DNA from: Verrucomicrobiia bacterium
GTDB lineage: Bacteria; Verrucomicrobiota; Verrucomicrobiia; Limisphaerales; Pedosphaeraceae
Length of the DNA: 64,000 bases
NCBI GenBank assembly: GCA_036268055.1
Contig: DATAUW010000017.1
Span: 248,001-312,000 of the forward strand
Direction: 5' to 3'
Shown here: positions 1-64,000 of the stretch, piece by piece
Position numbering within the stretch: the stretch's first letter is position 1
Layout of the letters: each line of letters opens with the position of its first letter
Translations under genes and position numbers: made by a program
The notes under the pieces: generated by a model
Told to the model about the DNA's origin: nothing
What the model saw: the letters and a program-made list of their open reading frames with translations, nothing else
Database searches by the model: none

Positions 1-80
1 TGTTTTGGCGTGCATTGATTATGCCGCACGATTGATCGGCGAACGCAGCACAACGATTTGAATTTAAAATTTCTTAGATT

Positions 81-2750
81 CTATTTCCCATGACTTCCCT
101 CACCACCGCCATCCGCGCCATCTCCGTCGAGGTCAATTAATATGTCCCGTGGCTCCGCGCCTTTGCTGGGGCCGACGATGCCGCGGTTTTCCAGTTCGTC
201 CATGATGCGCGCGGCACGAGTATAGCCGAGGCGCAGGCGGCGTTGCATCAATGACACGCTCGCCTTTTGTTCGCTGCGGATGACTTCAATGCATTGCTGG
301 ATCAAGTCTTCGTCTTCATCGCAGCCGGATTCTTCGTTCAACGAGACGTTGGGTTTGGAAAGTTGCTTGTGAATTTCAACTTCGTAGCTCGGTTTGCCCT
401 GGGTGGCGATGAAGTCCACCGCTTGTTGAATTTCCTGGTCGGTGATGAGCGCGCCCTGGGCACGGATTAATTTCGCTGAACCCGGCGGGAGATAAAGCAT
501 GTCGCCTTTGCCGAGCAATTTGTCCGCGCCCATCGCATCAAGAATCGTGCGCGAATCCACCTTGGCGGCGACTTGGAACGCGATACGCGCGGGGATGTTC
601 GCCTTGATGACACCGGTGATGACATCCACGCTCGGGCGTTGCGTCGCGACGATGCAATGAATCCCCGCCGCGCGCGCCATTTGCGTGATGCGCGCGATGG
701 CCATTTCGACATCGGCAGGCGCGACAAGCATCAGGTCGGCCAGCTCGTCAATGATCACGACGATGTAACTAAGCTTCTCGGGAATAACGATGTCGTCCTC
801 ACGCGGCACGACAATTTGTTCGTCCACTTCCACCGCGAAGCCATCCGTGCCCGGCTCAACTTTTTCCTTTTTCACTGTGAGCGGCAATTCCAGTTCTGCC
901 GGAGGAATCGGTTTATTTTTCGGGCGGTCGTTGAACGATTTAATATTGCGCACGCCGACCTTCGCGAAAATCTGGTAACGCTTTTCCATTTCGTTGACGA
1001 CCCAGCGCAGCGCGAGAATCACTTTTTTAGGATCTGTCACGACGGGCACGACCAAGTGCGGCAGCGCGTTGTATTGCTGCAACTCGACCACCTTTGGATC
1101 AATCATCACGAAGCGAAGCTGGTCGGGCGAAAATTTATAAAGCAACGACGCGATGATAGAATTGATGCAAACGGATTTGCCGGAACCGGTGCTGCCGGCG
1201 ATGAGCAAGTGCGGCATCTCGGCGAGATCGGCAATGATCGGATGGCCGTAAACGTCCTTGCCAAGCGCGAGCGGGATGCGCGCCTTCGTGTTGATCCATT
1301 CGTCGGACTCAAGCAGGTCACGCATGATCACCTTGGTCTTCACCGCGTTGGGCACTTCCACGCCAACAGAACTCTTGCCGGGCACGGGCGCGAGAATATT
1401 GATGCGTTCGGCCTTGAGCGCGGCGGCGATGTTGTTGCCGAGACCGGAAATTTTTTCGAGCTTCACACCCGGCGCGGGATGCAATTCGTAGCGCGTGATG
1501 GTCGGGCCTTTCGTGATGTCGCCGAGTGAAACATCAATGTCGAATTGCGCGAGCGTCTGCTGCATCAGCCGCGCATTGGCCATCAATTCCTCTTTGGACT
1601 CGGTCGGCTTCAGCGTGGTATCGGGATGCTGAAGAAAATCCATCGGCGGCAACCGGTAATTGCCGATCAACGGCGTGGAAGCGACGGCGATGGGTTTGGG
1701 TCTGCGCGGCGCAGGCTTGGGCCGGGCGGGCGGCGCAACGGCGGGTGCGATTTCAATCACCGGTTCGGGTGTAGCCGAAGGTTCAACAGGTTTCTCAACG
1801 CCTTCAACTTTTGCCACGACAGGCTCCTCAACTTTTGGCGGTTCCGTCTTGGGCGTAGGCGCAGGTTTTTTGCCGAGGACATCGGACAAACTCGCGGCGG
1901 CAACTTCGCGCGCCGGAATAACCACGCCTTCTTCCGGTGGCGCAGGTTCCACAGGTGGAGCGACGTCGGCGGTTTTTTTCGAACGCGCGCCGGAAGCTTT
2001 AGCTTGAGGAACACTCAGATCGCGAACCGTCGGTTCAGGCACCGGCTTGCCATCCGCGCCGAGACCGGCATTCGCTTTTTCCTCGTGTTCGCGGATTTGC
2101 TGTTCCAGTTCGCGCTTGCGTTTTTCAAGCGCGATTTCCTTGGCGGTGGGGCCGCTGCTCGAAGGCACTGGTTTTATGGATTCAAGTTCGGCGCGCTTGC
2201 CAATCAGATGGCGAATCCAATCGCCGAGTTGAAAGTTCGTGAGAAAAAGCACGCTGATGAACACCAGCATCAGATAAATAATCGCCGCGCCGGCGGTGCC
2301 GAAATTATTGAAGACATATTCATTCAATAAGACGCCCAGCGTGCCCCCCGGCGATGCCTTCAGCCGCGCATGAACGCCGCTGAGACTGGTGTGAAACAAG
2401 TCCGCCATCCCCATGCAGCAGATAAATAACACCGCCGCCCACGCCCATCGCCGCCGGATGAATGCCAGCCGTTGCGAGAAACATCCCAATCCGACAAAGA
2501 TCAGCACGAACGGCAGCAGATACGCCGCCACACCCACGCCGCGAATCCATTGAAAGGCCATCCACGCGCCGAAAGGCCCGATGGCGTTGTGGATGGGATT
2601 GTTCGGCGGGAGGCGATTTTCCGGGCGGTCGTTGGCATCGTAGGAAAAGATTGCGATGAGTAACAGGACAGCGAGACCCATCAGGACGACACCGATGAGG
2701 TCATTCAAACCGCGATTGGGCGCCTCGTCTGGCGCGCCTTTTTTTGCCAT
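81..2750 (-). CDS. ftsK: DNA translocase FtsK/SpoIIIE
   Basis: Membrane-anchored ATPase that pumps chromosomal DNA through the division septum. The 889-residue product has about four N-terminal membrane segments (roughly residues 17-185), a Pro/Ala/Glu-rich linker (200-370), a motor domain with Walker A GSTGSGKS (519-526) and Walker B VVIIDEL (664-670), and a C-terminal winged-helix gamma domain (about 812-873) of the type that reads KOPS sites. The linker is short compared with E. coli FtsK. An acidic, Pro-rich insertion (about 602-660) lies between the motor motifs. The start ATG at 2750 gives MAKKG. Domain order and motifs make the call secure. Confidence 0.96.
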   Translation of the reverse strand: MAKKGAPDEAPNRGLNDLIGVVLMGLAVLLLIAIFSYDANDRPENRLPPNNPIHNAIGPFGAWMAFQWIRGVGVAAYLLPFVLIFVGLGCFSQRLAFIRRRWAWAAVLFICCMGMADLFHTSLSGVHARLKASPGGTLGVLLNEYVFNNFGTAGAAIIYLMLVFISVLFLTNFQLGDWIRHLIGKRAELESIKPVPSSSGPTAKEIALEKRKRELEQQIREHEEKANAGLGADGKPVPEPTVRDLSVPQAKASGARSKKTADVAPPVEPAPPEEGVVIPAREVAAASLSDVLGKKPAPTPKTEPPKVEEPVVAKVEGVEKPVEPSATPEPVIEIAPAVAPPARPKPAPRRPKPIAVASTPLIGNYRLPPMDFLQHPDTTLKPTESKEELMANARLMQQTLAQFDIDVSLGDITKGPTITRYELHPAPGVKLEKISGLGNNIAAALKAERINILAPVPGKSSVGVEVPNAVKTKVIMRDLLESDEWINTKARIPLALGKDVYGHPIIADLAEMPHLLIAGSTGSGKSVCINSIIASLLYKFSPDQLRFVMIDPKVVELQQYNALPHLVVPVVTDPKKVILALRWVVNEMEKRYQIFAKVGVRNIKSFNDRPKNKPIPPAELELPLTVKKEKVEPGTDGFAVEVDEQIVVPREDDIVIPEKLSYIVVIIDELADLMLVAPADVEMAIARITQMARAAGIHCIVATQRPSVDVITGVIKANIPARIAFQVAAKVDSRTILDAMGADKLLGKGDMLYLPPGSAKLIRAQGALITDQEIQQAVDFIATQGKPSYEVEIHKQLSKPNVSLNEESGCDEDEDLIQQCIEVIRSEQKASVSLMQRRLRLGYTRAARIMDELENRGIVGPSKGAEPRDILIDLDGDGADGGGEGSHGK

Positions 2751-2838
2751 GAAGCCAGTTTAACAGTTCGAGGTTGAAAGTTCAAAGTTCAAAGTTGCTT
2801 GGCCGCAACGGCGAAGTTGGGTTAGCGTGAGGCAAGTC

Positions 2839-4395
2839 ATGGTAAAGAAGTGGCTGATCAAATTTGAGCACGCCCTCGTCATCATCCGGGACTTCCTGGA
2901 CGAAAAGACGTTCGCGACCTTCCATGTGGCGCCACTTTCGCGGGCGCAACGATTCGCGCACTTCTGCCTGGTGGTGGTGAAGGGTTTCATCCAGACGCGC
3001 TGCCCGATGCGCGCCTCGGCGCTGGCTTATACGAGTTTGCTGGCGTTGATCCCAATGCTGTTCGTCGTCATCAGCGTATCGAGCACGATTCTGCGCAAGG
3101 ACGAAAACCGGGTGAACCGTTTCGTGGATCATTTGCTCGTGAGTCTGACGCCGCCGGTGGTTGCGGTGACGCCGCACAACCGCCATCGCAACGAAGACGC
3201 TCTCTCAATCGGCGGCGAAGAATCCACCAATTCTCTCAGCACTACCAATAGTCTTGATCCGAATCTTGCGGCGAACAGCGCCACGCTCGACGGCATGGAC
3301 GAACCGAAAAATCCTTCCGACCACGATGAACTGGTGCGTTTGATCAATCGTTTCATCAGGAATATTCAAAGCGGCGCGCTGGGCACGACCAGTCTGATTG
3401 TGCTGATATTCATGGTGGTTTCCATGCTCGCGACCATCGAGAGCACGTTCAACGATATCTGGCACGTCTCGCAAGGACGCGGCTGGATCTCGCGCATCGA
3501 GAAGTATGGCGCGGTATTGTTCATGGGGCCGTTGCTGCTGGCGGCGGCGCTGGGCTTGTCGAGCGAGCCGTATTTTCAGGCGACCAAACAACTGGTTCAT
3601 CACCTGCCGATGGTAAACCGGCTGCTGTTTCATTTTTTGCCGGTATTTTTGTTGTGCCTTTCTTTCGGCGTCGTTTATCGGCTAATACCCAACACGCACG
3701 TCCGCTGGGATGCGGCCATCGTCGGCGGAGTGGTGGGAGGCGTGCTATGGCAACTGAACAATTACTTCAGCTTCCTCTATGTCTCGCGCTGGGTGACAAA
3801 CAGTAAAATTTACGGCAGCCTCGCCGCCGCGCCGGTGTTTTTGGTGGGCGTGTATGTCTCGTGGCTGATCGTGTTATTCGGCGCGCAGGTGGCGTACGCC
3901 TTCCAGAATCGCGCGGAATATTTGCAGGAGAAACAGGCGCAAAACATCAACCAGCGCGGACGGGAATTTATCGCGCTGCGTTTGATGGAATGCGTCGGCC
4001 AGCGATTCCAGCGCGGCGAACCTCCCGCCACGACTGCGCAAATGGCCGATGCCCTTAGCGTACCCGCGTGTTTGGTGCATGAGATCATGGAGAGCCTGAT
4101 GGCGTCGCGGCTGGTCGTGGAAATTGCGGGTGAAGACCCGGCGTTCGCCCCGGCGCGGCCCTTGGAAGCCATCACCTGCCACGATATTCTGCTCGCCTTG
4201 CGCGCGGGGCAGGGCCAGGAATTGGAAACGCGAGAGGACCACGCGCGCAACGAGGTTTTTGGCGAATTCGAAAAAATCCTGGAAGCGGAAAAGAAAGCGG
4301 CGTCTTCCGTGAACATCATGATGATGGTCAACCGAACGGAAAAATTGCTTGCCGATCATCGCGTAAAAGCGGTAACTGACCACAAGCCGGACTAA
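2839..4395 (+). CDS. YihY/BrkB (UPF0761) family inner membrane protein
   Basis: Integral membrane protein of the YihY/BrkB family, once misnamed ribonuclease BN; its function is not settled. The N-terminal part contains the family pattern with RASALAYTSLLALIPM at the first membrane helix, followed by about five more hydrophobic segments ending near GVYVSWLIVLFGAQVAYAF. Two oddities are visible. A hydrophilic insertion of about 60 residues, rich in Asn, Ser and Asp, follows the first helix. A cytoplasmic tail of about 150 residues follows the membrane domain, and its first half reads like a winged helix. A GTG at 2827 is possible, but GAGG six bases before ATG 2839 favours the later start. Confidence 0.85.
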   Translation: MVKKWLIKFEHALVIIRDFLDEKTFATFHVAPLSRAQRFAHFCLVVVKGFIQTRCPMRASALAYTSLLALIPMLFVVISVSSTILRKDENRVNRFVDHLLVSLTPPVVAVTPHNRHRNEDALSIGGEESTNSLSTTNSLDPNLAANSATLDGMDEPKNPSDHDELVRLINRFIRNIQSGALGTTSLIVLIFMVVSMLATIESTFNDIWHVSQGRGWISRIEKYGAVLFMGPLLLAAALGLSSEPYFQATKQLVHHLPMVNRLLFHFLPVFLLCLSFGVVYRLIPNTHVRWDAAIVGGVVGGVLWQLNNYFSFLYVSRWVTNSKIYGSLAAAPVFLVGVYVSWLIVLFGAQVAYAFQNRAEYLQEKQAQNINQRGREFIALRLMECVGQRFQRGEPPATTAQMADALSVPACLVHEIMESLMASRLVVEIAGEDPAFAPARPLEAITCHDILLALRAGQGQELETREDHARNEVFGEFEKILEAEKKAASSVNIMMMVNRTEKLLADHRVKAVTDHKPD

Positions 4396-4423
4396 CTCGG
4401 CTGCCCACTTACTAACTACTTAT

Positions 4424-5527
4424 ATGATTGTCGGCGTACCTAAAGAGATCAAGGACCACGAATACCGTGTCGCGCTGCTGCCCTCGGCGGCGTATCAACT
4501 CGTTAAGCGCGGCCACCAGGTGCTGGTCGAGTGCGGCGCGGGCGCGGGCGCGGGTTATCCCGATGCTGATTACGAACAGGCCGGGGCGAAGCTGCTGTCG
4601 GATCATCGCCAGATTTTTGAAAAGGCAGACCTGATCGTGAAGGTCAAGGAGCCGCTGCCGCCGGAGTACGAGTTACTCCGTCCCGGGCAGATACTCTTCA
4701 CTTACCTGCATTTGGCGGCCAGCCGTTCACTCACGGACGCGATGTTGAAGTCGGGTGTCACTGGACTGGCGTATGAAACCATCGAAGTGAATCGCCGCCT
4801 GCCATTGCTGGAGCCGATGAGCGAAATCGCGGGGCGCATGTCGGTGCTCGTTGGCGGATATTTTCTGGCAAAACATTTCGGCGGAAGCGGCGTGCTGCTC
4901 GGCGGCGTGCCGGGAGTTTTGCCGGGGCGCGTCGTGGTGCTGGGCGGCGGGGCATCGGGCATCAATGCGGCGCGCATGGCGACCGGGTTGGGCGCGGACG
5001 TCACCATTCTCGAGGTGGATTTGGAACGCATGCGTTTTCTCGACATTACTCTGCACACGGCGCATACGCTTTATTCAAGTGAGGCGCATTTGATGGGGAT
5101 ATTGGCGACGACGGATTTGCTGATCGGCGCGGTGCTCGTGCCGGGTGCGAAGGCGCCGAAATTGATCAGCCGCGAAATGCTGCGCCAGATGCGTCCGGGC
5201 AGCGTGCTCGTGGACATTGCGATTGACCAGGGCGGTTGCGCGGAAACTTCGCGCGCCACGACGCATCAAAACCCGGTGTACGTCGAAGAAGGCGTGACGC
5301 ATTATTGCGTGGCGAACATGCCCGGCGCTTACGCGCGCACGGCTACGCAGGCGCTGACGAATGTGACGTATCGTTACGTGGAATTGCTCGCAGACCTTGG
5401 GCTTGCCGAAGCGTGTGTGAAACAACCCGCGCTCATCGGCGGCCTCAATGTCATGGGCGGCAAAGTAACTCACAAAGCCGTCGCCGAAGCGCACGGGCTG
5501 GCTTATTCCCCGCCGGTACTGGCATAA
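4424..5527 (+). CDS. ald: Alanine dehydrogenase
   Basis: NAD-dependent oxidative deamination of L-alanine to pyruvate and ammonia in the cytosol. The 367-residue protein is the usual family length. It starts MIVGVPKEIKDHEYRVAL, has the substrate-binding KVKEPLP and TYLHLAAS segments, a Rossmann NAD motif VVVLGGGASGINAARMA near residue 170, the DIAIDQGG loop, and the C-terminal HYCVANMPGAYARTAT block. These are diagnostic for Ald and separate it from transhydrogenase alpha subunits. It lies 28 bases downstream of the YihY-like gene and may be co-transcribed with it. Confidence 0.95.
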   Translation: MIVGVPKEIKDHEYRVALLPSAAYQLVKRGHQVLVECGAGAGAGYPDADYEQAGAKLLSDHRQIFEKADLIVKVKEPLPPEYELLRPGQILFTYLHLAASRSLTDAMLKSGVTGLAYETIEVNRRLPLLEPMSEIAGRMSVLVGGYFLAKHFGGSGVLLGGVPGVLPGRVVVLGGGASGINAARMATGLGADVTILEVDLERMRFLDITLHTAHTLYSSEAHLMGILATTDLLIGAVLVPGAKAPKLISREMLRQMRPGSVLVDIAIDQGGCAETSRATTHQNPVYVEEGVTHYCVANMPGAYARTATQALTNVTYRYVELLADLGLAEACVKQPALIGGLNVMGGKVTHKAVAEAHGLAYSPPVLA

Positions 5528-5606
5528 TTCGTTTGCGGCAACTACGTATAAGCATCCGTAATGAAACCGACTTGATTTAAAATGCTGCGCGGCCCAAGCT
5601 TGACCG

Positions 5607-5861
5607 ATGCGCATGCCTAGCGAACCAGTCAGTTTGAGTGTCGAAGAGATCAAAGAATTAAACCACAAGCTGGCGGTGTTACGCCATGACATCAATAATA
5701 ATCTCTCGTTGATCATGGCGGCGACGGAACTGATCCGCCACAAACCACAAACTGCCGAGCGCATGATCGTCACGCTCGCCGAGCAGCCGCCCAAGATCAC
5801 CGCGGCGATGGCAAAATTTTCTTCTGAGTTCGAACAAATCTTCGGCATCACGCGTCCTTAA
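5607..5861 (+). CDS. Small lone DHp-like helical protein
   Basis: 84 residues, predicted soluble and helical. The segment LAVLRHDINNNLSLIMAA (about residues 25-42) resembles the phospho-acceptor H-box of histidine kinases, with a His-Asp pair followed by Asn residues, and the rest could form the second helix of a dimerisation hairpin. There is no ATPase domain here or in the neighbours. It could be a stand-alone phosphotransfer or dimerisation module, or an unrelated helical protein. It lies 94 bases before an ECF sigma factor gene on the same strand. A second ATG at 5613 is an equally good start. Confidence 0.55.
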   Translation: MRMPSEPVSLSVEEIKELNHKLAVLRHDINNNLSLIMAATELIRHKPQTAERMIVTLAEQPPKITAAMAKFSSEFEQIFGITRP

Positions 5862-5954
5862 ATAGGCGCGCAACCTGGTTCACGCTGGCGGACAGTTTTT
5901 ATGTCCGCAGCTTTGGCCTTCAAGTTTTGCGGCGGCGTGTCATACTGAGGGAGA

Positions 5955-6530
5955 ATGGAACTGAGCGATGCGGAACTGATAGCCGCGGTGTTGAAAGGCA
6001 ATACCGCCAGCTTTGAGCCGCTCGTGCAGAAATATTCCCCCCGCGTTTTCGCCACCGCGCGCCGCTATGCGCGCAAGGAAAGTGAAGTCGAAGACATCGT
6101 TCAGGAAGTGTGGCTGAAGTCGTTTCAAAAACTCGCCACTTTTCGCGGCGATGCGCCATTCGAGCATTGGCTGATGCGGCTGGCGGTGCATACGTGCTAC
6201 GATTTTTTGCGCGGGCACCAGCGCAATCGCGAAACGGCATTTTCCGAGATGACCGAAACGGAAGACGATTGGCTGGAGCGGTTTGTGACCAATCCCGACA
6301 CGGCCGCCGACGACGCCAGCGCGGCGCAACAACTGGTGCAGCGCGTTTTGGCGCAGCTTTCGCCGCCGGCGCGGATGATCATCCAGCTTTTGGAAATCGA
6401 GGAAAAATCGGTCAAGGAAATTGCGCAACTGACCGGGTGGTCGGTGCCGCTGGTGAAAGTCCGCGCGTTTCGCGCCCGCGCGGAAATGAAAAAGTGTCTG
6501 GCGCGTTTGACGAAAGAAAAGTATCTGTAA
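5955..6530 (+). CDS. ECF-type RNA polymerase sigma factor
   Basis: Extracytoplasmic-function sigma factor of 191 residues. Region 2 is seen as YARKESEVEDIVQEVWLKSF (about residues 40-59) and region 4 as the helix-turn-helix EKSVKEIAQLTGWSVPLVKV followed by RAFRARAEMKK near the C-terminus. It directs core RNA polymerase to a small regulon. The two short genes that follow encode a one-pass membrane protein and a CnrX/Spy-like periplasmic protein, the usual layout for a sigma factor with its membrane anti-sigma and sensor. The target promoters cannot be read from this window. Confidence 0.92.
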   Translation: MELSDAELIAAVLKGNTASFEPLVQKYSPRVFATARRYARKESEVEDIVQEVWLKSFQKLATFRGDAPFEHWLMRLAVHTCYDFLRGHQRNRETAFSEMTETEDDWLERFVTNPDTAADDASAAQQLVQRVLAQLSPPARMIIQLLEIEEKSVKEIAQLTGWSVPLVKVRAFRARAEMKKCLARLTKEKYL

Positions 6531-6569
6531 CCATGACGCTTTTGGAAGCGTCTGACTAAACGAAGGCCT

Positions 6570-6872
6570 ATGAACTCGTCCTTGCATGATAAATTAATTG
6601 CCGCCGCGCGCAACACGCCGCCTGATGACCGCGTGCCGTACGCCTTTGAAAAGCGCATCATGGCGCAACTGGCCGGCCAGACCGCCGCCGACCCGTGGGG
6701 ATTGTGGAGCCGCGGGCTTTCCCGAGCAGCGATTTATTGCGTGATCTTCATGCTGATACTTTCGGCCAGTTCATTCTTCGTTCCTTCGGTCAACCAGGAC
6801 AGTCTATCGCAGGCGGTGGATCAAACTTTGTTCGCCGCCATAGACAACACCCCCGATAACCCCGCCAACTAA
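6570..6872 (+). CDS. Putative anti-sigma-like single-pass membrane protein
   Basis: 100 residues with a cytoplasmic N-terminal half and one hydrophobic segment, IYCVIFMLILSASSFFV (about residues 51-67), then a short polar tail. There is no zinc-binding anti-sigma motif (HxxxCxxC), so the anti-sigma role rests on position only: it starts 39 bases after the sigma factor gene and is followed after six bases by a CnrX/Spy-like gene. The N-terminal sequence with VPYAFEKRIM is seen in short Verrucomicrobiota proteins placed the same way. Function is inferred, not shown. Confidence 0.6.
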   Translation: MNSSLHDKLIAAARNTPPDDRVPYAFEKRIMAQLAGQTAADPWGLWSRGLSRAAIYCVIFMLILSASSFFVPSVNQDSLSQAVDQTLFAAIDNTPDNPAN

Positions 6873-6878
6873 AAAGCG

Positions 6879-7373
6879 GTGAACGCCTGGAAAGTCATTC
6901 TGTCCACGCTGGTGATCTTCATCGCGGGCGTCGTGACCGGCGGCCTGCTGGTGACCGTTGCGGTGCGCGTGACGCAAACTCATTCCCGGCCAGCAAGAGA
7001 TCCCAACGCTCCCGCCGCCAGCGCGAATCCGTGGCTGGTGAAAAATCGCGACTTGCTGCGGCGCATGGATCGAGAGCTGGAATTGACGCCGGAGCAGCAT
7101 GGCCGCATCGAGACGATCATTGCCGCGAGCCAGGAGCGGACGAAACTGCTTTGGAAACCCATCACGCCGCAGATGAACAAGGAATTGCAAATGGTCCACG
7201 CCGAAATCCGCGACCTGCTCACGCCCGACCAGAAAAAGAAGTTCGACGATTTCCCCCGCGTGCGCCCGAACCCGGACAAACGCCGCGGGACAAATTATCT
7301 GTCTGGGAACAGTCTGACGAATTTCTCCGGAACGAATTTTCCCGCGACCAACGCCATGCCGGCGAGTCAGTAA
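6879..7373 (+). CDS. CnrX/Spy-like periplasmic protein (LTxxQ type)
   Basis: 164 residues starting at GTG 6879, six bases after the previous stop. An N-terminal signal anchor (WKVILSTLVIFIAGVVTGGL) is followed by a helical domain with two LTP(E/D)Q motifs (LTPEQHGRIE and LTPDQKKKF), the hallmark of the Spy/CpxP/CnrX/ZraP group of periplasmic metal- or stress-sensing proteins. The C-terminal 35 residues are Asn/Thr/Phe-rich low complexity. In the CnrYXH arrangement the X protein senses metal and relieves the anti-sigma. The same logic could apply here given the copper ATPase next door, but this is inference. Confidence 0.75.
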   Translation: MNAWKVILSTLVIFIAGVVTGGLLVTVAVRVTQTHSRPARDPNAPAASANPWLVKNRDLLRRMDRELELTPEQHGRIETIIAASQERTKLLWKPITPQMNKELQMVHAEIRDLLTPDQKKKFDDFPRVRPNPDKRRGTNYLSGNSLTNFSGTNFPATNAMPASQ

Positions 7374-7389
7374 GCGTTTCTCACTTGAT

Positions 7390-7827
7390 ATGTCCGCTTG
7401 GCTTGAAAAGGCAAAAGAGGTTTTTCAAGATTTAATTCCTCGTTTCGAAAATGCGGACACACCCTATTTGCTTTGGTTTGAATTAAACGACGCTTTTGAC
7501 AGCGCGTATGAGAAAATTCCTCATGATGAATCGCTAATCAGCCGCATTTATCAGTATTCTGATTGGTGCATGAGTCAACCCCAGGGGCAGACGGCAGAAG
7601 ACGACTTGGCCACCTGCGTTGCGGTTTGCTTTTATGAGCACATTCCACTTTGCAAAAATGCCCGACTGGACATGCCGCGTTGGTGGCATCCAAAAGATCT
7701 GGATCATATGAAGGAAATTTTTAGTTACCATCTCGGAGACGATGGATTTGCGGAATTGAAAAAACTCTTTTCCAGAGAACGCAGCCGATATAATCCCGCT
7801 TTAAGAGTTTGCGCACGGCGTTCTTGA
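7390..7827 (+). CDS. Hypothetical protein, Trp/Tyr-rich
   Basis: 145 residues, soluble, no signal peptide. It is rich in aromatic residues (WLEKAKEVFQDLIPRF near the start, DMPRWWHPKDLDHM near residue 98) and looks like the small 'bystander' proteins often annotated as DUFs or immunity-like proteins. I do not recognise the family. Its last 27 bases overlap the 3' end of the convergent copper ATPase gene (7801), so both C-termini share DNA. Codon use here is less GC-biased than in the flanking genes, which hints at a later arrival. Confidence 0.7.
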   Translation: MSAWLEKAKEVFQDLIPRFENADTPYLLWFELNDAFDSAYEKIPHDESLISRIYQYSDWCMSQPQGQTAEDDLATCVAVCFYEHIPLCKNARLDMPRWWHPKDLDHMKEIFSYHLGDDGFAELKKLFSRERSRYNPALRVCARRS

Positions 7828-10095
7828 CCAGCGCAACAATCGCAGCGCATTCCCTATCACGATGAGGTCGGAGAAACCCATGACGAAAGCGCAAAAAATC
7901 GGGCTCATGAAGCCGAGCGCGGCGAGCGGAATTCCGGCAGAGTTGTAAAAGAATGCCCAGAAAAGATTTTGTTTGATCGTGCGCAAGGTGGCGCGCGCGA
8001 GTCCCAGTGCCTCGGGCACCGCGTGAATTTCCGATTTCAATAAAATGATGTCCGCCGCCGCGCGCGCGACATCGCTGGCGCGGCTCACGGCGATTCCCAA
8101 ATCCGCAGCTTCGAGCGCAGGGGCGTCGTTGATGCCGTCGCCGACGAAGGCGACATGCACGCCAGGTTTTTGCAAATCAGTGATGAAGCGCGCCTTCGCT
8201 TCGGGACGCACATCGGCAAAAACATTTTCCGCGGGAATGCCCGCTTGCTGCGCGATGGCGCGCGCGGTCACAGCATTGTCGCCGGTGACGAGATAAATTT
8301 TCAATCCGTCGCGATGTAATTGCGCAATCACATCGGACGTTCCTAGTTTGAGTGTGTCCTTGAGCGCGAGCACGGCGAGCAGTTTTTTATCGGCGGCAAG
8401 ACCGAGAATCGTTCCGCCTTGTTGCGCCCATTTTTCTTCAAAGGCGGAAACGCTTTGCAAATCCACGCCGGTTTCGCGCATCCAACGTAACGAACCGAGG
8501 CGGAGAAGAACTGCGTTTCCCGATGCGTCCAAAAATTTTGCGGCCAAACGCGCCTGCACTCCCGCGCCGCGAACTTCCTGCCAATCGGTGAAAGGAAATT
8601 CGTCCGCGTGCAATTTAGCGACGGCCTGGCTCAGTGGATGATTCGAGCCATGCGCAAGCGCGGCGGCGAGTTTGAGAGCATCGGTGCATTCGTTCGCGGA
8701 AAAAATTTCATGCGCGACGACGATCGGTTTGCCTTCGGTCAAGGTGCCCGTTTTATCAAAGACGATGGCGGTGATTTGCCCGGCGCGTTCGAGCGCGATG
8801 CCATCGCGCACCAAAATTCCCCGGCGCGCGGCGGCGTTCGTGCCCGCCATGATGGCGACGGGCGTCGCGAGGCCCATCGCGCACGGACAGGCAACGATGA
8901 GCACGGCAGCCGCTTGAATCAACGCGGCCGCCAGCGCGCCGCCCGGCACATGGGCGTGCCAAAGAAAATGCGCGAGCCACGCGTGAGTCTGTTGCGCCTG
9001 CGCATTGGCAAGTCCCCACCACAAAGCGGTGATGATCGCAATGCCCACAACGATGGGAACAAAAATACTGCTCACGCGGTCGCCAAGGCGCTGGATTTCC
9101 GCGCGGCTGTTTTGTGCGCGCGAAACGGCGGCGATGATTTGCGCGAGCGCGGTGGCTTCGCCGGTCGCAGTGACGCGCATTTGCATGCGGCCATTCACAT
9201 TCACGGTTCCGGCGTATAATTTATGGCCGGGAGATTTTTCCACCGGCAGGGATTCGCCGGTGAGCATGGATTCATCCATCGTGGCTTCACCGTCCAGGAC
9301 GTCACCATCCACCGGAGTTTGGTCGCCGGGCTTCAACACCACGACCTCGCCCGCGCGAAGTTCGCTCACGGGGACTTCGATTTCGGTGCCGTCGGCATTC
9401 CGCCGCCGCGCGATACTCGGCGCAAGTTTCATCAAGGCCTGCAACGAACTTTCCGCCTTCACGCTGGCGCGCGCCTCGACCCAATGGCCGATGCTGATAA
9501 GCGTAATGATGGCCGCGGATTCCATGAAATACAGATGTCCGGGCGCGCCACTGAATAATGCCCATGCGCTGTAACCGAACGCCGTGGTCGAGCCGAGCGC
9601 GACGAGCGTATCCATGTTTGACTCGCCCACTTTGAGCTGCCGCCATGCGCCGTGATAAAAGCGCGCGCCGCAAAAAATCTGCACCGGCAACGCCAGCGCG
9701 AACGCCAGCCATTGAAACCAAGGTGTCATCGCGAGGCCAAAAACCCATTCGCCCAGCATCAGCGGAATCGTGACGGCAAGTCCGACGACCATGTTGAATC
9801 GCCAACCCGCGAGCGGCGACCAGGAGGATTCGGCGGGAGCTTCATTGGCTTCTGCGGCTTGCGCTTCAAACCCGGCATCGGTGACGGCTTTGACGAGCGC
9901 GGACACATCCGGCGAGCCTTGCCAGCGAACCGAAGCGCGACCGGCACTGAGTTGGATGGATGCGCTCCCGACATTTGGTACACCTTGCAACGCCTCGCGA
10001 ACCTGGCGCGCGCAATTATTACACGTCATCCCGCCGACCTGGAGATCGGTGATAACTGCGTTGGAGTGCCCATTGGCATGGTGGTGGTGATCCAT
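7801..10095 (-). CDS. copA: Copper-translocating P-type ATPase
   Basis: P1B-type ATPase (764 residues) exporting Cu(I) across the inner membrane. The N-terminus is His-rich (MDHHHHANGH) and followed by one heavy-metal domain with GGMTCNNC (CxxC at residues 25 and 28). The membrane CPC motif is in IVACPCAMGLATP, the actuator loop has MLTGES, the phosphorylation site is DKTGTLTEG and the hinge is GDGINDAPALEAADLG. All catalytic elements are present. It is transcribed towards the sigma-factor/CnrX-like module, so both may serve metal stress. Specificity for Cu over Ag is inferred from the CPC motif. Confidence 0.95.
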   Translation of the reverse strand: MDHHHHANGHSNAVITDLQVGGMTCNNCARQVREALQGVPNVGSASIQLSAGRASVRWQGSPDVSALVKAVTDAGFEAQAAEANEAPAESSWSPLAGWRFNMVVGLAVTIPLMLGEWVFGLAMTPWFQWLAFALALPVQIFCGARFYHGAWRQLKVGESNMDTLVALGSTTAFGYSAWALFSGAPGHLYFMESAAIITLISIGHWVEARASVKAESSLQALMKLAPSIARRRNADGTEIEVPVSELRAGEVVVLKPGDQTPVDGDVLDGEATMDESMLTGESLPVEKSPGHKLYAGTVNVNGRMQMRVTATGEATALAQIIAAVSRAQNSRAEIQRLGDRVSSIFVPIVVGIAIITALWWGLANAQAQQTHAWLAHFLWHAHVPGGALAAALIQAAAVLIVACPCAMGLATPVAIMAGTNAAARRGILVRDGIALERAGQITAIVFDKTGTLTEGKPIVVAHEIFSANECTDALKLAAALAHGSNHPLSQAVAKLHADEFPFTDWQEVRGAGVQARLAAKFLDASGNAVLLRLGSLRWMRETGVDLQSVSAFEEKWAQQGGTILGLAADKKLLAVLALKDTLKLGTSDVIAQLHRDGLKIYLVTGDNAVTARAIAQQAGIPAENVFADVRPEAKARFITDLQKPGVHVAFVGDGINDAPALEAADLGIAVSRASDVARAAADIILLKSEIHAVPEALGLARATLRTIKQNLFWAFFYNSAGIPLAALGFMSPIFCAFVMGFSDLIVIGNALRLLRWSRTPCANS

Positions 10096-10244
10096 AAACC
10101 CGGCACAGTGTAAACGAGAACGCCGAATTCGTCTAATACCGGGATGGACACGACTCAGCGGTTAAAATTGGGACGGAACATTCCCCCGCGCTGCCACCTC
10201 ATACCCCTGCTGGCATTCTGCCATGAGTCACGTTAAGATTCGTC

Positions 10245-11303
10245 ATGTTCATTACGGGAATAGGCACGGCTGCGCCACCGCAGTCCTATAAACAAACTGA
10301 AGCCTGGGCCGCCCTACAGGCCTCGCAACCATTTTCCCGGCTCACTCCGCGCTCCCACGCCATCCTCCGAAAAATCCTCACCGGCAACAACGGCATCGAG
10401 ACCCGCCACCTCGCGCTCGATTCCCTCCACGATGTCTTCGAGACGAACCCCGACATCCTCCACGCGCGCTTCGCCAAACACGGCCCGCTCCTCGCCACCC
10501 AGGCCGCCGAACACGCCTTGCGCGATGCCCAAATTTCCGTCAGCGAAATAGACGCCCTCCTCGTCAGCACCTGCACCGGTTACCTTTGCCCCGGCCTCAC
10601 CAGTTACGTCAGCGAACGCCTTGGCCTCCGCACCGATGCCCTCCTTCTCGACCTTGTCGGCCAGGGCTGTGGCGCGGCTTTGCCAAATCTTCGCACCGCT
10701 GAGGCCTTGCTCGTGTCCGGCAAATGTAAACGCGTCCTGTCCGTCTGCGTCGAAATTTGCAGCGCCGCTTTTTACATTGATGACGATCCCGGCGTGCTCG
10801 TCAGCGCGTGCCTCTTCGGCGATGGCGCCGGTGCCGCCGTTCTTTCCAACGAACCCGCTCCGCACCAGCGCCCAATCCAATGGCTCGCCTCACGCACGCA
10901 GCTTTCCGCCGCGGACCGCGACCTGCTTCGCTTCGAGCAAAAAAATGGCATGCTGCGAAATATTCTCAGCGCCAAAGTGCCGCCGCTCGCCGCGCAATTC
11001 GCCGCCGACGTTCTCGATGCCACCCTCGCCGATGCCCGCCTCACCCGCTCCGACATCGCCGCCTGGATCTGGCACGCGGGCGGGCGCGATGTCCTAACCG
11101 CCTTGCAGGAACGCCTCAGCCTCACCGCCGACCAGGTCTGCTGGAGCGCGAATATCCTCCGCGAATTCGGCAACGTCAGCAGCCCCTGTGTTTATTTCGT
11201 CCTGCAAGCCGCGCTCGCCGACGCCGCGCCCGCCGGCCACTGGTGGCTCTCATCGTTCGGCGCCGGTTTCAGTTGTCACGGCGCGCTTCTAAAAGTCGGA
11301 TAA
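10245..11303 (+). CDS. Type III polyketide synthase (chalcone synthase-like)
   Basis: 352-residue ketosynthase of the chalcone/stilbene synthase family. The catalytic triad is visible as Cys142 (DLVGQGCGAALPN), His277 (AAWIWHAGGRD) and Asn310 (REFGNVSSP). Such enzymes extend an acyl-CoA starter with malonyl-CoA and cyclise the chain to pyrones, resorcinols or phloroglucinols. The next two genes encode a methyltransferase and a FAD oxidoreductase, with spacing of 11 bases and then a 4-base overlap. This is the arrangement of bacterial phenolic-lipid clusters such as srsABC of Streptomyces. The starter unit and ring type cannot be told from sequence. Confidence 0.93.
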   Translation: MFITGIGTAAPPQSYKQTEAWAALQASQPFSRLTPRSHAILRKILTGNNGIETRHLALDSLHDVFETNPDILHARFAKHGPLLATQAAEHALRDAQISVSEIDALLVSTCTGYLCPGLTSYVSERLGLRTDALLLDLVGQGCGAALPNLRTAEALLVSGKCKRVLSVCVEICSAAFYIDDDPGVLVSACLFGDGAGAAVLSNEPAPHQRPIQWLASRTQLSAADRDLLRFEQKNGMLRNILSAKVPPLAAQFAADVLDATLADARLTRSDIAAWIWHAGGRDVLTALQERLSLTADQVCWSANILREFGNVSSPCVYFVLQAALADAAPAGHWWLSSFGAGFSCHGALLKVG

Positions 11304-11314
11304 TTTCCCCGCGC

Positions 11315-12076
11315 ATGCAACGAATCATCGAACCCGAATGGCTCGACGAATTGCCGCCGGACGACCCGCAAGCCATCGCTTCCCGCCGCGACCTCCGCCG
11401 CCTCAATCGCATCATGGGCAACGCGGCGACCTTGCGCCAATTATTGGATTCCGCTCCGCATCCACCCCGGCGAATTGTCGAACTCGGCTCCGGCGATGGC
11501 ACGCTCATGCTTCGGCTCGCGCAATTTTTTTCCCGCAAATGGCCGCGCGTCGAAGTCATCCTTGTGGACCGCCAATCCGCTGTGACCAATGAAACTCGCC
11601 GTGCCTTTGAAACTCTCGGCTGGCCCTTGCAAACCATCTCCGCCGACATTTTCGATTGGCTCAAAACTCCCGCCAGCGAACCCGCCGACGCCATGTTCGC
11701 CAATCTTTTCCTTCATCACTTTCGCGCCGCGCAACTCACTGAACTCTTTGCCCTCGCCGCGCGCCGCACCCATCTTTTCGCTGCCTGCGAACCCTTGCGC
11801 GCCCAGCTTCCTCTCACCTTCAGCCGCCTTGTCGGCCTCATCGGCTGCAACGCCGTCACCCGCCACGACGCCGTCCTCAGCGTTCGCGCCGGTTTCGCCG
11901 GAAACGAACTCTCAACTCTCTGGCCCGCCTCCAACGATTGGCAACTGCGAGAACAACCCGCTCAACTGTTCACGCACACGTTCCTCGCCAAAAAAATTTC
12001 GTGCGCAAATCCACATGATAAAATTCTCGCGCCCGATTCTCCTCGTAAAAACTTCGCGCCGCCGGATCGCCCATGA
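11315..12076 (+). CDS. SAM-dependent methyltransferase of the type III PKS cluster
   Basis: 253 residues. The class I SAM-binding motif is VELGSGDGTLMLRLAQ (about residue 55), followed by an acidic residue at the end of strand 2 (VEVILVDRQSA) and the ANLFLHHF segment. It starts at ATG 11315; the open frame upstream overlaps the PKS gene and is not coding. It sits 11 bases after the type III PKS and overlaps the flavoprotein gene by four bases, so it probably O- or C-methylates the PKS product. The substrate is inferred from context only. Confidence 0.85.
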   Translation: MQRIIEPEWLDELPPDDPQAIASRRDLRRLNRIMGNAATLRQLLDSAPHPPRRIVELGSGDGTLMLRLAQFFSRKWPRVEVILVDRQSAVTNETRRAFETLGWPLQTISADIFDWLKTPASEPADAMFANLFLHHFRAAQLTELFALAARRTHLFAACEPLRAQLPLTFSRLVGLIGCNAVTRHDAVLSVRAGFAGNELSTLWPASNDWQLREQPAQLFTHTFLAKKISCANPHDKILAPDSPRKNFAPPDRP

Positions 12077-13116
12077 CCTCGCCAAAGCCCATCACCATCA
12101 TCGGCGGCGGCCTCGCGGGTCTCACCCTCGGCATCGGCCTGCGCCAGCGCGATGTCCCCGTCACCGTCTGGGAAGCGGGCCGTTACCCGCGCCATCGCGT
12201 CTGCGGCGAGTTCATTAGCGGACGCGGCCAGGGCACGCTCGAACGCCTCGGCCTCCGCGAACTTCTCTCCGGCGCGGGCGCGATTCACGCGCGCACCACC
12301 GCGTTTTTTTCTCCGCGCGCCGCCTCTGCCTTGTGCGAACTCACCGAGCCTGCGATTTCGCTTTCCCGCTTCGCGCTCGATGACGCCCTCGCCAAATATT
12401 TTCGCCAACTCGGCGGCGAACTCCGCGAAAACGATCGCTGGCGCGGCGACCATTTTTCCGAAGGCATTCTGCGCGCCACTGGACGCCGATTGCAACCCGT
12501 CGAAAACGGCTGGCGCTGGTTCGGCCTGAAAGTCCACGCGCAAAATGTTCAACTCACCGCTGATCTCGAAATGCATTTTTCCCACAACGGCTACGTCGGC
12601 ATCAATCGCCTCAAAAATGATGAAGTAAATATTTGCGGCCTCTTCCGCCGCCACATCACTTCCGGCGATGCCGCCACCGACTGGCGCGAAACCTTGCGCG
12701 GCGCACCCGGTTCGCATCGTCATGAACGCCTTCGCGATGCCGCCTTCAACGAAGATTCTTTTTGCAGCGTCGCTGGTCTTTCGCTCACGCCGCATCAAGC
12801 CTCCGCGGCCACCGAATGTTGCGTTGGCGATGCCATCACCATGATCCCTCCCGTCACCGGCAACGGCATGTCCATGGCCTTCGAGTCCGCCGAAATCGCC
12901 ATCGAACCGCTCGCTGCTTTCAGCCGCGGCAAAATCTCCTGGACCGCCGCACAACAAACGATCGCACAAACCTGCGACCGCGCCTTCGCCCGCCGCCTCG
13001 CGTGGGCTGGATGCTTGCAACGGTTGATGTTCATGCCCCGCCTGCAATCCGCGCTCGTCGCCCTCGCGCCGCGCTCGCCGCGCCTCTGGCGGTTGCTCTT
13101 GGAAAAAACCCGCTGA
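12073..13116 (+). CDS. FAD-dependent oxidoreductase of the type III PKS cluster
   Basis: 347-residue flavoprotein of the geranylgeranyl-reductase/aromatic hydroxylase fold. The N-terminal dinucleotide motif is ITIIGGGLAGLTLGIGL, followed by YPRHRVCGEFISG, and the second FAD contact is VGDAITMIPPVTGNGMSMA (about residues 250-268). Its start overlaps the methyltransferase stop by four bases (ATGA), so the two are translationally coupled. In comparable clusters a flavoprotein hydroxylates the polyketide ring to a quinone; the family also includes reductases. Redox role likely, exact reaction unknown. Confidence 0.88.
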   Translation: MTSPKPITIIGGGLAGLTLGIGLRQRDVPVTVWEAGRYPRHRVCGEFISGRGQGTLERLGLRELLSGAGAIHARTTAFFSPRAASALCELTEPAISLSRFALDDALAKYFRQLGGELRENDRWRGDHFSEGILRATGRRLQPVENGWRWFGLKVHAQNVQLTADLEMHFSHNGYVGINRLKNDEVNICGLFRRHITSGDAATDWRETLRGAPGSHRHERLRDAAFNEDSFCSVAGLSLTPHQASAATECCVGDAITMIPPVTGNGMSMAFESAEIAIEPLAAFSRGKISWTAAQQTIAQTCDRAFARRLAWAGCLQRLMFMPRLQSALVALAPRSPRLWRLLLEKTR

Positions 13117-13136
13117 CCCCTATACTTGCGCCTTCA

Positions 13137-13775
13137 ATGAAGCCATTATCCGAATGCCGTCTCTATACGTTCGTGGATCTTGCCTTTCTGCGCGGGCGCT
13201 CGCCTGAGTGGGTCGCGCAGGAACTTTGCGAAGGCGGCGCGGACATCATCCAGCTTCGCGCCAAAAATTCCACGCCCAAGGAAGTCCGTTTCATCGCGAC
13301 CGCGATCTTGCCCATCACGCGCCGCGCGGATGTCGGCCTTATCATCAATGACCATCTCGACGTCGCCCTCGACATCGGCGCGGATGGCTGTCACCTCGGC
13401 CAGGAAGATTTTTTCGACGCCGGTTACAGCCACGTCGTCCAATTAAAAATAAATAGTCCCACCTTTCGCCTCGGCATCAGCACGCACACCCCCGTGCAGG
13501 CGCATCGCTCCCTCGCCGCGCAACCCGGCTACGTCGCCGTCGGCCCCGTTTACGCCACCGGCACGAAACCCACCGCCGCACCCGTCACCCTCGATTATGT
13601 CCACTGGGCCGCGCGCCACATTCCCATCCCCTGGTTCGCCATCGGCGGCATCAATTTAAAAAACCTCGACAAAGTGCTGAAAGCTGGCGCCAAACGCATC
13701 TGCGTCGTCTCAGCCATCCTCAATGAAACCGACATCTCCGGCGTCTGCCAGCAATTCAAAGACAGATTGAAATAG
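13137..13775 (+). CDS. thiE: Thiamine-phosphate synthase (ThiE/TenI family)
   Basis: 212 residues with the TIM-barrel TMP synthase motifs in order: DIIQLRAKN (pyrophosphate-contact strand), LIINDHLDVAL, GCHLGQED, LGISTHTPVQA, YVAVGPVYATGTKP and WFAIGGINLKN. ThiE couples the hydroxymethylpyrimidine diphosphate and thiazole phosphate moieties. TenI proteins share the fold but usually lack parts of the pyrimidine site; the complete motif set favours ThiE. The ATG at 13137 follows the flavoprotein stop by 20 bases, but there is no functional reason to tie it to the PKS cluster. No TPP riboswitch was seen upstream. Confidence 0.85.
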   Translation: MKPLSECRLYTFVDLAFLRGRSPEWVAQELCEGGADIIQLRAKNSTPKEVRFIATAILPITRRADVGLIINDHLDVALDIGADGCHLGQEDFFDAGYSHVVQLKINSPTFRLGISTHTPVQAHRSLAAQPGYVAVGPVYATGTKPTAAPVTLDYVHWAARHIPIPWFAIGGINLKNLDKVLKAGAKRICVVSAILNETDISGVCQQFKDRLK

Positions 13776-13782
13776 AAATTTT

Positions 13783-13971
13783 AACCGCGGAGACGCGGAG
13801 GCGCGGAGAAAAACAAAAATTCTAAGCAACAGATGGAACACGGAATAAACACAGATTGGGAATTTTTTTTATTTCATCCGTGCCCCGTTCGTGTTCCATC
13901 CGTGGCTAAAAATCCCGTCTCCCATTCGCCGTCCGCAAGGACCTCCGCGCCTCCGTGTCTCCGCGGTTCAA
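13783..13971. repeat. Large imperfect inverted repeat (dispersed element)
   Basis: Nested inverted repeat filling the gap between thiE and the PfkB kinase gene. The outer arms are AACCGCGGAGACGCGGAGG (from 13783) and its near-complement at 13942-13971. The inner arms are GATGGAACACGGAATAAAC (from 13832) and the complement of the segment at 13876-13905, around a T-rich centre. Related half-units recur at 16137, 42361 and 51881. There is no coding frame. It looks like a non-autonomous REP/MITE-like element. Confidence 0.7.
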
Positions 13972-14042
13972 ACTTGTCATTCCATCTTTTTTCTCATAGC
14001 GTTTCGGCTCAATTTAACGTCTGAATTCCAATCTTAAAACTC

Positions 14043-14942
14043 ATGAGTGTATTGATCGTTGGCTCGACCGCGCTGGATTCCATTAAAACTCCCAAGGCCG
14101 AAAACCCGCGTCTGCTCGGCGGCTCCGCCAGCCACGCCGCAGTCGCCGCCAGTTTTTTTGCGCCCGTCAAACTCGTCGGTGTCGTCGGCCAGGATTTTCC
14201 CAAAAAATACATTTATCTCTACAAGAAACATAAAATTAATCTCGAAGGCTTGCAGATTTTGCCCGGCAAAACTTTTCATTGGTCCGGCGAATACGAAGTG
14301 AACATGAACAATCGCCGCACGCTCGCGACCGAACTGGGCGTGTTCGAAACTTTCAATCCTCTGCTGCCGACGTCCTACCAGAACGCGCAATTCGTCCTGC
14401 TCGCCAACATCGCGCCGTCGCTGCAAAGCCACGTCCTCACGCAAATGCGCCGCCCCAAATTCGTCGTCGCCGACACGATGGACCTTTGGCTGAATATCGC
14501 CCTTCAGGATTTGCTCGCGCTGCTCAAGCGCGTGGATGGTTTTGTCCTCAACGACAGCGAAGCCCGCCAGCTCACCAAGGAAGATAATTTGATGACCGCG
14601 CTGAAAAAGATTCACGCGCTCGGCCCCAAATACGTCATCATCAAAAAAGGCGAACACGGCGCCATCCTGTCGTCCAAAGCAGGCCTTTTCATTTCACCCG
14701 CGTATCCATTGAACCGCGTCGTGGACCCCACCGGCGCCGGCGATTCCTTCGTCGGTGGCATGATGGGTTATCTCTCGACCGCCAAAGGCCCGATTGACGC
14801 CAACATCCGCCGCGCGATGATCTACGGCAGTGTCGTCGCCTCCTTCTGCTGCGAAGGTTTTGGGTTGAATTTCACCACCAAAATCAAACGCGCCGCCATA
14901 GACACCCGCTTCAAAGAACTGGCAAAGCTCACGAAGTTTTAG
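14043..14942 (+). CDS. PfkB family sugar/nucleoside kinase
   Basis: 299-residue cytosolic kinase of the ribokinase superfamily. The N-terminal glycine patch is LLGGSASHAAVAASFF and the C-terminal signature with the catalytic Asp is VVDPTGAGDSFVGGMM (about residue 230). The middle has VADTMDLWLN and FVLNDSEARQL, seen in Verrucomicrobiota/Planctomycetes members usually named 'PfkB family kinase' or sugar kinase. The phosphate acceptor cannot be assigned. It is a single-gene unit, flanked by repeat-bearing intergenic DNA on both sides. Confidence 0.88.
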   Translation: MSVLIVGSTALDSIKTPKAENPRLLGGSASHAAVAASFFAPVKLVGVVGQDFPKKYIYLYKKHKINLEGLQILPGKTFHWSGEYEVNMNNRRTLATELGVFETFNPLLPTSYQNAQFVLLANIAPSLQSHVLTQMRRPKFVVADTMDLWLNIALQDLLALLKRVDGFVLNDSEARQLTKEDNLMTALKKIHALGPKYVIIKKGEHGAILSSKAGLFISPAYPLNRVVDPTGAGDSFVGGMMGYLSTAKGPIDANIRRAMIYGSVVASFCCEGFGLNFTTKIKRAAIDTRFKELAKLTKF

Positions 14943-15034
14943 AAGTTTCCCAGGTTAAGGGGACGGCATTGCGGGCATCATTTCAATCGCACGCCGTTTT
15001 CCGGTGTCACAAATCACCGAGCACTTCTCATTAA

Positions 15035-15054
15035 CCCCGCGCTTCAGCGCGGGG
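15035..15054. repeat. GC-rich 8-bp hairpin
   Basis: Perfect palindrome CCCCGCGC-TTCA-GCGCGGGG between the kinase gene and the convergent serine acetyltransferase gene. There is no T-tract on either side, so it is not a classical intrinsic terminator. It has the same geometry as hairpins at 40612 and 46107 and may be a small dispersed palindrome. Confidence 0.6.
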
Positions 15055-15158
15055 AAGCAGCCCTCAAAAAAATTCCCCCTCCATATAGAGCGAAGCGAGT
15101 CGAGCCCCAGCGAGCTACCGCCCCATTCCGATTCCCAATTACTGCCCCCGATTTTCAA

Positions 15159-16103
15159 TCAAATCTCAAAATCCAGCTTCTTCTTCTCCCGGTCCGCTTT
15201 GCTGATCACTTTCACTTTCACATCCTCCTGCAAGACGAGCGAGTTCGGCGCCACGCTTTGCATCAGGAACACATTCGCCCCGATCGTGCTGCCCGCGCCG
15301 ATGACCGTTTCGCCGCCCACGATTGTCGCGTTCGCGTAAATCGTCACGTTGTCCTCGAGGCTCGGATGCCGCTTCTTCCCATGCAACGCCTGTCCGCCCG
15401 ATAGCGAACGCGCCACGAGGCCCACGCCTTGATAAAGCTTCACATGACTGCCGATGACCGAAGTCTCGCCCACGACCGCGCCCGTTCCATGATCAATAAA
15501 AAAGTGCGAACCGATTTGCGCGCCCGGATGCAAATCAATTCCCGTGCGCCCGTGTGCCCACTCGGTCATGATACGCGGAATCAGCGCAATGTCCTTGCGA
15601 TACAACTCATGCGCCAGCCGCTGCACCGCGATCGCTTCCATGAACGGATACGCCACGATGATTTCCTCCCGGCTCAACGCCGCCGGATCGCCGTTGTAAG
15701 CCGCCTCGGTATCCGTCTGGAGCAATTCACGGATGTGCGGGAGCATCCCGAGAAATTCCAGCGTCAACGCATGCGCCTCACCCCGCGCATCTTTTTTCTC
15801 ATGATCGGCGTGGTGGCGATACTCAATGCTCTTATAAATTTCATCCTCGAGATGTTCCTGCACGCAAGCCATGAGCGTCGCAGTCTCAACCTTGATTTCC
15901 GACGAGTGAATTAACTTCTCATCGAAGAATCCTGGGAAAAGCAACCGCAACAAATCAATCGTGATGCCGCCGATGGTGCGCTTGGACGGCAAATTTTTTC
16001 CGTCGAGATGATTGATGCCGCCGTGCCGGGCGTAGGAGGCGATGAGTTGTTCCGTTAATTGAGTGACCGTGACTTGCACGCGCACAGTATTCCGCAGGGG
16101 CAT
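15159..16103 (-). CDS. cysE: Serine O-acetyltransferase (EpsC/CysE type)
   Basis: Transfers acetyl from acetyl-CoA to L-serine, the first step of cysteine synthesis. The 314-residue protein has an N-terminal helical domain of about 170 residues and a left-handed beta-helix of hexapeptide repeats, with IDLHPGAQIGSHFFIDHGTGAVVGET containing the catalytic Asp and His. The loop GKKRHPSLEDNVTIYANATIVGG is typical of SAT and separates it from other hexapeptide acetyltransferases. It is slightly longer than E. coli CysE (273) and closer in layout to the EpsC-type enzymes. No T-box or riboswitch was seen upstream. Confidence 0.93.
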   Translation of the reverse strand: MPLRNTVRVQVTVTQLTEQLIASYARHGGINHLDGKNLPSKRTIGGITIDLLRLLFPGFFDEKLIHSSEIKVETATLMACVQEHLEDEIYKSIEYRHHADHEKKDARGEAHALTLEFLGMLPHIRELLQTDTEAAYNGDPAALSREEIIVAYPFMEAIAVQRLAHELYRKDIALIPRIMTEWAHGRTGIDLHPGAQIGSHFFIDHGTGAVVGETSVIGSHVKLYQGVGLVARSLSGGQALHGKKRHPSLEDNVTIYANATIVGGETVIGAGSTIGANVFLMQSVAPNSLVLQEDVKVKVISKADREKKKLDFEI

Positions 16104-16136
16104 GGGAAACGCAAGGTGTGACGAGAAAGCGATTTT

Positions 16137-16170
16137 TAACCGCGGAGATACGCGGAGGCGCGGAGAAAAA
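16137..16170. repeat. Half-unit of the CGCGGAG dispersed repeat
   Basis: AACCGCGGAGATACGCGGAG followed by GCGCGGAG and an A-run. It is nearly identical to the left outer arm of the inverted repeat at 13783, here without its partner arm. It lies in the gap between the divergently read cysE start and the waaF stop. Confidence 0.7.
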
Positions 16171-16185
16171 AAGAGAAATAAATTC

Positions 16186-17292
16186 CTAGAGCAATTTCAA
16201 AACTGACGAGACCACCATTTCGGTCGTGATATTTTTCATGCAGCGAAAATCAATCGGGCACTCGCGCAGGAAACACGGCGAGCAGGGAACCGGGACGCGA
16301 AGAATCTGGTTATGGGAATCACCTGGCAATCCCGGGCCGGTCAATTCCGGCGACGTGCTGCCGAACGGAACCACGACCGGCGTACCGAGCGCAGCGGCGA
16401 GATGCATCGGGCCGGAATCATTCGTCAGCATCACGCGGCAAAATTTTGCCGCCGCGCACAACTCCGCCAAATTCGTTTTTCCCGCGAGATTCATGGCCGC
16501 GCCCTCGCCCGTCGCGCGCGAAATATTTTCTGCGATTCGCCCGCACATTTCCGCGTCCGATCCCAGGCCGAAAATCAGCCACCGGCAATTCGTCCGGCGC
16601 CGCACTTCAATCGCCGCTTCCGTGAAGCGTTCCTCCGGCCAGCGCTTCGCCGGGCCGTACTCCGCCGTCGGATTCATCCCCAGCCATATTTGTCCCGGCG
16701 CGGCCTCCAACCCAAATTTTTTCGCGAATTGTTCGACCGCATTTTCGGCCACCACTAACTTCGGCGGCAGCGGTTCGGGTTTGCCGCCGAGCGTGGCGAC
16801 CAAATGCAAATAGTGAAACATCTGGTGCGCGCTTGCTGGCGGCGGCGGCTCAATGGTCCCGCGCTGGATGAGTTCGCGAATCTCCGGCTCGGTCCGCTTG
16901 TGCATTTCAACCATGTCCGGCCGCAACGGAATCGTTTCGGTCAGCAACAGATTGCGCCACGGTTGTGCGTAACCAATCCGGCGCGGAATCCCGGCCCACC
17001 AAACATCCAGCGCCGAGCGTGGCGAATTGGGCAGCACAATGGCGAGATCAAAATTTCCGTCGCGCAAACGCCGGCCAACCCGCCACGAATTTTCCTCTGT
17101 CGAAAAAGTTTCCACCGCATCCAGCGCCGGATGCCCCTGCCAAAGACCGCCCAGCTTGGCATGAGTGAGCAGCGTGATATGCGACCGGGGCAAAGCCTCG
17201 CGCAACCGCAGCAGCGCCGGCGTCGTCATCACCGCATCGCCGAGCCAGTTGACGCCGCGCACGAGAATTTTTTCGGGAATCGCGCGCGACAT
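16186..17292 (-). CDS. waaF: Lipopolysaccharide heptosyltransferase II-type GT9
   Basis: Glycosyltransferase family 9 enzyme (368 residues) that adds heptose to the inner core of LPS at the cytoplasmic face. It starts ILVRGVNWLGDAVMTTPALLRLREA, the canonical GT9 acceptor segment, and contains LTNDSGPMHLAAALGTPVVVPFGSTSPELTGP near the C-terminus, the ADP-heptose-binding block. It is the last gene of an lpxK-lpxL-waaF operon with gaps of two bases, so lipid A completion and core start are co-expressed. Confidence 0.9.
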   Translation of the reverse strand: MSRAIPEKILVRGVNWLGDAVMTTPALLRLREALPRSHITLLTHAKLGGLWQGHPALDAVETFSTEENSWRVGRRLRDGNFDLAIVLPNSPRSALDVWWAGIPRRIGYAQPWRNLLLTETIPLRPDMVEMHKRTEPEIRELIQRGTIEPPPPASAHQMFHYLHLVATLGGKPEPLPPKLVVAENAVEQFAKKFGLEAAPGQIWLGMNPTAEYGPAKRWPEERFTEAAIEVRRRTNCRWLIFGLGSDAEMCGRIAENISRATGEGAAMNLAGKTNLAELCAAAKFCRVMLTNDSGPMHLAAALGTPVVVPFGSTSPELTGPGLPGDSHNQILRVPVPCSPCFLRECPIDFRCMKNITTEMVVSSVLKLL

Positions 17293-17294
17293 AA

Positions 17295-18260
17295 TTAAGT
17301 ATGGGCGGAGCGATTCGTCTTGTCGGCAGCGGATTCGGAATCATCTTTGCCTTCGGTCGCGTCCGCCAGCGAGCTTTTAAGCCGCGACGGTTTCCAGCGT
17401 TTATGTACCCAAAACCAATTCGCAGGATCGCGGCGAACCGCAATTTCAAAGGCGCGGTTCACGTCCAGCATGATCGCGGCGGGCGAACGCGGTTCGCCAT
17501 TCACCTGCGTCGGAATCGCATCGCCGACTTCCACCTGCCAATGGCCCGGCTTCGTGCGAAAACAAATCGCCGTGTGCAGCGGCATGTCATAGCGTAGCGC
17601 AAAAATCGCCGGCGCCTTCGTGGTGTTGCAATCGTGGCCGAGAAAAGGCAGCCGCAAACCGTGATCCCCGGAATGCTGGTCGGACAACAGGCCGAGCAAA
17701 AGGTTATGCGTGCGCAACGCCGTACGGAGGGCCGCGCCATCATTGCGGCGCTCAAAATAAAGACAACCCGTGCCCTCGCGAAGCCGCTGCATCACGCGAT
17801 TGATCGCGGGATTTTTCAATGCGCGATACGTCGTAGCGCGCTGGTATCGCGGCAGTTCACGGGCGAGCTGCGCGAACAATTCGAAATTTCCAAAATGCCC
17901 GATGGCCACAATCACGCTGGCCGTGGGTTTTGCCGCGATGGAATGGGACACCTTCTCCGCGCCGATGACTTCGATGCGATGGCTGAGTTGTTCGTAAGTC
18001 ATACGCGACGACCGGATCGCGCTTAAAAAATTTTCGCCGATGCGCTTGAAATTTTCCTTCGCCAGCGCGCGGATTTCCTCGGGCGATTTTTCCTTGCCGA
18101 AACACATCGTCAAATTGTTGATCGCGACTTTTCGATGCCGCGCGTCCAGCGTATAAACGATTCCGCCGAGAAAACGTCCCACCCGGCTCGCGCCGTCGAG
18201 CGACAGTTTTTGAAACAAGCCGATGATTCCGCTCGCCAAGTAATAGAGAATCGTATCCAT
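17295..18260 (-). CDS. lpxL: LpxL/HtrB-family lipid A acyltransferase
   Basis: Late lipid A acyltransferase of the LpxL/LpxM/MsbB family, acting at the inner membrane. One N-terminal hydrophobic helix (MDTILYYLASGIIGLF) is followed by the catalytic HX4(D/E) motif in IGHFGNFELF and a DQHSGDHGLRLPFLG segment typical of the family. The ATG at 18260 is two bases after the lpxK stop and is preferred to one ten codons upstream that would overlap lpxK. The Ser/Asp/Lys-rich C-terminal tail of about 25 residues is not part of the fold. Confidence 0.87.
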   Translation of the reverse strand: MDTILYYLASGIIGLFQKLSLDGASRVGRFLGGIVYTLDARHRKVAINNLTMCFGKEKSPEEIRALAKENFKRIGENFLSAIRSSRMTYEQLSHRIEVIGAEKVSHSIAAKPTASVIVAIGHFGNFELFAQLARELPRYQRATTYRALKNPAINRVMQRLREGTGCLYFERRNDGAALRTALRTHNLLLGLLSDQHSGDHGLRLPFLGHDCNTTKAPAIFALRYDMPLHTAICFRTKPGHWQVEVGDAIPTQVNGEPRSPAAIMLDVNRAFEIAVRRDPANWFWVHKRWKPSRLKSSLADATEGKDDSESAADKTNRSAHT

Positions 18261-18262
18261 CG

Positions 18263-19435
18263 TCAGCGGAAACAGATTTTGCGGACGCAATCCTGGAAAC
18301 CGTCGGCGCCGTTAAGAATTTTGATTTCCACGCGCATGAAATAAATCGGCAGGTCGCGGCGGTCGAGCTTTGGAAACCGCACCGCGTCCTTTTGCGTGGT
18401 GATGATCAGTTCGGCCTGGCGTTTCTTTCCGCGATTGATGGCGTTGAGAATTTCCTGCTGGGAAAACCGATGATGGTCGGCGAACCGCTTCGAATAAACC
18501 AGCGAGCCCGCCAGCGCCGCCAAACTTTCCTCAAAACTTTCCGGCTGCGCGATGCCGCTCAACGACGCCACGCGCCGGCCCCTAATTAAATCCAGCCCGT
18601 GCTGCTGCCCGGTGAAGACATCCTCAAAATAAAGCGGATGATGAATGCACTCGATGATGCTCGCCGTAGGATTATGCTCCGCGATGCGTTTGCGCAACCC
18701 CTCCGTCTGCCCATCGCTCTTGGTGATAAAAATCGTATTCGCGCGCGCCAGGTGCGAAGGCGGCTCACGCAACGTCCCGCGCGGCAGCAAACGCTCGTTG
18801 CCAAACGGCTGCTGGCAATCAATCAAAACGATGTCATGCCGCCGCCCGCGCAATTTCCAATATTGAAACCCATCGTCCAGCAACAGCGTATCGCAGCCGA
18901 ATTTTTCAATCGCGTAACGTCCCGCTTTCACGCGGTCCTTGTCCACAAGCACGACGACATTTTTGAGATTGGACGCCAGCATGAACGGCTCGTCACCCGC
19001 CGTTTCGGAATCGAGCAAAAGCGATTTGCCATCCGAAACCACCCTCGGCGGCGTGCTGTCCTCGCGGAACAAAATTTTATTCTTGAGCCGCACACTCAGG
19101 GGTGCGGGCTTGGAACGATACCCGCGTGAAAGGATCGCGACCGTGCGGCCCTCGTCCTGAAGTTCGCGCGCGAATTTTTCGACCACGGGTGTCTTGCCCG
19201 TGCCGCCGACGGTGAGATTGCCGATGGCGATGACCTGCACGCCGAGGGTGGAATCGCGCAGGATGCGGACATTGTAAAGAAACCGGCGAAATTTTACCAG
19301 GACTTGAAAAATCTTCGACAAAAAGTACAGCAGCGAGCGCACGATCGCGGCCCGGTAGCCGCGGCGTTGCTCAAAAATAACCTCAAGGAAGAAGGTTTCG
19401 AGATTTTCCGTCCAGTCACGGAAGTATTCGCGCAT
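18263..19435 (-). CDS. lpxK: Tetraacyldisaccharide 4'-kinase
   Basis: Phosphorylates the 4' position of the lipid A disaccharide precursor. The 390-residue protein has an N-terminal membrane-associated helix region, then IAIGNLTVGGTGKTPVVEKF, the LpxK P-loop (GGTGKT), followed by ILSRGYRSK and LLLDDGFQYWKLRGRRHDIVLID, all diagnostic. I place the start at ATG 19435 (MREYFRDWTENLE); the upstream extension is low in homology-like sequence. First gene of lpxK-lpxL-waaF. Confidence 0.93.
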   Translation of the reverse strand: MREYFRDWTENLETFFLEVIFEQRRGYRAAIVRSLLYFLSKIFQVLVKFRRFLYNVRILRDSTLGVQVIAIGNLTVGGTGKTPVVEKFARELQDEGRTVAILSRGYRSKPAPLSVRLKNKILFREDSTPPRVVSDGKSLLLDSETAGDEPFMLASNLKNVVVLVDKDRVKAGRYAIEKFGCDTLLLDDGFQYWKLRGRRHDIVLIDCQQPFGNERLLPRGTLREPPSHLARANTIFITKSDGQTEGLRKRIAEHNPTASIIECIHHPLYFEDVFTGQQHGLDLIRGRRVASLSGIAQPESFEESLAALAGSLVYSKRFADHHRFSQQEILNAINRGKKRQAELIITTQKDAVRFPKLDRRDLPIYFMRVEIKILNGADGFQDCVRKICFR

Positions 19436-19751
19436 TGAACCAAGTGTGCCAACGGAGTGCGTTTTGGGCAAGCGGAACGGTGCGCCGCCGGGGCAAAAAA
19501 ATGGCTTGTGATTTGCTTTGTATGTCCCGCAGGCCCGCAGATGCAAAAAATGCCGCATCAAAATGCGACGCCGCACAAAAATTGAGACAGTGTAGGACGC
19601 GCGATGACACGCGAGTCAGTTTCATATTGACTGTCCCTGGATAAGAAACGACAATAACTTATAGCATCGAGGTTATTACTGAGCCGTACGATTAATGTTC
19701 CCGGGTGGGAATGTCTCAGTGATAAGGTGTCGAGCGCTAACGACAATAATT
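19436..19751. other. 316-base divergent intergenic region
   Basis: Separates the lpxK operon (minus) from the hydroxylase gene (plus). It carries a candidate promoter for the plus-strand gene (TTGACT at 19627, GACAAT at 19650). The segment CGACAATAA occurs twice, about 90 bases apart (from 19649 and 19741). No gene is evident. Confidence 0.5.
19627..19655 (+). promoter_or_regulatory. Candidate sigma-70 promoter for the hydroxylase gene
   Basis: TTGACT, 17-base spacer, GACAAT. It matches the consensus at five of six and four of six positions with ideal spacing, about 95 bases before the ATG at 19752. Confidence 0.4.
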
Positions 19752-20363
19752 ATGCATAGTTTTACCTTTTGGATGACAATCGGGTTCATTGCCGCCGTGG
19801 TTTTCGCTTCATTTTTTGAATGGGCGCTCCACAAATATTTCATGCACCGCCCAATCGGGAAATTTGATTACGCCTTCCGCGCGCACGCTCTCGTGCATCA
19901 TCAGACTTTCAAGGCCGACCATACCTATCATTTGATCAATGAGAAGGATAAGAAAACCATTCCGATGGCCTGGTGGAACGGCCCGGTGTTGATCGCCTTG
20001 GGCAGCCTGCCGTTCATCGCGGCTTCGTGGCTGGTTGGAACGTGGGCGATCATCGTCGGTTCAGTCATCGCCACGGCGTGCTATTACGGCGCTTACGAAT
20101 ACATGCACTGGTGCATGCATCTGCCGAAGAAGCGCGACATTGAACGCTCCGGGATTTATTTCCGCCTCAATGGTCATCATCTGCTGCACCATCGCTACAT
20201 GCACAAGAATTTCAACGTCGTTCTTCCCCTCGCCGATCTGCTCCTCGGCACCTTGCTCCTCCGCTCGAAAGTCCATTTCAAACAAGCCGAAGGCCCCGCC
20301 GTCCCGAACGTCCAGCCGCGCGTCCGCAAACCGCATCTGCCGAAGTTCGCGACGATCAAATAA
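19752..20363 (+). CDS. Fatty acid hydroxylase/sterol desaturase family membrane di-iron protein
   Basis: 203-residue integral membrane protein with the His clusters of the fatty-acid hydroxylase superfamily: LHKYFMH (about residues 26-32), HALVHH (about 46-51) and HHLLHHRYMH (about 138-147). These bind a di-iron centre that uses O2 to hydroxylate or desaturate lipids. Four hydrophobic segments surround the clusters. The length is near that of carotenoid hydroxylase-like members. The ATG at 19752 is preferred; an upstream ATG (19695) would add 19 residues unlike the family. A strong terminator follows directly. Confidence 0.8.
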   Translation: MHSFTFWMTIGFIAAVVFASFFEWALHKYFMHRPIGKFDYAFRAHALVHHQTFKADHTYHLINEKDKKTIPMAWWNGPVLIALGSLPFIAASWLVGTWAIIVGSVIATACYYGAYEYMHWCMHLPKKRDIERSGIYFRLNGHHLLHHRYMHKNFNVVLPLADLLLGTLLLRSKVHFKQAEGPAVPNVQPRVRKPHLPKFATIK

Positions 20364-20383
20364 TTTTTCGCAACTCCATTTAC

Positions 20384-20421
20384 CGGCGTGATTGCCTCGG
20401 CAATCGCGCCGTTTTTATTTT
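20384..20421 (+). terminator. Rho-independent terminator
   Basis: Stem CGGCGTGATTGCC / GGCAATCGCGCCG (12-13 pairs including one wobble), then TTTTTATTTT. It lies 20 bases after the hydroxylase stop and ends the plus-strand transcript before the convergent GT2 gene. Confidence 0.85.
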
Positions 20422-20465
20422 CAGGATTGCCTATTTGAAAACTTGCTTACCTCATTGTGAAAGGC

Positions 20466-21458
20466 TCAACGTGAATTCAATATTTCTCGTCTCAACTTTT
20501 GCAAACGCGCCGTGGCCCGCTCGCGAGCGAACCGGTTTTTCCACGCGCTGGGATTGAGTATCCACGGCAAGCCTTCGCGCCGATTGTGATCGAACGCGCT
20601 CTTCGCATCCAGATAGGAAGTCAACTCATCCATCAATTCCGGCCAATGCAGCCGCGCGAATTCGTCATCGTTGATCGCGCCGTTGCGACGCCACAATTCC
20701 ATCGCTGCCTTCAACACGGCATTAGCGCGCGCCGCTTCGCGATAGGTTTTCTTTTCCGCATCCGAACCGCCCGCCGGATGCACAAGAAATGATGAAAAAT
20801 GTCCCGGCACAACTCCGAACACCGCTTCCGCCGCGTGTTGCAAACCCCACGCACCGTCGCCCGTGGTGCCGAACTCCGTGGGAAACGGCAGGCGCTTCAT
20901 CAATTCCGTGCGGTATAAATTGCTGGCCGAGCTTCCGAGGATCGCGCCCTTCATCTGCATCACCGCAAAAATCACCGCTTCGAGTTTCGCCAACCGTTGC
21001 GGTGCGGTGACGTTGAGCATGGCGATGATGTCGTCAATCGGCCACCAGTTATCCGACAGCGGTTGATCGTTCAAATCGCGAAACGCCGGTTTGCTGATAA
21101 CCACGTCGCATTTCAAATCATCCGCCGCGCGCAAAAGTTTTTGGATGCCTTCGCGCGTGATTAGGTCGCCAGTCGTTGCGATAAAAACAAATTCGGACCG
21201 CACCTGCGCGATGCCGTGGTTCCATGACGCATATAATCCCGGCGGATGCGTCGCGTAAGTGACTCGCGGATGTTTAAGATGCTCGCGCAAATATTCGAGC
21301 GTGCCGTCCGTCGAGAAACTGTCCACCACCACCACTTCCGCCGCGAGATCTAGCCATTCGCCCAGCCCTTTCAGATGCGCGGGCAAATAGGGACGCGAGT
21401 TTTTTGTGGGAATGACGACGCCCAGTTGAGGCAATGATTGGTCGGTCGGTTGCGGCAT
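20466..21458 (-). CDS. Glycosyltransferase family 2
   Basis: 330 residues with an N-terminal GT-A domain: LGVVIPTKNSRPYLPAHLKGL, then VVVVDSFSTDGTLEYL (nucleotide-sugar contact) and SWNHGIAQVRSEFVFIATTGDLIT, where the usual DxD is replaced by TGD. The C-terminal half is Trp- and Asp-rich and unrecognised. It probably adds a sugar to a surface polysaccharide, in keeping with the sulfotransferase and LPS-type genes that follow. The modified DxD may mean altered metal use. Confidence 0.8.
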   Translation of the reverse strand: MPQPTDQSLPQLGVVIPTKNSRPYLPAHLKGLGEWLDLAAEVVVVDSFSTDGTLEYLREHLKHPRVTYATHPPGLYASWNHGIAQVRSEFVFIATTGDLITREGIQKLLRAADDLKCDVVISKPAFRDLNDQPLSDNWWPIDDIIAMLNVTAPQRLAKLEAVIFAVMQMKGAILGSSASNLYRTELMKRLPFPTEFGTTGDGAWGLQHAAEAVFGVVPGHFSSFLVHPAGGSDAEKKTYREAARANAVLKAAMELWRRNGAINDDEFARLHWPELMDELTSYLDAKSAFDHNRREGLPWILNPSAWKNRFARERATARLQKLRREILNSR

Positions 21459-21587
21459 GGTTCAGGGAGCACTGGCATCCCTGTGGGCGTGCGCGCTCAA
21501 AAAGTATGAACCATGTTTACCACGAAGCTGTAAAGGCAAAAGGTGGATTGACCGCGGGTCCCTACAGAAAGCGGTCCGCAAAAATGC

Positions 21588-22472
21588 TTATGCCGACACC
21601 CGCGCCGCCGGAACAAATTGCGGCTCGGTCATGACCGGCTCGACCGCTGAGGGAACAAACGCCTTCGGCTCTTCCACCTCGTAACCATGCAACCGCAAAG
21701 TTTTCCCGGCTTCACTCAAAAATGCGGCGACGACTTCGGGCGGCATTTCATCTTTGTGACTCCCCGCCACGCCGCGCCGGAAGAAAAATTTATCCTTGGG
21801 CCATGCACTCTGTCCGCCCCAGCCGATGCTCGCTTCCTTTTCACGAAGACTGCTGAATTGCGCGCCCTCAGCCACGGCGCTCAACGCCGCGCGATCCCGG
21901 AGCAAACCAATAAATTCGCAAAAACGCTCCAGCTCCGTGACCGGCTGTTCGAGCATGTCCTCGTATTTGATCACGATCATTTGTGCGTCGAAAGGATTTT
22001 GCGTCCACGCTTCGACGTGCTCATGCCACTTCGACGAAGAATGGCGGATGGGATTATTGACGAACTCAAGAAAATTCAATTTCCGTTTTTCCAACGCCTC
22101 GGCGTAATGCAAAAATGAGACCATCGCGTCGCGGCCATCGCGCAACAAATAAACCACGCGACGATAATGCGGCTGCGGCAGTGCGTGAGACTTGAAATAA
22201 GTGGGCGTGGAGTAGCGGCGGTAAAATTCATTGGCATGCACGTCGGGCACGAGATCGCTGGCGAGCGACGGCGGACCGACGCGCGGATTGACACCATGCA
22301 CCAGCCCTGATACCAGGTTTTGAAACCACGTATTTCCCGACTTGGGATAGCCCACGATAAAAACATCTTGTGGGAGGGTATCGTGGATGTAGGAAAAACC
22401 TTTGGGGACGCGGGGACGTTGAAAGGGGAGAAATTTCTTAAGAAAATGGGCCGGTTTGCCAGCACGTATCAT
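21588..22472 (-). CDS. Sulfotransferase family protein
   Basis: PAPS-dependent sulfotransferase. The 5'-phosphosulfate-binding loop is DVFIVGYPKSGNTWFQNLVSGL (about residues 36-57), and the 3'-phosphate site is seen as VVYLLRDGRDAMVSFLHY. This is the layout of the cytosolic Sulfotransfer_1 fold. The likely acceptor is a surface glycan, given the adjacent GT2, deacetylase and GT9 genes. The start at 22472 (MIRAGKPAHFL) has AGAAAG upstream; a start 20 codons earlier is possible but has no ribosome-binding site. Confidence 0.85.
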   Translation of the reverse strand: MIRAGKPAHFLKKFLPFQRPRVPKGFSYIHDTLPQDVFIVGYPKSGNTWFQNLVSGLVHGVNPRVGPPSLASDLVPDVHANEFYRRYSTPTYFKSHALPQPHYRRVVYLLRDGRDAMVSFLHYAEALEKRKLNFLEFVNNPIRHSSSKWHEHVEAWTQNPFDAQMIVIKYEDMLEQPVTELERFCEFIGLLRDRAALSAVAEGAQFSSLREKEASIGWGGQSAWPKDKFFFRRGVAGSHKDEMPPEVVAAFLSEAGKTLRLHGYEVEEPKAFVPSAVEPVMTEPQFVPAARVSA

Positions 22473-22728
22473 ATACAACAGCTTTCTATTATTTCCGCAG
22501 GCAGCACGCACCGCCGCACGAGTAGGGCACAACTTTGCACGCGAGGTGCGTCACATCAAGTTATTTGTCCACTGGATCCCGAGGAACCACAACTTATATG
22601 ACTCATGGCCAGGACAAATGTTACAACCTATTTAGCCCCGTTTTGCCGGTTGCGCAAATCGAATGGGAACCTCCACCGTGGATTTATTTAAATTTGTGCG
22701 TCTGCGGGCGCTCTGTTACTAGTAGGGC

Positions 22729-23478
22729 GTGTCATCTGTTAAGCCCGGACATTATACTTCGCTGAAATCGTTCCGTAAATGGTTCGAGACCGGCAAACCT
22801 TGCCTCACGTACCACAAAATCGGTCCGCGCCCGGCCGGCGTGCGCATCAAGGGCCTCTACGTCAGTGCCGACCTTCTGAAACGCCAGCTTGAGGAACTCG
22901 CCGAAGCCGGTTTCCATACTCCCGCTTACGGCGAAATGCCCGCCAGTTCAAACGCCGCCAAAGCCATTTCGCTTACCTTTGACGACGGCTTTCTCAATGC
23001 CTTTGAAAGCGCCCTTCAACCGCTGGCGCAACATCGTTTTCGCGCCATGCTCTTTCTCGTGGCCGACCGCCTTGGCCAATATAATGAATGGGAAACTCTC
23101 CTCGGCGAAGTGCGCGAACCGTTGATGGATGCCGCCCAGGTGCGCGATTGGCTGGCCGCCGGTCACGAGATCGGTGCCCACACGCTGACGCATCCGTTTC
23201 TGACCCGCGTCAGTTCCCGCGAGGCCCGCGAGGAAGTTTTCTCCAGTAAGAAAAAGCTCGAAGATCAATTCGGCGTGCCCGTGCAGCATTTTTGCTATCC
23301 GTATGGCGATTGGAACGACCACGTGCTCGACTTGGTGCGCGAAGCCGGTTACGCCACGTCCTGCACCACGGACTTCGGGGTGAATACCACCACCACGCCG
23401 CCGCTGGAATTGAAACGCATCATGGCGCGGCATCGTTCCATCAGCATCAAGGCGATCAAGGCGCGCCTCGCGAGCTAG
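22729..23478 (+). CDS. Polysaccharide deacetylase (NodB/CE4)
   Basis: 249 residues. Carbohydrate esterase 4 motifs are intact: ISLTFDDGFLNAF (catalytic and metal Asp), GHEIGAHTLTHPFL (metal His pair HTLTH) and FCYPYGDWND. It deacetylates N-acetyl sugars of a surface polysaccharide. It opens a run of co-directional envelope genes ending with the epimerase at 29428. The GTG start at 22729 has AGGG just upstream. Confidence 0.88.
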   Translation: MSSVKPGHYTSLKSFRKWFETGKPCLTYHKIGPRPAGVRIKGLYVSADLLKRQLEELAEAGFHTPAYGEMPASSNAAKAISLTFDDGFLNAFESALQPLAQHRFRAMLFLVADRLGQYNEWETLLGEVREPLMDAAQVRDWLAAGHEIGAHTLTHPFLTRVSSREAREEVFSSKKKLEDQFGVPVQHFCYPYGDWNDHVLDLVREAGYATSCTTDFGVNTTTTPPLELKRIMARHRSISIKAIKARLAS

Positions 23479-23493
23479 GCACTCTCTCATCCA

Positions 23494-24081
23494 TTGAAAC
23501 CGCCCCTCGACATCGCCGAAATCGTCCGCCAGCAAGCCGCGTGGACGGTCCAATGGCATGACGCCGCCACCCCGCCGCGCACCGGCGCGCCCTGGCCCGC
23601 GATCGAACAGAATCACCGGATGAATTTCGATTTGTGGCACGAGGAAGACATTGCGCGCCGCGACGACCTCGGTTCCGACCGCATCCGCGAAGCCAAGCGC
23701 GTGATTGACCGTTGCAACCAAACCCGCAATGACGCCGTCGAACAAATAGACGTCTGGCTGCTCAGTCAGTTGCCGCCCGCCAACCTTGCCAGCCCGCAAC
23801 ATTCGGAAACGCCGGGCATGATCATTGACCGGTTGTCCATTCTTTCGCTGAAGCTCTACCACATGCGCATCGAAGCGGCGCGCGAGACGGTCAGCGAGGA
23901 ACATCGAACCAAATGCCGCAACAAAGCGCTCATCCTCGAGGAGCAAACGCGCGACCTCGAAAAGTCCATGGCCGATTTGCTGGCGGCATTCGGTAATGGC
24001 TCGCGACATTTCAAGTTGTACCGCCAATTCAAGATGTATAACGACGCCTCGCTCAACCCGCAGCTTTACGGCACGAAATAA
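23494..24081 (+). CDS. DUF4254 family protein
   Basis: 195 residues, soluble and mostly helical, matching the DUF4254 family in length and in segments NHRMNFDLWHEEDIARR, PGMIIDRLSILSLKLYHM and FKLYRQFKMYND. The role is unknown. In Bacteroidota and Verrucomicrobiota this family is repeatedly found next to GT9 heptosyltransferase genes, as here. The start is TTG at 23494, 15 bases after the deacetylase stop. Confidence 0.8.
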   Translation: MKPPLDIAEIVRQQAAWTVQWHDAATPPRTGAPWPAIEQNHRMNFDLWHEEDIARRDDLGSDRIREAKRVIDRCNQTRNDAVEQIDVWLLSQLPPANLASPQHSETPGMIIDRLSILSLKLYHMRIEAARETVSEEHRTKCRNKALILEEQTRDLEKSMADLLAAFGNGSRHFKLYRQFKMYNDASLNPQLYGTK

Positions 24082-24085
24082 TCCC

Positions 24086-25180
24086 ATGCCGCAAGTCAAC
24101 CGGTCTGCCCGCCCGCGCTCCGTTGAGACTTTCTACGCGGACACGCGCAACGCCCGGCGGATCGTCGTCCTCGAACCCGGCGTTCTCGGCGATACCGTTC
24201 ACTTGCTGCCCGCACTTTGGACCTTGCGCGAAAATTATCCCGATGCCGAGATTCACGCGACGTGCAGTCCTGTGGGCGAAAAGATTTTGCGCCTCGCCGG
24301 TTGTTGCGACCGCTTGTGGCCGCTTCAGCAATCCCACGCGCAACGCACCCTGAGCGAGCAATTCAAAGTGCTTCGCGCGTTGCGGCGTCTCCGCATTGAC
24401 GCCTCTTTCAATTTCAACGACAACGACCGCAACACCATTCACGCCGCCATCGTAAGCGCGCGTCATCGCGTCGGGCAGAACCGCGGCAACTGGCATTTCT
24501 GGAGCCGTTTCTGCATCCCGAATTGGCACTTCGCACCCCCCGAAGATCGTCAACTACCGATGTACGAACAGCAGCGCCGCTTGCTCGAAGCGTGCGGAAT
24601 GACTCTAAAGCCCGCGAAGTTCAACCTCACCCTGCCCGCCGAAGCGCATGCGTGGGCCGCTGCCAATGTGCCCGCCGGCGCGATTCATTTCGCCGTCAAT
24701 TCCAGCACGCACTTGCGCGAGTGGCCTTTGGATAAATGGATTGAACTCGGCCGCCGTTTGCTGGCGGACAATCCCGCGCTTGAAATCGTCGCCACCGGCA
24801 GCCCGCAGGCGCGCGATGCCCAGCGCCATGAACAATTAATCGCGGGCGTCAACAATCCCCGTTTAAAAGTTTTGCAAGCTTCGCCGATTGAATTGGCCGC
24901 CTTGTTCGCGCGCTGCGCATTGCAGATTGGCGGCGATTCCGGCGCGCTGCATCTCGCACTCGCCATGAACACGCCGACCATTGCGCTTTATCGCGAATAT
25001 CCCACGATGGCAGAATGGGCTCCGCGTGGGCCGCGCGCGCGCGTTCTCTCAGTTCCGTGTTCCTGTATCATGGAAAAAAAAGCCGCCTGTGATAACGCCG
25101 CCACCGCGCGCTGCATGGAACATCTGCCGGTCGAAACCGTCTTCGCCGCCGTGAAGGATTTGTTGAAAGCCACGTCGTAA
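24086..25180 (+). CDS. Glycosyltransferase family 9 (heptosyltransferase-like)
   Basis: 364 residues. GT9 signature at the N-terminus, VVLEPGVLGDTVHLLPALWTLRE, and at the C-terminus, QIGGDSGALHLALAMNTPTIALYRE. It is only distantly like WaaF at 16186 and likely extends the LPS core or an attached glycan. It starts five bases after the DUF4254 stop and ends two bases before the next GT9 gene, so the three are surely one operon. A Cys-rich stretch (CSCIMEKKAACDNAATARC) near the end is unusual for the family. Confidence 0.87.
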   Translation: MPQVNRSARPRSVETFYADTRNARRIVVLEPGVLGDTVHLLPALWTLRENYPDAEIHATCSPVGEKILRLAGCCDRLWPLQQSHAQRTLSEQFKVLRALRRLRIDASFNFNDNDRNTIHAAIVSARHRVGQNRGNWHFWSRFCIPNWHFAPPEDRQLPMYEQQRRLLEACGMTLKPAKFNLTLPAEAHAWAAANVPAGAIHFAVNSSTHLREWPLDKWIELGRRLLADNPALEIVATGSPQARDAQRHEQLIAGVNNPRLKVLQASPIELAALFARCALQIGGDSGALHLALAMNTPTIALYREYPTMAEWAPRGPRARVLSVPCSCIMEKKAACDNAATARCMEHLPVETVFAAVKDLLKATS

Positions 25181-25181
25181 A

Positions 25182-26255
25182 ATGAAATCGGCCATGCCTT
25201 TGCGCATATTGATGTTGAAAAGCCAGAGCGCGGGCATCGGTGATTTATTGCGCGGCTCGGCCGCATGGCGCGCGCTCAAGGATCGTTTTCCCGGCGCGGA
25301 ATTACATCTGCTGTTTCTGACGCGGGAGCCGGGTTACAGTTCAGAACGATTCATCGCGCGACACCATCTCTTGAACAGTTTTTGTTCGCTCGACAAACGC
25401 ACCAAGGGCATCGCGGGCTGGCGCAAACTTTTTTTGGCCGCAAAAGCTTACGCCGAAACTTTTCATCCCGATCTCATCATAGATTTTGAGCCGAAAGGCG
25501 CGCGCACGTCGTTGCTGGCTTTTTTGCTTGGGCGAAGTCTCGGTGCGACGACGGTCGGCATCAATGAAGTCCCGTTGCGCGGCGCGTTTTACGATCTCGT
25601 CGCGGTCTCGAACAAAACCTTCGCGACCCAGCGCGGTTTGCCCGAATGGTTTGAATATACCAATCGTGATTTTGTCGCGCTGTCCGCGCTGGGAATCGAG
25701 CGCGGACACACCGCCATCGAACTCGAAGAAACCATCGAGGGCCGCGAATTTCGCGAACAGTTTCGCCGCCGCCACGGTTTGCCCGAGAATGCGCGTTTGC
25801 TCGGCCTGAACATTGGTTGTGGAACCCCCGGAGCCATCACACGCCGCCCTTCGCTGCCGCTGCTTTCAAAACTCACCGCGCAGCTTGAAAAAACTTATAA
25901 CCTGCATTTGGTTGTGGGTCTCGGTTCGCCTGCCGAAGCCGAAGTGGACCGCGAATTCGTCGAGCTTCACAAACTGGATTCCGATGCGCCCGTGATCAAT
26001 CTCAACGGCAAAACCAGCTTGCTCGAATTAAGCGGTCTTATCAAAACGTGCGACCTTTTCATTACGGGCGACACCGGCCCCTATCACATGGCGGTTGGCT
26101 TGCGCACGCCGACCCTGACCGTTTTTAATCACGAGTACTCCATCGCCTATCATTCGCATCCGTGGGTGAAGTGCGTGGTGGCCGCGAATCTCGAGGATGT
26201 TCCCCGGCTCGCGCACGCGGCGGATGAATTGCTCGCGGCAAAACCTCCGCAGTAA
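25182..26255 (+). CDS. Glycosyltransferase family 9 (second copy)
   Basis: 357 residues with the GT9 pattern ILMLKSQSAGIGDLLRGSAAWRALKDRFPGAEL at the start and FITGDTGPYHMAVGLRTPTLTVF near the end. It differs enough from the preceding GT9 to be a separate activity rather than a recent duplicate. It is probably the next transferase in the same LPS/glycan assembly, followed by an MsbA-like exporter 48 bases downstream. Confidence 0.87.
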   Translation: MKSAMPLRILMLKSQSAGIGDLLRGSAAWRALKDRFPGAELHLLFLTREPGYSSERFIARHHLLNSFCSLDKRTKGIAGWRKLFLAAKAYAETFHPDLIIDFEPKGARTSLLAFLLGRSLGATTVGINEVPLRGAFYDLVAVSNKTFATQRGLPEWFEYTNRDFVALSALGIERGHTAIELEETIEGREFREQFRRRHGLPENARLLGLNIGCGTPGAITRRPSLPLLSKLTAQLEKTYNLHLVVGLGSPAEAEVDREFVELHKLDSDAPVINLNGKTSLLELSGLIKTCDLFITGDTGPYHMAVGLRTPTLTVFNHEYSIAYHSHPWVKCVVAANLEDVPRLAHAADELLAAKPPQ

Positions 26256-26302
26256 ATCCTTTGCAGCCAACGTGCTTCTGATGCAGATTCATCCTCATTG
26301 AC

Positions 26303-28477
26303 ATGGTGCTGTTCCTCAAAAAGCTGTTGCATCTCTGCCGCCCGTATCGCCAGCGGCTGGTGCTCGGCGTAATGACGGGACTCATCGGCGGCGCGTTGGA
26401 AGCGCTGCTCATGCTCAGCATCAAGCTCGCCATAGACGTGGCCTTTCCCGGCGCGAACACGCTTTCCGCGAACACTCCCACGTTCACTCCCGGCAGCATC
26501 TTGAGCGTGCCCGCTTTTGTGAGTGAACTGCGCGAACCCACGAATCAGGTTTCGCAATATCTCGTGGCGCACTTTTCTCCGGCCACCCGGCAAAAACTTT
26601 CCACCTTCAACACCACCAACACGCCGCCGCTTTTCGCCGAATCGCTCGCCGGTGAACTCAACGTCACCCTCCTCGACCCGTCGCTTTACAATCCACAACT
26701 ATTTCCCAGCCAAATTCTCAGTCCCAGCGCGCGCGTTCTAATGGCGCAAAAACCCGATGTCAATAATCTGGCCAAGCGCAATCGTGTGCTGCTCGAAAGC
26801 GCCTATCCCGGTGTGCTGGCGACGGTCAAGCTGCCCTTCCTCGACAAACATCCGTGGGCGCGCGAAGAGTTGGCGCGGCTGACGAGTTTGCTGCCGGACA
26901 TCCACAGCAACCGCACCTTGAGCATCGCTTTTGTGATTCTCGTGATTCCCCTGATGATGCTGTTGCGCGGCGCGGTCTCGTACTTGAACGTCTATTTTCT
27001 GCAATGGGTCGCGGTGCGGGCCATCACGGACTTGCGCACGAAATTGTTCGCGCACCTGATGAACCTGCCGCTGGCGTTCATGAATAAATTAAGCACCGGC
27101 GAATTGATTTCGCGCGTCATGGGCGACACCGTTTCGGTGCAAAACGCCATCAGTAATTCGCTCGTGGTGATCATCAAGGACCCCGCCACTTTGATCGGCT
27201 TGATCGTGCTGCTGCTCTGGCAACAGCCGATGCTCACGCTGGTTTCCCTGATTGTGTTTCCCGTCTGTCTCGTGCCGATCGTCATTTACGCGCGCAAGGT
27301 CCGCCAATCAAGCCGCGCCATCCAAAATCATTACGCCGAACTCGCGCGCATCATCCACGAATCCTTCACCGGTAATCGCATCATCAAGGCTTACAATCTT
27401 GAAAGCAACGTGGTGGCGCAATTTCGCGATGCCTCCGGCCGTTTCATCGGCCATTACATGCGCTCGGTGCGCGCGGGTGAAATGCCCGGGCCGCTCATCG
27501 AATTTTTTGGCGCCATCGGCATCGCCTGTCTCTTCTACTACATCCTCGTCATCGCGCGGCAGGCGATTGATGTCGGCTCGTTCGTGCTGTTCGTCGGCAG
27601 CGTATTTTCCATGTATAAACCGGTCAAATCGTTGAGCCGTCTTTACAGTCAAATCGAACAGGCCAACGCCTCCAGCCAGCGCGTGTTTGAATTGCTCGAC
27701 ACAGTTTCCACATTGCCCGAACCGTCAAATCCCTTGTCATTAAAGGCCGTCGGTGCGGAAATTCGCTTTGAATCAGTCAATTTCAACTACGACGCCAAAC
27801 CCGTTTTGCACGATTTTTCGCTCATAGTGAAACCCGGGCAGATGGTCGCGCTCGTTGGCCTGAGCGGCTCGGGAAAAACCACCATCGCGAATCTTCTCCT
27901 GCGCTTTTACGATCCTCTCAGCGGCGCGGTGCGCGTCGGCGGCGTGAATATTCGCGATGTCACAACCCGGGATTTGCGCAGCCAAATCGCGGTGGTGACT
28001 CAGGAGACTTTGTTGTTCGACGAAACCATCCGCCGAAATATCGAGATGGGCCGCCCGGGCGCAACCGAGGCGGAAATCATCGCCGCCGCCAGGCACGCCC
28101 ACGCGCACGATTTCATCATGGAAAAACCCCAGGGCTACGACACGATGATCGGCGAAAAAGGCGTGAATCTTTCCGGCGGCCAAAAGCAGCGTCTCGCCAT
28201 CGCGCGCGCGATTGTCAAAAACGCGCCGATTCTCATCCTCGACGAAGCCACCAGCGCGCTCGACACGCAGGCCGAACGCGGAGTGCAAACCGCTCTTGAA
28301 GAACTAATGGTGGGCCGCACCACCCTGTGCATCGCGCATCGGTTGTCCACGATTCAAAACGCGGATGTCATCGTCGTGTTGGAACAGGGCCGCATCGTGG
28401 AAACCGGCCGCCACGAAGAGTTGATGAAGCACGACGGCGTCTATCGGCGGCTATACGAATTGCCGTCCGAAGGCTGA
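26303..28477 (+). CDS. MsbA-like ABC exporter with periplasmic insertion
   Basis: 724-residue half-transporter with fused membrane and nucleotide-binding domains, of the lipid A/multidrug exporter group. NBD motifs: Walker A GLSGSGKTT (about 520), signature LSGGQKQRLAIARA, Walker B ILILDEATSALD and H-loop IAHRLS. TM1 (about 14-46) is followed by roughly 155 residues of soluble sequence (about 48-203) before TM2 starts at SIAFVILVIPLMMLL. Canonical MsbA is about 580 residues with only a short loop here, so the insertion explains the extra length. The setting between GT9 and epimerase genes supports lipid A or glycolipid flipping. Confidence 0.92.
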   Translation: MVLFLKKLLHLCRPYRQRLVLGVMTGLIGGALEALLMLSIKLAIDVAFPGANTLSANTPTFTPGSILSVPAFVSELREPTNQVSQYLVAHFSPATRQKLSTFNTTNTPPLFAESLAGELNVTLLDPSLYNPQLFPSQILSPSARVLMAQKPDVNNLAKRNRVLLESAYPGVLATVKLPFLDKHPWAREELARLTSLLPDIHSNRTLSIAFVILVIPLMMLLRGAVSYLNVYFLQWVAVRAITDLRTKLFAHLMNLPLAFMNKLSTGELISRVMGDTVSVQNAISNSLVVIIKDPATLIGLIVLLLWQQPMLTLVSLIVFPVCLVPIVIYARKVRQSSRAIQNHYAELARIIHESFTGNRIIKAYNLESNVVAQFRDASGRFIGHYMRSVRAGEMPGPLIEFFGAIGIACLFYYILVIARQAIDVGSFVLFVGSVFSMYKPVKSLSRLYSQIEQANASSQRVFELLDTVSTLPEPSNPLSLKAVGAEIRFESVNFNYDAKPVLHDFSLIVKPGQMVALVGLSGSGKTTIANLLLRFYDPLSGAVRVGGVNIRDVTTRDLRSQIAVVTQETLLFDETIRRNIEMGRPGATEAEIIAAARHAHAHDFIMEKPQGYDTMIGEKGVNLSGGQKQRLAIARAIVKNAPILILDEATSALDTQAERGVQTALEELMVGRTTLCIAHRLSTIQNADVIVVLEQGRIVETGRHEELMKHDGVYRRLYELPSEG

Positions 28478-28486
28478 CGCACCTAT

Positions 28487-29428
28487 ATGAAGGCACTCGT
28501 AACCGGCGGCGCGGGATTCATCGGTTCGCACCTGGCCGAGGCGTTGTGCCGGCGCGGGGCCAGCGTGATCGCGCTGGACAATCTTTCGCTTGGGAAAGTC
28601 GCCAACCTCGCGTGGCGCGGAAACGGCGATACGCTGGAATTTGTCGAAGGCGATGTCGCGAACGAAACGCTGGTGAAAAAACTTATCGCCGGTTGCGATT
28701 GGGTTTTTCACGAAGCCGCCATGCCTTCGGTTCCGGTCTCGGTCGCCAAACCCATCGAAACCAATGCGCAAAATATTGATGCGACCTTGCGCCTGCTGGT
28801 TCTCGCGCGCGACGCGGGCGTGAAACGATTTTTATTCGCGTCGTCCTCTTCGATTTACGGCGACGTGGATGTGCCCGCCAAGCACGAAGCCTTGCCGCCG
28901 AGCCCGCTCTCGCCGTACGCGCTGCAAAAATATGCCGCCGAAAAATATTGCCAGTTATTTCACCGGCTCTACGGCTTGCCCACGGTGGCGTTGCGTTATT
29001 TTAACGTGTTCGGGCCGCGCCAGGCATTCGGTTCGCCGTATTCGGGCGTCATCGCGAAATTTTGCACCGGCATGCTGGCGGGCAACGCGCCGGTGATTTA
29101 TGGGGATGGCTTGCAGGCGCGTGATTTTACTTTCATCGCAAATGTCGTGCACGCAAACCTGCTCGCCGCCGAAGCGCCGGATGCCGCCGGAAAAGTTTTC
29201 AATGTCGCCGCCGGCCAAAGCATTTCGTTGCTGGATCTCGTCGCCGAACTCAATCGCCTTACCGGCCAGAATTTGCAGCCGCAATTCGAGCCCATGCGCA
29301 CCGGCGACGTGCGCTCCTCGCTCGCCGATATTTCCGCCGCCCGGCGCGAGCTTGGCTATGAAGTCGAAGTGACGTGGCAGGAGGGCTTGCGGCGAACCCT
29401 GGATTTTTATCGCGGCGCGGCAAAGTAA
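28487..29428 (+). CDS. NAD-dependent epimerase/dehydratase (UDP-sugar 4-epimerase type)
   Basis: Extended SDR enzyme of 313 residues. It starts MKALVTGGAGFIGSHLAEAL (NAD motif), has the catalytic Ser in FASSSSIYG and YxxxK in YALQKYAAEK, and RYFNVFGPRQ, which is typical of UDP-glucose/UDP-GlcNAc 4-epimerases. It probably supplies a nucleotide sugar to the transferases just upstream. It ends the envelope block; a new promoter follows 20 bases later. Confidence 0.88.
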   Translation: MKALVTGGAGFIGSHLAEALCRRGASVIALDNLSLGKVANLAWRGNGDTLEFVEGDVANETLVKKLIAGCDWVFHEAAMPSVPVSVAKPIETNAQNIDATLRLLVLARDAGVKRFLFASSSSIYGDVDVPAKHEALPPSPLSPYALQKYAAEKYCQLFHRLYGLPTVALRYFNVFGPRQAFGSPYSGVIAKFCTGMLAGNAPVIYGDGLQARDFTFIANVVHANLLAAEAPDAAGKVFNVAAGQSISLLDLVAELNRLTGQNLQPQFEPMRTGDVRSSLADISAARRELGYEVEVTWQEGLRRTLDFYRGAAK

Positions 29429-29447
29429 GGGAAATTTTTTCAAGCCC

Positions 29448-29477
29448 TTGACAGACCCATTGCCCGCGTGCTTTATT
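29448..29477 (+). promoter_or_regulatory. Sigma-70-type promoter
   Basis: Perfect TTGACA at 29448, 18-base spacer, TTTATT at 29472 (or 17 and CTTTAT). The predicted start lies about ten bases before the GTG at 29495, giving a very short leader. Confidence 0.6.
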
Positions 29478-29494
29478 GAAAGCCATTCGCGCGC

Positions 29495-29809
29495 GTGAAT
29501 AAAATTTTCCAACCCGGAAAAATTGCCCGGCCTGCTTCAGGTTTCGTGCTGACGGCGTTGGTTCTGCTTCTCTCGTTCGCCGGCGCCAGCCCGCAACTTC
29601 ACAAACTGCTCCACCCGGACGCCGACTCGCCGGACCATAGTTGCGCCGTTACACTTTTCGCCCACGGCCAGGTGGACGCCGCCAGCGTCTCGACCGTGGT
29701 CGTCGGCATCGCCGTTCTTTTCGTCGGCATCGCCCTGCTGGCCGAAACCTTGGTTCTTCCCCTTGCGGACTATCGTTATTCTCCGAGCCGCGCTCCTCCC
29801 GTTTCATAG
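29495..29809 (+). CDS. Small exported/membrane protein, His/Asp-rich loop
   Basis: 104 residues starting at GTG. A signal-anchor helix (SGFVLTALVLLLSFAGA) is followed by a short loop LHKLLHPDADSPDHSCAVTLFAHG with several His, Asp and one Cys, then a second hydrophobic helix VSTVVVGIAVLFVGIALLAE. Similar proteins occur in Verrucomicrobiota upstream of TonB receptors. The loop could bind a metal, and the gene lies just upstream of a TonB receptor, but no function is established. It has its own strong promoter. Confidence 0.65.
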   Translation: MNKIFQPGKIARPASGFVLTALVLLLSFAGASPQLHKLLHPDADSPDHSCAVTLFAHGQVDAASVSTVVVGIAVLFVGIALLAETLVLPLADYRYSPSRAPPVS

Positions 29810-29835
29810 CCGGATCCAAAACCATCTCGCCAAAT

Positions 29836-29857
29836 CCGTCTGTTCACAGACGGGTTT
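29836..29857 (+). terminator. Candidate weak terminator hairpin
   Basis: Stem CCGTCTG-TTCA-CAGACGG (seven pairs), followed only by GTTT, 27 bases after the stop of the small membrane protein gene. It may attenuate rather than terminate before the TonB receptor gene. Confidence 0.45.
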
Positions 29858-30060
29858 CGTCGGGCTGTGGAGAAACAGTTTCAACTGCGTTTTGGGTTCA
29901 ACTCACTTGGCGGATATTCACCTGTGATCTCTCCATCCGGGCGATGATTCTCCGCTAAAAAATTAATCCGTTCGAAATGGCTTTTACGCCGCGCCTTTTG
30001 GTGTGGCCGCAATCGCCGTGAACCTCAATCCATTGAAAACTTTTAATATTTGTCCCAGCT

Positions 30061-32313
30061 ATGAAAACCTCTCTTTTTCCATCTCCATCATTCCGTCGCA
30101 ACATTCCCCCCACCAACCGGCGCGCTTATTGGACGGTCATTGCCCTCGCATCCCTCGGTGCCACGGCTCACGCGCAAACCACCAATGCCCCGGCCATTCC
30201 CACCCCTACAAATACAACGCCGGCATCCGTCCTTGACACCAACATAACGCAGCTTCACGACACCACCGTCTTCAGCAAGCTCGATCAGGCCCGCACCGCC
30301 ATCCTCCCGGATCTCGGCGCCACCGTTTCAACGATGAGCGCTGCCCAAATCAATTCCGGCTCGCGCGGCGCGGATGCGCCTTTCAACGAACTCATCCTGC
30401 GCTTCCCCGGTGTCGCGCAGGATTCGGCGGCGAACGGCGATCTTCACGTTCGCGGTGAACATGCGAATTTGCAGTATCGCATCAACGACGTGTTGCTGCC
30501 CGAGGGCATCACCGGCTTCGGTTTGGAACTCGACCCGCGCTTCGTCGAAAACCTGAAATTCATCACTGGCTCGCTTCCTGCACAATACGGCTTTCGCACG
30601 GCGGGCGTCGTGGACATCCAGACCAAGAGCGGCGCGTTTGAAAACGGCGGCCAATTCGAGATGTTTGGCGGCAGCCACGATACCTTGCGTCCGTCCATCG
30701 AATACGGCGGTTCGGAGGGCAACCTGAATTACTTCGTGGATGCCAGCTACGAGCATAATACCCTCGGCATCGAAAATCCGCAGCCCACCAGCGAAGCCAT
30801 CCATGACAAGACCGACCAGGGAAAACTGTTTTCTTATTTCTCGTACCTCCTCGACGACACCAGCCGCGTCAATATCATGCTCAGCGCATCGGACAGCAAC
30901 TTCCAGGTCCCCGATGTCACCGGCAACAATACCGCGGCTTTTCCCGGCGCGCCGGGACAGCCAGCCACGTTCGATTCCGCCAATCTCAACGAGAATCAGA
31001 ACGAACAGAATTATTACGCGGTCGTCACTTATCAAAAAACCGCAGGCGACCTGAATCTGCAAGTCTCCGCCATCGGCCGCGAAAGCAGTGTCCACTTCAT
31101 GCCCGATCCTGAAGGCGGCGATTTGTTTTTCGACGGCGCATCCAGCGATGTCTATCGCCGTCTCCGATCCGGCGGACTGCAAGCGGACGCGAGTTATTAT
31201 TTGAACGATAAACACACCTTGCGCGGCGGAATGATCTTCGATGGCGAAACTGTTTATGCTGGTTCGCTCAACACGGTCTTCGACATTGATCCGATGTCGG
31301 GCGACCTCAGCGGCCCGCGGCAGATCCCCGACAGCCAGCATCTTTACGGTTTGTTCACCGGTTTCTATTTGCAGGACGAATGGAAAATCCTGCCGCAAGT
31401 GACGATCAACTACGGCGCGCGTTTTGATATTTTCAATTCATCCTTCGACAACGAAAATCAACTCAGCCCGCGCGTCAATATCATCTACGAACCCACGGAT
31501 AAAACGACGCTCCACGCGGGCTATGCGCGTTACTTCACACCGCCGCCGGTGGAAAATGTCCCTTCGAGCGCGGTGGCGCTGTTCGATAACACATCCAACG
31601 CGGCAGGCACTGATCAGGACAGTCCGGTGAAAGCGGAGCGTTCGCATTATTTCGACGCCGGCGTCAGCCAGGAACTTTTTCCGGGCTTCCGCGCGGGCGT
31701 GGATGGTTATTATAAAAAAGCCAAGAACCAGCTCGACGACGGTTTGTTCGGGCAGACGTTGATTCTCTCCGCGTTCAACTACGCAAAGGGCGAAGTCTAT
31801 GGGACCGAGTTCACCTTTGATTATACGCACGGCGGTTTTTCGGCCTATGCGAACATCGCGTATTCCGTGGCGAAGGGTGAGGACTTCGTGTCCTCGCAAT
31901 TCCTGTTCGACCCGGGCGATATCGCTTACGCGCAGAACCATTACATCAACCTGGACCACGATCAAACCGTGTCCGGTTCATTCGGCGCCTCTTACAAGTT
32001 TAACGAGACGAAGCGTTTCGCCACGATGTTTTATGTGGATGCCCTTTATGGCAGCGGCCTGCGTACCGACTCGACCGCAGCCGATGGCTCCAACATCCCC
32101 AACGGCGGCACCGTGCCTTCCTACTACACCGTGAATTGCGGCGTGGAGCAGGTCTTCAAGCTCAACCACAAGCAATCGCTGAAAGCGCGCATTGACCTGG
32201 TGAATCTCACCGATGCGGTTTACGAATTGCGCGATGGCCAGGGCGTGGGCGTCAACGCCGCGCAATTTGGCGCGCGGCGCGGAATCTTCGGTTCATTGAG
32301 TTACACATTCTAA
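30061..32313 (+). CDS. TonB-dependent outer membrane receptor
   Basis: 750 residues with an N-terminal signal peptide (cleavage likely after AHAQT), a plug domain (about 70-190, with NSGSRGADAPFNELILRFPGV and VDIQTKSGAFENGG) and a 22-strand barrel ending in a C-terminal Phe (GSLSYTF). It imports a nutrient across the outer membrane using energy from TonB. The substrate cannot be called; no siderophore gene or cobalamin riboswitch was seen. It heads an operon with TonB, ExbB and two ExbD genes, so its energising complex is likely dedicated. Confidence 0.92.
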   Translation: MKTSLFPSPSFRRNIPPTNRRAYWTVIALASLGATAHAQTTNAPAIPTPTNTTPASVLDTNITQLHDTTVFSKLDQARTAILPDLGATVSTMSAAQINSGSRGADAPFNELILRFPGVAQDSAANGDLHVRGEHANLQYRINDVLLPEGITGFGLELDPRFVENLKFITGSLPAQYGFRTAGVVDIQTKSGAFENGGQFEMFGGSHDTLRPSIEYGGSEGNLNYFVDASYEHNTLGIENPQPTSEAIHDKTDQGKLFSYFSYLLDDTSRVNIMLSASDSNFQVPDVTGNNTAAFPGAPGQPATFDSANLNENQNEQNYYAVVTYQKTAGDLNLQVSAIGRESSVHFMPDPEGGDLFFDGASSDVYRRLRSGGLQADASYYLNDKHTLRGGMIFDGETVYAGSLNTVFDIDPMSGDLSGPRQIPDSQHLYGLFTGFYLQDEWKILPQVTINYGARFDIFNSSFDNENQLSPRVNIIYEPTDKTTLHAGYARYFTPPPVENVPSSAVALFDNTSNAAGTDQDSPVKAERSHYFDAGVSQELFPGFRAGVDGYYKKAKNQLDDGLFGQTLILSAFNYAKGEVYGTEFTFDYTHGGFSAYANIAYSVAKGEDFVSSQFLFDPGDIAYAQNHYINLDHDQTVSGSFGASYKFNETKRFATMFYVDALYGSGLRTDSTAADGSNIPNGGTVPSYYTVNCGVEQVFKLNHKQSLKARIDLVNLTDAVYELRDGQGVGVNAAQFGARRGIFGSLSYTF

Positions 32314-32322
32314 GTAATACAA

Positions 32323-33021
32323 ATGGAACCAACCCACTCCAGTTCGCAGCCACGATTGAAATCCGAACTCGCGCGCCTGTGTCTTCCGGCCGCGCGGCGT
32401 GATCCCAATCGCAAGCTGGCGTGGGCGAATTCCATTTGCTTTCTTTTTCTGCTCATTGGGGTGACGGGTTTGAATCCCGTCACCTCCATCATCAAAAAAC
32501 CTCCGCCGCTGGAACAAACGCTTCCTGTCATCATCACGCCGCCCGCGCCGACGCCCACGCGCGTGGAAGCGCGCACCGAACAACAGCCAAAGGAACATCC
32601 GGAAACCGCGCGGGTCGTGGCTGTGGTCGCGCCAATGCCCTCGATCAATTTTTCCGTGCCAACGATCGGCAATCTCATTGTTCCCATGTCGCTCGCCGTC
32701 GCGCCGCCGGAAAATCCATTGGCGCCGCTCGTTGCCGCCCGCAATGAACCCTCCACCATTCACAGCACCGGCACCGGCGGCGAACGGCCCGATCCGCCCT
32801 ATCCGAAACTTGCCTCTGACCTTGGGCAGCAGGGAACCGTCGTGTTATTATTGACGGTGGATGCCAATGGCAGCATCACCGGCGCCACGATAAAAACCAC
32901 ATCGGGGTCATCCATTCTTGACCGCGGTGCGCTTGAATTCGTGAAGCGGCATTGGCTGTTGCCCGCCGGCGCGCCCGGCCGCATTTTTGAGGCGCCCATT
33001 CACTATATTCTCTCTCAATAA
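32323..33021 (+). CDS. tonB: TonB family energy transducer
   Basis: 232 residues with one N-terminal membrane helix (NSICFLFLLIGVTGLNPV), a Pro-rich periplasmic spacer (PPPLEQTLPVIITPPAPTP) and a C-terminal TonB domain: PPYPKLASDLGQQGTVVLLLTVDANG with ALEFVKRHWLLPAG. It carries the proton-motive energy from ExbB/ExbD to the receptor encoded nine bases upstream. It is short compared with E. coli TonB (239), with a compact spacer. Confidence 0.88.
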   Translation: MEPTHSSSQPRLKSELARLCLPAARRDPNRKLAWANSICFLFLLIGVTGLNPVTSIIKKPPPLEQTLPVIITPPAPTPTRVEARTEQQPKEHPETARVVAVVAPMPSINFSVPTIGNLIVPMSLAVAPPENPLAPLVAARNEPSTIHSTGTGGERPDPPYPKLASDLGQQGTVVLLLTVDANGSITGATIKTTSGSSILDRGALEFVKRHWLLPAGAPGRIFEAPIHYILSQ

Positions 33022-33070
33022 TTTTTTTTCATGACCATCAACCTCATTAACTAAAACAAACCAAATTCGT

Positions 33071-33706
33071 ATGCTTGCAAATATCGCCGTTCAATTTTTT
33101 CTTCAGGGTGGCCCGATCATGTGGCCGATTCTCGTCGCCGCGCTGGTCGCAGTCGCGGTCGTCGGCGAACGCGCCTTCTGGTGGTGGCGCGAAAGCCGGA
33201 ACAAATCGCCGCAACAACTGGAGCAGGTGCTCGCCGCTTTGGAAAATTCCGACGTGGCTTCCGCCGCCAAATTATCCGCCAACTCAACCGACGCCGTGGT
33301 GCGCATGATCCATCAAGGCCTGGAACATTCGCATAGTTCGCTGGCGGGCGCGTTGCAACTCGCCGCGGGCATCGAACTCGAACGCGCCGGACGTTACCTC
33401 ACGGTAATGGATACCCTCGTCACGCTCGCGCCGCTGCTGGGTTTGCTGGGAACCGTCACGGGTTTGATGGGCGCGTTCCTGAAAATCGGCAGCGCGGAAC
33501 TTTCGGTGGCGGCGGTGACGGGCGGCATCGGCGAGGCGTTGATCGCGACCGCCTGCGGACTGGGCATCGCGATTTTTACGCTCATCCCGTTTAATTTTTT
33601 CAACGGCAAACTGGCGCGGTTGCAATTCGAGTTGGAAACGGCGGCGACGAATGTCGAGGTCATGGTGCAGTCCGGCAAAATCAGCGCTGAAAAAATCTCC
33701 GCATGA
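33071..33706 (+). CDS. exbB: MotA/TolQ/ExbB proton channel protein
   Basis: 211 residues with three membrane helices in the ExbB/TolQ arrangement (PIMWPILVAALVAVAVVGE, TLAPLLGLLGTVTGLMGAF and IGEALIATACGLGIAIFTLIPFNFF). The second and third carry the conserved Gly/Thr/Pro channel residues. It forms the inner membrane proton channel with the ExbD products encoded downstream. Its stop overlaps the exbD start by four bases. Confidence 0.92.
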   Translation: MLANIAVQFFLQGGPIMWPILVAALVAVAVVGERAFWWWRESRNKSPQQLEQVLAALENSDVASAAKLSANSTDAVVRMIHQGLEHSHSSLAGALQLAAGIELERAGRYLTVMDTLVTLAPLLGLLGTVTGLMGAFLKIGSAELSVAAVTGGIGEALIATACGLGIAIFTLIPFNFFNGKLARLQFELETAATNVEVMVQSGKISAEKISA

Positions 33707-34134
33707 AGCTCCCCTCGCCCATTCATCGGCGTCATTCGCGGATCGAAATCATTCCGCTAATTGACATCATGTTTTTCCTGCTGGCGGCGTTCATGATGGT
33801 CAGTTTGCAGATGGACCAGACGAAAAATATCCACGTCAATCTGCCGTCCGCGCCGCAAGCGCCGCACAATTTCAAGCCGGGCATGCTGCTGATCGCCGTG
33901 GATAAATCTGGCTCAGCGTGGCTGGAGAAAAAACAGATTTCGCCGGCGGACCTCGGCACGGTTTTGAGCAATCGTTTCAAATTGGACACGAACCTGCCCG
34001 TCTTCATCAGCGGTGATCGCGATGCACGCGAAGGCGCCATTCAGGATGTGCTTAAAGAAGTTCGCAGCGCCGGAGCGCAGAAAATCGCCTTCACTGTCGG
34101 CGGTGAAGCGAACGATTCGGAGGCCAAACCATGA
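33703..34134 (+). CDS. exbD: ExbD/TolR biopolymer transport protein (1)
   Basis: 143 residues: basic cytoplasmic start (HRRHSRIEIIPLID), a single membrane helix with the channel Asp in PLIDIMFFLLAAFMM, and a periplasmic ExbD/TolR domain ending with VRSAGAQKIAFTVGG. It pairs with ExbB to couple proton flow to TonB. The ATGA overlaps at both ends show tight translational coupling. A second, similar gene follows, so the stator may contain two different D subunits. Confidence 0.9.
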   Translation: MKLPSPIHRRHSRIEIIPLIDIMFFLLAAFMMVSLQMDQTKNIHVNLPSAPQAPHNFKPGMLLIAVDKSGSAWLEKKQISPADLGTVLSNRFKLDTNLPVFISGDRDAREGAIQDVLKEVRSAGAQKIAFTVGGEANDSEAKP

Positions 34135-34556
34135 AAATTCGTTCGCCCATCAAGCGGCGCCGCGCGCGGCTGGAAATCGTGCCGCTGATTGACATCATGT
34201 TTTTTCTATTGGCCTCGTTCATGATGGTGAGCTTGCAGATGCAAAAGCTTCGCGCGCTCAACGCCAGCCTGCCCACCGCCACGCTTGCCACTTCCAACGC
34301 CAAGCCGGACATCCTCAACCTGACGGTGGATAAATTCGGCCAGGTGCAGGCGGACCAAAAACCGGTCACGCTGGACGAACTCACTCGCCTGCTCGACGAG
34401 CGCCATCACGCCAACACCAATCTGCCGGTTTATCTCAGCGGCACTCGCGACGCCTCCCACGGCTCGGTCATTTACGTGCTCGACCTGGTCAAACGCGCGG
34501 GCATCCAGCGCGTGGCCATCGCCCTCAACTCTTCCTCGGAATCCTCCGCCCCATGA
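34131..34556 (+). CDS. exbD: ExbD/TolR biopolymer transport protein (2)
   Basis: 141 residues, paralogous to the preceding gene: basic start RRRARLEIVPLID, membrane helix IDIMFFLLASFMMVSLQ with the channel Asp, and periplasmic domain ending VLDLVKRAGIQRVAIAL. Tandem exbD pairs are known in TonB systems of Bacteroidota and other phyla, where the second copy can be needed for a subset of substrates. It overlaps both neighbours by four bases. Confidence 0.9.
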   Translation: MKIRSPIKRRRARLEIVPLIDIMFFLLASFMMVSLQMQKLRALNASLPTATLATSNAKPDILNLTVDKFGQVQADQKPVTLDELTRLLDERHHANTNLPVYLSGTRDASHGSVIYVLDLVKRAGIQRVAIALNSSSESSAP

Positions 34557-35080
34557 AAAATTTTCAACAAAACCTGCTCATCACTTTTGCCATCGCCTTG
34601 TGCCTGCTGTGCGCCGTCCAATGGCGAAACCAGGCGCGGCAACAAAACGCCTACCAGCAACGCGGACAAATCATCTCCGATCAACTCGCCGCCATCCAGG
34701 GCTACACCAACAGCATCAGCGCACTTCAAACTCAGTTGGCTCAAACCGATTTGCACATCAGCGAATTGCGCGCGACGATTCGGACAAATGACGAATTTAT
34801 CCTCGCGCAGAAACGCCAGATCAACGCGGCCGAGGCCGAGAATCAAAGCCTGACCAACGATGTCGCGCAATATCGCGCGGCAGTGGACACGCTCCAATCG
34901 CGCTTGAAGGAGGCAAGCGATGGAATCCAAAAACAAAACGATGCCATCAAGCAACTGGCCGCGCAGCGGGACGACTTTGTCCAAAAGCTCAACGCTAGCG
35001 TCAAAGACCGCAACGACATCGTGGCAAAGTATAACGACCTGGCCGCGCGATTCGAGAAACTTGCGCCCAAACAGCAGTAG
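34553..35080 (+). CDS. Membrane-anchored coiled-coil protein of the TonB operon
   Basis: 175 residues: one N-terminal membrane helix (LLITFAIALCLLCAVQW), then an almost continuous coiled coil (about 30-170) rich in Gln, Asn, Ala and Asp. I do not recognise a named family. Its start overlaps the second exbD stop by four bases, so it is made with the Exb complex. A periplasmic spacer or scaffold for the TonB/Exb complex is a reasonable but unproven reading. It ends the operon. Confidence 0.75.
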   Translation: MKNFQQNLLITFAIALCLLCAVQWRNQARQQNAYQQRGQIISDQLAAIQGYTNSISALQTQLAQTDLHISELRATIRTNDEFILAQKRQINAAEAENQSLTNDVAQYRAAVDTLQSRLKEASDGIQKQNDAIKQLAAQRDDFVQKLNASVKDRNDIVAKYNDLAARFEKLAPKQQ

Positions 35081-35222
35081 GTTTTTGCGCGAGAATTCCA
35101 CCCAAAGCGCGTGACCATCACTCATTGTTGACGTTAAGGAAGCTAATTTGAGCTTCACATCCCTCGCGGCATCATACCTGCTCAATGCTACGGGAGCACT
35201 GTTTGTCGTGAGCCCTAAAACT

Positions 35223-36446
35223 ATGCGTGCGAACCTTGGTTGCGGAATTGAGCGCGGCGACCCTCCCCGGCGAACGCGAAAGGCGGCTTTTACCCTGATC
35301 GAACTGCTGCTCGTTATCGCGATCATCGGCATTCTGGCCGGGTTGCTTTTGCCGGTTTTGCAGTCGGCCAAGGCGAAGTCCAGGCGCATTGAGTGTGTGT
35401 CGAATCTGCATCAGACCGGGCTGGCGTTTCAGATTTTCATGCACGACCACGACAGCAGGTTCCCGATGGAAGTCTCGACGAATAACGGCGGCACCTCCGA
35501 ATACATCAACAACTCCTATCTCATTCCCAACCGGTTTTATTTTCAATATCGCTCGTTCCAGGCCCTGTCGAACGACCTCGCCAACCCGGCGGTGCTGGTT
35601 TGCCCCACCGATCGCGAGCGTTTTGTCGCAAGTGATTTTCAGCAATTCAATGATTTTAACGTGAGCTATTTCATGGGCGCGAATGCCGATTTCGGACAGC
35701 CCAATTCGATCCTGGCGGGCGACCGCAATATCACCAATGCCTCGCTGGGTGATGTGACCATCCTGCGTCTGGGGGATGGCACCACGATTAATTGGACGAG
35801 CGCGATGCACGTTTTCAAGGGCAACATTCTTTACGCCGACGGGCGTGTCGAAGAATTGAATTCAATGAGCTTGCGCCTCGCCAGCGCCGAAACGCCGCGC
35901 ATGATGGATTTGGTGCTGCCCTCGGCGAATCCTAACGGTCCGCCTCTGCTTGGTCCCGCCGCTTATGCCATGTATCCGACGCTCAAACCGCCGCCGGGAA
36001 TGGCCATGCCCAGACCGAGAGTGATCGCGTCGGAAAATCCATACCCAACGGGTAATCCGCGCCGTCCCGCTTCATCTCCTTCTTTCGGCTCGAGCAGTTC
36101 AGCTTCATCCACGCCGGCTTATGCGCCTGCGCCGGTGAATAACAGCGCTCTCTTCGGCGGCGGCCCGGTGGCCAATCCTGCTCGTCCCACACCGGCGCCC
36201 GCCGCAAAACCCGTCGTCACGAATGCGCCAGCGCTGGTCGAAGAACCCGCCCCGATTGTCATGGCTCAGGCTGCCGTTCCAGTTCCCACCGTGCATTCAG
36301 GTCATGGTTTGCTGGTTTTGATGCTACTGGTTTCGACCATGCTGTTCGCGGCTGAAGTCGTGCGCCGCCGTCTCAAAAACAATCCCACGCCTCAGCCGCA
36401 ATCCATCCGCCAGCCGTCCCGCCCGCGCACCCCCTTTGATCGTTAG
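35223..36446 (+). CDS. Prepilin-type protein with C-terminal membrane helix
   Basis: A short basic leader ending [18 protein letters not shown] carries the type IV prepilin cleavage/methylation site and N-terminal hydrophobic helix. A DUF1559-like pseudopilin domain (to about residue 215) follows. Then comes a Pro/Ser/Ala-rich tract and, unusually, a second hydrophobic helix near the C-terminus (LLVLMLLVSTMLFAAEVV) with a basic tail. Normal pseudopilins have only the N-terminal helix, so this one would be anchored at both ends. ATG 35223 is chosen because the basic leader starts there. Confidence 0.8.
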   Translation: MRANLGCGIERGDPPRRTRKAAFTLIELLLVIAIIGILAGLLLPVLQSAKAKSRRIECVSNLHQTGLAFQIFMHDHDSRFPMEVSTNNGGTSEYINNSYLIPNRFYFQYRSFQALSNDLANPAVLVCPTDRERFVASDFQQFNDFNVSYFMGANADFGQPNSILAGDRNITNASLGDVTILRLGDGTTINWTSAMHVFKGNILYADGRVEELNSMSLRLASAETPRMMDLVLPSANPNGPPLLGPAAYAMYPTLKPPPGMAMPRPRVIASENPYPTGNPRRPASSPSFGSSSSASSTPAYAPAPVNNSALFGGGPVANPARPTPAPAAKPVVTNAPALVEEPAPIVMAQAAVPVPTVHSGHGLLVLMLLVSTMLFAAEVVRRRLKNNPTPQPQSIRQPSRPRTPFDR

Positions 36447-36553
36447 CCGCGCGCGCATCTGTGTTTTCATTCCCCCGATAAGGCAGCGTTCCCATTTTAA
36501 ACGCACAGACAAGTTCTCGTGCAATCTTTCACTCCCGGCATTATCTTGCGACG

Positions 36554-36763
36554 ATGAAATTGTTTTACACCGGGCCGGTGATAAACACGGAGATGTTGAT
36601 CATGATGCTGGAAAAGCACGGCATCAGCGCGACCCAGGAATTTGTTGACCCCGCCTTGCCCGATGACGGCGACCTGAATCGCCTCGCGAAAGTTTTCGTG
36701 CCGGAAACCGATTACGACCGCGCCCACCAGCTTTTTTACGCCGAGCGCGAAGATGAATTGTAA
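36554..36763 (+). CDS. DUF2007-type small protein
   Basis: 69 residues with the pattern MKLFYTGPVINTEMLIMMLE, then FVPETDYDRAHQLFY near the C-terminus. It fits the small 'putative signal-transducing' DUF2007 fold (about 70-80 residues, ACT-like), usually seen as a lone domain or attached to zinc ribbons. No metal site is present. Its function is unknown. Confidence 0.65.
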   Translation: MKLFYTGPVINTEMLIMMLEKHGISATQEFVDPALPDDGDLNRLAKVFVPETDYDRAHQLFYAEREDEL

Positions 36764-36839
36764 AACCGTTTCATCGTCAAATCTTCCAGGCCGCGCCGCA
36801 AAAGATGTCAATTTGCCCGGCCAATGTTATAAAGCGTTC

Positions 36840-38429
36840 GTGAATGAGTTTTGCAAACGGGTGACCCTCACGCTGGCCGCGATTTTGATCGCGCTGCCCC
36901 TGACCGCCGCCACGCCAACGCTCGGCAAAGATGCTTTGCGCAAACTCGTCCGCCTCCCGTCCATCACTTTCCAGCCGAGTTGGACCTACGACCCGGAATC
37001 CGGCTTCGTGATGGGCTCGGCCATTGAGGATTTTACGCGCGAGATTACCAGCGTGCGCGAGAGCCTGAAAGATAACCCCAATGATGCTGGAAAATTTCTG
37101 CGTCTGGCCGAGCTTTACGCCGCCACACATGACGACGAAAACGCCCGCAAATCTTCCCTCCGCGCCGTCGAGCTTTATCGTGACCTGGCCAAATCCCAAT
37201 CCGACGATGCCGACGTGCTGACATCCTTTGGCTCCGCCTTGCGCTTGTCCGATAAAATGAGCGAAGCCGAAAGCGTGTTGCGCAAGGCCGTGCAACTCGC
37301 GCCGAAGAATTGGCACTGCCGCGTGGCGCTGGGGCGGTTGCTCGATGCCGAGGCGCGCCGCGCAATTTATGATCGCCCGCCGCTGGCTCCCGAACGGCCC
37401 ACTTCGGTCGAGGTCACGCTGGCTCAACAACGCCTCAGCGAGGCGGGAGACAATTTCGAACTGGCCGTCACCTCCGCAACGAACGAACCCGAAGCCTATT
37501 TTCGCCGCGGCATGCACCGCTGCCTGCGCGCCACGTTGTCCCGGCAAATCCGCGTTGCCCAAGGCGAAGAAATTTCCGACGTGGACCTGGCCGACAGCGC
37601 GTTTTCGCCCGACACTCTCGCCGATCTCCAACGCGCCAGCGAATTAAGCCCGCGCGATTACAGCCGCATCGGCGGAACGGCGATCTTTGGAATCTTCACC
37701 GCCTGTGAACATCGCGGCGTGGTGGACTGGTCGGAAGTTTCCTGGAATTCCTTGCCGGACAAAACCCAGCGTTCGTTGCATGACGCCATCACGCGATTGG
37801 AAAATCTCGGCCAGGATTCCGACCCGCACGTGGCTTCAGGCGCGCTCGAAGTTCTCGGAATTTTGCAGGGACCGATGCTGCACGAAACCCAAAGCTGCAT
37901 CTCGACTCTTCGCCGCGCCGTCACGCTCGATGCCTCCCGCGAGCAGGCGCTGGAAGTTTTGGTTTCCACGCTGGCGCACGCCGGCCGCTATGATGAATTG
38001 CTTTCCGTCTGCGAAGATCGCGTGAAGCAAAAAGATTCCGAGCGCAGCCACATGCTCCTGGCGAAGGCTTACGAAAAATTGCAACAATGGGATGACGCCG
38101 AAAGCGAATTGCTGGAAGTGCTGCGCCAATCGCCGAATAACTTTCCCGCGAGCCTCGGCGTTGCTGCCGCGATCCTGCGCCGGAGCAACGCGGACGGCGA
38201 CGGACTTCCGGAAGCCAATAGCTGGCTCTCGCGCGCGGAGGCGTTGCTGGGCCAGATGCCCGCGCTCGAACGCAACCAGCAACTCGTGATTGATCTCACG
38301 CTCATACGCAGCATTTATTTTGCGCTGACCGACGACCTGGATTCCGCGCGGCAATGGGCGCAGGCCGTTCTCAAAACCGACGGCAACAATAAACTCGCCC
38401 GCGAAATTCTTTCCGCAATGGATTATTAG
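36840..38429 (+). CDS. Exported TPR-repeat protein
   Basis: About 529 residues beginning with a signal peptide (RVTLTLAAILIALPLTAA) if started at GTG 36840; an ATG at 36753 would add 29 residues before it and overlaps the preceding gene. The rest is helical with TPR-like repeats, clear at DVLTSFGSALRLSDKMSEAESVLRKAVQLAPKNW (about 125-160) and again near the C-terminus (AKAYEKLQQWDDAESELLEVLRQSPNN). It is likely a periplasmic scaffold; its partners are unknown. Confidence 0.75.
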   Translation: MNEFCKRVTLTLAAILIALPLTAATPTLGKDALRKLVRLPSITFQPSWTYDPESGFVMGSAIEDFTREITSVRESLKDNPNDAGKFLRLAELYAATHDDENARKSSLRAVELYRDLAKSQSDDADVLTSFGSALRLSDKMSEAESVLRKAVQLAPKNWHCRVALGRLLDAEARRAIYDRPPLAPERPTSVEVTLAQQRLSEAGDNFELAVTSATNEPEAYFRRGMHRCLRATLSRQIRVAQGEEISDVDLADSAFSPDTLADLQRASELSPRDYSRIGGTAIFGIFTACEHRGVVDWSEVSWNSLPDKTQRSLHDAITRLENLGQDSDPHVASGALEVLGILQGPMLHETQSCISTLRRAVTLDASREQALEVLVSTLAHAGRYDELLSVCEDRVKQKDSERSHMLLAKAYEKLQQWDDAESELLEVLRQSPNNFPASLGVAAAILRRSNADGDGLPEANSWLSRAEALLGQMPALERNQQLVIDLTLIRSIYFALTDDLDSARQWAQAVLKTDGNNKLAREILSAMDY

Positions 38430-38484
38430 ATTCGGGCAAGCCGATATTCATTAACTCGCGCTTGCGCTATGCCCGAACTCGCGC

Positions 38485-39780
38485 TTGAATGACCGGGTGA
38501 CGAATCTGGAGCTTTCAATTCATTTCTTTTTTCAGCTCGCGGTCATTCTGGCTGTCTGCCAGTTCGTCGGGTTTTTGGGGAAATATATCGGACAGCCGCA
38601 AGTCGTCGCGGAAATGCTCGCGGGGGTTTTGCTGGGGCCGTCCTTCTTCGGGCTTTTTTGGCCCGATCAGTTTCACCGGCTGTTTCCCGCCGAATCGCTG
38701 AAAATTTTATTTCCACTTTCCCAACTCGGACTCGCGGCCTACATGTTCGTTGTCGGCCTGGAATTTCGCATGGACATCATCCAGCGCCGCGCGACCAGCG
38801 CGATTGCGGTTTCGGTCGCCGGCATGGCCGCGCCTTTCATCCTCGGCGGCATTCTCGGCTGGTTTTTTTATCATCATACCGAACTTTTCCCGCCGCGCAC
38901 TTCGGTGAGTGAGGCGGTCATTTTTCTCGGCGCAGCCATGTGCGTGACCGCTTTCCCGATGCTCGCGCGCATCATCCATTTTAAAAAATTGACCGGCACA
39001 ACGATGGGCACGGTGGCGATCGGCGCAGGGGCTTTGAACGACGCGCTGGCGTGGTGTTTGCTCGCGGTGGTGCTGGCAAGTTTCGACGGCGTTTTCACTC
39101 ATGCGATCGTCAACATCGTCGGTGGCACATTATATTTTATTTTTGCGCTGGTGGTGGTCCGGCCGATTTTGGCGAAATGGGGACGCGGCATCGAACGACG
39201 CGGAGAACTTTCGGACAGGGAATTTGTTATTTGTCTCGTGCTGCTGGTGATTGGCGCCTGGTTCACGGATGCCATCGGCCTGCACGCGGTATTCGGCGCG
39301 TTCATCATGGGCGTGGCGATGCCGCGCGGCTTCATCGCTCACGCCCTGATCGAACGAATCCAACCGTTGACCGTCGCGCTGCTGCTGCCGCTATTTTTCA
39401 CCAACTCCGGGCTTAATACGCAGATAGGCTTGTTGAATTCTATTTATCTTTGGTGCATGACCGGACTGGTATTGATCGCGGCGATGGGCGGAAAAGGCGC
39501 GGCGTGCTGGCTGGCCGCGCGCGCCACCGGCGTGCCAAATCGCGAGGCGATGGGCATAGGCATTCTGATGAACGCCCGCGGCCTGATGGAATTGATCATC
39601 ATCAATATTGGTTTGCAACGCGGCATCATCTCACCGGCGCTGTTTGCGCTGCTGGTCATCATGGCAGTGATCACCACGGTGATGGCTTCGCCAATTTTCG
39701 AATGGCTCGTCAACCGCCACATCTCCGCGCCGGAACCGCAACCGGTCGCTTCCGAAACTCCTTTTCCCATCGGACGCTAA
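38485..39780 (+). CDS. Cation:proton antiporter, CPA2 family
   Basis: 431 residues with about 12 membrane helices. CPA2 features include YIGQPQVVAEMLAGVLLGPSFFG near the start, GLAAYMFVVGLEFRMD, and GAGALNDALAWCLLAVVLA, which contains the conserved Asn-Asp ion-binding pair of the transport core. It exchanges Na+ or K+ for H+. No RCK/TrkA domain is attached. The TTG at 38485 or the GTG at 38497 is the start; neither has a clear ribosome-binding site. Confidence 0.88.
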   Translation: MNDRVTNLELSIHFFFQLAVILAVCQFVGFLGKYIGQPQVVAEMLAGVLLGPSFFGLFWPDQFHRLFPAESLKILFPLSQLGLAAYMFVVGLEFRMDIIQRRATSAIAVSVAGMAAPFILGGILGWFFYHHTELFPPRTSVSEAVIFLGAAMCVTAFPMLARIIHFKKLTGTTMGTVAIGAGALNDALAWCLLAVVLASFDGVFTHAIVNIVGGTLYFIFALVVVRPILAKWGRGIERRGELSDREFVICLVLLVIGAWFTDAIGLHAVFGAFIMGVAMPRGFIAHALIERIQPLTVALLLPLFFTNSGLNTQIGLLNSIYLWCMTGLVLIAAMGGKGAACWLAARATGVPNREAMGIGILMNARGLMELIIINIGLQRGIISPALFALLVIMAVITTVMASPIFEWLVNRHISAPEPQPVASETPFPIGR

Positions 39781-39792
39781 ATTAATAAGCGG

Positions 39793-40509
39793 CTACTTCA
39801 CCGCTTCCACGTGCCAGTCGAAAAATAATTCATTGCGCGCCGTGCCGTGCGCGGGCGTTGGCGGAATCAGGGAATAATATTGCGCGAGGCTGACGGCGTT
39901 TTGCTGATCGGCATCCACCATCGCCCAGGACGACGACGGATCGCGGATTTCTTTTATGCGCTTGGTCGGTTCATTGGTCGTGCCGGGCGGCAGATTTGGC
40001 AGGTTCCCATACGGATACCCGAACGGCCGTGTGACAAAATCATTCGCGAGATTGGTCACGGTGATGCTAAGGATGTAGCTCAACGGCTGCCGCAATTTGG
40101 TTGTGAACGGCCCGTCCGTCGCTTCGTGCGTGATGCGCGCCGACGCCGGGCAAACCGCCTGTTTCACCAGCCCGACCGTCGGCGAGGGCGCAGGCAGCCC
40201 AAGGTAAGTCGGCAGGTAATACGAGAGGAACAACGTCGAGTTATTGTCATAGACCGGATAGAAGCCCTGCCACGCCGGACCGGGCAAAGCGTCGCCGTGT
40301 TCATCCGCGTACATGCTGACCGCGAGGGCAAGTTGCTTGAGATTATTCGCGCACTGGATTCGTTGCGCCGATTGTTTCGCGCGCCCCAGCACGGGCAATA
40401 ATAACGCCGCGAGAATGGCGATGATGGCAATCACCACCAGTAATTCAATCAAGGTAAACGCCACAGCCAGCCGCCGTCTTTGAAAATGAGATCCCAAATG
40501 TTTGTTCAT
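39793..40509 (-). CDS. Prepilin-type N-terminal cleavage/methylation protein
   Basis: 238 residues starting [16 protein letters not shown], then [20 protein letters not shown], the classic type IV pseudopilin signature, and a globular domain with [23 protein letters not shown] as in DUF1559-type proteins common in Planctomycetota and Verrucomicrobiota. It ends with [10 protein letters not shown], the conserved C-terminal 'H-V' segment of that group. Such genes occur in many copies per genome in these phyla; the role is likely in a type II secretion-like pseudopilus. Confidence 0.85.
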
Positions 40510-40611
40510 GCAATGCCTCCACGGTCGCGCTCAGTAATAAGCACTGGTTAGCTGCCAAGATATTATTTAGTAACTCGGTAAGTCCAAGCGCGTCTTCATT
40601 ACCGGGTGGCA

Positions 40612-40631
40612 GGCGGAGCTGCCGCTCCGCC
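40612..40631. repeat. GC-rich 8-bp hairpin
   Basis: Perfect palindrome GGCGGAGC-TGCC-GCTCCGCC between mutY and the pseudopilin gene (both minus strand). There is no T-tract; geometry is the same as the hairpins at 15035 and 46107. Confidence 0.6.
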
Positions 40632-40652
40632 GTCCCAGCAAAGAGAACCATT

Positions 40653-41756
40653 TTAAACGGCACTTAGGCATAAAAGAATTTTTTTATGCGCGCTCGTGAA
40701 AGTAAGCGCGTGAAGTTCCTCCAGCGTCAGCCAGCGCAGCTTCAGCAATGCAATGATCTTGTCCGATGGCGCGGCTTTTGCCGAAAAAGCCTGCAACGTG
40801 ATCCGATAGCGCGTGATCGAATGCTTCACAACACAAATAGGTTTGGAATCGGCAATCGCCAGATTCAGATTTTTATGAGCAAGATCGGTCAATTCATTTT
40901 GGACGTACGCCGCCGTTTGGAAATTCGGAAATTCCCAGAGATGCGCATTGACCACGCCCGCGGGCCGTTGACGGACGAGAAAGCGGCCACGCTGTTTGAT
41001 CACCAGCGCCACATAATTTTGCTGAGTTGCCGCCGCGCGCGGGCCGAGATTGGGAAAGGCTTCCTCGCGATGAAGTTCGTGGGCGCGACATTGCGCGCGC
41101 AACGGACAGCGCGGGCAATCCGGCTGTCGCGGCGTGCAGATAAGCGCGCCCAATTCCATGAGCGATTGGTTGAGCGCAGAGCAGCGCGCGGTTTCTTTCG
41201 CGAACGATTCCGTTTTTAATCCCGCCGCCGCCGTGACCAGTTGCGACGCGAGATTCCACAGTTCTTTATTCGTGGATTTTTCCCGTGGATTTTCGGCGAT
41301 GGCAAAAACGCGCGTGAGAACCCGGATGACATTGCCATCGAGAATCGGCTGCGGCTCATTGAAAGCGATGCTCGAAATCGCTCCCGCTGTGTACGGCCCG
41401 ATGCCTGGCAACTCCAAAATACTCGCATGCTCCCGGGGAAAAACTCCCCCATGCCGTGCCACAATTTCCTGCGCGGCTTTTTGAAGATTGCGCACGCGCG
41501 TATAATAACCCAGCCCCTCCCAAAGCTTATGAATCAAATCGCTATCCGCCTCCGCGAGCGATTGGATCGTCGGCAACTTGCTCAACCAGCGTTCCCAATA
41601 AGGAATCACCGTCTTGACCTGCGTCTGCTGCAACATGATTTCGGACACGTGGATGGCGTAAGGATCGCGGATGCGCCGCCAGGGAAGATCGCGCGCGTTC
41701 GCGGCAAACCATTTTAGCAAAAAGGGAATCAGTGACTTTATTTTACGCTTTTCCAA
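40653..41756 (-). CDS. mutY: A/G-specific adenine DNA glycosylase
   Basis: Removes A mispaired with 8-oxoG. The 367-residue protein has the catalytic Glu region ISEIMLQQTQVKTVIPYWERW, the helix-hairpin-helix LPGIGPYTAGAI with catalytic Asp in ILDGNVIRVLTR, the 4Fe-4S cluster Cys set C-x6-C-x2-C-x5-C (CTPRQPDCPRCPLRAQC), and a C-terminal NUDIX-like 8-oxoG recognition domain (from about 235). Full length and motif-complete. Confidence 0.95.
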   Translation of the reverse strand: MEKRKIKSLIPFLLKWFAANARDLPWRRIRDPYAIHVSEIMLQQTQVKTVIPYWERWLSKLPTIQSLAEADSDLIHKLWEGLGYYTRVRNLQKAAQEIVARHGGVFPREHASILELPGIGPYTAGAISSIAFNEPQPILDGNVIRVLTRVFAIAENPREKSTNKELWNLASQLVTAAAGLKTESFAKETARCSALNQSLMELGALICTPRQPDCPRCPLRAQCRAHELHREEAFPNLGPRAAATQQNYVALVIKQRGRFLVRQRPAGVVNAHLWEFPNFQTAAYVQNELTDLAHKNLNLAIADSKPICVVKHSITRYRITLQAFSAKAAPSDKIIALLKLRWLTLEELHALTFTSAHKKILLCLSAV

Positions 41757-41850
41757 TTTATTAAATTTCGATTTTCACATTCGATTAGCTCACTTGCTGG
41801 CAAATAGATTTGCGGACACATTGAAAATTAGAAAGTATGAAAAACATAGT

Positions 41851-42156
41851 ATGTTCGATGATTTTTCAAAACTGTACGAGGAAGTTTGTGCTGCGACAAA
41901 ATGTCTTCATGATTGGAAGGCGTGCCATCCGCATTATCAACGGGTGCTTGATTACATTCACGCCCATCCTGGAGAACGCAGTCAAATTGCTAAAATCTTG
42001 AGCCGCAGCTTCAACATTTGCCTTTTGCAATTCCTTATGCCCACCTTGAGATGGCCAGAGATCAGGATTGCTGCTGAAGAACGAATGAAGGATGGCGGGA
42101 ATCATTTTCACGACGGCGATTTAAAAGAGCTACTCGAAATTTACGCCGAGAAATAG
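41851..42156 (+). CDS. Small hypothetical protein
   Basis: 101 residues, soluble, aromatic- and His-rich (HDWKACHPHYQRVLDYIHAHPG near the middle). I do not recognise a family. Composition and AT-rich codon use resemble the small protein at 7390-7827 more than neighbouring housekeeping genes. It lies alone between mutY and mdh. ATG 41851 gives MFDDFSKLYEEV. Confidence 0.6.
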   Translation: MFDDFSKLYEEVCAATKCLHDWKACHPHYQRVLDYIHAHPGERSQIAKILSRSFNICLLQFLMPTLRWPEIRIAAEERMKDGGNHFHDGDLKELLEIYAEK

Positions 42157-42360
42157 TCAGAAAAACCTCAAGTATGTAAAGAATTGTGAGATAAAAATCT
42201 AAACGAGCCGTTCAATCTTCGCGTTCAAAAGAGCCCTTGCGCCAATGCGCCGGAATCTCAGACTCGAAAACCGACGCGCACTCGCTCCCAATTCCCCCGA
42301 TAAGCGGAAGAAATCTCATTGGCCCCGCACCCTACCATTCGCCGCATAAAATCGAAAGTC

Positions 42361-42395
42361 CGAATCTGTGTTAAATCCGTGTTTCATCCGTGGCC
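42361..42395. repeat. Half-unit of the dispersed repeat
   Basis: CGAATCTGTGTTAAATCCGT followed by GTTTCATCCGTGGCC. It resembles the right inner arm of the inverted repeat at 13783-13971 and immediately precedes the mdh promoter. Confidence 0.6.
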
Positions 42396-42399
42396 AAGC

Positions 42400-42428
42400 T
42401 TGCAGTTTTTCTAATCACCCGGCATAAT
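42400..42428 (+). promoter_or_regulatory. Probable mdh promoter
   Basis: TTGCAG at 42400, 17-base spacer, CATAAT at 42423. The predicted start is near 42435, about 14 bases before the mdh ATG. Confidence 0.5.
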
Positions 42429-42448
42429 ATTCTCACAAATTAAGAAAA

Positions 42449-43441
42449 ATGAATAATACATCACCTATTCGCGTGGCCGTCACCGGCGCCGCCGGCCAGA
42501 TCGGTTACTCCCTCCTTTTCCGCATCGCTTCCGGCGCCATGTTCGGCCCGAAACAACCTGTCATCCTGCACCTCATCGAAATCGAGCCCGCGTTGCCCGC
42601 CCTCAACGGCGTCGTCATGGAACTCGATGATTGCGCGTTTCCGCTCCTCAAGGGCATCGTCCCCACCGCCAGCCTCGACGAAGGTTTTCGCGGCGTGAAT
42701 TGGGCCCTTCTCGTCGGCAGCGTCCCGCGCAAAGCCGGTATGGAACGCAAAGACCTTCTCGGCATCAACGGCAAAATCTTCATCGGCCAAGGCCAGGCCA
42801 TCCAGAAAAACGCCGCCAGCGATGTTCGCGTCCACGTCGTCGGAAACCCTTGCAATACGAATTGCCTCATCGCCATGAACAACGCGCCTGAGATCGCCAA
42901 AGATCGTTGGTTCGCCATGACGCGCCTTGATGAAAATCGCGCCAAATCGCAACTCGCCAAAAAAGCCGGCGTCGAAGTCACTGCCGTCACCAACATGGCC
43001 ATCTGGGGAAATCATTCCGCCACCCAATATCCCGATTTCACCCACGCCAAAATCAACGGCCAGCCCGTCACAACCGTTATCAAGGACCACGCCTGGCTCA
43101 AGGGCGATTTCATCTCCGCCGTCCAGCAACGCGGCGCGGCCATCATCAAAGCCCGCGGACTCTCCAGCGCGGCCAGCGCCGCGAACGCCGTTGTGGACAG
43201 TGTCGCTTCCATCGTGAATCCCACGCCCGCCAACGATTGGGCCAGCGTCTGCATCTGCTCCGACGGCAGCTACGGCGTCGAAAAAGGTTTGATCTCCTCG
43301 TTCCCCGTCCGCAGCGTCGGCGGGAAATTGCAAATCGTCCAGGGCCTGCCCGTGGATGACTTCAGCCGCGGAAAAATTGACGCCACCGTCGCCGAACTCA
43401 AAGAAGAAAAATCCCTCGTCGCCGACCTGCTGCCGAAATAA
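42449..43441 (+). CDS. mdh: Malate dehydrogenase
   Basis: NAD-dependent malate/oxaloacetate interconversion of the TCA cycle. The 330-residue protein is of the cytoplasmic/plant-type MDH clade ([22 protein letters not shown] at the start) with catalytic HSATQYPD, the Arg-rich substrate loop ([16 protein letters not shown]) and [11 protein letters not shown]. This clade is common in Verrucomicrobiota and Bacteroidota. The deoC start follows four bases after the stop, so they are likely co-transcribed. Confidence 0.96.
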
Positions 43442-43445
43442 TCAC

Positions 43446-44102
43446 GTGCCGACCTCCGTCAACGACCTCGCGCAACGCATCGAATTCACGCTCTTCGCGC
43501 CCCATGCGCGTCGTGCGGACATCGAGGCCCTTTGTGCCGAGGCCCGCGAAAAATCCTATCGCGCCGTCTGCGTGAACGGCTCCCGCGTCGAACTCGCCCG
43601 CACCCTCCTTGAGGATTCCCCCGTGCAAGTCGTCGCCCTCGTCGGCTTCCCGCTCGGCTCCGGCGCGAGCGACACCAAGCGTTACGAAACCGAAATCGCC
43701 GTCGAGGACGGCGCGCACGAAATTGATTTCGTCATCAACCTTGGCGCTCTCCGCGATGGCGACACCAAATTCGTCCTCCGCGAAATGCGCGACATCGCCG
43801 AAGCCGCCGACGAACGCCCCGTCAAAGCCGTCTTCGACGGACACCTCATCACCCGCGAAGAAAAAATTCTCCTCTGCCAATTCGCCGTGGATTCCGGCAT
43901 CCAATACGTCTGCCCCGCGCTCGACGTCTATTCCATCGGCGTGGACATCCAAGACATCGCCCTCCTCCGTGAAACCCTCGGCAAGGATTTCGGCATCAAA
44001 GCCACCGGCGCCATCTCCAGCGGTGAACAAGCCTTAAAATTAATCGAAGCCGGCGCCACCCGCATCGGCGCCCTCCCCGGCACCGACCTGCTCAGCAGTT
44101 AG
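43446..44102 (+). CDS. deoC: Deoxyribose-phosphate aldolase
   Basis: Cleaves deoxyribose 5-phosphate to acetaldehyde and glyceraldehyde 3-phosphate. The 218-residue protein starts at GTG 43446; the frame is open upstream but overlaps mdh. Motifs: EALCAEAREKSYRAVCVNGSRVEL, ALVGFPLGSGA, IDFVINLGALRDGD and the Schiff-base Lys in GIKATGAISS near the C-terminus. The usual VKVIIET segment is replaced by VKAVFDGHLI, so the second active-site Lys region is atypical. Confidence 0.88.
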   Translation: MPTSVNDLAQRIEFTLFAPHARRADIEALCAEAREKSYRAVCVNGSRVELARTLLEDSPVQVVALVGFPLGSGASDTKRYETEIAVEDGAHEIDFVINLGALRDGDTKFVLREMRDIAEAADERPVKAVFDGHLITREEKILLCQFAVDSGIQYVCPALDVYSIGVDIQDIALLRETLGKDFGIKATGAISSGEQALKLIEAGATRIGALPGTDLLSS

Positions 44103-44121
44103 TATCCACGCGAATGATGTC

Positions 44122-46014
44122 TCACCGGATTGAGTCTCGCGGGTCGAGCAACTCATCAATGCCGACGAATTCGTAACCGCGCGAACTAAGATAATCAAGT
44201 AACTGGCCGAAGTGATGATCAGAAAATTTATCCGCGCGACCGGGCCCCGCGCCGAGATGGAACAGCAGCAGGTAACCGTTGAGTCCGTGCGGATCGTTCT
44301 GTTCAGCGCTGATGATGCTGTCGTAGATGGCCTGCGATGAAACAAAGTTCGTATTTTTTTCTTCGGTGATATCGTCGAGCGAGCGCGTGCCGGGAGTGAA
44401 GCTGACGACGCTGAATCGCGCTTCCCGGCTCCAATCCACGATGTCCTGGTTAAAGAATTCGCCGGGCGGCAGAAAATATCGCGGGCGGAAACGCGGCGAT
44501 TGAATCGGAAAACTCGCAAGTTTTCCCATGTTCTGATTCAAGTCATCAAGAAAGGCGCTGTGTGGGAGGATCAATTTAACTTCATTATTTGCCGGGTCGT
44601 CCTTCAAGGGTTTGTCGCCATTGGGGCCGGCATAGTGGCCTTCGCTGATGATCCGCTCGGCCAGGGAATGGAATTCGGGATTATCCAGAAAATCACCGCC
44701 GAGGAAGAAAGAGGCGCGGGCATTGTGCCGGGCAAGTTCGCGGAGGATGACGGCGCCGCCTTCGGCAAAATCGTGGCCAGCGAATTCGAGCGCAATTTTC
44801 TTTTGGCTGCGCGGACCGCGGATGACCGCGCCCCGGTCAAGTTGGACGTCAATTTTTTCGAGCGCGGCTGCGGCGCTTTCACGAACGAGCGCGTTGGTAT
44901 CGGCGAGGGTTTTCGTCAATGCTGGTATGGCACGCCAGCTTCGGGCACGAAAATCTCCCAACTGCCGGCAAATCAAAGCGCGTACGGTGGCGTCGGGATC
45001 ATCCAGATTGGTGAGCAGCAAGGAAACGATGCGGCGCGAGGCAAATTCATTGCGCGCGAATCTCGCCACGGCATTAACTCCAAAAACCGAATTGGGCAAT
45101 TCGCCGTTGAACAAAGCGGACGCGGCGCGCCCGCCGGAATCGAAGCGGACATTGGGACTGAGCGCATTGGCGGCGGTGAAACGAATGTTCGCGCTCTTAT
45201 TCGTCAGCGCCAGGATGAGCGGCTCGAGTTTTCCCAGCCGCGCCAGCGCATAAGCGGCGGACGCGCTGTGGCTCGTCTGAAGCAACATTTCCTGGAGATG
45301 GGGAATTTCCGGCGCGGCAGCCTCGCCCATCTCGCCGAGCGCAAGGATCGCGGTATCGGCCACCACTTGATCCGCGTTGTAAGCGGCCGACGCCACCAAC
45401 GGTTCGGCATTGGTCGCCACGAGCCCCAGCATGCCAAGCGTTCTAAGAACGAATATCTGACGGGATGGTTGGGTGAATAAATTGGTCAGGGCGGGGACGG
45501 CATCAGGGCCGATGGCGCAAAGACATTCAGAAGCATAGAGACTGAATTGCGGGGCGGAGCCGATGGCGAGCAATTTGGGAATGGCGGGTTTTGCAGCGGG
45601 ACCCAGCGCTTGAAAACCGCCGACGGCGAGATTGGGCCAATCCGGAATTTGGGGATCGGGCAGGTCGGGCAAATATTGTGAGAGGGCGGGATGATTGTCC
45701 ATCCAGCTTTGCACGCGGTCGCGCGCGGAATTGGGATTGGCGCGAAACTGGAGCAACGTCAAAAGGCGGGGAATGGCCCGGGGGCCGAGCGCGCGGATGG
45801 CATTCGTGGCCTCGGCCGGCGTAATTGAACCCAGGGAATCCGATGGCGCGAGCGATTGCAACCAATCGCCCAGTGGCCGGCCATGATAGCGCGGCCCATC
45901 GCGAAGAAAAAGATGCAGACTCACGGTCCCCACTGCCAAAAGTATCAATATCAAAAAAACAAGCCGAAGCCTCGACTGGCGAGGCAAGACTTTGTTTCTC
46001 AGCGGCGGTGGCAC
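44122..46014 (-). CDS. HEAT-repeat protein fused to a degenerate deacetylase-like domain
   Basis: 630 residues: N-terminal membrane helix (about 17-36), HEAT/ARM-type repeats (about 50-400) and a CE4/NodB-like barrel (about 410-625). In the barrel, the TFDDG motif reads LEFAGHDF and the metal HTxxH motif reads GHYAGPNGDK, so the metal site is altered. RxPPGEFF and LLFHLG at the later motifs are kept. It probably binds or scaffolds rather than deacetylates, or uses different chemistry. It is convergent with deoC; an altered C-terminal pattern (RADKFSDHHFGQLLDYL) is shared with Bacteroidota glycan proteins. Confidence 0.75.
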   Translation of the reverse strand: MPPPLRNKVLPRQSRLRLVFLILILLAVGTVSLHLFLRDGPRYHGRPLGDWLQSLAPSDSLGSITPAEATNAIRALGPRAIPRLLTLLQFRANPNSARDRVQSWMDNHPALSQYLPDLPDPQIPDWPNLAVGGFQALGPAAKPAIPKLLAIGSAPQFSLYASECLCAIGPDAVPALTNLFTQPSRQIFVLRTLGMLGLVATNAEPLVASAAYNADQVVADTAILALGEMGEAAAPEIPHLQEMLLQTSHSASAAYALARLGKLEPLILALTNKSANIRFTAANALSPNVRFDSGGRAASALFNGELPNSVFGVNAVARFARNEFASRRIVSLLLTNLDDPDATVRALICRQLGDFRARSWRAIPALTKTLADTNALVRESAAAALEKIDVQLDRGAVIRGPRSQKKIALEFAGHDFAEGGAVILRELARHNARASFFLGGDFLDNPEFHSLAERIISEGHYAGPNGDKPLKDDPANNEVKLILPHSAFLDDLNQNMGKLASFPIQSPRFRPRYFLPPGEFFNQDIVDWSREARFSVVSFTPGTRSLDDITEEKNTNFVSSQAIYDSIISAEQNDPHGLNGYLLLFHLGAGPGRADKFSDHHFGQLLDYLSSRGYEFVGIDELLDPRDSIR

Positions 46015-46106
46015 AGTGAAAGATACTCGCTCATTTCGGATAAAGATTAAAGTTCGGATTCATTGGTGAGCTGTTGATGGGTGCATCTTGTCACTACTCC
46101 CAGATA

Positions 46107-46125
46107 GGGCGGCGCTGCGCCGTCC
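46107..46125. repeat. GC-rich hairpin
   Basis: GGGCGGCG-CTG-CGCCGTCC, eight pairs with one wobble, upstream of the HEAT-repeat gene. It is the third hairpin of this geometry in the window. Confidence 0.5.
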
Positions 46126-46275
46126 GCAGTTCCTTGCGGGACTTCGGACTGGTTGCGTGGCAGGGCAGCCTACCATGCGCCAGGATATCAGTTGTCCCGG
46201 CGGCACTGTAGTGGAAGTGGCAGTCCCGCTCTGCCGTGCTCTAGAATATTTAGGCTACCGTGTGCCCGGGAATAT

Positions 46276-46746
46276 TTATTTGTGCCGTAAAACGGCATGG
46301 GCGGGGGTGAGCGTATTATTATTAACCAAATAATCTTCGAGGGCGAGGACCATGGCTTCGCGTTCGCGGCGGATGACGGGTTTGACCTGGAATAGATCTG
46401 CGCCGAGATCGAGGGCGCGTTTGATGTGTTCGGGTTGCATGGAGTCGGTGAGGACGACGACGGTGAGGTTGTCGGGCGGGTGCGCGCTGAGCCATTCAAG
46501 GACTTCAAAGCCATTTTTGAAGGGCATCTGCAAATCGAGGAGCAGGAGGTCGGGCAGGGGAAATTTTTTGCGGTTGGAATAGTCGGCGTGACCCTGAAAG
46601 TAGGAGATGGCTTCGCGGCCATCGCAGACTTCATTGATGACTTCAAGGCGCGTGGTGCGGCGCAGGGATTCTTTGAGGAGGAAACGGTCGTCTTCGGAAT
46701 CATCCACTACGAGGACGAAAAATTTATCTTTCGGGCGCGCGCTCAT
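46276..46746 (-). CDS. Response regulator receiver protein (Rcp1/CheY-like)
   Basis: 156 residues, a single receiver domain without output domain: acidic pocket VVDDSEDDRFLL, phospho-acceptor Asp in LLLLDLQMPFKNG, switch Thr in VVVLTDSM and Lys in LFQVKPV. The extended RREREAMVLALEDYLV helix is typical of the Rcp1 group that partners phytochrome or hybrid kinases. No cognate kinase lies nearby. Confidence 0.9.
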   Translation of the reverse strand: MSARPKDKFFVLVVDDSEDDRFLLKESLRRTTRLEVINEVCDGREAISYFQGHADYSNRKKFPLPDLLLLDLQMPFKNGFEVLEWLSAHPPDNLTVVVLTDSMQPEHIKRALDLGADLFQVKPVIRREREAMVLALEDYLVNNNTLTPAHAVLRHK

Positions 46747-47118
46747 GATCTTTCTTTTACTAGCTGATCACGACATTTAGACCAGCGATGGAACGAATAG
46801 GTTACAAAGTATCACAGCAGACGCAGGGCGGCGAAAAAATATTCGGTTAAAATGATGTGACAGAAAGGTAGGTCACTGGGATACAGAATTTGAGGGCCGG
46901 GAATCAAGAGATAAAACTTTTTGATGCCTGGATGAAAAGTTTTTAATCATTGCGCGAAGAATTGGCACGGTTTGGTGATGAATGACGGGAGAAGTAGGGA
47001 TTAATTGAGGTTCGCGAGTACGCTCGCCCCCCATAGTCCATAGAGGAGATTGCATTTGTAACCTATGGAAGGGTGGATTGTGTGGGAGAAATGTGTCATG
47101 GTGGGGACGGTTCTTTGA

Positions 47119-47241
47119 TAGGACAGGTAAGACGGGTAGGAAAGGCCGGATGGATAAAAAGCGCCATTTAGGCATCTCAAAGTGGGCGGAAGCGGACGAT
47201 GGTCCGGATAAGTTCGCTTAAGTCCGCGTAGGTTCGCGTGG
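47119..47241. repeat. Two short-period imperfect tandem arrays
   Basis: 47119-47145: three 9-base units of the form TARGACRGG. 47202-47241: four 10-base units of consensus GTYCGCKTAR alternating GTCC and GTTC. Periods of 9 and 10 sit 57 bases apart. Similar strings are seen in intergenic DNA of related genomes. No function is known. Confidence 0.6.
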
Positions 47242-47440
47242 CGGGAGAAAATTTTTTTTGACGTATGGCTGGGGGGAATAAGGCCGTGAGCCACTAGTTG
47301 ATCCAATTTACCCATGTCGGCATGTGAAAGGACGGCGGCGCGGTAGCGCTGCCCTTACGTGCGGTGGGCAAGACGCGCCGTTGCCAGGTTCTTATTAGTT
47401 AAATTAACCATTGGCAAAGGCGGGGAGGCGTGGTAGATAA

Positions 47441-47468
47441 ACCCTTCGCTTTCATGCGAAAGCGGGTT
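47441..47468 (+). promoter_or_regulatory. Leader stem-loop before the small basic protein gene
   Basis: ACC-CTT-CGCTTTC-ATGC-GAAAGCG-GGT: a seven-pair stem with a three-pair extension, then CTTTAA, 21 bases before the ATG at 47490. It could be a terminator for upstream transcription or a translational control element. Confidence 0.5.
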
Positions 47469-47489
47469 CTTTAACGTCAGGAAAAATTT

Positions 47490-47645
47490 ATGTCACAGCA
47501 TCGCAGTCTGCGCGCAATCGCCACCACTGGTGGTAAACGTAACGTACTCAAGCGCTTTGAGCGCGTGGGTTTGTTGAAAAAACGCAATCAATGGAAAGAG
47601 GGCGACCGTATCACGGGCCTTCGCAAGACCAAGCCGGACGCTTAA
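47490..47645 (+). CDS. Chlamydiae/Verrucomicrobia small basic protein
   Basis: 51 residues, strongly basic (MSQHRSLRAIATTGGKRNVL at the start, GDRITGLRKTKPDA at the end). Length and sequence match the small basic protein family restricted to Chlamydiae and Verrucomicrobia, whose members are rich in Arg/Lys and thought to bind RNA or ribosomes. It is the best taxonomic marker in the window. A pseudouridine synthase gene follows by 43 bases, so it sits among translation functions. A GTCAGGAAA tract lies before the ATG. Confidence 0.9.
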   Translation: MSQHRSLRAIATTGGKRNVLKRFERVGLLKKRNQWKEGDRITGLRKTKPDA

Positions 47646-47688
47646 GCATTCTCAATCGGCGTGCGTGTGCGGCTGGCGACGGGGTTGA

Positions 47689-48444
47689 ATGGCCGTGTGC
47701 CGCGAGCGTCCAAACTGGGCGTTCTGCTTCGCTTTGAATGTTCGTCTGCAAAAATTTTTGGCGGAAGCCGGTGTGGCTTCGCGCCGTGCGAGCGAGAAAA
47801 TAATTCTCGAGGGACGCGTCGCGGTCAATGGGCGCGTAGTCAGCGAGCTTGGCGCAAAGGTGGATCCCGGTGCGGATAAAGTTTCCGTGGATGGTGTGCC
47901 GGCGCGGATCAAGCGCAAATTCTATGTCGCGCTCAACAAGCCGCCCGGCTATGTGTGTTCGCGGCAGGATGATTTGAAGCGCCACACGATCGGCAGTCTG
48001 TTGCCGAAGGAATGGAACAACCTTTACTCCGTCGGCCGCCTCGATCTCGATAGTGAAGGACTGATCTTCATGACGAATGACGGCGAATTCAGCCTGCACC
48101 TGACGCATCCGCGTTATGGCATCCGCAAAAAATACCTGGCCACCGTCACTGGGCGGGTGGAGTCGGACATGCTCCGGCGCATCACGAACGGCGTGACACA
48201 CGAGGGCGAATTGTTGAAGGCGGAAAGGGCGCGCGCGCTTTCCACGAATAATTCTCATAGCCTGATCGAATTGGAATTGGCCGAGGGAAAAAATCGCGAG
48301 GTGCGGCGTTTGTTTGAATCGCAAGGGCTTGAAGTCAACCGGCTCGTCCGCACGCAAATCGGGAAAATTAAACTGGGGCAATTACCCAGCGGGAAATGGC
48401 GGACATTGACAGAACCCGAGATTAAATCTCTACTTTCAGTGTAA
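47689..48444 (+). CDS. rluB: Pseudouridine synthase, RsuA/RluB/E/F family
   Basis: Converts a uridine of rRNA to pseudouridine. An N-terminal S4 RNA-binding domain (VRLQKFLAEAGVASRRASEKII) is followed by the RsuA/RluB catalytic domain with the active Asp in SVGRLDLDSEGLIFMTNDGE and the KKYLATV and GKNREVRRLFE segments. The substrate site (16S vs 23S) cannot be fixed by sequence alone. ATG 47689 follows a GGGGTTGA; a TTG at 47734 would give the more usual N-terminus MNVRLQKF. Confidence 0.88.
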   Translation: MAVCRERPNWAFCFALNVRLQKFLAEAGVASRRASEKIILEGRVAVNGRVVSELGAKVDPGADKVSVDGVPARIKRKFYVALNKPPGYVCSRQDDLKRHTIGSLLPKEWNNLYSVGRLDLDSEGLIFMTNDGEFSLHLTHPRYGIRKKYLATVTGRVESDMLRRITNGVTHEGELLKAERARALSTNNSHSLIELELAEGKNREVRRLFESQGLEVNRLVRTQIGKIKLGQLPSGKWRTLTEPEIKSLLSV

Positions 48445-48448
48445 TCTT

Positions 48449-49594
48449 ATGAAAATAAAAATTGGTCTGATTTTGGCAGCACTGGTTTCCACAAGTGTCA
48501 TGGCGCAGGTGACGAATACGCCGCCGCCCTTGCCGCCGATGCCCGACAGCTCCACCGTCACGCCGCCACCGCCGCCCTTGCCGCCGGACACTGGCACAAA
48601 TAAACCACCGGGCCGCGTCAAGAAACATAAGAAGCCGGCTTCCAAACCCGCCGCGGAGAAAAAAGAGAAGAAGGAGAAATCTGCCGCGGCCGCCGATGCC
48701 ATGCCCGCCGCACCGGTGATGTTCACGCCCAACCAGCTTGCCGAATCCAAGCAGGACCATGTCAACATTCGCGGCCAGGCGCACATCAGCAGCGAGGTCA
48801 TTGGCCATTTGAAAAAAGGCGAGACGGTGACAGTACTGGAAGAAGTCACTTTGAAACATCCCAAGGCGGACGAGCCCGCGCATTGGGCGCGTATTGCATT
48901 GCCATCCGACATGCACGTTTGGGTGATGAGCGCTTATCTGGATTCGAGCAATCAGGTTGTGAAGGCACGCAAATTGAATCTGCGCACGGGCGCGGGTGAA
49001 AATTACAGCGTCGCCGGTCTGCTGCACAAAGGTGATACCATCAAGACGATCAAGGAAAAGGGCAGTTGGTCGGAAATCGAAGCGCCGACGAATGCGTTCG
49101 CATTTGTGGCCGCGCATTTGTTGACCCCGAAAGAAGGCGGCGCGACAATTCCTGAAATCGCTTCGACAACTCCAGTGCCGCCGCCAGTTTTGCCGACGCC
49201 GACGGTGTTGTCTAATCCGAACACGGTGGCTCCGGCTAGCGGTGTTCCCGGTGCTCCCGCCAGCGAACCGGTTCCGAATACTCAACCGACTCTGCCGCTG
49301 CCGCCGATTCCCGCTCCCGTGCCCGCGCCGGTTTCTGACGAGCCGCTGCCTCCGCGCATCGTTCAACGCGAAGGGGTCGTCGGTGGCACTTTCAGTATTC
49401 AGGCCCCGACTTACTTTGAATTGCGCAGCCTGGATAACGGCCGCGTGATGGATTATCTCTACACGGCTTCAACCAATATCGTGCTGAAAAAATACCAGGG
49501 CCTGACGATCCACGTCAGCGGGCCGGAAGAACTTGATGAACGCTGGCCGAACACGCCGGTGCTCACCATTCAGCGCATCCAGGTCGTGAAGTAA
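48449..49594 (+). CDS. Exported SH3b-domain protein
   Basis: 381 residues with signal peptide (MKIKIGLILAALVSTSVMAQ), a Pro-rich then Lys-rich low-complexity stretch (about 25-75), two bacterial SH3 (SH3b) units (about 95-160 with VNIRGQAHISSEVIGHLKKG, and 170-230 with LNLRTGAGENYSVAGLLHKG), another Pro-rich linker and a C-terminal beta-rich segment. SH3b domains usually bind peptidoglycan or peptides. The stop overlaps the folD start by one base. Confidence 0.82.
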   Translation: MKIKIGLILAALVSTSVMAQVTNTPPPLPPMPDSSTVTPPPPPLPPDTGTNKPPGRVKKHKKPASKPAAEKKEKKEKSAAAADAMPAAPVMFTPNQLAESKQDHVNIRGQAHISSEVIGHLKKGETVTVLEEVTLKHPKADEPAHWARIALPSDMHVWVMSAYLDSSNQVVKARKLNLRTGAGENYSVAGLLHKGDTIKTIKEKGSWSEIEAPTNAFAFVAAHLLTPKEGGATIPEIASTTPVPPPVLPTPTVLSNPNTVAPASGVPGAPASEPVPNTQPTLPLPPIPAPVPAPVSDEPLPPRIVQREGVVGGTFSIQAPTYFELRSLDNGRVMDYLYTASTNIVLKKYQGLTIHVSGPEELDERWPNTPVLTIQRIQVVK

Positions 49595-50487
49595 TGTCGC
49601 TGGAAAATCTCATTGATGGCCGGGCCATCGCGAGTGCAATTCATGGGGAAACCTCCCGGCGCATCGAAGCACTGAAGGCGCGAGGCGTGCAGCCCGGCCT
49701 GGCATTCGTGCGCGTCGGCGAGGACCCGGCGTCGCGCGTGTACGTAGGCATGAAAGAAAAAACCTGCGCGCAACTGGGCATCGCTTCCGAGACGCGCGTG
49801 CTGCCGCAGGAAACGAGCGAAGCCGATTTGCTCAAGCTGCTGGCGCAACTCAATGCCGACCCGCGCATCCACGGTATTCTCGTCCAGGCACCGTTGCCCA
49901 AACAAATTCGCGAGGCGATAATTTACGCGACGGTTTCTCCGCAAAAGGACGTGGATGGTTTTCATCCACTCAATGTGGGCAAGCTGATGCTCGGCGATAC
50001 CAGCGGATTTTTGCCATGCACCCCGGCGGGCATTTGGGAATTGCTGATTCGTTCGCAAGTGCGCATCGAAGGCGCGGATGTGGTGGTGCTTGGCCGCGGA
50101 AATATTGTGGGCAAACCGATGGCGGCGATTCTTTGCCAGAAGGCGCGCCACGCGAATGCTACGGTCACGATTTGTCATTCGCACACACGCGAGATTCGGA
50201 CGCATTGCCGCCGCGCGGATATTTTGATTGCGGCGATGGGCGTCGCGAACTTTGTCACCGCGAACATGGTGAAGCCCGGCGCGGTGGTGGTTGACGTGGG
50301 AGTGAACCGCGTCAGCGATGCCACGGCGAAAGGCGGTTCGCGGCTGGTGGGCGATGTGGATTTTGAAGCCGTGCAACGCGTCGCGGGAATGATCACGCCG
50401 AACCCCGGCGGCGTGGGGCCGATGACCATTGCGATGCTGATGCAAAATACCGTGCGCGCCGCCGAGCTTGCGATTTCAAAAAATTAA
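49594..50487 (+). CDS. folD: Bifunctional methylene-THF dehydrogenase/cyclohydrolase
   Basis: Interconverts 5,10-methylene-THF, methenyl-THF and 10-formyl-THF. The 297-residue protein has the FolD marks: FVRVGEDPASRVYVGMKEK with the catalytic YxxxK, GILVQAPLP, PQKDVDGFHPLNVG, VVLGRGNIVGKPMA (NADP site) and TPNPGGVGPMTIAMLM. Complete and typical. Confidence 0.96.
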   Translation: MSLENLIDGRAIASAIHGETSRRIEALKARGVQPGLAFVRVGEDPASRVYVGMKEKTCAQLGIASETRVLPQETSEADLLKLLAQLNADPRIHGILVQAPLPKQIREAIIYATVSPQKDVDGFHPLNVGKLMLGDTSGFLPCTPAGIWELLIRSQVRIEGADVVVLGRGNIVGKPMAAILCQKARHANATVTICHSHTREIRTHCRRADILIAAMGVANFVTANMVKPGAVVVDVGVNRVSDATAKGGSRLVGDVDFEAVQRVAGMITPNPGGVGPMTIAMLMQNTVRAAELAISKN

Positions 50488-50511
50488 CGATCAACCACAA
50501 CTAAAAATAAT

Positions 50512-50949
50512 ATGCAAGTATCCCGAATTTTACCCGACCTCCAATGCTCGCTGCTTTGCGAAGAAGTGCGGCAGGATTCCAACGGCAATCCGTTTCTCAT
50601 CGGCGTGCTCAGCTATCTGCCGGTCCAGCAGTTGCCGGTGACGGCCTTGCGCCTGTGCATGTTCAATCGCTGGTCGTCGGGCGTGGGGCAGTTCGTGGAA
50701 TCGGTGCGGCTGATCGCGCCGGACAAGACGACGGTCATTCGCAAGAGCGAATTGAAATTTGAGTTGCGCGATCCGATGATATCCGCCTCGAACGTGACTG
50801 CGTTCACGCAAGTGGAATTCAAAGTCCCCGGCGCTTACATCATCGAAGTGCTTGTGGACGACGTGATGAAGCTACGTTATCCCGTGCCGCTTTTGCTGGC
50901 GCAACAACCGCCGCAAACTCCGAAAGCGCCGGCAGAGCCCGCTGCTTAA
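50512..50949 (+). CDS. DUF6941-type hypothetical protein
   Basis: 145 residues, predicted beta-rich and soluble. It starts MQVSRILPDLQCSLLCEEVRQ; the middle contains NRWSSGVGQFVESVRLIAPD and the end a Pro/Ala tail (PPQTPKAPAEPAA). The layout fits the DUF6941 family, short beta-sandwich proteins of unknown role seen in Verrucomicrobiota. It lies 24 bases after folD. Confidence 0.65.
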   Translation: MQVSRILPDLQCSLLCEEVRQDSNGNPFLIGVLSYLPVQQLPVTALRLCMFNRWSSGVGQFVESVRLIAPDKTTVIRKSELKFELRDPMISASNVTAFTQVEFKVPGAYIIEVLVDDVMKLRYPVPLLLAQQPPQTPKAPAEPAA

Positions 50950-51019
50950 AGCGCGCGTTCCGTGCGCCGCGCAAACTGCGGCGTGAAGTCCAGCCGCCGG
51001 TGGCGCGTCTCATTATTGC

Positions 51020-51877
51020 ATGAGCACAACCGTCCAATCTTGGCGGCCGGCGTGGGAGCCATTGACCCCGCGCGGCGTCGCCGCATTTGCGGGCGCGTCG
51101 TTTGGGCGATTATTCCTCGCGCAGTTGCTGGTCGCGATGCTTGCGGCCGCGGCGGTTGCGGGATTTCTCCGGCACGCGTGGTTTCCTGTGGTGCGCGACG
51201 CAGTTCATGTCTTGCCCGCGCAAGGAAAAATTGCCGATCAAAAACTGGATTGGCGCGGCAACAATCCGCAGCAGCTTGCGCAAAATCGTTTCCTGGGCAT
51301 CGGCGTGGATTTGCATCACAGCGGACAACTGGGCCGCGAAGCGCATTTGCAAATCGAATTCGGCGGCGAAGATGTGCGGGTTTATTCGCTGCTTGGTTAT
51401 GAGGTGATTGAATATCTGCCGGACTGGGCGATGCCTTTCAATCAAACTGTGCTTGAGCCGCGCTGGGGCGCGTGGGAGCCGTTTATCCTTGTCGGCGCTG
51501 CCACGCTTACGGTCGTGACGCTGTTTGTGAGTTGGTCGTTGCTGGCGACGCTTTATTGGCTGCCGGTGAAGCTCATCACGTTCTTTGAAAATCGCGATTT
51601 GAGTTGGACGCAAAGCTGGCGGCTCGCCAGCGCCTCTATGATGCCCGGCGCATTATTTCTCACGGCGGGAATCGTGGCCTATACTTTCAATGTGATGGAC
51701 CTGATCCGTTTTGGCGCGGTGTATGGGCTGCACTTTGTTGTGAGCTGGATCTATCTCATCGTCGCCCCGCTCTTTTGTCCGCGCGCTACCGAGACCAAAA
51801 CTCTCGCCAACCCTTTCACTGGTTCCACTCAAACTGCTCCGACACCTGCCACAGATAAATCTCCCGACAAAAATTAA
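51020..51877 (+). CDS. Hypothetical integral membrane protein (DUF1189-like layout)
   Basis: 285 residues. One membrane helix near the N-terminus (FLAQLLVAMLAAAAVAGFL), an extracytoplasmic domain of about 100 residues, then four helices (from EPFILVGAATLTVVTLFV to FVVSWIYLIVAPLF) and a Thr/Pro-rich tail. The plan resembles DUF1189-type proteins but I cannot confirm the family. It probably shares the transcript of the preceding gene (70-base gap). Confidence 0.6.
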   Translation: MSTTVQSWRPAWEPLTPRGVAAFAGASFGRLFLAQLLVAMLAAAAVAGFLRHAWFPVVRDAVHVLPAQGKIADQKLDWRGNNPQQLAQNRFLGIGVDLHHSGQLGREAHLQIEFGGEDVRVYSLLGYEVIEYLPDWAMPFNQTVLEPRWGAWEPFILVGAATLTVVTLFVSWSLLATLYWLPVKLITFFENRDLSWTQSWRLASASMMPGALFLTAGIVAYTFNVMDLIRFGAVYGLHFVVSWIYLIVAPLFCPRATETKTLANPFTGSTQTAPTPATDKSPDKN

Positions 51878-51880
51878 TTT

Positions 51881-51912
51881 CTTTCCTCCGCGTCTCCGCG
51901 TCTCAAAAAAAA
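51881..51912. repeat. Half-unit of the CGCGGAG dispersed repeat
   Basis: CTTTCCTCCGCGTCTCCGCG followed by TCT and an A-run. Read in complement it matches the outer arm of the repeat at 13783. It lies between the convergent membrane protein and dipeptidase genes. Confidence 0.65.
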
Positions 51913-51916
51913 ATCC

Positions 51917-52987
51917 TCACTCCGGCAATGCGCTTTCCAAAAACCGCACAAAATTTCCATGCATCACCAACTCAATGTCTGCTTCGGCAAAGCCGTTTTT
52001 TCGCAACAACTCCGGCAACTGTGTGAGTCCCGCGATCGTCGTCAAATCCTGCGGTGTTTGTTCAAATCCAAACGCTCCGTCCAGGTCCGAGCCGATGCCC
52101 ACATGCCGCGCATTCCCCGCGAGTTGGCAAATGTGATCCATGTGCGCGACGATATGTTCGAGCTTCAGCCCCACCGAGGCGGGCGTGGATTTGCCGTGCA
52201 CCCAATCCGGCGTCATCATCCACCCGTCAAACACGCTGCCGATCACCGCGCCGCGTTCGATAAGCAGCTTGATTTGTTCGTCGTTGAATTGGCGGTGGTG
52301 CGGCACGAGCGCGCGGCAATTCGAGTGACTCGCCCATACTTGGCCGTGAAATAATTTCAACGCCTCCCAAAAAGAATCATCACAAAGATGCGTCGCGTCC
52401 AAAATCATTCCGAGCCGTTCCATTTCCGCGAGCAATTCCCGTCCGCGCGCGGTCAATCCGCCCATGGCGTCCGTGCCTTGCGCATAAATTCCCGGACCAT
52501 AATGCGCCGGTCCGACCGCGCGCAGTCCGTTTGCGTGCGCCCGTTCCAAATGCCGCATCGTCACCAGCGAATCCGCACCTTCGAGACTCAGGATATAACC
52601 AATCGCGGTCGTATCGGCCGGGGATTTCCAGAGTACAATCTGCCGTTGCAAATCCGAGCGCGTGCGGATCGAAATCAGTTCGCCCTTTTCCTCCATCGCG
52701 CGATACCACGCGAGTTGTCCCTGTGTCTGCGCCCACGCCTGCTCCTGCGAGGCCCATCCCGCGCGCGGATTGTCCGGCGCGACGTAACGGGCGATTTGCG
52801 TGGCAACGCATACGCCAATTTTTCCGCGCCGCATTTCGGGAAAACAAACCGTGCCGTGGCCGCGATCGGGTTTGTCGGTCAAATTACGATCGCGTTCGCG
52901 CGCGCGAATCTCTTCAAGCGGCCGCGTGAGGTCGCGATTCCACTCCATCGCGTTCATCGCCAGATCAAGATGCGCGTCAAAAATCAT
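51917..52987 (-). CDS. Membrane dipeptidase (peptidase M19 family)
   Basis: Zinc dipeptidase fold of 356 residues starting MIFDAHLDLAMNAMEW (metal HxD). Further metal/active residues are in YILSLEGADSL (bridging Glu), ILDATHLCDD and WASHSNCRAL (His ligands). Family members hydrolyse dipeptides and can accept D-residues at the C-terminal position. It is the last gene of a four-gene operon whose other products handle D-amino acids, so it may release D-residues from peptides. ATG 52987 lies eight bases after the permease stop; the upstream extension overlaps the permease gene. Confidence 0.85.
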   Translation of the reverse strand: MIFDAHLDLAMNAMEWNRDLTRPLEEIRARERDRNLTDKPDRGHGTVCFPEMRRGKIGVCVATQIARYVAPDNPRAGWASQEQAWAQTQGQLAWYRAMEEKGELISIRTRSDLQRQIVLWKSPADTTAIGYILSLEGADSLVTMRHLERAHANGLRAVGPAHYGPGIYAQGTDAMGGLTARGRELLAEMERLGMILDATHLCDDSFWEALKLFHGQVWASHSNCRALVPHHRQFNDEQIKLLIERGAVIGSVFDGWMMTPDWVHGKSTPASVGLKLEHIVAHMDHICQLAGNARHVGIGSDLDGAFGFEQTPQDLTTIAGLTQLPELLRKNGFAEADIELVMHGNFVRFLESALPE

Positions 52988-52995
52988 CGCGTTCC

Positions 52996-54333
52996 TCAAA
53001 CAAATTGCGCGACCAGCATCACCAATCCAAGCGCGACCAAACCAATGCTCGTTTCGAGCACTGTCCACGTCTTCAACGTCTGCGGCACCGTGAGATTGAA
53101 ACTTTCCTTCACCAGCCAGAAACCGCTGTCGTTCACGTGCGATAAAAACAACGAACCCGCGCCCATCGCCAGCACGAGCAATTCACGATTCACTCCCGGC
53201 GTGCCCGCCGCCACCGGCGCCATGATCGCGCATGCCATGGTGATGGCGACGGTCGCAGAACCGACGGCGACGCGAATCGAAGCCGCAATGAGCCAGCCGA
53301 GCAACAGCGGCGAAATGTTGACGTGCTTCACGAGGTCAAGCACCGCCGTTCCCGCGCCGCCGCGCTCGAGCACCTTGCTCAAGCCGCCGCCCGCGCCAAT
53401 GACCAATAAAATACTTGCCGCGGGCGCGACGCATTCTTCGAGAAATTTCAAAATCTGTTTGCCACTGAAACCGCGCGCGAGCCCGAATGAATAACACGCC
53501 AGTAAAACCGCCAGCAACATTGCGATCAATGGACTGCCGATGAAATCAACCCACTCGCGAAATGAATTGTCGGGCAGCGTCAAATCTGCGAGCGACGCCA
53601 GCAGCATGAGAATCACGGGCAGCAGTGCGGTGAGCAAGGTGAGGCTGAATCCGGGAGGAGTTGCGGCAAGAGCTTGCACGGGTTCTACATCGGCCACATC
53701 TTCTGGCTGCGATTTCAATCGCGGCACGATGAAACTCGCGAACAATGGCCCGGCGACCAGCGCTGTCGGCAACCCAATGAGCGCGGCATACATGATCGTT
53801 TTGCCGACGTCCGCGCCCATCTGTTCGATGGCGAGCATCGGGCCCGGATGCGGTGGCAGGAGGCCTTGCGAAACTGAAAGTCCCGCGCAGAGAGGAATAG
53901 CCAGCTTCAGCCGGGGAATTTTTGTCTCTCGCGCGATCGCCAGGATGACCGGCACGAGCAATAACAATCCCACCGCAAATAAAACCGATACACCCACCAC
54001 CAGCGCGACGAATAGAATGGCCCACGGCGCGCGTTTGGCGCCGAGGATGCGGATGAAATTTTGCGCGATCACATGCGTGCCGCCGGACACGGATAACATT
54101 TTTCCCAGCATCATGCCGAGCCCGACCACCACACTCAGAAAACCCAGCGCATGGCCCACGCCTTCCTCGAAATTTTTTGCGATGAGCGACAGCTTCATGT
54201 CCGCGTGCAAGCCGATGATGATCGCGACGAGAATAAGTGCGATGAATGGATGCACCTTGAATCGCGCGATCAACACCACCAGCGCGATGATGGCGAAGAA
54301 GATAAAAACGAGGAGGGCGATATCGTGTTGCAT
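52996..54333 (-). CDS. GntP-family permease (gluconate/D-serine type)
   Basis: 445 residues with about 12-14 membrane helices, matching the gluconate:H+ symporter family: HVIAQNFIRILGAKRAPWAI, GLSVSQGLLPPHPGPMLAIEQ and VAIGSATVAITMACAIMAP-type segments. The family includes GntT and the D-serine permease DsdX. Context, between a D-serine dehydratase-like enzyme and a dipeptidase, favours a D-amino-acid or hydroxy-acid substrate. Gluconate remains possible. Confidence 0.85.
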   Translation of the reverse strand: MQHDIALLVFIFFAIIALVVLIARFKVHPFIALILVAIIIGLHADMKLSLIAKNFEEGVGHALGFLSVVVGLGMMLGKMLSVSGGTHVIAQNFIRILGAKRAPWAILFVALVVGVSVLFAVGLLLLVPVILAIARETKIPRLKLAIPLCAGLSVSQGLLPPHPGPMLAIEQMGADVGKTIMYAALIGLPTALVAGPLFASFIVPRLKSQPEDVADVEPVQALAATPPGFSLTLLTALLPVILMLLASLADLTLPDNSFREWVDFIGSPLIAMLLAVLLACYSFGLARGFSGKQILKFLEECVAPAASILLVIGAGGGLSKVLERGGAGTAVLDLVKHVNISPLLLGWLIAASIRVAVGSATVAITMACAIMAPVAAGTPGVNRELLVLAMGAGSLFLSHVNDSGFWLVKESFNLTVPQTLKTWTVLETSIGLVALGLVMLVAQFV

Positions 54334-54340
54334 CAGTTCG

Positions 54341-55447
54341 TCAAATCGTGAGTCGCCGTTCGCGCGCGGTTATTTTCCAACGCTCGATTGCCCGCCCGGA
54401 TCGTATGGTGATAGCCTCCGAATACAACGCGACCGTCGGGCAGACGTGGCGCGGCACGCCGTAGAGGCAGTCGCCCACTTTGAATTCCGCCGCGTGCGCC
54501 GTCTCCACGACCAGATGTTCTTCGCTATGCGTGATCGCGTTCGCATCCGGCAGATTCAAAAACTTGATTCGCGGATGCGGGTTCTCCGCGGCAATCGCTT
54601 TGTGGCCGACATCGAGACACAAACGGTTGCCGCCGGGTTTGCTGACTACGCGGGTCAAAACCAGCGCCGCGTGCAAAAATTCCAAATCCAAAAACTTGTC
54701 GCCGTAACTGAAATCCCAAAGCACACAGGTGCCGGGGCTGCATTCGCGATCCTTATGTTTCGCGTGCAGGGGAAAAGTCGGTGTGCCGCCCGCCACGATT
54801 CGCGGCACGGGCCATCCAGCACTCGCGAGATCGGCCCGTAATTTTTCCACCGGCGCGAACGCTGCATCGCACAATGCCGTACGCTGCGCGAGGTCAGGCT
54901 CGTGAATGTGACCGTCGTAAGCATGCAGACCGCCCGGTTTGATGCCGCGCGTTGTGCTCATCAACGTATATAATTTCACTGCGTCCGGGCCGGGTTCCAC
55001 GCCGGTGCGATGCTGCCCGCAATCAATGTCGAGCAATAGTTCCACCGCTTTGCCCTTGGCCACGAAAGTTTCCGCGAGCGATTGAATGCCCGCGACGCTG
55101 TCCGCGAGGCAGGAAAATTTCACTAGCGGAAATTGCTGGGATAATTCCAACAGCCGCCGCGTGTTCGGCCCGATCAGTGGATACGCCACTAAAATATCTT
55201 TCGCACCGGCGGTGGCCGCCATCTCCGCTTCGGCGATAGTGGCGCATTTAAATTTTGTGATGCCCTGCGTAAGTTGCAATCGCAGCACGTCGGCGGATTT
55301 ATGCGTTTTGATATGCGGACGCAGCCGTACCGCGCCGCCCGCGAGCTTGACCATGCGCCGCACATTTTCTGCGATGCGTTCCGGGTAGAAAAGCAACGCC
55401 GGTGAGGGAACATCCGCCGTGTTGGAAACCTCAAACCAAGTGCTCAT
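54341..55447 (-). CDS. D-serine dehydratase/D-threonine aldolase-like PLP enzyme
   Basis: 368-residue fold-III PLP enzyme with an alanine racemase-type N-terminal barrel. The cofactor Lys is in LRPHIKTHKSADV, and the zinc-binding C-terminal motif is CLYGVPRHVCPTVALYS (His-x-Cys), as in eukaryotic-type D-serine dehydratase and D-threonine aldolase. Products would be pyruvate plus ammonia via aminoacrylate, or glycine plus aldehyde. The overlapping RidA gene favours the dehydratase, because RidA clears 2-aminoacrylate. Confidence 0.83.
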   Translation of the reverse strand: MSTWFEVSNTADVPSPALLFYPERIAENVRRMVKLAGGAVRLRPHIKTHKSADVLRLQLTQGITKFKCATIAEAEMAATAGAKDILVAYPLIGPNTRRLLELSQQFPLVKFSCLADSVAGIQSLAETFVAKGKAVELLLDIDCGQHRTGVEPGPDAVKLYTLMSTTRGIKPGGLHAYDGHIHEPDLAQRTALCDAAFAPVEKLRADLASAGWPVPRIVAGGTPTFPLHAKHKDRECSPGTCVLWDFSYGDKFLDLEFLHAALVLTRVVSKPGGNRLCLDVGHKAIAAENPHPRIKFLNLPDANAITHSEEHLVVETAHAAEFKVGDCLYGVPRHVCPTVALYSEAITIRSGRAIERWKITARERRLTI

Positions 55448-55905
55448 GCCAATTCAAAAATTGCTTCGACTTCCACCGCGATATTTCCCGGCAGCGAACC
55501 CATGCCCACGGCGCTGCGCGCGCCGATGCCGTTATCGCTGCCAAAAACCTCGGCAAACAATTCACTGCAACCGTTGATCACCTGCGGATGGTCGCCGAAT
55601 TCCGCCGTGCAATTCACCATGCCCAAAACCTTGATCACGCGCTGGACGCGATTCAGATCACCGAGTTCATTGCGCAACGTGGCGAGAATCGTGAGGCCAA
55701 CCTGGCGCGCCGCATGTTTGCCCGCCGCCAGATCGAGATCGGCGCCGACGCGCCCGCGAATCAGCGAACCGTCCGGATTGAGCGGTCCGTGACCGGACAC
55801 ATAAGCCAGATTGCCCAACGTCACCACAGGTTTGTAAACACCCTTGGGTTTGGGAGCAGGAGGAAGTTCCAAGTGCAATTCGGCGAGGCGCGCTTCGTGA
55901 TTCAT
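55444..55905 (-). CDS. RidA family enamine/imine deaminase
   Basis: 153 residues of the RidA/YjgF-YER057c-UK114 superfamily. YVSGHGPLNPDG sits in the core and ARSAVGMGSLPGNIAVEVEAIFE carries the conserved active-site Arg. It hydrolyses reactive enamines such as 2-aminoacrylate to ketoacids. It starts at ATG 55905 and its stop overlaps the PLP enzyme start by four bases, so the two are coupled. First gene of the D-amino-acid operon. Confidence 0.87.
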   Translation of the reverse strand: MNHEARLAELHLELPPAPKPKGVYKPVVTLGNLAYVSGHGPLNPDGSLIRGRVGADLDLAAGKHAARQVGLTILATLRNELGDLNRVQRVIKVLGMVNCTAEFGDHPQVINGCSELFAEVFGSDNGIGARSAVGMGSLPGNIAVEVEAIFELA

Positions 55906-56027
55906 TTTTTTGGATTCAAGTGCAACGAGCGCAAGCTTTCCAGTTTTTGAGGGCGCGCGCAACAGACTATTGAAGACTGTGTCCAAAAATAAAATAGAAT
56001 GGCTTGCCTTAATCTTTAAGCCTGAAA

Positions 56028-56360
56028 GTGGTAGAGTCTTCTAAGAAGCACGAAGCCAAATCGCAGACTAATAGTTGGGTATATAGCACTCCGGTGAACC
56101 AATGGCGGAAGGGGTGGTTTTTGCATCCCTTTTGCCACTTGGTGATCAAAGCTACAAGGTCTGATTCGCCTCCTCAAGCCATATATGGCTCCTCAATCTG
56201 CAAACAATTATTGCAAATGCGCTTGGACAGGAGGCTTACCCAAGAAACAGTTGCGTCAATACTGGGAATTAGTGTTAGGACGCTTAACAATTGGGAGCAT
56301 GGACGGACAAAGTTGAGTCGAAGGTTTGGCAGCAGAATCAAGCTCTTTTTGGAAGATTGA
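56028..56360 (+). CDS. Short XRE-like helix-turn-helix protein, possibly a remnant
   Basis: Up to 110 residues from GTG 56028. Only the C-terminal half is convincing: LDRRLTQETVASILGISVRTLNNWEHGRTKLSRRFGSRIKLFLED, an XRE-type HTH of the small lone-regulator kind frequent in this phylum. The first 50 residues do not look like a domain and may be non-coding. It lies 43 bases before the distal end of the CRISPR array on the same strand, at the junction between chromosomal genes and the CRISPR locus. Confidence 0.5.
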   Translation: MVESSKKHEAKSQTNSWVYSTPVNQWRKGWFLHPFCHLVIKATRSDSPPQAIYGSSICKQLLQMRLDRRLTQETVASILGISVRTLNNWEHGRTKLSRRFGSRIKLFLED

Positions 56361-56403
56361 TCAGCAGTTATGATGTCAATGACTGCCGCGTATTTGCTGT
56401 GCC

Positions 56404-57760
56404 AATTTGACTTCACCCCCCGGCGAAGTCGGCTACAATTCCTCGAACTGTTCGGCGGCGCGCACCAGGGTTTTGACTTCACCCCCCGGCGAAGTCGGCT
56501 ACAATAATTCCAGCGGCCGGCTTGGTGGTGAGTGGGTTTTGACTTCACCCCCCGGCGAAGTCGGCTACAATGTGGAGCGAGATGGTTTAAGGGCAAGCAG
56601 GGTTTTGACTTCACCCCCCGGCGAAGTCGGCTACAATTTATCATCGGCAAGAAAAGCCCCGGCGCACGTTTTGACTTCACCCCCCGGCGAAGTCGGCTAC
56701 AATTAGGTGGTGTTACCGGGCGGATCTTGCGCGTGTTTTGACTTCACCCCCCGGCGAAGTCGGCTACAATTGGAAAGACAATACAGCAGCCTTGTTATTC
56801 GTTTTGACTTCACCCCCCGGCGAAGTCGGCTACAATAAGATCACGGACGCCCTGGGCTGGGTCGCGGTTTTGACTTCACCCCCCGGCGAAGTCGGCTACA
56901 ATGCCAAGTCCAGACAATCGCACACCGTTTGTGTTTTGACTTCACCCCCCGGCGAAGTCGGCTACAATCAATGCCGGAAATTTATTAACGCTCCACTTGT
57001 TTTGACTTCACCCCCCGGCGAAGTCGGCTACAATATCCGTGCCGATGAAATAAAACGTCTGAAAGTTTTGACTTCACCCCCCGGCGAAGTCGGCTACAAT
57101 CAAAGATAGCATCAGCGTGGATTACAAGCGGTTTTGACTTCACCCCCCGGCGAAGTCGGCTACAATACGATTGGAGACATTCAAAACCCCACCGCGGTTT
57201 TGACTTCACCCCCCGGCGAAGTCGGCTACAATGCGGGCAAAACTTCATGCTGCAGCGGTAGTGTTTTGACTTCACCCCCCGGCGAAGTCGGCTACAATAC
57301 TTGCCCAGGATAACCGCAGGGCGACCGTGTTTTGACTTCACCCCCCGGCGAAGTCGGCTACAATAGTCGCACCAATTCTTTGACCCGGATTCCGGTTTTG
57401 ACTTCACCCCCCGGCGAAGTCGGCTACAATGACTCGCAACTTGGTTGTGCGCGCTCGCGCGTTTTGACTTCACCCCCCGGCGAAGTCGGCTACAATGCGT
57501 TCGATCAAACGATTGACGCGAATTTAGTTTTGACTTCACCCCCCGGCGAAGTCGGCTACAATAACCCCCGTCTCCTTATGAAAAGTGAAGTGGTTTTGAC
57601 TTCACCCCCCGGCGAAGTCGGCTACAATCGCCGGCATCGAGCGCCTGATCAATATCGTGTTTTGACTTCACCCCCCGGCGAAGTCGGCTACAATGCGCAT
57701 CATATAATGGAGCGCAGACTTTGGGTTTTGACTTCACCCCCCGGCGAAGTCGGCTACAAT
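56404..57760 (+). CRISPR. Type II CRISPR array, 21 repeats, 20 spacers
   Basis: 36-base repeat beginning GTTTTGACTTCACCCCCC and ending GGCGAAGTCGGCTACAAT, at a period of 66. Nineteen spacers are 30 bases and one (56704-56734) is 31. Copies 2-21 look identical; the first (56404-56439) starts AA in place of GT, so it is the decayed end. GACTTC and GAAGTC inside the repeat form a six-pair hairpin. GTTTT at the 5' end, the anti-repeat at 57801-57826 and TACAAT at the 3' end show that crRNAs read on the plus strand. All 20 spacers differ; none matched the window by eye. Confidence 0.98.
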
Positions 57761-57764
57761 AGGT

Positions 57765-57792
57765 TTGACCGAAGTAGCTGGTGCGGTATGAT
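57765..57792 (+). promoter_or_regulatory. tracrRNA promoter
   Basis: TTGACC, 16-base spacer, TATGAT (each five of six to consensus). The predicted start, near 57799, is the first base before the anti-repeat. It begins four bases after the last CRISPR repeat. The stretch GGTTTGAC-CGAAGTAGCT here looks like a repeat with its centre deleted. Confidence 0.7.
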
Positions 57793-57798
57793 TTGATG

Positions 57799-57877
57799 CA
57801 ACTTCTCCGGGGGGTGAAGTCTTAACTGATTAGACGGCGTTGAAACTACTGCCTTGTCACGTTTCAACGCCGTTTTC
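57799..57877 (+). ncRNA. tracrRNA
   Basis: Trans-activating CRISPR RNA of about 79 bases. The anti-repeat (57801-57826) is complementary to the first 26 bases of the repeat at 23 of 26 positions, with 15 unbroken pairs (CCGGGGGGTGAAGTC, 57807-57821). A two-by-two mismatch separates this upper stem from a three-pair lower stem at the repeat 5' end, as in other Cas9 guide duplexes. After a short linker the RNA ends in one 13-pair hairpin and a T-tract. No second 3' hairpin or nexus is visible, so the scaffold is unusually small. Ends are predicted, not measured. Confidence 0.85.
57834..57877 (+). terminator. tracrRNA terminator hairpin
   Basis: Perfect 13-pair stem ACGGCGTTGAAAC / GTTTCAACGCCGT with a 14-base loop, followed by TTTT. 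The T-tract touches the cas2 stop codon (57876-57878) read from the other strand. Confidence 0.88.
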
Positions 57878-58235
57878 ATTCCCAAAAGTCCACCTGATCG
57901 GGAATCGTCGAATCCTTGGCACGTTTGTCTTCACGATAGTTTGCTCCAATCACGGTATAGCTTTTTTTCCATTGTTCATCGGTCATAAACATCAGTCGAA
58001 CATTTCCAGCCGTTGGAATTAATTTTTTGATGCGCGCAATGTGAGTATCCATTTGTTCGTAGCTCACGCATGGCCGCGCATAAACGGAAAATTGAATCAT
58101 CAAATAGCCGTTGTCTAACAAATCGTTTCGGAACCGGGTGGCGGCCTTGCGCTCCGTGTCTGTCATCACAGGCAGATCGAACATGGTCAGAATCCAACCC
58201 ATACGAAACGGGCTTTTTTTCTCGACTCGCTTCAC
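57876..58235 (-). CDS. cas2: CRISPR-associated endoribonuclease Cas2
   Basis: Cas2 bridges Cas1 dimers in the spacer-acquisition complex. It starts at GTG 58235, which overlaps the cas1 stop by four bases (GTGA); the ATG at 58202 is less likely. The 119-residue product has the Cas2 core MGWILTMFDLPVMTDTERK, with the conserved Asp at the end of strand 1, then GYLMIQFSVYARPC, and resembles Cas2 of type II-C loci. Last gene of the cas operon, convergent with the tracrRNA. Confidence 0.9.
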   Translation of the reverse strand: MKRVEKKSPFRMGWILTMFDLPVMTDTERKAATRFRNDLLDNGYLMIQFSVYARPCVSYEQMDTHIARIKKLIPTAGNVRLMFMTDEQWKKSYTVIGANYREDKRAKDSTIPDQVDFWE

Positions 58236-59116
58236 GACAATTGAGGCACCCAAAACGGCTCGGATGATCTCTCCGCATAACTGCGAGCAAGTGATGAGGC
58301 AGACGCGTCTAATGCATCCATAAGCTTGAGAGAATAACGCTCCCGCTCGACTCGTCGCTCTCGCAATTCCGTGCCAATCTTTTTGCACCACGCTTTCATG
58401 CTTATGTCCTCGCCAACCATAAATTCCGACATCATTAAGTCAACCGCTGGGCGGTAGGGCTCCATCATGTCGTACACCAACGGGTCAGCGTGAAAACGTG
58501 TCGTATGTTTGACTCCAAGCAACGGCGATAGGCCATGGATCAATAGACTGCGATGGCAAAGCGCCCCCAAGACGGCGTATCCGTAATTTAACATCTTGTT
58601 GGGAGCATTTTCCTGCTTGCGGTCACGCGATGAGGAAACCCAGCCAATGGATGGAAAATAAAGCTGCCAGTAACGGCGCGCGCAATTGCCTTCATCGAAA
58701 TTATCCTGCTTAACTGCAAGTTCGAGGTGTGGCGAAGTCAGTTGCCTCATTTTTAGCACCTTCAATTGATTCACCGTTTTACCTCGAATGAGATGCTGCC
58801 AAAGCCGATTATTTAACCGCACAGGACGTTCCGCTTGGTGTAGAAAAGCTTTGTTGTCAATTACTCGTCCCAAGGGAGCTGTGATCCCGCAGGGTTGATA
58901 GCTTTCGTTGCAATGCAGAATGATGCCGTCCGTTTCCAGAACGGCAGAAACAAAGCTGGATGTGAGTGTAACACCACGTGCTGCGATGATTACCGCACGA
59001 ACATCTTCGTGCGGAATGCGATTTTCGCTTTTGTCTTCGCCACGGCAGACCAAAAATCCCCGGTCTTTGGACAGCACGCAGCCATGTTTAAAAACGTGAA
59101 GTAGATGGTGACTCAT
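58232..59116 (-). CDS. cas1: CRISPR-associated endonuclease Cas1
   Basis: Spacer integrase of 294 residues, the size of type II-C Cas1. The metal-binding residues are visible: Glu in FDEGNCARRYW (about residue 141), His in GVKHTTRFHADPLVYD and Asp in MEPYRPAVDLMM. It starts five bases after the cas9 stop and overlaps cas2 by four bases. There is no cas4 or csn2, which supports subtype II-C. Confidence 0.95.
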   Translation of the reverse strand: MSHHLLHVFKHGCVLSKDRGFLVCRGEDKSENRIPHEDVRAVIIAARGVTLTSSFVSAVLETDGIILHCNESYQPCGITAPLGRVIDNKAFLHQAERPVRLNNRLWQHLIRGKTVNQLKVLKMRQLTSPHLELAVKQDNFDEGNCARRYWQLYFPSIGWVSSSRDRKQENAPNKMLNYGYAVLGALCHRSLLIHGLSPLLGVKHTTRFHADPLVYDMMEPYRPAVDLMMSEFMVGEDISMKAWCKKIGTELRERRVERERYSLKLMDALDASASSLARSYAERSSEPFWVPQLS

Positions 59117-59121
59117 AATTT

Positions 59122-62100
59122 TTAACTCACTCGTTTAAAGCCAGCCGCCAACATTTTTTCCAAACTGATTGGCAGTGACATCTTTCCCGACGAATCCGTA
59201 ACTTTTGCACGACCATCAGTCAGGATGGTGTTTAATTTGTATTTTCCCGGGATAAGAGGCGTCGAATTATGTGAAATGGATTTTTCAAGTTCAACCAAGC
59301 AGCCCGATTGGAAGAAACCAACCATGGCCGTAGCCCCAACATTTTGAATCAGTTCGATTCGCACTCTTGGGGCAGATTCAAAAGCATACACTGGCCGCAC
59401 TTTTGGTTTCCTTTTTGAATCAAAATAAATGAACTGTCCTTTATGCCCTTTGAGCGCCCTGCGAAAGGCACCAGAGCCGTCTTTGGACATATCCTTGTAT
59501 TCGTCCGCATCGCCTACGTTTACACGAACAAATCGTATCGCGCTGCCAGGCAATCCGTTTTTGCGTCGCAAATAGAAGTTCCGGCAGAAATCATTCCACA
59601 TCGTTTCGGTTGGGCCAGTGGAGACAAAGTTAGCAAGTTGTTGTTGAATATGAAAATCGCGTATGGTTTGGATTTGTTTTTTGGCATATTCCAAATCGAA
59701 TTTTGTTTTGCTGGGGCCGACGGGCTTTTGTGCCAGGGTGATCACCTCTGTTCGCCGCACGATAATTCTTCTTTCTCCTGAATAACGCGCGCCGTAAATC
59801 GTTTCAGCTAAAACCGCTTTTTCGAAACATATGTTTTCTGGAATGACGTCTTTAATCTCTCGCTCGAAGAACTGTCTATTCACATTCTCGGGAAATCTGA
59901 AGAAGCCGGTTTTCTTTGGATCGCGTGCCCAAGTAGGAATAAAGCTGATCACCATCGCATCGAGCGCGTGATGACGGTCGTCGTTACGATTCTTCTTTTC
60001 AGCCTCTTCCTCATCTTCGGCATCGGGATTAAGAATGCGATTTAATCCGTATTTGCGACGGATGCGACCGGTCAAGCCTCCCGAAATAATAACCACTCGT
60101 TTCTGGCCTTTCATATCGGTACCGTTCCGCCATCCGAAGTGCAGATCAAGAATCGCTTGGGCCAGTTTTGAAATCCAAGCTGTTTCCGCCAAAGCTGTGT
60201 ATTTTTCGACCAGAGTTTCGGCAATAGGTGAAAGGAGGAGCTGTGCCTTTTTGTGACGAAGGGTGGTCAACCGTTCGCGCACACGGTTGACATAGGCATC
60301 CCACCCGTTTGTGGTGGAAAGCCATTCGTATGGGGTGCGATTACTTTTGTCATCATTCGTGCGCCGAGTGGTAAGGACATAATTAAGTGCAGCATCCGGG
60401 CCACCCTTGGCGCGGGGCACGACATGGTCAATGACATACTGATCCAGTTCAGTTGGAATTAGACCATCGCCCGTATAGAGGCAGATACCTTTTTGCGCGT
60501 TTAACAGCTCTAATTTAAATCCCGCTGCCCTTTCGCTATTTCCGGCTTCGGCAGCCTCCTTTTTTGCTCTTGCCCGATCGGTTGCCCGGTCTCTGATGAA
60601 TTTATTATATTCCAGCTTCGCCTTCCGTCCCATGAAATCCTCCCTCACAAATTCCAGAACAACGCTCTCAGGCTCGCCAAACTTTGCGGTAAAAACCGTT
60701 AATCGTTCAGCGAATACGCTCAGCCGATGGCGAACAATTGGATCGTTTTGCAACCCGATTAAACTGCGAACGGCTTTATCTGGGCTCTCTGCACTCCGTA
60801 CAAGCGCGTCGAGCCGCTGATTGGGAATGTAAATCCCCTCCCACGTCTCACCCATTCGGAGCAAGAACTTCAAGTCATCCTTAACCAACCCCTTCAGCAG
60901 ATTGGTATTGCCCTTAAGCTCGGCGACTTCGGCGTCATAAAAATGCTTTGGCGATTCCCCGGAAAGGATCAATCGTTTTAGAATGTCCAGCGCGGGACGG
61001 CAAAAGCGACTACGTCCAGAAATTTTGGGCGCTTCGACGCTTTCGTGCCCGGGCAATGCAACGGCGAGTAGCGGGGCGCATATCTTCTTTTTCCAAGCCG
61101 CTTCCGTAATGGCGAGATTATTGAAAGCCGGATTCTCAATAATCGCTTTGATTTCTTTCGCGCTAAGGCTGGTTGACTTGCCTGCGCGTTGAATCCTCAT
61201 ATTTTTTAACTTCATGAGGAATGCGACCTCTGCCGCCAATTTTGATTGCGGATGGATCGCCCCTTTACTATCGGTGCGAACCTTGCAGACGTTCATGCGG
61301 GGAATGAGCACGCACTTGCCAATGATGCGATTGTCGAATCGCGGGATCTTTTGACCGACCACGCCTTGCCAGTCGTTCGCCCCGCCTTCTTTCAAATCAT
61401 ATTGTCTGCGAAGTTTGGCATCGTAAGAAGCATAAGCCGTCTCGGATGGTCCATAAAGTAGGTATTTGGTCAGTCCTTTGAGCTGCGGATAGTGTTTTGC
61501 GGCGCCTTCCATTAGTGCAGCTATTTCTTTTTCCACTAATTTGCGAGGGACAATGTGGTTGCGCGTGCTTTCGGCGCGGCAACTGATTCGGTCTTTGAGC
61601 TGTGTCGGTTTGGCAGGATCCCAAAGTCCCATTTTCCACGCTTCGAAGTAGCAGGGAAAGTGAAATACGGGCTTGCCCGGAGCCATTTCCTCCAATTGTC
61701 TTATAAATTCCTCCATGCGTGCTTGCGTTCCTGCTTCATCGTCTTCGGCGTTACCTGGTTTGGCCTTGCTTTGGCTCCGGGTTTTCCATGGAATGTTTGC
61801 ATCGTAACCGCGTCGTTGAATGGCAGAGTGGAATGCTTTGTATACCTGCCAGGCCTCCAACTGCTCGCCAAGCAACAGCTTAATGCGAAGCAAAGATGAT
61901 GTATAGCAAGTCGGATCGCCCGGAGCAGCAAATTCGCGCTCAAGCCGGTGACGACTAAGTTTTTGAACTTCGGTTTCTACTGTAGCCTGCCATTTGCCAT
62001 CAATTTTTATTGTCTGCCGTCCTATTAACGGTTCAATGCCGGCTTTAAGCATCACTTCCCCGAGCCAGCGTTCACGTTCTTGATGAGCAATACGCGTGCG

Positions 62101-62274
62101 CCACATACGACGACGGCTCGCCGCAGTTTTTGTTTCGGCGAATTCAGCAGGAATGAGGAATGACGCCTTGTGTAAAAATGTGTCGTTGAGTCGGACAGCT
62201 TCGCCGATGGACGCTTTGCCCAAGTCAAAGGCCCAAATAGTTTTTTCGTGTATTAAAGGATTTCCAGAGTTCAT
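59122..62274 (-). CDS. cas9: Compact type II-C Cas9 nuclease
   Basis: RNA-guided DNA endonuclease of 1050 residues, in the small type II-C range. Nuclease residues: RuvC-I Asp17 (WAFDLGKASIG), RuvC-II Glu541 (SVVLEFVRED), HNH Asp616-His617 (YVIDHVVPRAKGG) with Asn631, and RuvC-III His769/Asp772 (DDRHHALDAMV). The Arg-rich bridge helix is at about 51-70. REC spans about 80-500 and the PAM-interacting domain about 800-1050. The HNH has CLYTG and SNRTPYEWL like other II-C enzymes. Start ATG 62274 follows AGGAAA. PAM unknown. Base composition is more AT-rich than the chromosomal genes to the left. Confidence 0.96.
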   Translation of the reverse strand: MNSGNPLIHEKTIWAFDLGKASIGEAVRLNDTFLHKASFLIPAEFAETKTAASRRRMWRTRIAHQERERWLGEVMLKAGIEPLIGRQTIKIDGKWQATVETEVQKLSRHRLEREFAAPGDPTCYTSSLLRIKLLLGEQLEAWQVYKAFHSAIQRRGYDANIPWKTRSQSKAKPGNAEDDEAGTQARMEEFIRQLEEMAPGKPVFHFPCYFEAWKMGLWDPAKPTQLKDRISCRAESTRNHIVPRKLVEKEIAALMEGAAKHYPQLKGLTKYLLYGPSETAYASYDAKLRRQYDLKEGGANDWQGVVGQKIPRFDNRIIGKCVLIPRMNVCKVRTDSKGAIHPQSKLAAEVAFLMKLKNMRIQRAGKSTSLSAKEIKAIIENPAFNNLAITEAAWKKKICAPLLAVALPGHESVEAPKISGRSRFCRPALDILKRLILSGESPKHFYDAEVAELKGNTNLLKGLVKDDLKFLLRMGETWEGIYIPNQRLDALVRSAESPDKAVRSLIGLQNDPIVRHRLSVFAERLTVFTAKFGEPESVVLEFVREDFMGRKAKLEYNKFIRDRATDRARAKKEAAEAGNSERAAGFKLELLNAQKGICLYTGDGLIPTELDQYVIDHVVPRAKGGPDAALNYVLTTRRTNDDKSNRTPYEWLSTTNGWDAYVNRVRERLTTLRHKKAQLLLSPIAETLVEKYTALAETAWISKLAQAILDLHFGWRNGTDMKGQKRVVIISGGLTGRIRRKYGLNRILNPDAEDEEEAEKKNRNDDRHHALDAMVISFIPTWARDPKKTGFFRFPENVNRQFFEREIKDVIPENICFEKAVLAETIYGARYSGERRIIVRRTEVITLAQKPVGPSKTKFDLEYAKKQIQTIRDFHIQQQLANFVSTGPTETMWNDFCRNFYLRRKNGLPGSAIRFVRVNVGDADEYKDMSKDGSGAFRRALKGHKGQFIYFDSKRKPKVRPVYAFESAPRVRIELIQNVGATAMVGFFQSGCLVELEKSISHNSTPLIPGKYKLNTILTDGRAKVTDSSGKMSLPISLEKMLAAGFKRVS

Positions 62275-62359
62275 TTTCCTATTCCCTTATTGCTTTATGT
62301 AAGAATGAAACCTTATAGCAAGAACGGATTTTAAATACTAGCTATCAATACGCAAAAAA

Positions 62360-62878
62360 TTAAGACAGTTTCCGCTCATTCTGTAGTCCATTTATCATGG
62401 CGAGTGCAACCGCATCGAAAATATCCATCCGATAATCCGCGCTCATCCATGCTTTGCGCTCGGGCGGCAAACGTGATCCCAATTCTTGAGGAAACCTTTT
62501 GGCAAGAATTTTAGCAATTTCATGCTTTGTTCTTTTCTCGCCCGCAAAAAATGCCTTGTTAATCTGTGTTCGCGAAAACAGCCTTGCTTTGATTTTGTGT
62601 TTTGTAGCCAAATTGCTAATTTCTTGACAGAGTATTTGAATCCTCGGCGACCGGCGGGAGTCTTTCGCCAACGTGTTCTGAATCACAATTGTTTTCGGCT
62701 CGTAGAGAGTAAGCAACTCGGAGATCTTTTTTATGGATTCGGCATTTTTGTCTCCGACAACAGACTTGACTCCCCAATTAACGAGATGTTCCTGTCCTTC
62801 GAGAACAGCAAAACCGAAGCCCCGGCTTGAAGGCGTAATGGCCAGGATGCGGAATTGTTTTGAGTTAGCGCGGTTCAT
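62360..62878 (-). CDS. RuvC-like protein with degenerate active site
   Basis: 172 residues with the RNase H fold order of RuvC: FRILAITPSSRGFGFAVLEG, KTIVIQNTLAKDS, TKHEIAKILAKRFP and MDIFDAVALAMING. In RuvC the first strand carries Asp (DPG) and the second Glu (IEQ); here these are Thr (ITP) and Gln (VIQ). The C-terminal pair of Asp (D-I-F-D) is kept. It is therefore a likely non-cutting nucleic-acid binder, or a divergent enzyme. Its start overlaps the XRE gene stop (ATGA), and cas9 begins 85 bases downstream. Confidence 0.8.
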   Translation of the reverse strand: MNRANSKQFRILAITPSSRGFGFAVLEGQEHLVNWGVKSVVGDKNAESIKKISELLTLYEPKTIVIQNTLAKDSRRSPRIQILCQEISNLATKHKIKARLFSRTQINKAFFAGEKRTKHEIAKILAKRFPQELGSRLPPERKAWMSADYRMDIFDAVALAMINGLQNERKLS

Positions 62879-63234
62879 GGTTGTTTTGGAATTTTTTTCG
62901 ATGTTCTCGCTGCGATGTCTGCCAGAGCTTCACGTTTGCGCGCCGTTTGGCTGTCTGACTCGCTTCGACTCATTTTGCGCTCCAGAGTCTTGGCGCGTGC
63001 CGCCACTTCCTTCTCAATTTTATGATAAATGCCGGCAAGGAGTTCGTTTGCCGGACGCCCAAATATCACTTTGTAGGCGAGCGCCGTTTCAAGGTTGGGC
63101 ACACGGGAGAAGCTTTCATATCGGCTCACCTTCGATCCGCTTTTCACTCCCAAAAGGTAGGCAATTTCATCCTGGGTGAGGCCCAGGCGTTTTCGATGCG
63201 TTTTTAAATAATTTGGAAGGTGAGACGAAGCCAT
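62875..63234 (-). CDS. XRE-family transcriptional regulator
   Basis: 119 residues. N-terminal HTH_3 domain with GLTQDEIAYLLGVKSGSKVSRYE (about 18-40) and NLETALAYKVIFGRPANELL, then a Lys/Arg-rich helical tail. It is coupled to the RuvC-like gene by a four-base overlap and precedes cas9 by the same operon direction. It probably represses its own promoter; an inverted repeat GGAGT-TCACC-ACTCC lies at 63258-63272, between the start and the likely promoter. Confidence 0.88.
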   Translation of the reverse strand: MASSHLPNYLKTHRKRLGLTQDEIAYLLGVKSGSKVSRYESFSRVPNLETALAYKVIFGRPANELLAGIYHKIEKEVAARAKTLERKMSRSESDSQTARKREALADIAARTSKKIPKQP

Positions 63235-63257
63235 TTGAAGCGAAAGAACTCATTGGG

Positions 63258-63272
63258 GAGTTCACCACTCCA
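63258..63272. promoter_or_regulatory. Operator-like dyad upstream of the XRE gene
   Basis: GGAGT-TCACC-ACTCC, five-base arms around a five-base centre, 24 bases before the XRE ATG. The spacing is typical of phage-type repressor half-sites. Binding is inferred. Confidence 0.4.
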
Positions 63273-63482
63273 CAATATATGATTGGCAGCCTTACCAAAG
63301 GAGGGAACCTTTGCCGTCAACGGCAAATTTCCAAAGAAAGCACCGAGCACTCAAGCACTCGGTGATGGTTGCACATATTATAAATCATAAAACGGTATGC
63401 CGCGAAATGTGGAAATCTTTTTTCCTCAGTTGGCGCACGATTTGAATGATCGTCTAAAAAAATCACGCAGCGAGTGGGGCGT

Positions 63483-63510
63483 TTGACTTACCAGATTGGT
63501 ACGTTACCAT
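63483..63510 (+). promoter_or_regulatory. Candidate promoter with embedded dyad for the recombinase module
   Basis: TTGACT at 63483, 16-base spacer, TACCAT at 63505. The dyad TACCA-GAT-TGGTA (63489-63501) fills the spacer, so a bound repressor would block polymerase. Confidence 0.4.
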
Positions 63511-63603
63511 TCACTCGTATCAGCCAGGGAAATTCACCGGGTGCATAAAGTTGCCGGAGCCTGCAAAAGCTGCTGCCTTCAAAAATTAAGACGTTCGGGC
63601 ACA

Positions 63604-63912
63604 ATGATGGTTATGGATGAACCACCGCTATATTCTACGCCCGAAATAAGTTCCTCAACTCGGAGAAGGTCATCAAATAAGAAGTCTCTTACTCAATCGC
63701 TTCCGGCTGAGGAGAATTACATTTTTAGTAAAGAGACGTTCAGAGCCTTGCAAGAATACGGAAACATTCTGAGGAAAATCCACATGCGCCTCCTCTCGGA
63801 AGGATACACGATTCGCGACGGTCAGATATTTAAAGAAAAAGCGGGTCTCATTCAAAATGATGAAACCAACCATCACCGACAACCAGACGATAAAGGAGAT
63901 ATTGGCGGGTAA
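63604..63912 (+). CDS. Small protein upstream of the serine recombinase
   Basis: 102 residues from ATG 63604 (other ATGs at 63607 and 63613). It has a Ser/Arg/Lys-rich start and a helical segment FSKETFRALQEYGNILRKIHMRLLSEGY (about 44-71) followed by a short tail. Proteins with this helix pattern precede large serine recombinases in several environmental bacteria. It could be a directionality or DNA-binding accessory factor. Its 3' end overlaps the recombinase start by 56 bases in another frame. Confidence 0.6.
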   Translation: MMVMDEPPLYSTPEISSSTRRRSSNKKSLTQSLPAEENYIFSKETFRALQEYGNILRKIHMRLLSEGYTIRDGQIFKEKAGLIQNDETNHHRQPDDKGDIGG

Positions 63913-64000
63913 ATACCGCGATTGTTTTCTGGTATATGCCCGAAAAAGCACCGATGAACCTAATAATCAGAAGAATTCCTTGAAATACCAGCGCGCCGAA
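63857..64000 (+). CDS. Large serine recombinase, 5' part only
   Basis: Runs off the right edge; 48 codons are present from ATG 63857 (second ATG 63860). After a short leader the N-terminal resolvase strand reads CFLVYARKSTDEPNNQKNSL, with the catalytic Ser in ARKS and QRAE following, the standard start of a large serine integrase/transposase. Such enzymes move phages, ICEs and Tn4451/IS607-like elements between attachment sites. It suggests that the DNA to its left, including the CRISPR locus, borders or belongs to a mobile element. Confidence 0.8.
   Translation, partial: MMKPTITDNQTIKEILAGKYRDCFLVYARKSTDEPNNQKNSLKYQRAE

Follow-up and report, generated by a model that had tools for sequence, protein, structure and literature searches.

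The canonical guide scaffold of Cas9 consists of the repeat:anti-repeat duplex, a nexus and one or more further 3' hairpins. In a catalogue of 79 orthologs the shortest sgRNAs (clade V) are described with two hairpins after the anti-repeat (PMC7606464), and two stem-loops after the anti-repeat are likewise given for CoCas9 (PMC11043407) and EHCas9 (PMC10281378). One survey of mollicute tracrRNAs reports a nexus and a terminator in all of them (PMC6882279), and the CoCas9 screen discarded candidates lacking a nexus and a 3' hairpin (PMC11043407); another survey states, in a text that gives no details, that many predicted tracrRNAs depart from the canonical fold (PMC10278012). In the open-access literature we found no description of a one-hairpin Cas9 tracrRNA, nor of any tracrRNA from the Cas9 clade analysed here.

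The locus studied lies in a 64-kb stretch of DNA, which is analysed as a whole and called the window, and its CRISPR-Cas block comprises the following features:

56404..57760, plus strand: CRISPR array, 21 repeats of 36 nt, crRNA strand plus
57761..57800, plus strand: array-to-anti-repeat segment, putative tracrRNA promoter region and, by array polarity, putative leader
57765..57770, plus strand: -35-like TTGACC, 4 nt past the end of the last repeat, may double as a leader element
57787..57792, plus strand: -10-like TATGAT, 16 nt after TTGACC
57801..57826, plus strand: tracrRNA anti-repeat, pairing with repeat positions 1-26
57827..57833, plus strand: linker UGAUUAG from duplex to hairpin; its A in UGA and the CUUAAC before it are invariant in 22 aligned sequences
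57834..57873, plus strand: the one 3' hairpin, its stem formed by 57834-57846 and 57861-57873 and its loop, 57847-57860, holding the tip motif
57873..57876, plus strand: TTTT whose first T is paired in the stem, presumed (weak) end of the transcript
57876..58391, minus strand: cas2 open reading frame, convergent with the array
58232..59116, minus strand: cas1 (type II)
59122..62274, minus strand: cas9, 1050 aa, with RuvC-I DLGKASIG, HNH DHVVP and RuvC-III HHALDA

The linked Cas9 thus carries both RuvC and HNH motifs, and the genome itself has an RNase III gene. The true start of cas2 is probably further in, since many relatives match only from about residue 55. Because of its position, its pairing with the repeat, the covariation of its stem, the lack of conserved structure downstream and its restriction to one Cas9 clade, we consider it very probable that the plus strand at ~57799-57877 is the tracrRNA gene of this Cas9-Cas1-Cas2 system, and that the scaffold consists of the duplex and one hairpin. 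The preliminary description of this DNA had proposed such a scaffold, and position, pairing, covariation and clade restriction all support it.

The anti-repeat lies on the array's strand, outside the array, between the last repeat and cas2. As first described, it matches the repeat by Watson-Crick pairing at 23 of 26 positions, the next-best ungapped place in the 64-kb window (array excluded) reaching 16 of 26. From the spacer side the duplex has 3 bp, a 2x2 U.U internal loop and then 15 bp. Three pairs, two mismatches and then at least six pairs were found in 17 of the 18 loci with a readable repeat, with repeat and anti-repeat changing together, and in the eighteenth (L054) the first pair is missing; the internal loop is U.U at both mismatches in all but L038, which has one C.U. 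Twenty loci entered this comparison, among them L037, which has no readable repeat, and L067, where the place picked was not the repeat. The constant internal loop is likely to be a contact of Cas9 or of RNase III.

The tail after the anti-repeat measures 50 nt and holds one hairpin, whose 13 Watson-Crick pairs can be extended by one G-U and one A-U pair and whose 14-nt loop contains a variant of the tip motif with one extra base. Its minimum free energy is -23.1 kcal/mol (z -5.84), and none of 200 shuffles was as good. The preliminary description had the 13-pair hairpin end in TTTT and abut the cas2 stop; the 13 pairs stand, but the first T is the last base of the stem, so that the free T-run is short, and the cas2 stop (TGA, minus strand, 57876-57878) overlaps the last T by one base. 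A terminator scan reported no site, but it admits only loops of 3-8 nt, and the loop here has 14. Rfam gave no match in the window at gathering cut-offs, and in 56300-58000 nothing better than E 3.4, for a microRNA family far below its cut-off; the tracrRNA segment had no match in plasmids.

A contig scan with the window's Cas9 gave 24 loci, to which family searches added more. The same RNA recurs in related loci, again on the strand of the array and at its cas2 end: GUCUUAACUGAU, then one hairpin whose stem sequence is very different and whose tip is conserved. We aligned 22 sequences from 21 loci, window included, L061 supplying two copies; from the model we omitted L052, which has two extra small hairpins, and the divergent L054. 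Invariant in this alignment are CTTAAC, the A of TGA, two letters of the tip and one C of the 3' side. All 13 pairs of the main stem change on both sides among the 22 sequences, as do 2 of 3 in the tip, which makes 15 of 16, against a shuffle mean of 11.2. Pairing cells amount to 83.1% (shuffle mean 60.4%), cells with change on both sides number 81 (shuffle mean 26.5), and the covariation score is 0.569 (shuffle mean 0.202), a value reached by 0 of 500 shuffles, which ignore relatedness; structures slid along the alignment, which keep relatedness, scored at most 0.163. An unguided RNAalifold run predicted the same hairpin as the alignment structure. Alignment with related Cas9 loci, named in the preliminary description as a way of checking its reading, therefore returned the same RNA in the same place with one conserved hairpin.

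Two loci show variations of their own. In L061 two tandem tracrRNA copies (158-224 and 447-513) lie beside one cas2, and the cas9 frame is in two overlapping pieces; in L052 (3454-3555, minus strand) two extra small hairpins stand between the linker and the conserved hairpin.

A covariance model, R1, was built from the alignment and searched over 42 sources, giving 27 matches at E up to 1. In this set R1 matches every one of the 26 clade loci for which cas2 was matched, the window among them, though only weakly in L054 (15.9 bits, E 0.47); L113 too has a match, beside cas2. Strong matches outside the model were obtained in L048 (72.8 bits), L049 (53.8), L113/G064 (49.3) and L043 (45.4), all four with a single hairpin and the same linker beside cas2, the tip being longer in L043; L052, also outside the model, matched weakly (25.7 bits). 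The window's own genome has one match. Among 387 genomes of the phylum R1 gave eight matches at E 0.01, six of which fall in exactly the six genomes where NCBIfam NF049971 (CRISPR_Cas9d) exceeds its cut-off, all six having supplied sequences to R1. The other two, in G225 (31.0 bits) and G450 (28.2 bits), have no match to a window Cas protein within 3 kb and were set aside as chance.

In 274 genomes of the order R1 matched in 10 and NF049971 passed its cut-off in 14, with nine shared; only G050 and G064 of the ten lie outside the model. The five NF049971 genomes without the RNA (G553, G523, G495, G057 and G070) are not counted as negatives because their contigs end within cas9 or cas1, and G064, the tenth genome with the RNA, carries it next to cas1-cas2, with a piece of Cas9 on a different contig. 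G064 is also the only one with an R1 match among the 11 genomes of the order whose Cas9 matches (E 1e-50 or better) stay below the NF049971 cut-off. In a Cas9 tree of 50 rows, made by a quick method, the 24 RNA-bearing rows fall in one group (SH-aLRT 100), with one change of the RNA label against the other labelled rows. This tree has 16 unlabelled rows, five of them inside the RNA group on contigs from which the tracrRNA region is absent; L122, L121, L071 and L072 are on long branches, as are two of the only three named reference rows. The RNA thus tracks one Cas9 clade. No Cas9 relative was confirmed in viral contigs.

How much RNA follows the hairpin bears on whether it completes the scaffold. 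The tracrRNA could be longer than we propose, reading through the T-run opposite cas2 or starting in the last repeat, with extra structure completing the scaffold. The T-run of the window is weak, the repeat is itself promoter-like, and private second hairpins were found within the first 80 nt in 4 of 24 loci (L041, L053, L064 and L067; z -2.8 to -4.8), with further values of z -2.0 to -2.6 at 80-160 nt in L033, L037 and L041. Against this, neither 0-80 nor 80-160 nt downstream holds conserved structure in the 24 loci (RNAalifold energy 0 for both), and the window gives z +0.5 and +0.1 for these stretches against 60 single-base shuffles, so that a longer RNA of this kind seems unlikely to us. 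Conserved hairpins past 57877, which according to the preliminary description would speak against its reading, are accordingly absent from these loci. The window scaffold has only the single conserved hairpin; given the four private hairpins and the insertions in L052, one hairpin is the conserved core of this RNA rather than a universal form.

The hairpin might instead be nothing but a terminator, leaving the repeat:anti-repeat duplex and the linker as the functional scaffold, and T's do follow it in most aligned sequences, at a boundary with the convergent cas2. A terminator, however, does not need a conserved tip on a stem whose sequence is free, and L068 and L053 keep the hairpin without a T-run; in L053 a second hairpin, followed by T's, lies downstream and is the likelier terminator, as the first lacks a T-run. 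We regard this reading as quite improbable and keep to that of a tracrRNA whose hairpin belongs to the scaffold.

The array bears on where transcription might begin. Its 20 spacers are 30 nt long except one of 31, and 20 of its 21 repeats are perfect, the first (56404) being degenerate with two changes; the last, repeat 21, occupies 57725-57760. At the tracr-distal end, 7 of 9 arrays have a repeat-like unit with 1-13 mismatches, the other two (L036 and L066) showing no recognisable unit; at the tracr-proximal end the repeat is perfect in every one of the nine. The L036 array has two further imperfect repeats, which are internal. This polarity makes it probable that spacers are added next to the tracrRNA gene, in which case 57761-57800 would serve as leader and as tracrRNA promoter region alike. 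The array had no match in a phage collection, and the newest spacer, the only one of the 20 searched against viral contigs, had no exact match there.

The preliminary description had given the tracrRNA its own promoter. The pair it named just after repeat 21, TTGACC-16-TATGAT, is present and agrees with the consensus in 10 of 12 letters, and a scan of 201 nt found two promoter-like sites against a shuffle mean of 0.1, the other being the last repeat itself (TTCACC-16-TACAAT). Among 24 upstream segments (no anchor was available for L049 and L113) no common -10 is seen, whereas TTGAC, TCGAC or TTGTC begins 4 nt past the repeat end in 14 (counted by eye), and only the window, L045, L053 and L040 have promoter scores of p 0.05 or less against shuffles. 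A fixed TTGAC beside a varying -10, at the end of the array where the polarity places the leader, could therefore be a leader element for spacer integration, the tracrRNA promoter being elsewhere or weak. Though the window's hexamers and their 16-nt gap speak for a promoter, and the two roles are not mutually exclusive, we hold this to be possible, if doubtful. A promoter at TTGACC-16-TATGAT is plausible from the letters of the segment, so the earlier claim survives for the hexamers of the window and not for a conserved -10. With a -10 that varies among the loci and a weak T-run, the transcript ends are unsure, and those of a 79-nt tracrRNA (~57799 and ~57877) are a guess.

The Cas9 of the window matches NF049971 over the whole model length (1253 bits, cut-off 375), as all 15 members of A3, window included, match it at E <= 0.001, and in this it resembles Cas9d (MG34-1, MG102). 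Published Cas9d proteins are described with CxxC ribbon motifs and, in most members, an RRXRR hit (PMC9755519). The window Cas9 has no Pfam hit to RRXRR (PF14239) and neither a CxxC-type nor an RRxRR motif; several relatives have CYTSC near residue 110-130, and L043 has CGIC at 580. Cas9d proteins are put at about 600-970 aa (PMC11706934) and the II-C2 MG33 proteins at 900-1050 aa (PMC9755519), and the former II-C2 has been folded into II-D (PMC12669027), so that the fit of 1050 aa, outside the first range and within the second, depends on the definition used. The II-D adaptation module is described as cas1, cas2 and cas4 (PMC12669027), which is contradicted by a statement that II-D loci have none of the three (PMC11706934). 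The locus holds cas9, cas1 and cas2, with neither csn2 nor cas4 among the neighbours scanned: the other open reading frames covered (62360-62878, 62875-63234 and 56028-56360) are not cas genes. Cas9d-MG34-1 is a 747-aa protein whose sgRNA of 158 nt has four paired regions (PMC11706934), in contrast to the larger protein of the window and its short RNA with a 50-nt tail. Because the RRXRR hit, the CxxC motifs, cas4 and the long multi-helix guide RNA are all missing, we do not file the system under II-D; by gene content alone it fits II-C.

With type II-C systems (Neisseria, ThermoCas9, AceCas9, CoCas9, EHCas9) it shares cas9-cas1-cas2, 36-nt repeats with a -10-like end, a tracrRNA pairing with the 5' part of the repeat and the Cas9 fold over the whole length. 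The fold model is Cas9-like (mean pLDDT 75.3, pTM 0.60), and its best rows, AceCas9, St1Cas9, CbCas9, ThermoCas9 and Nme1Cas9, are tied with Z all about 18 and rmsd >10; NbaCas9 (736 aa) at Z 15.7 does not settle the subtype. Foldseek lists SaCas9, St1Cas9 and Nme1Cas9 first, with TM-scores of 0.3-0.4. By sequence and fold together the nearest solved structures are Cas9s such as Nme1, St1, Sa, AceCas9 and ThermoCas9; for the N-terminal half, no PDB entry is clearly related in sequence (best E 0.012).

Counted from the Asp of RuvC-I up to the stop, Cas9 is 1024-1100 aa long in 19 clade members that have this motif and a closed frame, each contig being counted once and the broken L061 left out; L062 (1207), L049 (1278) and L042 (1194, open end) are longer, and five neighbours with closed frames measure 1001-1025 aa. 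A trade of protein growth for RNA shrinkage was considered and dropped, the length difference being too small to claim. The open cas9 frames of L062, L049, L042, L045 and L068 (1199-1335 aa) are longer than the window protein.

Just upstream of cas9, 62360-62878 (minus strand) encodes a RuvC-like protein (phrog_159, E 1e-4; first acidic motif ITPSS) that is matched in 6 of the 58 genomes searched, the window's own among them; it is probably not part of the system, since none was found beside the fetched Cas9 relatives. Xre-type HTH proteins flank the CRISPR-Cas block (62875-63234, minus strand; 56028-56360, plus strand).

In the same order, a neighbouring clade of Cas9 (L105, L107 and L108) likewise has its tracrRNA between cas2 and the array or the contig end, but the tails are longer (~100 nt): they hold one or two inner hairpins plus a GC-rich terminator set apart from them, where the window clade has one hairpin. 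Complementary GACC...GGTC surrounds the inner hairpin(s), and an enclosing helix is predicted in L107 only, whose layout resembles the P2-P3-P4 arrangement of Cas9d-MG34-1 (PMC11706934), a likeness taken from the description and not from sequence. The first hairpin of the three loci has CACTG 5' and CAC 3' of the tip (by eye). Homology between it and the conserved hairpin of the window clade is not claimed, CACTG...CAC being all they have in common, and is kept as a lead because R1 has no match up to E 10 in these loci. Tails with at least two predicted hairpins, with short anti-repeat matches, were found in 6 of 11 further Cas9 loci of the order (L114-L118 and L120), and such tails in 2 of 3 plasmid-borne references (L070 and L071); the remaining loci and reference gave no convincing anti-repeat.

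By its sequence this RNA would form the duplex with every array repeat. The tracrRNA is predicted to be transcribed and to be needed for crRNA maturation and for cleavage: it would pair with the crRNAs, be cut by host RNase III and be loaded on Cas9. Every repeat ends in a -10-like TACAAT, and for this reason crRNAs may be initiated within the repeats, as has been described in Neisseria meningitidis, whose repeats are likewise reported to be promoter-like (PMC5052741). The hairpin, 13-15 bp long with a conserved tip on a stem that, to judge from the aligned sequences, has co-varied through the clade, would be the sole element of the scaffold, bound by Cas9 in place of the nexus and 3' hairpins of other systems, and may also serve as a weak transcription end.

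Instead of at least two hairpins after the duplex, the 22 aligned sequences have one conserved hairpin, in contrast to the two-hairpin minimum of the 79-ortholog catalogue (PMC7606464), and a one-hairpin tracrRNA may be new relative to described Cas9 scaffolds, with an earlier description possible. Tentatively, and with chances we put a little short of even, all of this Cas9 clade (Verrucomicrobiota, Kiritimatiellota and unclassified MAGs) has cut its scaffold down to the duplex and one hairpin that is both Cas9 anchor and transcript end, losing the enclosing helix and separate terminator of its neighbours. The clade would escape filters for a nexus and a 3' hairpin, since at least one screen drops candidates that lack them (PMC11043407), and R1 can be used to find more such RNAs. 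Should the clade-wide reduction hold, the clade would have the smallest scaffold of any natural Cas9 and, with it, a short sgRNA ready for use, which, if it works, would likely be orthogonal to known ones; a one-hairpin scaffold that works would show that Cas9 can do with very little RNA.
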